Positions 1 to 10,197 of a stretch of DNA of 10,197 nucleotides are shown piece after piece. Under the pieces are notes generated by a model, which saw only the letters and a list, made by a program, of their open reading frames with translations, was not told the DNA's origin and searched no databases. Location of the stretch: contig JAGHAM010000037.1 of NCBI GenBank assembly GCA_021161465.1, forward strand, positions 1-10,197, given 5' to 3'. The position numbers and the translations under genes are program-made. Position 1 is the stretch's first letter; each line of letters opens with the position of its first letter. Origin of the DNA: Candidatus Iainarchaeum sp. (lineage in GTDB: Archaea; B1Sed10-29; WALL01; JAGHAM01).

Positions 1-352
1 CACCTTTAGGCTTTTCAGTCTTACCCTTGGTTTCAGTCTTTTTGCTGTTTTTTGTAGAGGTTTTCTTCTCAAGCTTCTTCTTCTTGCGCATCTCGCGTCT
101 CTCTTTCTTTGAGAATTTCTTGCCTTTCCTCACAACCTCTCTTACAACTTTAACCGGTTTCTTCTCAATTTTCTCGTGTGCTTCCTTGTATTTTTGAGTC
201 CATTTAACCTTGTGTGGTCTCCTGCCCAACCTAAAGTTTTTCTCGCATTTGCTTGAGCACAGTGGGATAATCTCACCAGTTTTTGTTACCACTATCTTCC
301 CCGTTCCTTTCGGGATTGGATTTCCACAGAAGAAACACTTCACTTTTTTCAC
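1..352 (-). CDS. rpl24e: Large-subunit ribosomal protein L24e (partial, C-terminus off the left edge)
   Basis: This is an archaeal/eukaryotic zinc-ribbon protein of the 50S ribosomal subunit. The N-terminus reads VKKVKCFFCGNPIPKGTGK, followed by a second Cys pair (LCSSKC) and the family signature NFRLGRRPHKVKWT, which completes the roughly 60-residue L24e fold. The four cysteines (CxxC...CxxxC) are the expected zinc ligands. The reading frame stays open from there to the window edge, adding about 55 residues very rich in Lys, Glu and Arg (for example KKFSKKERREMRKKKKLEKK), so the tail roughly doubles the usual length. The start is GTG at 352-350, overlapping the TGA of S28e (GTGA), so translation is probably coupled. 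No ATG lies in frame nearby. The core identification is firm. Whether the basic tail ends just outside the window or leads into a further domain cannot be seen. Confidence 0.93.
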   Translation of the reverse strand, partial: MKKVKCFFCGNPIPKGTGKIVVTKTGEIIPLCSSKCEKNFRLGRRPHKVKWTQKYKEAHEKIEKKPVKVVREVVRKGKKFSKKERREMRKKKKLEKKTSTKNSKKTETKGKTEKPKG

Positions 353-561
353 CTTGCTCTTATGGGCTTGGCCTCTGTTTTAGTATCAAGAAGTACCAAA
401 ACATCCCCCACCTTTATAGGGCCTTTGACGTTCCTTCTCATAACTCTACCCTTGTCAGAGCCTTCAAGAACTTTAGCCATGACTTGGTATATCTCACCGT
501 AAACACCGGTTTTACCAAGTATCTCTTTTACCTCTGCAGGTACTCCAGTATCGTCACCCAA
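349..561 (-). CDS. rps28e: Small-subunit ribosomal protein S28e
   Basis: This is a 70-residue OB-fold protein of the 30S subunit, found in archaea and eukaryotes. The typical sequence is complete: PAEVKEILGKTGVYGE near the N-terminus, then RVMRRNVKGPIKVGDVL, and the near-invariant acidic/basic ending in EAKPIRAR. Its length matches the family. The start is TTG (561-559). An in-frame TAG lies immediately upstream (564-562), and a strong ribosome binding site, GGAGTGA at 573-567, sits 5 bases before the TTG, so the unusual start is well supported. The binding site contains the TGA of L7Ae, and the gene's own TGA overlaps the GTG start of L24e. It is the middle gene of the conserved L7Ae-S28e-L24e operon. 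Confidence 0.96.
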   Translation of the reverse strand: MGDDTGVPAEVKEILGKTGVYGEIYQVMAKVLEGSDKGRVMRRNVKGPIKVGDVLVLLDTKTEAKPIRAR

Positions 562-566
562 CTATC

Positions 567-1031
567 TCACTCCTTTTTTTCTACTTCCTTTGGAGGTTCC
601 TTCTTTTTTCCTTCCTTCGGAGGCTTTTCAACAGGTGTTTCAGGTTCTTTCTTCTCTTCTACCTGTTTCTTTTCTCCCTCTGGAGTTCCTTTGTCTTGCT
701 TTTCCTCTACAATGTGGGACTTCTTCAGCTTTTCAATCGTGCTTTTAGCATCCCCCTCATCAGTTATTGCAAGTGCACTCACAGGAACGTTTATCCCAGT
801 TGCGCTTCCAAGTTCCTCTCTTGAGGGGACATAGACATATGGCACCTTCTTCTCATCGCATAAAGGTGGCAAGTGCATAGTTATAACCTCAGGACTTACA
901 TCCTTGGCTATCACTACAAGTTTAGCTTTTTCCCTCTCAATTGCTTTAGTCGTCTCGTTCACACCACGTCTTATTTTACCGGTGTTGGTTGCTATTTCTA
1001 CAACTTCATATATCTTTTCATCCTCAGGCAT
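567..1031 (-). CDS. rpl7ae: Ribosomal protein L7Ae with a charged C-terminal extension
   Basis: This protein binds kink-turn RNA in the 50S subunit. In archaea it also serves box C/D and H/ACA guide RNPs and RNase P. Visible family motifs are KIRRGVNETTKAIERE (RNA-binding loop and helix), AKLVVIAKDVSPE, LPPLCDEKKVPYVYV, and LGSATGINVPVSALAI. Counting from MPEDEKIYEVV gives 154 residues. The usual family length is about 120, and the last 45 or so residues are a low-complexity Glu/Lys/Pro tail. I chose ATG at 1031 because a near-perfect binding site, GAGGTGA (1043-1037), lies 5 bases upstream. An in-frame ATG at 1055 would add 8 residues but has no such site. It is first in the L7Ae-S28e-L24e operon, and its stop lies inside the binding site of S28e. 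Confidence 0.96.
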   Translation of the reverse strand: MPEDEKIYEVVEIATNTGKIRRGVNETTKAIEREKAKLVVIAKDVSPEVITMHLPPLCDEKKVPYVYVPSREELGSATGINVPVSALAITDEGDAKSTIEKLKKSHIVEEKQDKGTPEGEKKQVEEKKEPETPVEKPPKEGKKKEPPKEVEKKE

Positions 1032-1076
1032 ACGCTTCACCTCGCGTTGCTTCATCGGAGAAGCTAAAACGAGTGT

Positions 1077-1105
1077 TTATTTTTTAACCCATTATGTATT
1101 TAAAA
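1077..1105 (-). promoter_or_regulatory. Likely promoter of the L7Ae-S28e-L24e operon
   Basis: Two A/T-rich archaeal TATA-like boxes lie on the minus strand upstream of L7Ae: TTTTAAATA at 1105-1097 and TTAAAAAATAAA at about 1087-1076. With the usual 25-base spacing, transcription would begin near 1076 or near 1057. Either gives a short leader containing the GAGGTGA site. The first box overlaps the last codons of the upstream membrane-protein gene, and the second starts at its stop codon. Which box is used cannot be decided from sequence. Confidence 0.5.
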
Positions 1106-1587
1106 GTAATCCCGTATTTAGGGCAATGTGAGGTTAAGAGCTCATTTGACTTTTTAAAGCAGTTCATGAAATAAAGTGCAACGAGTTGTAGAATTATTGA
1201 GAACAATATCATGTACACACTATAATCGGTCAGGAAATCGACGAAAAAACCCGGGAATATGACGGATACTATACCAAGCCCAACGGTTGCCCCACATATG
1301 GGCGCGCCGACGCCGCATACCTGCAGTGCAGACAGCCCAAGAACAACAGCGATTATGCTTAGAGTGGAGCCTTCATAAGTCCTTGCCAACATTAGCCGCT
1401 CCTTCAGGTTCCTGATGATGCAGGTTATGGAAATAGCAAATACAAGCATGAACACTGCAGCTAGAACATAGTATATACCAGTGAAAACAGTCTTAGGTAT
1501 TAAAAAATAGCTTAGTATAAGGGATATGATAAAGACAATCTTGCAGTAATTGCTTCCTATCACTTTTAACATATACGCCTTTTTCAT
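1084..1587 (-). CDS. Unrecognised small polytopic membrane protein with Cys-x6-Cys motif
   Basis: I do not recognise this protein. From ATG 1587 it has 167 residues and about four hydrophobic segments: roughly residues 16-32, 38-58, 75-112 (long, possibly a hairpin) and 122-142. Short Lys/Arg-rich loops such as RNLKER (59-64) suggest a cytosolic face. The third segment contains VCGVGAPICGA, giving Cys91 and Cys98 amid Gly and Pro. Further cysteines lie at 15, 56, 143 and 155. Paired cysteines in or beside a helix can mean metal binding, redox chemistry or simply packing, and nothing here decides between them. The start is uncertain: the frame extends upstream to TTG at 1605, which has a weak AAGGT site 5 bases before it. 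The gene ends 52 bases before L7Ae and may share its transcript or end separately. Coding status rests on the clean helix pattern and open frame. Confidence 0.7.
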   Translation of the reverse strand: MKKAYMLKVIGSNYCKIVFIISLILSYFLIPKTVFTGIYYVLAAVFMLVFAISITCIIRNLKERLMLARTYEGSTLSIIAVVLGLSALQVCGVGAPICGATVGLGIVSVIFPGFFVDFLTDYSVYMILFSIILQLVALYFMNCFKKSNELLTSHCPKYGITFKYIMG

Positions 1588-1702
1588 AACCAGCAACCCA
1601 CACAATATTTACCTTATTTGTTCTCACCCTTGGCTTAAGGACTTATGGAGTAGTGAAAGCAAATGTGAGAAAAGCCACAGCCATAGCCAATAGCTGCAAA
1701 TA

Positions 1703-1712
1703 TTTTTAAATA
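1703..1712 (+). promoter_or_regulatory. TATA box of the plus-strand two-gene unit, in the 156-base divergent intergenic region
   Basis: TTTTTAAATA at 1703-1712 is a good archaeal TATA element. A start of transcription near 1733-1737 would fall in or just before the binding site GTGAGGGG (1731-1738) that precedes ATG 1744 by 5 bases, so the leader would be very short. The remaining 1588-1700 stretch separates two divergent genes. It holds no open frame I would call a gene. On its minus strand, A/T-rich stretches at about 1604-1622 could serve the membrane-protein gene, but no box there is convincing. Confidence 0.55.
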
Positions 1713-1743
1713 AGTTCGGTCCTAAATTTAGTGAGGGGTTCCC

Positions 1744-2097
1744 ATGGCTCTTAAGATACCAATATTCAGTTATATGAGGGGAGAAACTAGCGTTTCAGAC
1801 CTGAAGGCATTGAGTGAGATAGTTATGTCTAGGGCCAAGCTTAGCGACTATAATATAGCTATGATACGTGCTAAGAACTATACTGTGGTTGGAGGAAAAC
1901 CTTTCGCTTTCTATAACAATGAGGGTGCAGCCTTGGTATTAGAAAAAATGCTCAAAGGAGAACTACCTGAGGACAAAGTCCTGACAGATGTGGTGCTTGC
2001 ATTGCAATCTGTAGATGATGATGTTTATTTTGATAAGGGCGCTTTCCTGAGCCAGATAAAGAAGCATCTTAGAGGAAAACGTAGGCAACAGCCTTAA
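1744..2097 (+). CDS. Unrecognised 117-residue soluble protein
   Basis: I cannot assign a family. The product is mixed charged/hydrophobic with no signal peptide and no membrane segment. It begins MALKIPIFSYMRGETSVSDL, has a central KNYTVVGGKPFAFYNN section that looks like a beta hairpin, then a predicted helical region (EGAALVLEKMLKGELPED), and ends in a very basic tail, KKHLRGKRRQQP. The basic tail would suit nucleic acid or membrane-surface binding, but this is only a guess from composition. Coding status is well supported by the TATA box 30-40 bases upstream, the GAGGGG ribosome binding site 5 bases before ATG, and codon use like that of its neighbours. The stop is 19 bases before the next plus-strand gene, so the two are probably co-transcribed. 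Its strand is opposite to everything else in the window. Confidence 0.8.
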   Translation: MALKIPIFSYMRGETSVSDLKALSEIVMSRAKLSDYNIAMIRAKNYTVVGGKPFAFYNNEGAALVLEKMLKGELPEDKVLTDVVLALQSVDDDVYFDKGAFLSQIKKHLRGKRRQQP

Positions 2098-2116
2098 ATA
2101 TACAGGGTGATAAAAA

Positions 2117-2335
2117 ATGAGTATGGATTGGGAGGAAATTAGTCTTGCTGCGGTTGTGTCAGTATTCCTTATCGCAGGAGTATTTCTGACCATAGCAGGC
2201 ACAGCTGGTGTGACCTTTGCGGTGACGACTGGGCGTTCGGTTCAAGAGCTAAGCAACTCTGTCTTTTATGGGGTAGCGATATTAATAGGGCTTGCTTTTG
2301 TGTACTTTGGCATAAAGAAAGTTTCACCAAAGTAA
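2117..2335 (+). CDS. Unrecognised 72-residue membrane protein, two helices
   Basis: This is a small integral membrane protein of unknown function. A short acidic N-terminus (MSMDWEE) leads into a first hydrophobic helix (about residues 9-35, rich in Ala, Val and Gly), then a polar loop (TTGRSVQELSNS), then a second helix (about 48-66), and a Lys-containing end (KKVSPK). By the positive-inside rule the C-terminus is probably cytosolic, and so is the N-terminus in a hairpin. A strong ribosome binding site, AGGGTGA at 2104-2110, lies 6 bases before the ATG. It sits 19 bases downstream of the 117-residue protein, probably in one operon, and its stop lies only 13 bases from the convergent glutamyl-tRNA synthetase stop. 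No T-rich terminator is visible in that 13-base gap. Confidence 0.78.
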   Translation: MSMDWEEISLAAVVSVFLIAGVFLTIAGTAGVTFAVTTGRSVQELSNSVFYGVAILIGLAFVYFGIKKVSPK

Positions 2336-2348
2336 GTGTGCAAACTGT

Positions 2349-4010
2349 TCAGTCGTGTGCGTAGTAGGCAGCATATGGCTTCTTCGAGTCTATTCTAACA
2401 AATCCAAAACGCTCTAGCTGGATAACATCGCCAACTTTGGTTTCATCCAGATATCTCTCTGCTTTGCCTGTGGTTTTACTGAAATCTGGCATGATGACTT
2501 TCAAATCAAGGCTGTTAGATGCATCTACCCACTGTATTTTAGGGCATTTTATTAGGTCCTTACCTGCGTATTCATATGTGTGGCTATCAACTTTCCTTAT
2601 ATTGAAAGCATCTTTAAGCCTGAAGAAATCTGATAAATCTCTCTTAGGCACGAAGAATTCACTGGTGCCATTAAATTCGTATCTCTTAACTCCTCTCTTT
2701 GGTTTACTGGGGTGCCTCTTGACAGCAACCCTGGTTGGCGGTATGTTTTTCACGGTTATCCTCACTGGTTCTGGTGTGAAGAAATAACGATTCCCTTCTT
2801 CTACAAGCCTCCTGTTGAAGGCTTCAAGGTTTTTCATGGATGCACGAATGTCTTTTTCAGTCAAGCCAAAGTCAAGCCAAAACTCCCTGATAGCTTTTGG
2901 CTGGAAGCCCCTGCGCCGTAGTGCTCTTATCGTTGGCAATCGTGGATCATCCCATCCTGTGTATTTACCCTCCTTTATCTCATCACTCATCTTGCTAGTT
3001 GAAATTCTACCAAATCCCTGCATTGCAACACGACCCCAGTAATAAGTGATTGGGTACTCCCATCCAAGGTAGTCATATATGTACTTCTGCCTTCTCGTTG
3101 AGTCCGCTAAGTCTTTGCCCCTGATGATGTGGGTGACCCCCTGGAAGTGGTCTTCAAGCGCGCCTTCAAAGTCAAGCATTGGCCAGACTCTGTATTTGTT
3201 TCCTACATGTGGATGTGTTGCTTCAAGGATTCTAAATGCTACCCAGTCTCGTATGGCAGGATCCTTATGAGCCATATCTGTCTTAACTCGTAGTACTGCT
3301 TCTCCCTCCTTATACGTGCCATCGAGCATTTTCTTCCAGTCTTTCAGGTTTTCCTCTGGAGTTTTATCCCTGTGTGGGCATGGCATTTTTCTATCCTTCA
3401 GCTTTTTGAATTCCTCAGAAGAACAAAAGCAAACATAACAGTGGCCCTCTCTAATGAGCTTCTCTGCATATTCATAATACTGTGGCAAGTGTTCAGAAAC
3501 TATCACAACCTTGTCAGGCTTGCAGCCAAGCCACTCAGCATCCTCAACGTACCACTTATATGCTTCCTTAACCGGGGATTTAGTTGCTGGGTCTGTGTCA
3601 TCAAACCTCATGATGAACGTGCCATCATACTTCTTAGCGTACTCTGCGTTTATGACGATACCTCTTGTGCTTCCCATTGTAGCAGGACCATTGGGATTTG
3701 GCGCTATTCTTAGCACAACTTTGCCTTTCTCAGCCCCCTTAAGTGGCTTGAGCTTCCCCTCTAATTTCTTTTCCTTCTTCACGAATGCATCTGGCCAGAT
3801 TCTTCTTATCTTATTGACTTTCTGGTTCTCGCTCCATGAATCAACCAGCGTAATCGTTTTTTTAACTTCCGTCATAACTTCCCTGGCTCTGGGGCGAAGT
3901 TCTGGATTTTCTCCTAAGATTTTACCCAGTACAACTCCTGGGTTTGCCTTACCGTACTGTATGGCGTTTTTCAATACATGTTTTAGAACAAGTTCATCCA
4001 ATTCAGGCAT
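2349..4010 (-). CDS. gltX: Glutamyl-tRNA synthetase, archaeal type
   Basis: This class I cytosolic enzyme charges tRNA-Glu. In archaea without GlnRS it also makes Glu-tRNA-Gln for the GatDE amidotransferase. The 553 residues match the archaeal length. In order: an N-terminal helical extension (1-95); the Rossmann catalytic start RIAPNPNGPATMGSTRG (101-117); RFDDTDP (135-141), which helps bind glutamate and ATP; a Cys/His-rich insert, probably zinc-binding (Cys191, 194, 196, 211, His213); WPMLDFEGALEDH (276-288); the KMSKS-equivalent ISTSK (336-340); and a C-terminal beta-barrel anticodon domain of GlnRS type, ending in the LERFGFVRID region. The HIGH position reads TMGS, with both histidines replaced. 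The ATG start at 4010 has no ribosome binding site but lies about 25 bases from a TATA-like box, suggesting a leaderless message. The stop of the IPP isomerase gene lies 23 bases upstream. Confidence 0.96.
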   Translation of the reverse strand: MPELDELVLKHVLKNAIQYGKANPGVVLGKILGENPELRPRAREVMTEVKKTITLVDSWSENQKVNKIRRIWPDAFVKKEKKLEGKLKPLKGAEKGKVVLRIAPNPNGPATMGSTRGIVINAEYAKKYDGTFIMRFDDTDPATKSPVKEAYKWYVEDAEWLGCKPDKVVIVSEHLPQYYEYAEKLIREGHCYVCFCSSEEFKKLKDRKMPCPHRDKTPEENLKDWKKMLDGTYKEGEAVLRVKTDMAHKDPAIRDWVAFRILEATHPHVGNKYRVWPMLDFEGALEDHFQGVTHIIRGKDLADSTRRQKYIYDYLGWEYPITYYWGRVAMQGFGRISTSKMSDEIKEGKYTGWDDPRLPTIRALRRRGFQPKAIREFWLDFGLTEKDIRASMKNLEAFNRRLVEEGNRYFFTPEPVRITVKNIPPTRVAVKRHPSKPKRGVKRYEFNGTSEFFVPKRDLSDFFRLKDAFNIRKVDSHTYEYAGKDLIKCPKIQWVDASNSLDLKVIMPDFSKTTGKAERYLDETKVGDVIQLERFGFVRIDSKKPYAAYYAHD

Positions 4011-4030
4011 GTTATTGTTTAGTAAATCCT

Positions 4031-4039
4031 ATTTTATAT
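4031..4039 (-). promoter_or_regulatory. Possible internal promoter (TATA box) giving a leaderless gltX transcript
   Basis: ATATAAAAT (minus strand, 4039-4031) overlaps the last codons and stop of the isomerase gene. Its centre is about 25 bases before the gltX ATG (4010), the spacing expected if transcription begins at or next to the start codon. The gltX start has no Shine-Dalgarno-like sequence, in contrast to several upstream genes in the run. This points to gltX being expressed independently of, or in addition to, the mevalonate operon. Confidence 0.5.
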
Positions 4040-5065
4040 GTGTTTCCGCTGCTTGACTCCCCGCTCATTGCACCATTCAAGGAGAGGCCCGCTTACTACA
4101 ATGTCTGTTCTTTTTAGTTCTGCAATGTTTGAAGAGTTGGTCAAAACCATAACATCCTTTAGTTCTTTTATCCATTCTTCCAGGTTTTCTTTTACACGGA
4201 CCTTGCCACCTTCATAATACCATCTAAGCACAGGTAATGCCACCCCTGCAGCATCTGCGCCAAGTGCGATTGCTTTTGCAACGTCAAGACCTGAGCGGAT
4301 TCCACCAGTAGCTATGATAGGCAACCCTACCTGGCATTCAATTATGGAGGCAGCTGTCGGTATGCCCCAGTCTATAGGCGTGTGGCTTGCCCCATTCCTT
4401 AGCTTCTCAACTTTTACCCAACTGGTGCCACCGTATCCTCCTACATCTATGGCTTTGACACCGGCTGATTTCAATAGCAATGCGTTCTCCTTGCTAAGCC
4501 CGTTTCCAGTTTCCTTTGCTACAACTGGCAGCGCCTTTGCTGCTTCCTTTATATTCTTAAGACAGCCTGAAAAATCAACATCACCCTCTGGCTGGGCTAG
4601 CTCCTGTGCAGGGTTCAAATGAATACACATGGCGTCTGCTTTTATCTTTTTCATTGTATCCTCAACTTGATTTGTGGTGTAGTTATTGACAGCACCGATG
4701 TTTCCTAGTATGAGAGTGCTTGGAGCTTCATCCCGTACATAATAGGTCTTCCACAGTTCTGGAGTTTCAATCATGGCTCTCTGGCTGCCAACACCAAAAC
4801 CTATGCCTAGCTCCTCTGCAACGCTGGCCAGCTCTTTGTTAATCTTACCGGCTTCATCCACACCACCCGTCATGGCGCTTATCACGAGAGGTGCCCTCAG
4901 TTCCTTCCCGAGAAGCTTGGTTTTGGTGTCTACTTCGTTGAGGTTGACTGATGTTAGGGAATTGTGGACAAACCGTACGTGCTCCAGCCACGTGCTCCCT
5001 TCCTCAACATCCTGCTTCGCGCATATGTCAAGATGTTCCAGCTTTCTTTTCTTTACCAAACTCAT
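4034..5065 (-). CDS. fni: Type 2 isopentenyl-diphosphate isomerase (FMN-dependent)
   Basis: This enzyme interconverts IPP and DMAPP using reduced FMN and Mg2+, supplying both building blocks for archaeal lipids. It is a TIM-barrel protein of 343 residues, the normal length. Visible motifs (numbered from ATG 5065): RKLEHLDIC near the N-terminus, SAMTGG (63-68) and GVGSQRA (91-97) for FMN/substrate, GNIGA, HLNPAQE (149-155) with the Gln-Glu pair used for substrate and Mg2+ binding, KETGNG (184-189), GGYGGTSW (209-216), GIPTAASI, and the FMN-phosphate loop ATGGIRSG (252-259). A second ATG lies at 5074. I prefer 5065 because the AAGGA at 5079-5075 abuts the first ATG but sits 9 bases from the second, and family members usually begin close to the Arg-Lys motif. 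With the upstream start, the gene overlaps the kinase gene by 8 bases. Confidence 0.96.
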   Translation of the reverse strand: MSLVKKRKLEHLDICAKQDVEEGSTWLEHVRFVHNSLTSVNLNEVDTKTKLLGKELRAPLVISAMTGGVDEAGKINKELASVAEELGIGFGVGSQRAMIETPELWKTYYVRDEAPSTLILGNIGAVNNYTTNQVEDTMKKIKADAMCIHLNPAQELAQPEGDVDFSGCLKNIKEAAKALPVVAKETGNGLSKENALLLKSAGVKAIDVGGYGGTSWVKVEKLRNGASHTPIDWGIPTAASIIECQVGLPIIATGGIRSGLDVAKAIALGADAAGVALPVLRWYYEGGKVRVKENLEEWIKELKDVMVLTNSSNIAELKRTDIVVSGPLLEWCNERGVKQRKHI

Positions 5066-5066
5066 A

Positions 5067-5879
5067 TCAATCATTCCTTATTATTGTGCCTAATCCCTCT
5101 TCTCCCGACAGGGCGCGCTTAAGATAGTTAGGCTTCAGCGCGTTTATTATCTCAACTGTAATACCTTCTTTGGCAAGCTCTATCATTGAGTTTACCTTTT
5201 GGACCATACCACCAGTTACATCTATCCCTGAGGATTCAGCAAGGTAATCTTCAACTTTGCTCACGTTCCTGGGGGTTATTACAGGTACTACCTTACTGCT
5301 GGGATCTTCAGGATTCCCATCCATAACGCCATCAACCCTTCCACAGATGATGACACGTTTTACCTTATAACCCTCCATTCCACTGTTTGCTATATACCTT
5401 AGGACTTCCTCTGTGGACAGTATGCAGCAGCCTTTTTTTGTGTCTATGGCTACATCACCATAAGGCACGGGCAGCATGCCGTAATCAAGGAACGTCTTGA
5501 GTGGCTTCAGGTACATATCCTTTATGCGACCGTTTTCAGCTATTGCGCATGCAGACAGCTGAATGCTTATTGCGTTCTCTCCGGAGTTTATGAGTTCCTG
5601 GACTATACTCCTGTTCAGCCTTGATGCAGCATCCTGAACTCTTGCTATCCCCTCATAGCTATCTGAGTTTATAATCCCCTCATTTGTATGGAACCTTGCA
5701 GCAGGGACATGCGGATATGAACCGCCACCATGACCTATGATTAGTTTAAGATTGAACTTCTGCCTGGCTTCGTGAATCTCTCTTGCAAGCCTTTCTACAA
5801 CATCCTGTCTCTCTGTGAAAGGTTTGTTCTTCTCTGTTATCACAGAGCCACCAAGCTTGACTAATGTGAGCTCTTCCAA
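5067..5879 (-). CDS. ipk: Isopentenyl phosphate kinase
   Basis: This kinase phosphorylates isopentenyl phosphate to IPP with ATP, the last phosphorylation of the archaeal mevalonate pathway. Members of the family also accept dimethylallyl phosphate. It is an amino-acid-kinase fold protein of 270 residues. Motifs: VKLGGSVIT (7-15, ATP-binding Lys and Gly loop), GHGGGSYPHVPA (49-60) with the key His57 that contacts the substrate phosphate, PYGDVAID (139-146), CGRVDGVMDGNP (179-190), and the nucleotide loop DVTGGMVQK (220-228). The loop before His57 reads SYPH where I expect SFGH. The start is TTG (5879-5877). No other usable start lies before the glycine-rich loop, and GGAG lies 10 bases upstream. 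It overlaps the end of the dehydratase small subunit by 19 bases, implying coupling. Confidence 0.95.
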   Translation of the reverse strand: MEELTLVKLGGSVITEKNKPFTERQDVVERLAREIHEARQKFNLKLIIGHGGGSYPHVPAARFHTNEGIINSDSYEGIARVQDAASRLNRSIVQELINSGENAISIQLSACAIAENGRIKDMYLKPLKTFLDYGMLPVPYGDVAIDTKKGCCILSTEEVLRYIANSGMEGYKVKRVIICGRVDGVMDGNPEDPSSKVVPVITPRNVSKVEDYLAESSGIDVTGGMVQKVNSMIELAKEGITVEIINALKPNYLKRALSGEEGLGTIIRND

Positions 5880-6253
5880 GCAATCACTTCTCCTTTTATC
5901 TTAACCAAGTCGCCGTTTTTTATTTTTGATATATGCACATGGTCAATCATAGGTATGTCTGATATTATGGCACCGGTCGCAACTATTGGCTCACTTTCCT
6001 CATTCACTATTGCAACTGGGGCCTTCCTGTTTTTCTTAAGCCTGTATATTATATAAGAACCAACGGTGCTACCTTTCCCATTTGGGAACACCAAGACCTT
6101 TCCAGCTACGCTTTTGCCCTTCAATGGGTGCTTCTTTTCTGTAACCACTCCAGTTTTTGGGTCAACACCGCCATAGAAAGATATCGGCTCTTTTGAAACT
6201 AATGCCTTGCCTTCAGCCTCTCCAGATTTTATAACTCTCCCTCTTGCTCTCAT
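5861..6253 (-). CDS. Phosphomevalonate dehydratase small subunit (aconitase X swivel domain)
   Basis: This is the small partner of the two-subunit enzyme that dehydrates mevalonate 5-phosphate to trans-anhydromevalonate 5-phosphate. It corresponds to the swivelling domain of aconitases (the family once called DUF126). From ATG 6253 it has 130 residues, normal for the family. Recognisable parts: MRARGRVIKSGEAEGKALVS, then SFYGGVDPKTG, the hallmark FPNGKGSTVGSYI active-site loop, then AIVNEESEPIVATGAIISDIPMID. The start is decided by AGGTGG (6265-6260), 6 bases before the ATG, and by the ATGA overlap with the large-subunit stop. An upstream in-frame ATG (6298) would overlap the large subunit by 49 bases and is less likely. 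The order large-small-kinase-isomerase follows the pathway. Confidence 0.94.
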   Translation of the reverse strand: MRARGRVIKSGEAEGKALVSKEPISFYGGVDPKTGVVTEKKHPLKGKSVAGKVLVFPNGKGSTVGSYIIYRLKKNRKAPVAIVNEESEPIVATGAIISDIPMIDHVHISKIKNGDLVKIKGEVIAWKSSH

Positions 6254-7449
6254 CTTTTCCCACCTGTTGCTATACTCATACATTCCTCCGTGGTGCATAG
6301 CAATGTTTTGAACTTGTTACTGCCTCTTCCATAATAACAGGCTTTAGCAGAGTTGGTTGCCATCACGTGAAATCTGCCTTTTAACGGGGCAACTGCCATA
6401 CAGGTGTCTGGAACAACTTTAGCGCCAGCTTTGTTTATTGCTTTTAAGTAACCCCTCCTCTTTGCCATCTCCATTACCCTTCTTGAAGTGGTTATCCAGG
6501 TTTCAACTTCAACTCTCTTGCCCCTGAGAAGTTCCGATATAAATTTTATTTCTTCAAGTGATGCATGTGGACAACCAATGGCAACGAAGTCAACTTTCCC
6601 TGTTTCGTCCGTTATCCCAGCCCTTGCATCCTTAATCTCTTCCTCGTCGACTACAATTTTCTCCTCTGGTTTTGGGTAAATGCCTTTTAAGGCTTCTGGG
6701 GTTATGCCCTCTATATGAAACAGCGGTGGCCCGCCGTATGTGACTATGCTCGCGCTGAGCGACTTCAATTCGTCTACTGTGGCAGAGGGGATGCCAGTTA
6801 TAAGCGGTATTTTTCCAGGGAAGTTTTTCCCAATCCAGTATCCAAGTGCCCCAAAGTCAGATATGCGTTCGATGTCTGTTTTCACATTAACCAGCAATTG
6901 CGGCTTTCTGTTTTTCTTGAGATGTAATCCATAATATGGTGTCTTTCCTATTATGGCTGCAGCCAGAGCTGATGGCCCGCCCTCGCGATTGGTCCTCGCG
7001 CCCACAGCAGAGTTTATGTATGTAACCGCGCTGGATTCGCTCCATGCAAGATGTTGCCCATATTCGGGTTTAACTCCAATAAGGTAAGGTGTGCATGTGC
7101 AGGTTGCCCTTATGCCCATTTTCTTGTAAGCGTTTATAACCTCAAGTTGCTTCTCAGCGAATTCTTTGGGTACCCCTAACTTTTTCCAGTTTAACAAATC
7201 CATTCCAGCTGGATTTAGCATTGCAGGAACAGTAGCCTTTACGCCAGTTGCAGCAAGCTCCTCTAGGAACTCCAGGCCAGCATCGCCGAGGTTAGAGTAA
7301 GATACCCCAGCAACCTGGACACTCTTGACAGGGAATAACCTGCTCGCATCATAAATCTTTCCAAGCGCGGCTAGTATCTCCATGGCTTTTTGCTTTCCGG
7401 GTCCTTCCTCCCCATCGAGGATTCTTTGCTCTTCACGTGTTAGGAGCAT
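6250..7449 (-). CDS. Phosphomevalonate dehydratase large subunit (aconitase X catalytic)
   Basis: This is the iron-sulfur catalytic subunit (family once called DUF521, aconitase X) that removes water from mevalonate 5-phosphate in the modified archaeal mevalonate pathway. Its 399 residues fit the family. In order: N-terminal VQVAGVSYSNLGDAG; TCTCTPY (116-122) with Cys119 a likely cluster ligand; ESSAVTYINSAVGARTNREG (138-157), the strongest signature, followed by GPSALAAAIIG; GCPH (292-295) with Cys293; and PDTC (347-350) with Cys350. Those three cysteines are where the cluster ligands are expected, by analogy with family members. Others (117, 371, 385, 390) are less certain. A sugar-acid or proline-related aconitase X role is possible in general, but the neighbours make the mevalonate role firm. 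The start has a modest AGGA site. The 40-base gap upstream contains TTTTATTAA at about 7480-7471, a possible internal promoter. Confidence 0.94.
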   Translation of the reverse strand: MLLTREEQRILDGEEGPGKQKAMEILAALGKIYDASRLFPVKSVQVAGVSYSNLGDAGLEFLEELAATGVKATVPAMLNPAGMDLLNWKKLGVPKEFAEKQLEVINAYKKMGIRATCTCTPYLIGVKPEYGQHLAWSESSAVTYINSAVGARTNREGGPSALAAAIIGKTPYYGLHLKKNRKPQLLVNVKTDIERISDFGALGYWIGKNFPGKIPLITGIPSATVDELKSLSASIVTYGGPPLFHIEGITPEALKGIYPKPEEKIVVDEEEIKDARAGITDETGKVDFVAIGCPHASLEEIKFISELLRGKRVEVETWITTSRRVMEMAKRRGYLKAINKAGAKVVPDTCMAVAPLKGRFHVMATNSAKACYYGRGSNKFKTLLCTTEECMSIATGGKR

Positions 7450-7489
7450 AATTATTCTTCCTGCAGCACTTAATAAAAGCTTTATTTCG

Positions 7490-8128
7490 CTAATCTGCGA
7501 GTTTTCCTATAATCTCACTTACCTCTCTAAAATTCGATGCTATAAAGTCTGCGTTAGCAAGGTCGGACTTCTCAAGAGTGGTGGTTATACCAATAGATAT
7601 CATCCCTGCTTTGTTTGCAGCTTCTATTCCTCTGGGTGCATTGTCAACTACAGCACACTCTTCTGGCTTTACCCCCATTTTCTCAGCGGTTTTTAAAAAT
7701 AGTTCCGGGTTTGGTTTTGATTCATGAACTTCATCACTTGTTGTCACAGCATCGAATAATTTCATGTTCTCACCTAAAATGTCTGCAATATTCTCGAGGT
7801 ATCCTCCACTTGCCAGCCCGACAAGAAAGCCTCTTGCCTTCAACCCTTTTATTAGCTTTATCGGCTCTGGCCATGGCTTTATTTTGGAGCGAGTTTCCCT
7901 AAACACCTTGAGCTTCTCTTTGTGGATTTCCTCGACCAGAGGGTCATTAATGTCTTTGCCGACAAGTTCGGATAATATCTTCTTGATGTTTGCACCTTCT
8001 AGCAGGAACAGGTCCCGGTCTTTGAATTCTATCCCCCTCTTAGCAAGTATCTTCCTAATCTGATTGACACTGATAAAGATGGTTCCTGCCAGAACGCCAT
8101 CGAAATCGAATATAACTGCCTTTAACAT
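7490..8128 (-). CDS. HAD-superfamily phosphatase-like hydrolase (subfamily IA), substrate unknown
   Basis: This is a 212-residue haloacid dehalogenase-fold enzyme of the phosphoglycolate phosphatase/beta-phosphoglucomutase type. All four motifs are visible: DFDGVL with nucleophile Asp8 and acid/base Asp10; Ser107 in LASGGY; Lys138 in ESKPNPELF; and Asp162 in VVDNAPRGIEAANKAGM. Motif IV has Asp-Asn-Ala where the commonest form is Glu/Asp-Asp-Ser. Related (E/D)NA variants occur in this subfamily. The helical cap lies between about residues 15 and 85. AAGGAGG (8142-8136), 7 bases before the ATG, is the strongest ribosome binding site in the operon. The gene lies 22 bases after the UbiD-type decarboxylase and 40 before the dehydratase, so it is embedded in the mevalonate operon. 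No HAD step is known in that pathway. A role on a C5 monophosphate is an inference from position only. Confidence 0.9.
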   Translation of the reverse strand: MLKAVIFDFDGVLAGTIFISVNQIRKILAKRGIEFKDRDLFLLEGANIKKILSELVGKDINDPLVEEIHKEKLKVFRETRSKIKPWPEPIKLIKGLKARGFLVGLASGGYLENIADILGENMKLFDAVTTSDEVHESKPNPELFLKTAEKMGVKPEECAVVDNAPRGIEAANKAGMISIGITTTLEKSDLANADFIASNFREVSEIIGKLAD

Positions 8129-8150
8129 ATGATTGCCTCCTTAGCCCAGT

Positions 8151-9470
8151 TTACAGTCCGTAGTCATTTAGTGACAGTTTCTTGTATCTTACCCTCTTGA
8201 ATTCTTTCTTATCCTTGCCCCAGGGTATTGTTGCATCAAACCCTGCTTTGCTGGTTATGGCTTTCTTACCCTCTGGCTTCTCCGCGCTTGGGTCAAGGGA
8301 ACTCGATGGTTGATTTTCCATCAACAAAATGTCTTTATCAGCCTGGAACCTCGTGGCTATTGCCCACTCAACCTGCGATGGGTCATGTATGTCAACATCC
8401 TCATCAACCACCACACAGTGCTTTAGGGACTTATGGCCTTTGAATGCTGCCTGAATAGCCTTTTTCCCGTCGTCAGGGGCGCGCTTCTTTATCTGGATAG
8501 CAGCATGAAGCCAGGAGCAGCCACCTGGTGTTATCAAAACATCCCTGCAGTCACAAACTTTGTTGACCTCGTTGTATACCGTTGGCTCACGTGGCATCCC
8601 CATTAAGAGCTTGTGCTCTGGCCCCCCTGGGAGGAGGGCATGATACAGGGCATCTTTCCTGTGAGTTATGCAGTCAATTTCCACAACTGGCTGTTGCCTT
8701 TCAAAGTCCATAGTATTTGTAAGGTCTACAAATGGACCTTCTATTCCTTTGTTGCCGGTTATTCTTCCCTCAAGCACTATTTCTGAGCTGGCTGGAACTT
8801 CAAGGTCTTTGGTAATGCACTTAACCAGAGGAGTCTTAGCAAGCGCGTTAGCTATGCTGAACTCATCCACCCCTTTTGGTGGTGAGGTCGCAGCGGCAAG
8901 CATTGCCTGTATTGGCGCGCCTATGCAGAAAGCAATCTCAAGTTCTTTGCCCTTTGATAGAGCAGCTCTTAAGGCTGTATCTGTTCCTCTTCCCTCAACA
9001 ATCCTAACAGTGAAAGTATTTTCCCCGGTCTTCATGAGCCTGTGGAAACAGACATTCCTGCCGTATTTTGGGTCCTTGATGACAGCTATGGCAGACGTTA
9101 TGTATGGTCCACCATCTGTTTCAAAATGAGTTAGGATGGGTAGTGAGTTCAGGTTTGCTTTCCTTTCTACAACTTCCTGGCAGGGTGCATTTTCAACTAG
9201 CTCTGCTTTGGCTGGGTGCTCGATTGCGTTTGCCATTGATTTTATCAGCTGGTTTTCATCCACACCTAGGGCTTTTGCAAAATATCGTCTGGAGGAGCAA
9301 ATACCAGAGACAACTTTATACTCGCTGCCTTTCACGTTCTCGTAGAGGATGGCTTTCTCTCCAACCTGGCTCTGGACCGCTGCTAATTCCAAATAAGGGT
9401 CAATGGGTTTTTCAACCCGTGCCAACTCCCCATTTGCTTCGAGCCAGCTGACAAGTTCCCTGAAGTTCAC
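8151..9470 (-). CDS. UbiD-family decarboxylase, probable anhydromevalonate phosphate decarboxylase
   Basis: By context this enzyme decarboxylates trans-anhydromevalonate 5-phosphate to isopentenyl phosphate using prenylated FMN. Its 439 residues match the archaeal branch and are shorter than bacterial UbiD (about 490). Seen in order: RELVSWLEANGELARVEKPI at the N-terminus, ILTHFETDGGPYIT (112-125), RNVCFHRLM (138-146) and VRIVEGRGTD (155-164) in the cofactor region, VPASSEIVLEG (225-235), the active-site EGPFVD (244-249), PGGPEHKLLMG (281-291), SSSLDPSA (389-396) and SKAGFDAT (407-414). In the better-known UbiD enzymes the fourth motif from the end reads EGPFGE, so Asp249 stands where a Glu is usual. 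The start is GTG (9470-9468), set by a perfect GGTGAT site 5 bases upstream. It overlaps the UbiX stop as GTGA. The adjacent UbiX and downstream dehydratase and kinase support this role over an aromatic-acid decarboxylase. Confidence 0.94.
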   Translation of the reverse strand: MNFRELVSWLEANGELARVEKPIDPYLELAAVQSQVGEKAILYENVKGSEYKVVSGICSSRRYFAKALGVDENQLIKSMANAIEHPAKAELVENAPCQEVVERKANLNSLPILTHFETDGGPYITSAIAVIKDPKYGRNVCFHRLMKTGENTFTVRIVEGRGTDTALRAALSKGKELEIAFCIGAPIQAMLAAATSPPKGVDEFSIANALAKTPLVKCITKDLEVPASSEIVLEGRITGNKGIEGPFVDLTNTMDFERQQPVVEIDCITHRKDALYHALLPGGPEHKLLMGMPREPTVYNEVNKVCDCRDVLITPGGCSWLHAAIQIKKRAPDDGKKAIQAAFKGHKSLKHCVVVDEDVDIHDPSQVEWAIATRFQADKDILLMENQPSSSLDPSAEKPEGKKAITSKAGFDATIPWGKDKKEFKRVRYKKLSLNDYGL

Positions 9471-10036
9471 TCTCCATCACCCCATTCTTTATAAAGTTCA
9501 TGCTTAATCCCAATCAATTCGAATACCCTGCCAACTATATAATTTTCTAGGTCTCTCATACTCCTTGGTTTTATGTAATAGTTCACAACAGGAGGTAGAA
9601 TTGAGCATCCTGCTCTCTTTGCCTTAACCATATTTTCAAGTTGTGGAAGCGTTAGGGGTGTTTCCCTTGGCACCAGTATAACTGGCCGTTCCTGCTTTAG
9701 GCTAACCCCAGCAGCTCTTGCTATTGCATTGTCTTCAATTCCATTAGCAACTTTAGCCAAGGTGTTCATGGAGCAGGGCATAATAACCATAGCGTCAAGT
9801 GCAAAGCTGCCTGAACATATCCTGGATGAAATATCTTCAGGTTCGTACCAAAACTCACTGAGTGCTTTAAGGTCGTTTACCCCAAGTTCGCTTTCTTTAT
9901 CCATGACTACCCGTGCATTCTTACTCATCACTAGGTGCCTTTCTACTTTCTTGTTCCCAAGTTCATCCAGCATCCTGACTACAAGTGGAAATCCACTACC
10001 TCCAGTTACGGCAACTAATATTTTCATGGCTGGCAT
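9467..10036 (-). CDS. ubiX: Flavin prenyltransferase (UbiX family)
   Basis: This enzyme joins a dimethylallyl group from dimethylallyl phosphate to FMN, forming the prenylated FMN cofactor needed by UbiD-type decarboxylases. It has 189 residues, the usual size. Motifs: KILVAVTGGSGFPL (5-18, flavin-binding start), MVIMPCSMNTLAKVANGIED (83-102), LKQERPVILVPRETPL (113-128) with Lys114 and Arg124 in the phosphate-binding area, and the PPVVNYYIKPRSM segment (148-160) with the C-terminal Tyr/Arg used for the prenyl phosphate. The ATG at 10036 has GGAGG (10048-10044) 7 bases upstream. An ATG at 10027 (MKILV) is an alternative with poorer spacing. It is the first gene of the operon within the window and overlaps the decarboxylase start by 4 bases, which links cofactor synthesis to the enzyme that needs it. 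Confidence 0.96.
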   Translation of the reverse strand: MPAMKILVAVTGGSGFPLVVRMLDELGNKKVERHLVMSKNARVVMDKESELGVNDLKALSEFWYEPEDISSRICSGSFALDAMVIMPCSMNTLAKVANGIEDNAIARAAGVSLKQERPVILVPRETPLTLPQLENMVKAKRAGCSILPPVVNYYIKPRSMRDLENYIVGRVFELIGIKHELYKEWGDGE

Positions 10037-10080
10037 CTAATTTCCTCCTAACGTGCCCCTGCTAACCCTTTTGTAGTTCA

Positions 10081-10090
10081 TAATAAAAAA
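10081..10090 (-). promoter_or_regulatory. T-rich element: terminator of the upstream gene and/or TATA box of the ubiX operon
   Basis: TTTTTTATTA on the minus strand lies 8 bases after the stop of the partial gene at the right edge and 45 bases before the ubiX ATG. A run of six T fits the oligo-T terminators of archaea. The same stretch is A/T-rich enough to act as a weak TATA box, placing a transcription start near 10060 and leaving a leader of about 24 bases that includes the GGAGG site. Either reading would make ubiX the first gene of its own transcript. Neither is certain. Confidence 0.35.
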
Positions 10091-10097
10091 GATTGCC

Positions 10098-10197
10098 CTA
10101 GTCAATCGTCGTTTCTATTATCACTTCTGGATTAAGGCTTTCCCAAGAGCTTTTTACTGCCATTTTGCTATTTTTATCTACCAAAGCGATTACACAC
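10098..10197 (-). CDS. C-terminal end of an unidentified gene (partial at the right edge)
   Basis: A minus-strand frame is open from the window edge to TAG at 10100-10098. It encodes about 32 residues: CVIALVDKNSKMAVKSSW, then ESLNPEVIIETTID at the C-terminus. The composition (a beta-strand-like VIALVDK, then a surface strand) looks like a real protein end, it has the strand and position expected of an operon neighbour, and the other minus-strand frames close early. It is too short to name. Given the cluster it could be another isoprenoid gene, but nothing in these residues shows that. Confidence 0.5.
   Translation of the reverse strand, partial: CVIALVDKNSKMAVKSSWESLNPEVIIETTID

Follow-up and report, generated by a model that had tools for sequence, protein, structure and literature searches.

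The seven-gene operon on the minus strand at positions 4034-10036 of the window, the whole stretch of 10,197 nucleotides analysed in this study, very probably encodes the modified (trans-anhydromevalonate) lower mevalonate pathway, including a cofactor supply that depends on the pathway's own product. In most archaea, the route to membrane lipids contains a decarboxylation with a prenylated flavin made from the product of that same route: UbiX uses a C5 prenyl phosphate to build the prenyl-FMN that the decarboxylase requires. The pathway itself is ordinary and its biochemistry is known; the new element is a HAD phosphatase encoded within the operon, which is a candidate for the step closing the cofactor loop.

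All six genes named in the original prediction were found on one strand of this span, and their family profiles, catalytic residues and gene order agreed with the names given. UbiX (9467..10036), the flavin prenyltransferase that makes prenyl-FMN, is followed by a UbiD-family decarboxylase (8151..9470), predicted to be trans-anhydromevalonate 5-phosphate decarboxylase (AMPD). The large subunit of AcnX, the phosphomevalonate dehydratase, is encoded at 6250..7449 and the small (swivel) subunit at 5861..6298 as listed; isopentenyl phosphate kinase (IPK, 5067..5879) and type 2 isopentenyl-diphosphate isomerase (IDI-2, 4034..5074) complete the set. Glutamyl-tRNA synthetase (GltX, 2349..4010), also on the minus strand, lies 23 nt downstream of IDI-2 and is a conserved neighbour outside the pathway. 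The profile match of the AcnX small subunit begins at residue 16, and a start at Met16 gives an ATGA overlap with the large subunit; the true start is probably 6253 rather than the listed 6298. The junctions, described originally as overlapping or short, are indeed so between UbiX and UbiD, between the AcnX subunits, between the small subunit and IPK, and between IPK and IDI-2, but not between UbiD and the AcnX large subunit, where a whole gene is located. This seventh gene (7490..8128), overlooked in the six-gene reading, encodes a HAD-IA phosphatase of 212 aa (Pfam HAD_2). It starts 22 nt after UbiD, ends 40 nt before the AcnX large subunit, and carries a strong Shine-Dalgarno sequence of its own (ctaaggaggcaatcatATG).

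The UbiX, UbiD, AcnX, IPK and IDI-2 families were all detected above curated cut-offs with their catalytic residues kept. UbiX matched the NCBIfam UbiX subfamily models, and its closest solved chain was 6m8v (Flavin prenyltransferase UbiX; E 2e-43). Its FMN/prenyl-phosphate site is retained, since S14, E48, R107, K114, R124, E125, Y154 and R170 correspond to S15, E49, R122, K129, R139, E140, Y169 and R185 of PaUbiX. UbiD scored 392 bits against TIGR00148, contains three UbiD Pfam domains, and has the Glu-Arg-Glu/Asp network as E244-R144-D249, the last residue being Asp in place of the Glu of Fdc1 and 6h6v. This Asp and an EGPFxD motif were common to 37 of 37 cluster-linked archaeal UbiDs, and UbiD adjoins AcnX in three archaeal phyla; its linkage in the genome and its EGPFxD motif predict that the operon UbiD belongs to the AMPD group. 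AcnX is of the heterodimeric type II with three cluster cysteines. The large subunit (Pfam AcnX, 516 bits) matched the solved structure 7cnr, a putative PMDh of T. kodakarensis (E 4e-110), and keeps the equivalents of ApPMDh C122, C297 and C356 in the motifs CTPY, GCPHA and PDTC, while the small subunit matched Pfam AcnX_swivel. IPK scored 207 bits against NCBIfam IPPK_Arch (cut-off 120), matched solved IPKs at E 3e-34, and has His57 within GGGSYPH; IDI-2 scored 389 bits against TIGR02151 (cut-off 281). Furthermore, related genomes show the same order, UbiX-UbiD-(HAD)-AcnXL-AcnXS-IPK-IDI2, although their proteins have no more than about 40-65% identity; the conserved arrangement is far beyond chance. 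On the basis of these profiles, catalytic residues and conserved order, the assignment of the genes to the modified mevalonate pathway was supported.

We also searched the host assembly, which is 93% complete. It contains one UbiD, one UbiX, an HMG-CoA reductase (HMGR) and one GHMP kinase; neither phosphomevalonate kinase nor diphosphomevalonate decarboxylase was detected in it, the single GHMP-kinase match being mevalonate kinase. From this gene content, the pathway of the operon looks like the host's sole isoprenoid route. The lower pathway is complete, as had been claimed, from mevalonate 5-phosphate onward; mevalonate kinase and HMGR are encoded on contigs other than that of the operon. 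A second flavoprotein of the genome was ruled out as another UbiX, being CoaBC-like. As the assembly has just one gene for each of UbiX and UbiD, the operon UbiX must serve the operon decarboxylase.

By homology with families of established function, AcnX would dehydrate mevalonate 5-phosphate, IPK would yield IPP, and IDI-2 would then form DMAPP; between the first two steps, the UbiD-type enzyme would, likewise by homology, use prenyl-FMN to turn the AcnX product into isopentenyl phosphate. UbiX would join FMNH2 with dimethylallyl phosphate (DMAP). As this DMAP can come only from the end product of the pathway, the pathway would be autocatalytic in its cofactor, of which, judging from the known biochemistry, only catalytic amounts would be required. 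Formation of DMAP by AMPD as a side product was rejected on chemical grounds, because the decarboxylation yields isopentenyl phosphate. The predicted origin of the prenyl donor in the pathway product was supported. However, the closed loop is no special property of this operon: published biochemistry entails the dependence of the pathway on its own product, which is already implicit in pathway schemes, that for M. acetivorans including prenyl-FMN synthase, DMAP and FMNH2 (PMC11816158).

The motifs of the HAD protein are intact (D8, D10, S107, K138 and D162, plus E44 and N163). Its nearest solved relative by sequence was the HAD inorganic pyrophosphatase BT2127 (PDB 3quq and relatives; E 1e-18, 25-26% identity), with which it has in common the HAD-IA fold, the helical cap, the E47 equivalent (E44) and an ENAP-type motif, here DNAP with N163. 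Its score against NF053653 (HAD inorganic pyrophosphatase) was, however, about 101 bits, far under the curated cut-off of 245. The predicted structure (pLDDT 94.5) matched BT2127 with a Z of 26.6, tied with beta-PGM and AlnB, and thus gave no choice among pyrophosphatase, phosphoglucomutase and other C1-cap phosphatases. Fold and sequence do not reveal the substrates of HAD enzymes.

Gene neighbourhoods were compared in genomes of the phylum and at 39 Thermoproteota and 21 Asgard AcnX loci. Within the phylum, AcnX was present in 13 of 19 genomes and UbiD in 12, the two co-occurring, and GltX lies downstream of IDI2 in most intact clusters. UbiX is in the cluster at 8 of 13 AcnX loci of the phylum; direct UbiX linkage was rare among the sampled Thermoproteota loci (2/39). 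Among 14 genomes from the phylum, six, spanning three families of the order, have HAD genes in the homologous cluster; in genome G009 they form a tandem pair, and in G017, a genome in which neither AcnX nor UbiD was detected, a HAD lies 33 nt before IPK. With the present genome excluded, roughly 0.5 such HAD genes were expected, and five genomes with them were observed (P about 3e-5, assuming independent genomes). The HADs of these clusters divide into two sub-clades or more, together with a single divergent member, and may therefore differ in substrate. At least seven clusters of the same phylum have no HAD, and no linkage was seen in the Thermoproteota and Asgard neighbourhoods except for one stray match, 4.9 kb off on the opposite strand. 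Given its absence from these AcnX clusters, the HAD is no universal requirement of the pathway.

We tentatively propose that the operon HAD is a dedicated phosphohydrolase that would trim DMAPP to DMAP for UbiX and thereby close the cofactor loop, a reading that is possible but doubtful. There is precedent in AstI, a HAD that converts drimanyl diphosphate to the monophosphate, and in E. coli HAD4 and HAD10, which accept IPP (PMC5024094). The main rival, which is quite possible though short of probable, is that IPK running in reverse (DMAPP + ADP -> DMAP + ATP) supplies DMAP and that the HAD is unrelated. IPKs take DMAP as a substrate (PMC8701039), no extra gene would be necessary, and IPK is present in almost all intact clusters of the phylum, HAD-free ones among them. 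On the other hand, IPK reversal leaves the recurrent cluster HADs unexplained, among them the one beside IPK in G017, and we found no documentation of the reverse direction for an archaeal IPK in the literature searched. The kinase, proposed originally as the link from DMAPP to DMAP, may fill that role, but as one option beside the operon HAD, a comparably good candidate, and Nudix hydrolysis of DMAPP, a named route to DMAP for UbiX in E. coli (PMC8701039). The host genome has two Nudix genes, neither of them in the operon; a Nudix gene adjoining IPK in genome G004 was discarded as a DMAPP hydrolase because it encodes a type 1 IPP isomerase. It is rather unlikely that UbiX takes DMAPP directly, in which case the loop would close at once with no DMAP-forming step. 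The UbiX enzymes of A. niger and E. coli K-12 are DMAPP-specific and that of O157 is dual (PMC6541611), so that a need for DMAP does not hold as a general premise. In the operon UbiX, however, Tyr166 occupies the position of Phe181 in DMAP-specific PaUbiX, where DMAPP-specific enzymes have Gln, and this position, which is not the sole determinant of donor specificity (PMC6541611), is mostly aromatic (Phe/Tyr), His in three, and never Gln in cluster-linked archaeal UbiX. Tyr166 thus weakly favours DMAP as the predicted donor.

The remaining readings give the HAD another function. That it is an inorganic pyrophosphatase, removing PPi to pull prenyl-chain elongation, would fit its nearest solved relative and the copies in G000, G009 and G014, in which E44 and N163 match E47 and the ENAP motif. 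Yet exactly these genomes encode a canonical family I pyrophosphatase; its presence in the same genome makes plain PPi hydrolysis by the HAD less likely and weakens its candidacy as the cell's missing inorganic pyrophosphatase. Together with the low family score, we regard this function as distinctly unlikely. Equally improbable is a housekeeping or metabolite-repair phosphatase, acting on isopentenyl phosphate overflow, FMN or sugar phosphates and retained in the operon by descent. HAD-IA enzymes are many and promiscuous, and their presence in the cluster is patchy, but their recurrence in different sub-clades and slots is unlike simple passive retention.

The modified mevalonate pathway is known in Aeropyrum pernix and Methanosarcina (Hayakawa 2018, cited in PMC8421414, PMC8791446 and PMC11816158; for PMDh, PMC10040528), with the same enzymes: heterodimeric AcnX dehydratase, UbiD-type AMPD, prenyl-FMN synthase, IPK and isomerase. 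Here, by comparison, they are encoded in a single operon that includes UbiX and an inserted HAD, in a small-genome archaeon. In bacterial UbiX-UbiD pairs for aromatic or acrylic acid decarboxylation, UbiX likewise supplies prenyl-FMN to the adjoining UbiD, whereas the predicted substrate here is trans-anhydromevalonate 5-phosphate and the prenyl group of the cofactor derives from the pathway. AstI of astellolide biosynthesis (PMC5024094) is similarly a HAD in a terpenoid cluster that strips one phosphate from a prenyl-type diphosphate, but it is fungal, acts on a cyclised C15 substrate and belongs to secondary metabolism; orthology is not claimed. The Nudix phosphohydrolases feeding UbiX in E. 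coli (PMC8701039) perform the reaction proposed here with another protein family.

The operon gives a concrete candidate enzyme for the supply of DMAP, the monophosphate donor for prenylated flavin, in archaea. With the HAD as a candidate, the kinase can no longer be taken as the necessary link. If the proposal is true, the HAD would act opposite to IPK and could also control the ratios of DMAP to DMAPP and of IP to IPP.

Between 10036 and 4034, the minus strand carries seven genes, in the order UbiX, UbiD-family decarboxylase, HAD hydrolase, AcnX large subunit, AcnX small subunit, isopentenyl phosphate kinase (IPK) and type 2 IPP isomerase (IDI-2). All except the HAD were assigned to their families above curated cut-offs by profile searches. 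The six genes of the originally predicted operon were all present, but the HAD gene (8128-7490, minus strand) had been overlooked. This gene has a strong Shine-Dalgarno sequence, starts 22 nt past UbiD and ends 40 nt ahead of AcnX large. The likely start of AcnX small is Met16 (6253), which would produce the usual ATGA overlap. A glutamyl-tRNA synthetase gene (GltX; 2349-4010, minus strand) was found 23 nt downstream of IDI-2; in most of the phylum's intact clusters GltX is likewise the gene after IDI-2, which conserves a connection of isoprenoid with translation genes. The window ORFs at 1744-2097 (+), 2117-2335 (+) and 1084-1605 (-) gave no match in the family libraries searched, and the latter two appear membrane-spanning.

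The reactions of AcnX, trans-anhydromevalonate 5-phosphate decarboxylase (AMPD), UbiX, IPK and IDI-2 are established at the family level. The known FMN- and phosphate-site residues are kept in the window UbiX, and the signature histidine is retained in IPK. AcnX large matched 7cnr, the putative phosphomevalonate dehydratase (PMDh) of T. kodakarensis, with an E-value of 4e-110, and retains three cysteines equivalent to those shown to hold the iron-sulfur cluster of A. pernix PMDh (PMC10040528). The Glu-Arg-Glu/Asp network of the window UbiD is E244-R144-D249; within the Glu-Arg-Glu network of Fdc1, activity survives only Glu-to-Asp changes (PMC5818171). Asp occupies the D249 position (E282 in Fdc1) in all 37 AcnX-linked archaeal UbiDs collected, from three phyla, and 6h6v, the closest solved relative, has Glu there. 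This Asp could serve as a sequence marker, not a functional proof, of the AMPD group.

The host assembly (0.98 Mb, 93% complete) belongs to a small archaeal phylum with 19 genomes sampled, of which 13 have AcnX and 12 have UbiD. It contains one UbiD, one UbiX, one HMG-CoA reductase and one GHMP kinase, the mevalonate kinase; neither a phosphomevalonate kinase nor a decarboxylase of GHMP type was detected in this incomplete assembly. Accordingly, the modified mevalonate pathway appears to be the sole isoprenoid route of the host, with the window UbiX serving the window UbiD alone. A second flavoprotein, considered as another UbiX, was CoaBC-like instead.

Gene order was compared with 12 further loci from this phylum, 39 from the phylum of genome G020, labelled Thermoproteota on the basis of gene content, and 21 from that of a Jordarchaeum (Asgard) genome. 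UbiX lay within the cluster at 8 of 13 AcnX loci in the window's phylum (three more are interrupted by contig ends), immediately before UbiD in 3/21 Asgard loci and after AcnX small in 2/39 Thermoproteota loci; its linkage is therefore recurrent, and strongest in the window's phylum. The modified pathway is already known, and the window operon is a further example, as read from gene content, intact active sites, single copies and conserved order at the sequence level.

Other genes were observed in relatives. A CYTH/CyaB-like protein of 172-175 aa is encoded between IPK and IDI-2 in genomes G012 (locus L088:10759-11277, +) and G011 (L096:434-961, -); the two are 40% identical and represent a further possible phosphohydrolase in the cluster. 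In genome G009, the same two genes flank a 668-aa ORF (L094:10432-12438, +) that ends in an IPK-like amino-acid-kinase domain, and in G004 IPK is followed after 18 nt by an IPP isomerase of type 1, with a Nudix fold (L092:5555-6076, -), where relatives have type 2.

UbiX is reported to require a dimethylallyl phosphate and the decarboxylase prenyl-FMN, and the mevalonate pathway scheme of M. acetivorans includes prenyl-FMN synthase, dimethylallyl monophosphate (DMAP) and FMNH2 (PMC11816158). The closed loop of the original prediction, in which the pathway needs its own product for its decarboxylase cofactor, thus stands as an autocatalytic dependence, but it is general to the modified pathway and already implicit in the literature, not particular to the window. 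The prenyl donor would derive from dimethylallyl diphosphate (DMAPP) made by the operon. The accompanying claim that UbiX needs DMAP went too far: the enzymes of A. niger and E. coli K-12 are specific for DMAPP, and that of O157 accepts both (PMC6541611). The discriminating site, F181 in the DMAP-specific PaUbiX, is Gln in DMAPP-specific enzymes and His in the dual one (PMC6541611). Its equivalent in the window is Tyr166, and other cluster-linked archaeal UbiX have Phe or Tyr in most cases, His in three and Gln in none. Tyr166 favours predicted use of DMAP, though mutation at this position elsewhere left donor preference unswitched (PMC6541611); direct use of DMAPP by UbiX is somewhat unlikely. 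DMAP formation by IPK running in reverse is possible, at less than even probability.

A further source of DMAP may be the HAD, which would convert DMAPP to DMAP. Six genomes of the phylum carry HAD genes inside the homologous cluster. They lie between UbiD and AcnX large in the window, G014 and G009 (a tandem pair), between UbiX and AcnX large in G012, whose UbiD is located elsewhere, 1.3 kb upstream of AcnX large in G018, and 33 nt upstream of IPK in G017, on a contig also carrying IDI-2. This small contig (L253:1-4055) holds IDI2, HAD-IPK and a DUF92 gene; AcnX and UbiD were not found in the G017 assembly (89% complete). Roughly 0.5 HADs were expected in such loci, host genome excluded, versus five genomes observed (P ~3e-5 assuming independent genomes, an assumption that does not hold; ~0.01 with three independent lineages).

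In a tree, the seven cluster HADs, three non-cluster paralogues and the HAD inorganic pyrophosphatase BT2127 formed one supported group (96/98), the cluster HADs falling into two sub-clades and one divergent member. BT2127 is the nearest solved relative of the window HAD, whose structure model (pLDDT 94.5) matched it at Z 26.6, a score shared by beta-phosphoglucomutase and AlnB. The equivalent of E47, the residue mutated by crystallographers in BT2127, and the ENAP-motif Asn are kept in the cluster HADs of the window's genome, G009 and G014 and absent from the other cluster HADs. A general pyrophosphatase role of the HAD is unlikely to be needed, as a family I pyrophosphatase is encoded in exactly these three genomes. 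AstI, a HAD phosphatase of fungal astellolide biosynthesis, converts a prenyl-type diphosphate to the monophosphate, and IPP is accepted by E. coli HAD4 and HAD10 (PMC5024094). A partial literature search found no published description of a HAD phosphatase in a modified mevalonate cluster. That the cluster HAD supplies DMAP is proposed as a tentative reading, less likely than not; IPK reversal and direct DMAPP use by UbiX are its main alternatives, and the three are not mutually exclusive. In the cluster HAD, an otherwise ordinary operon supplies one specific, testable new candidate.
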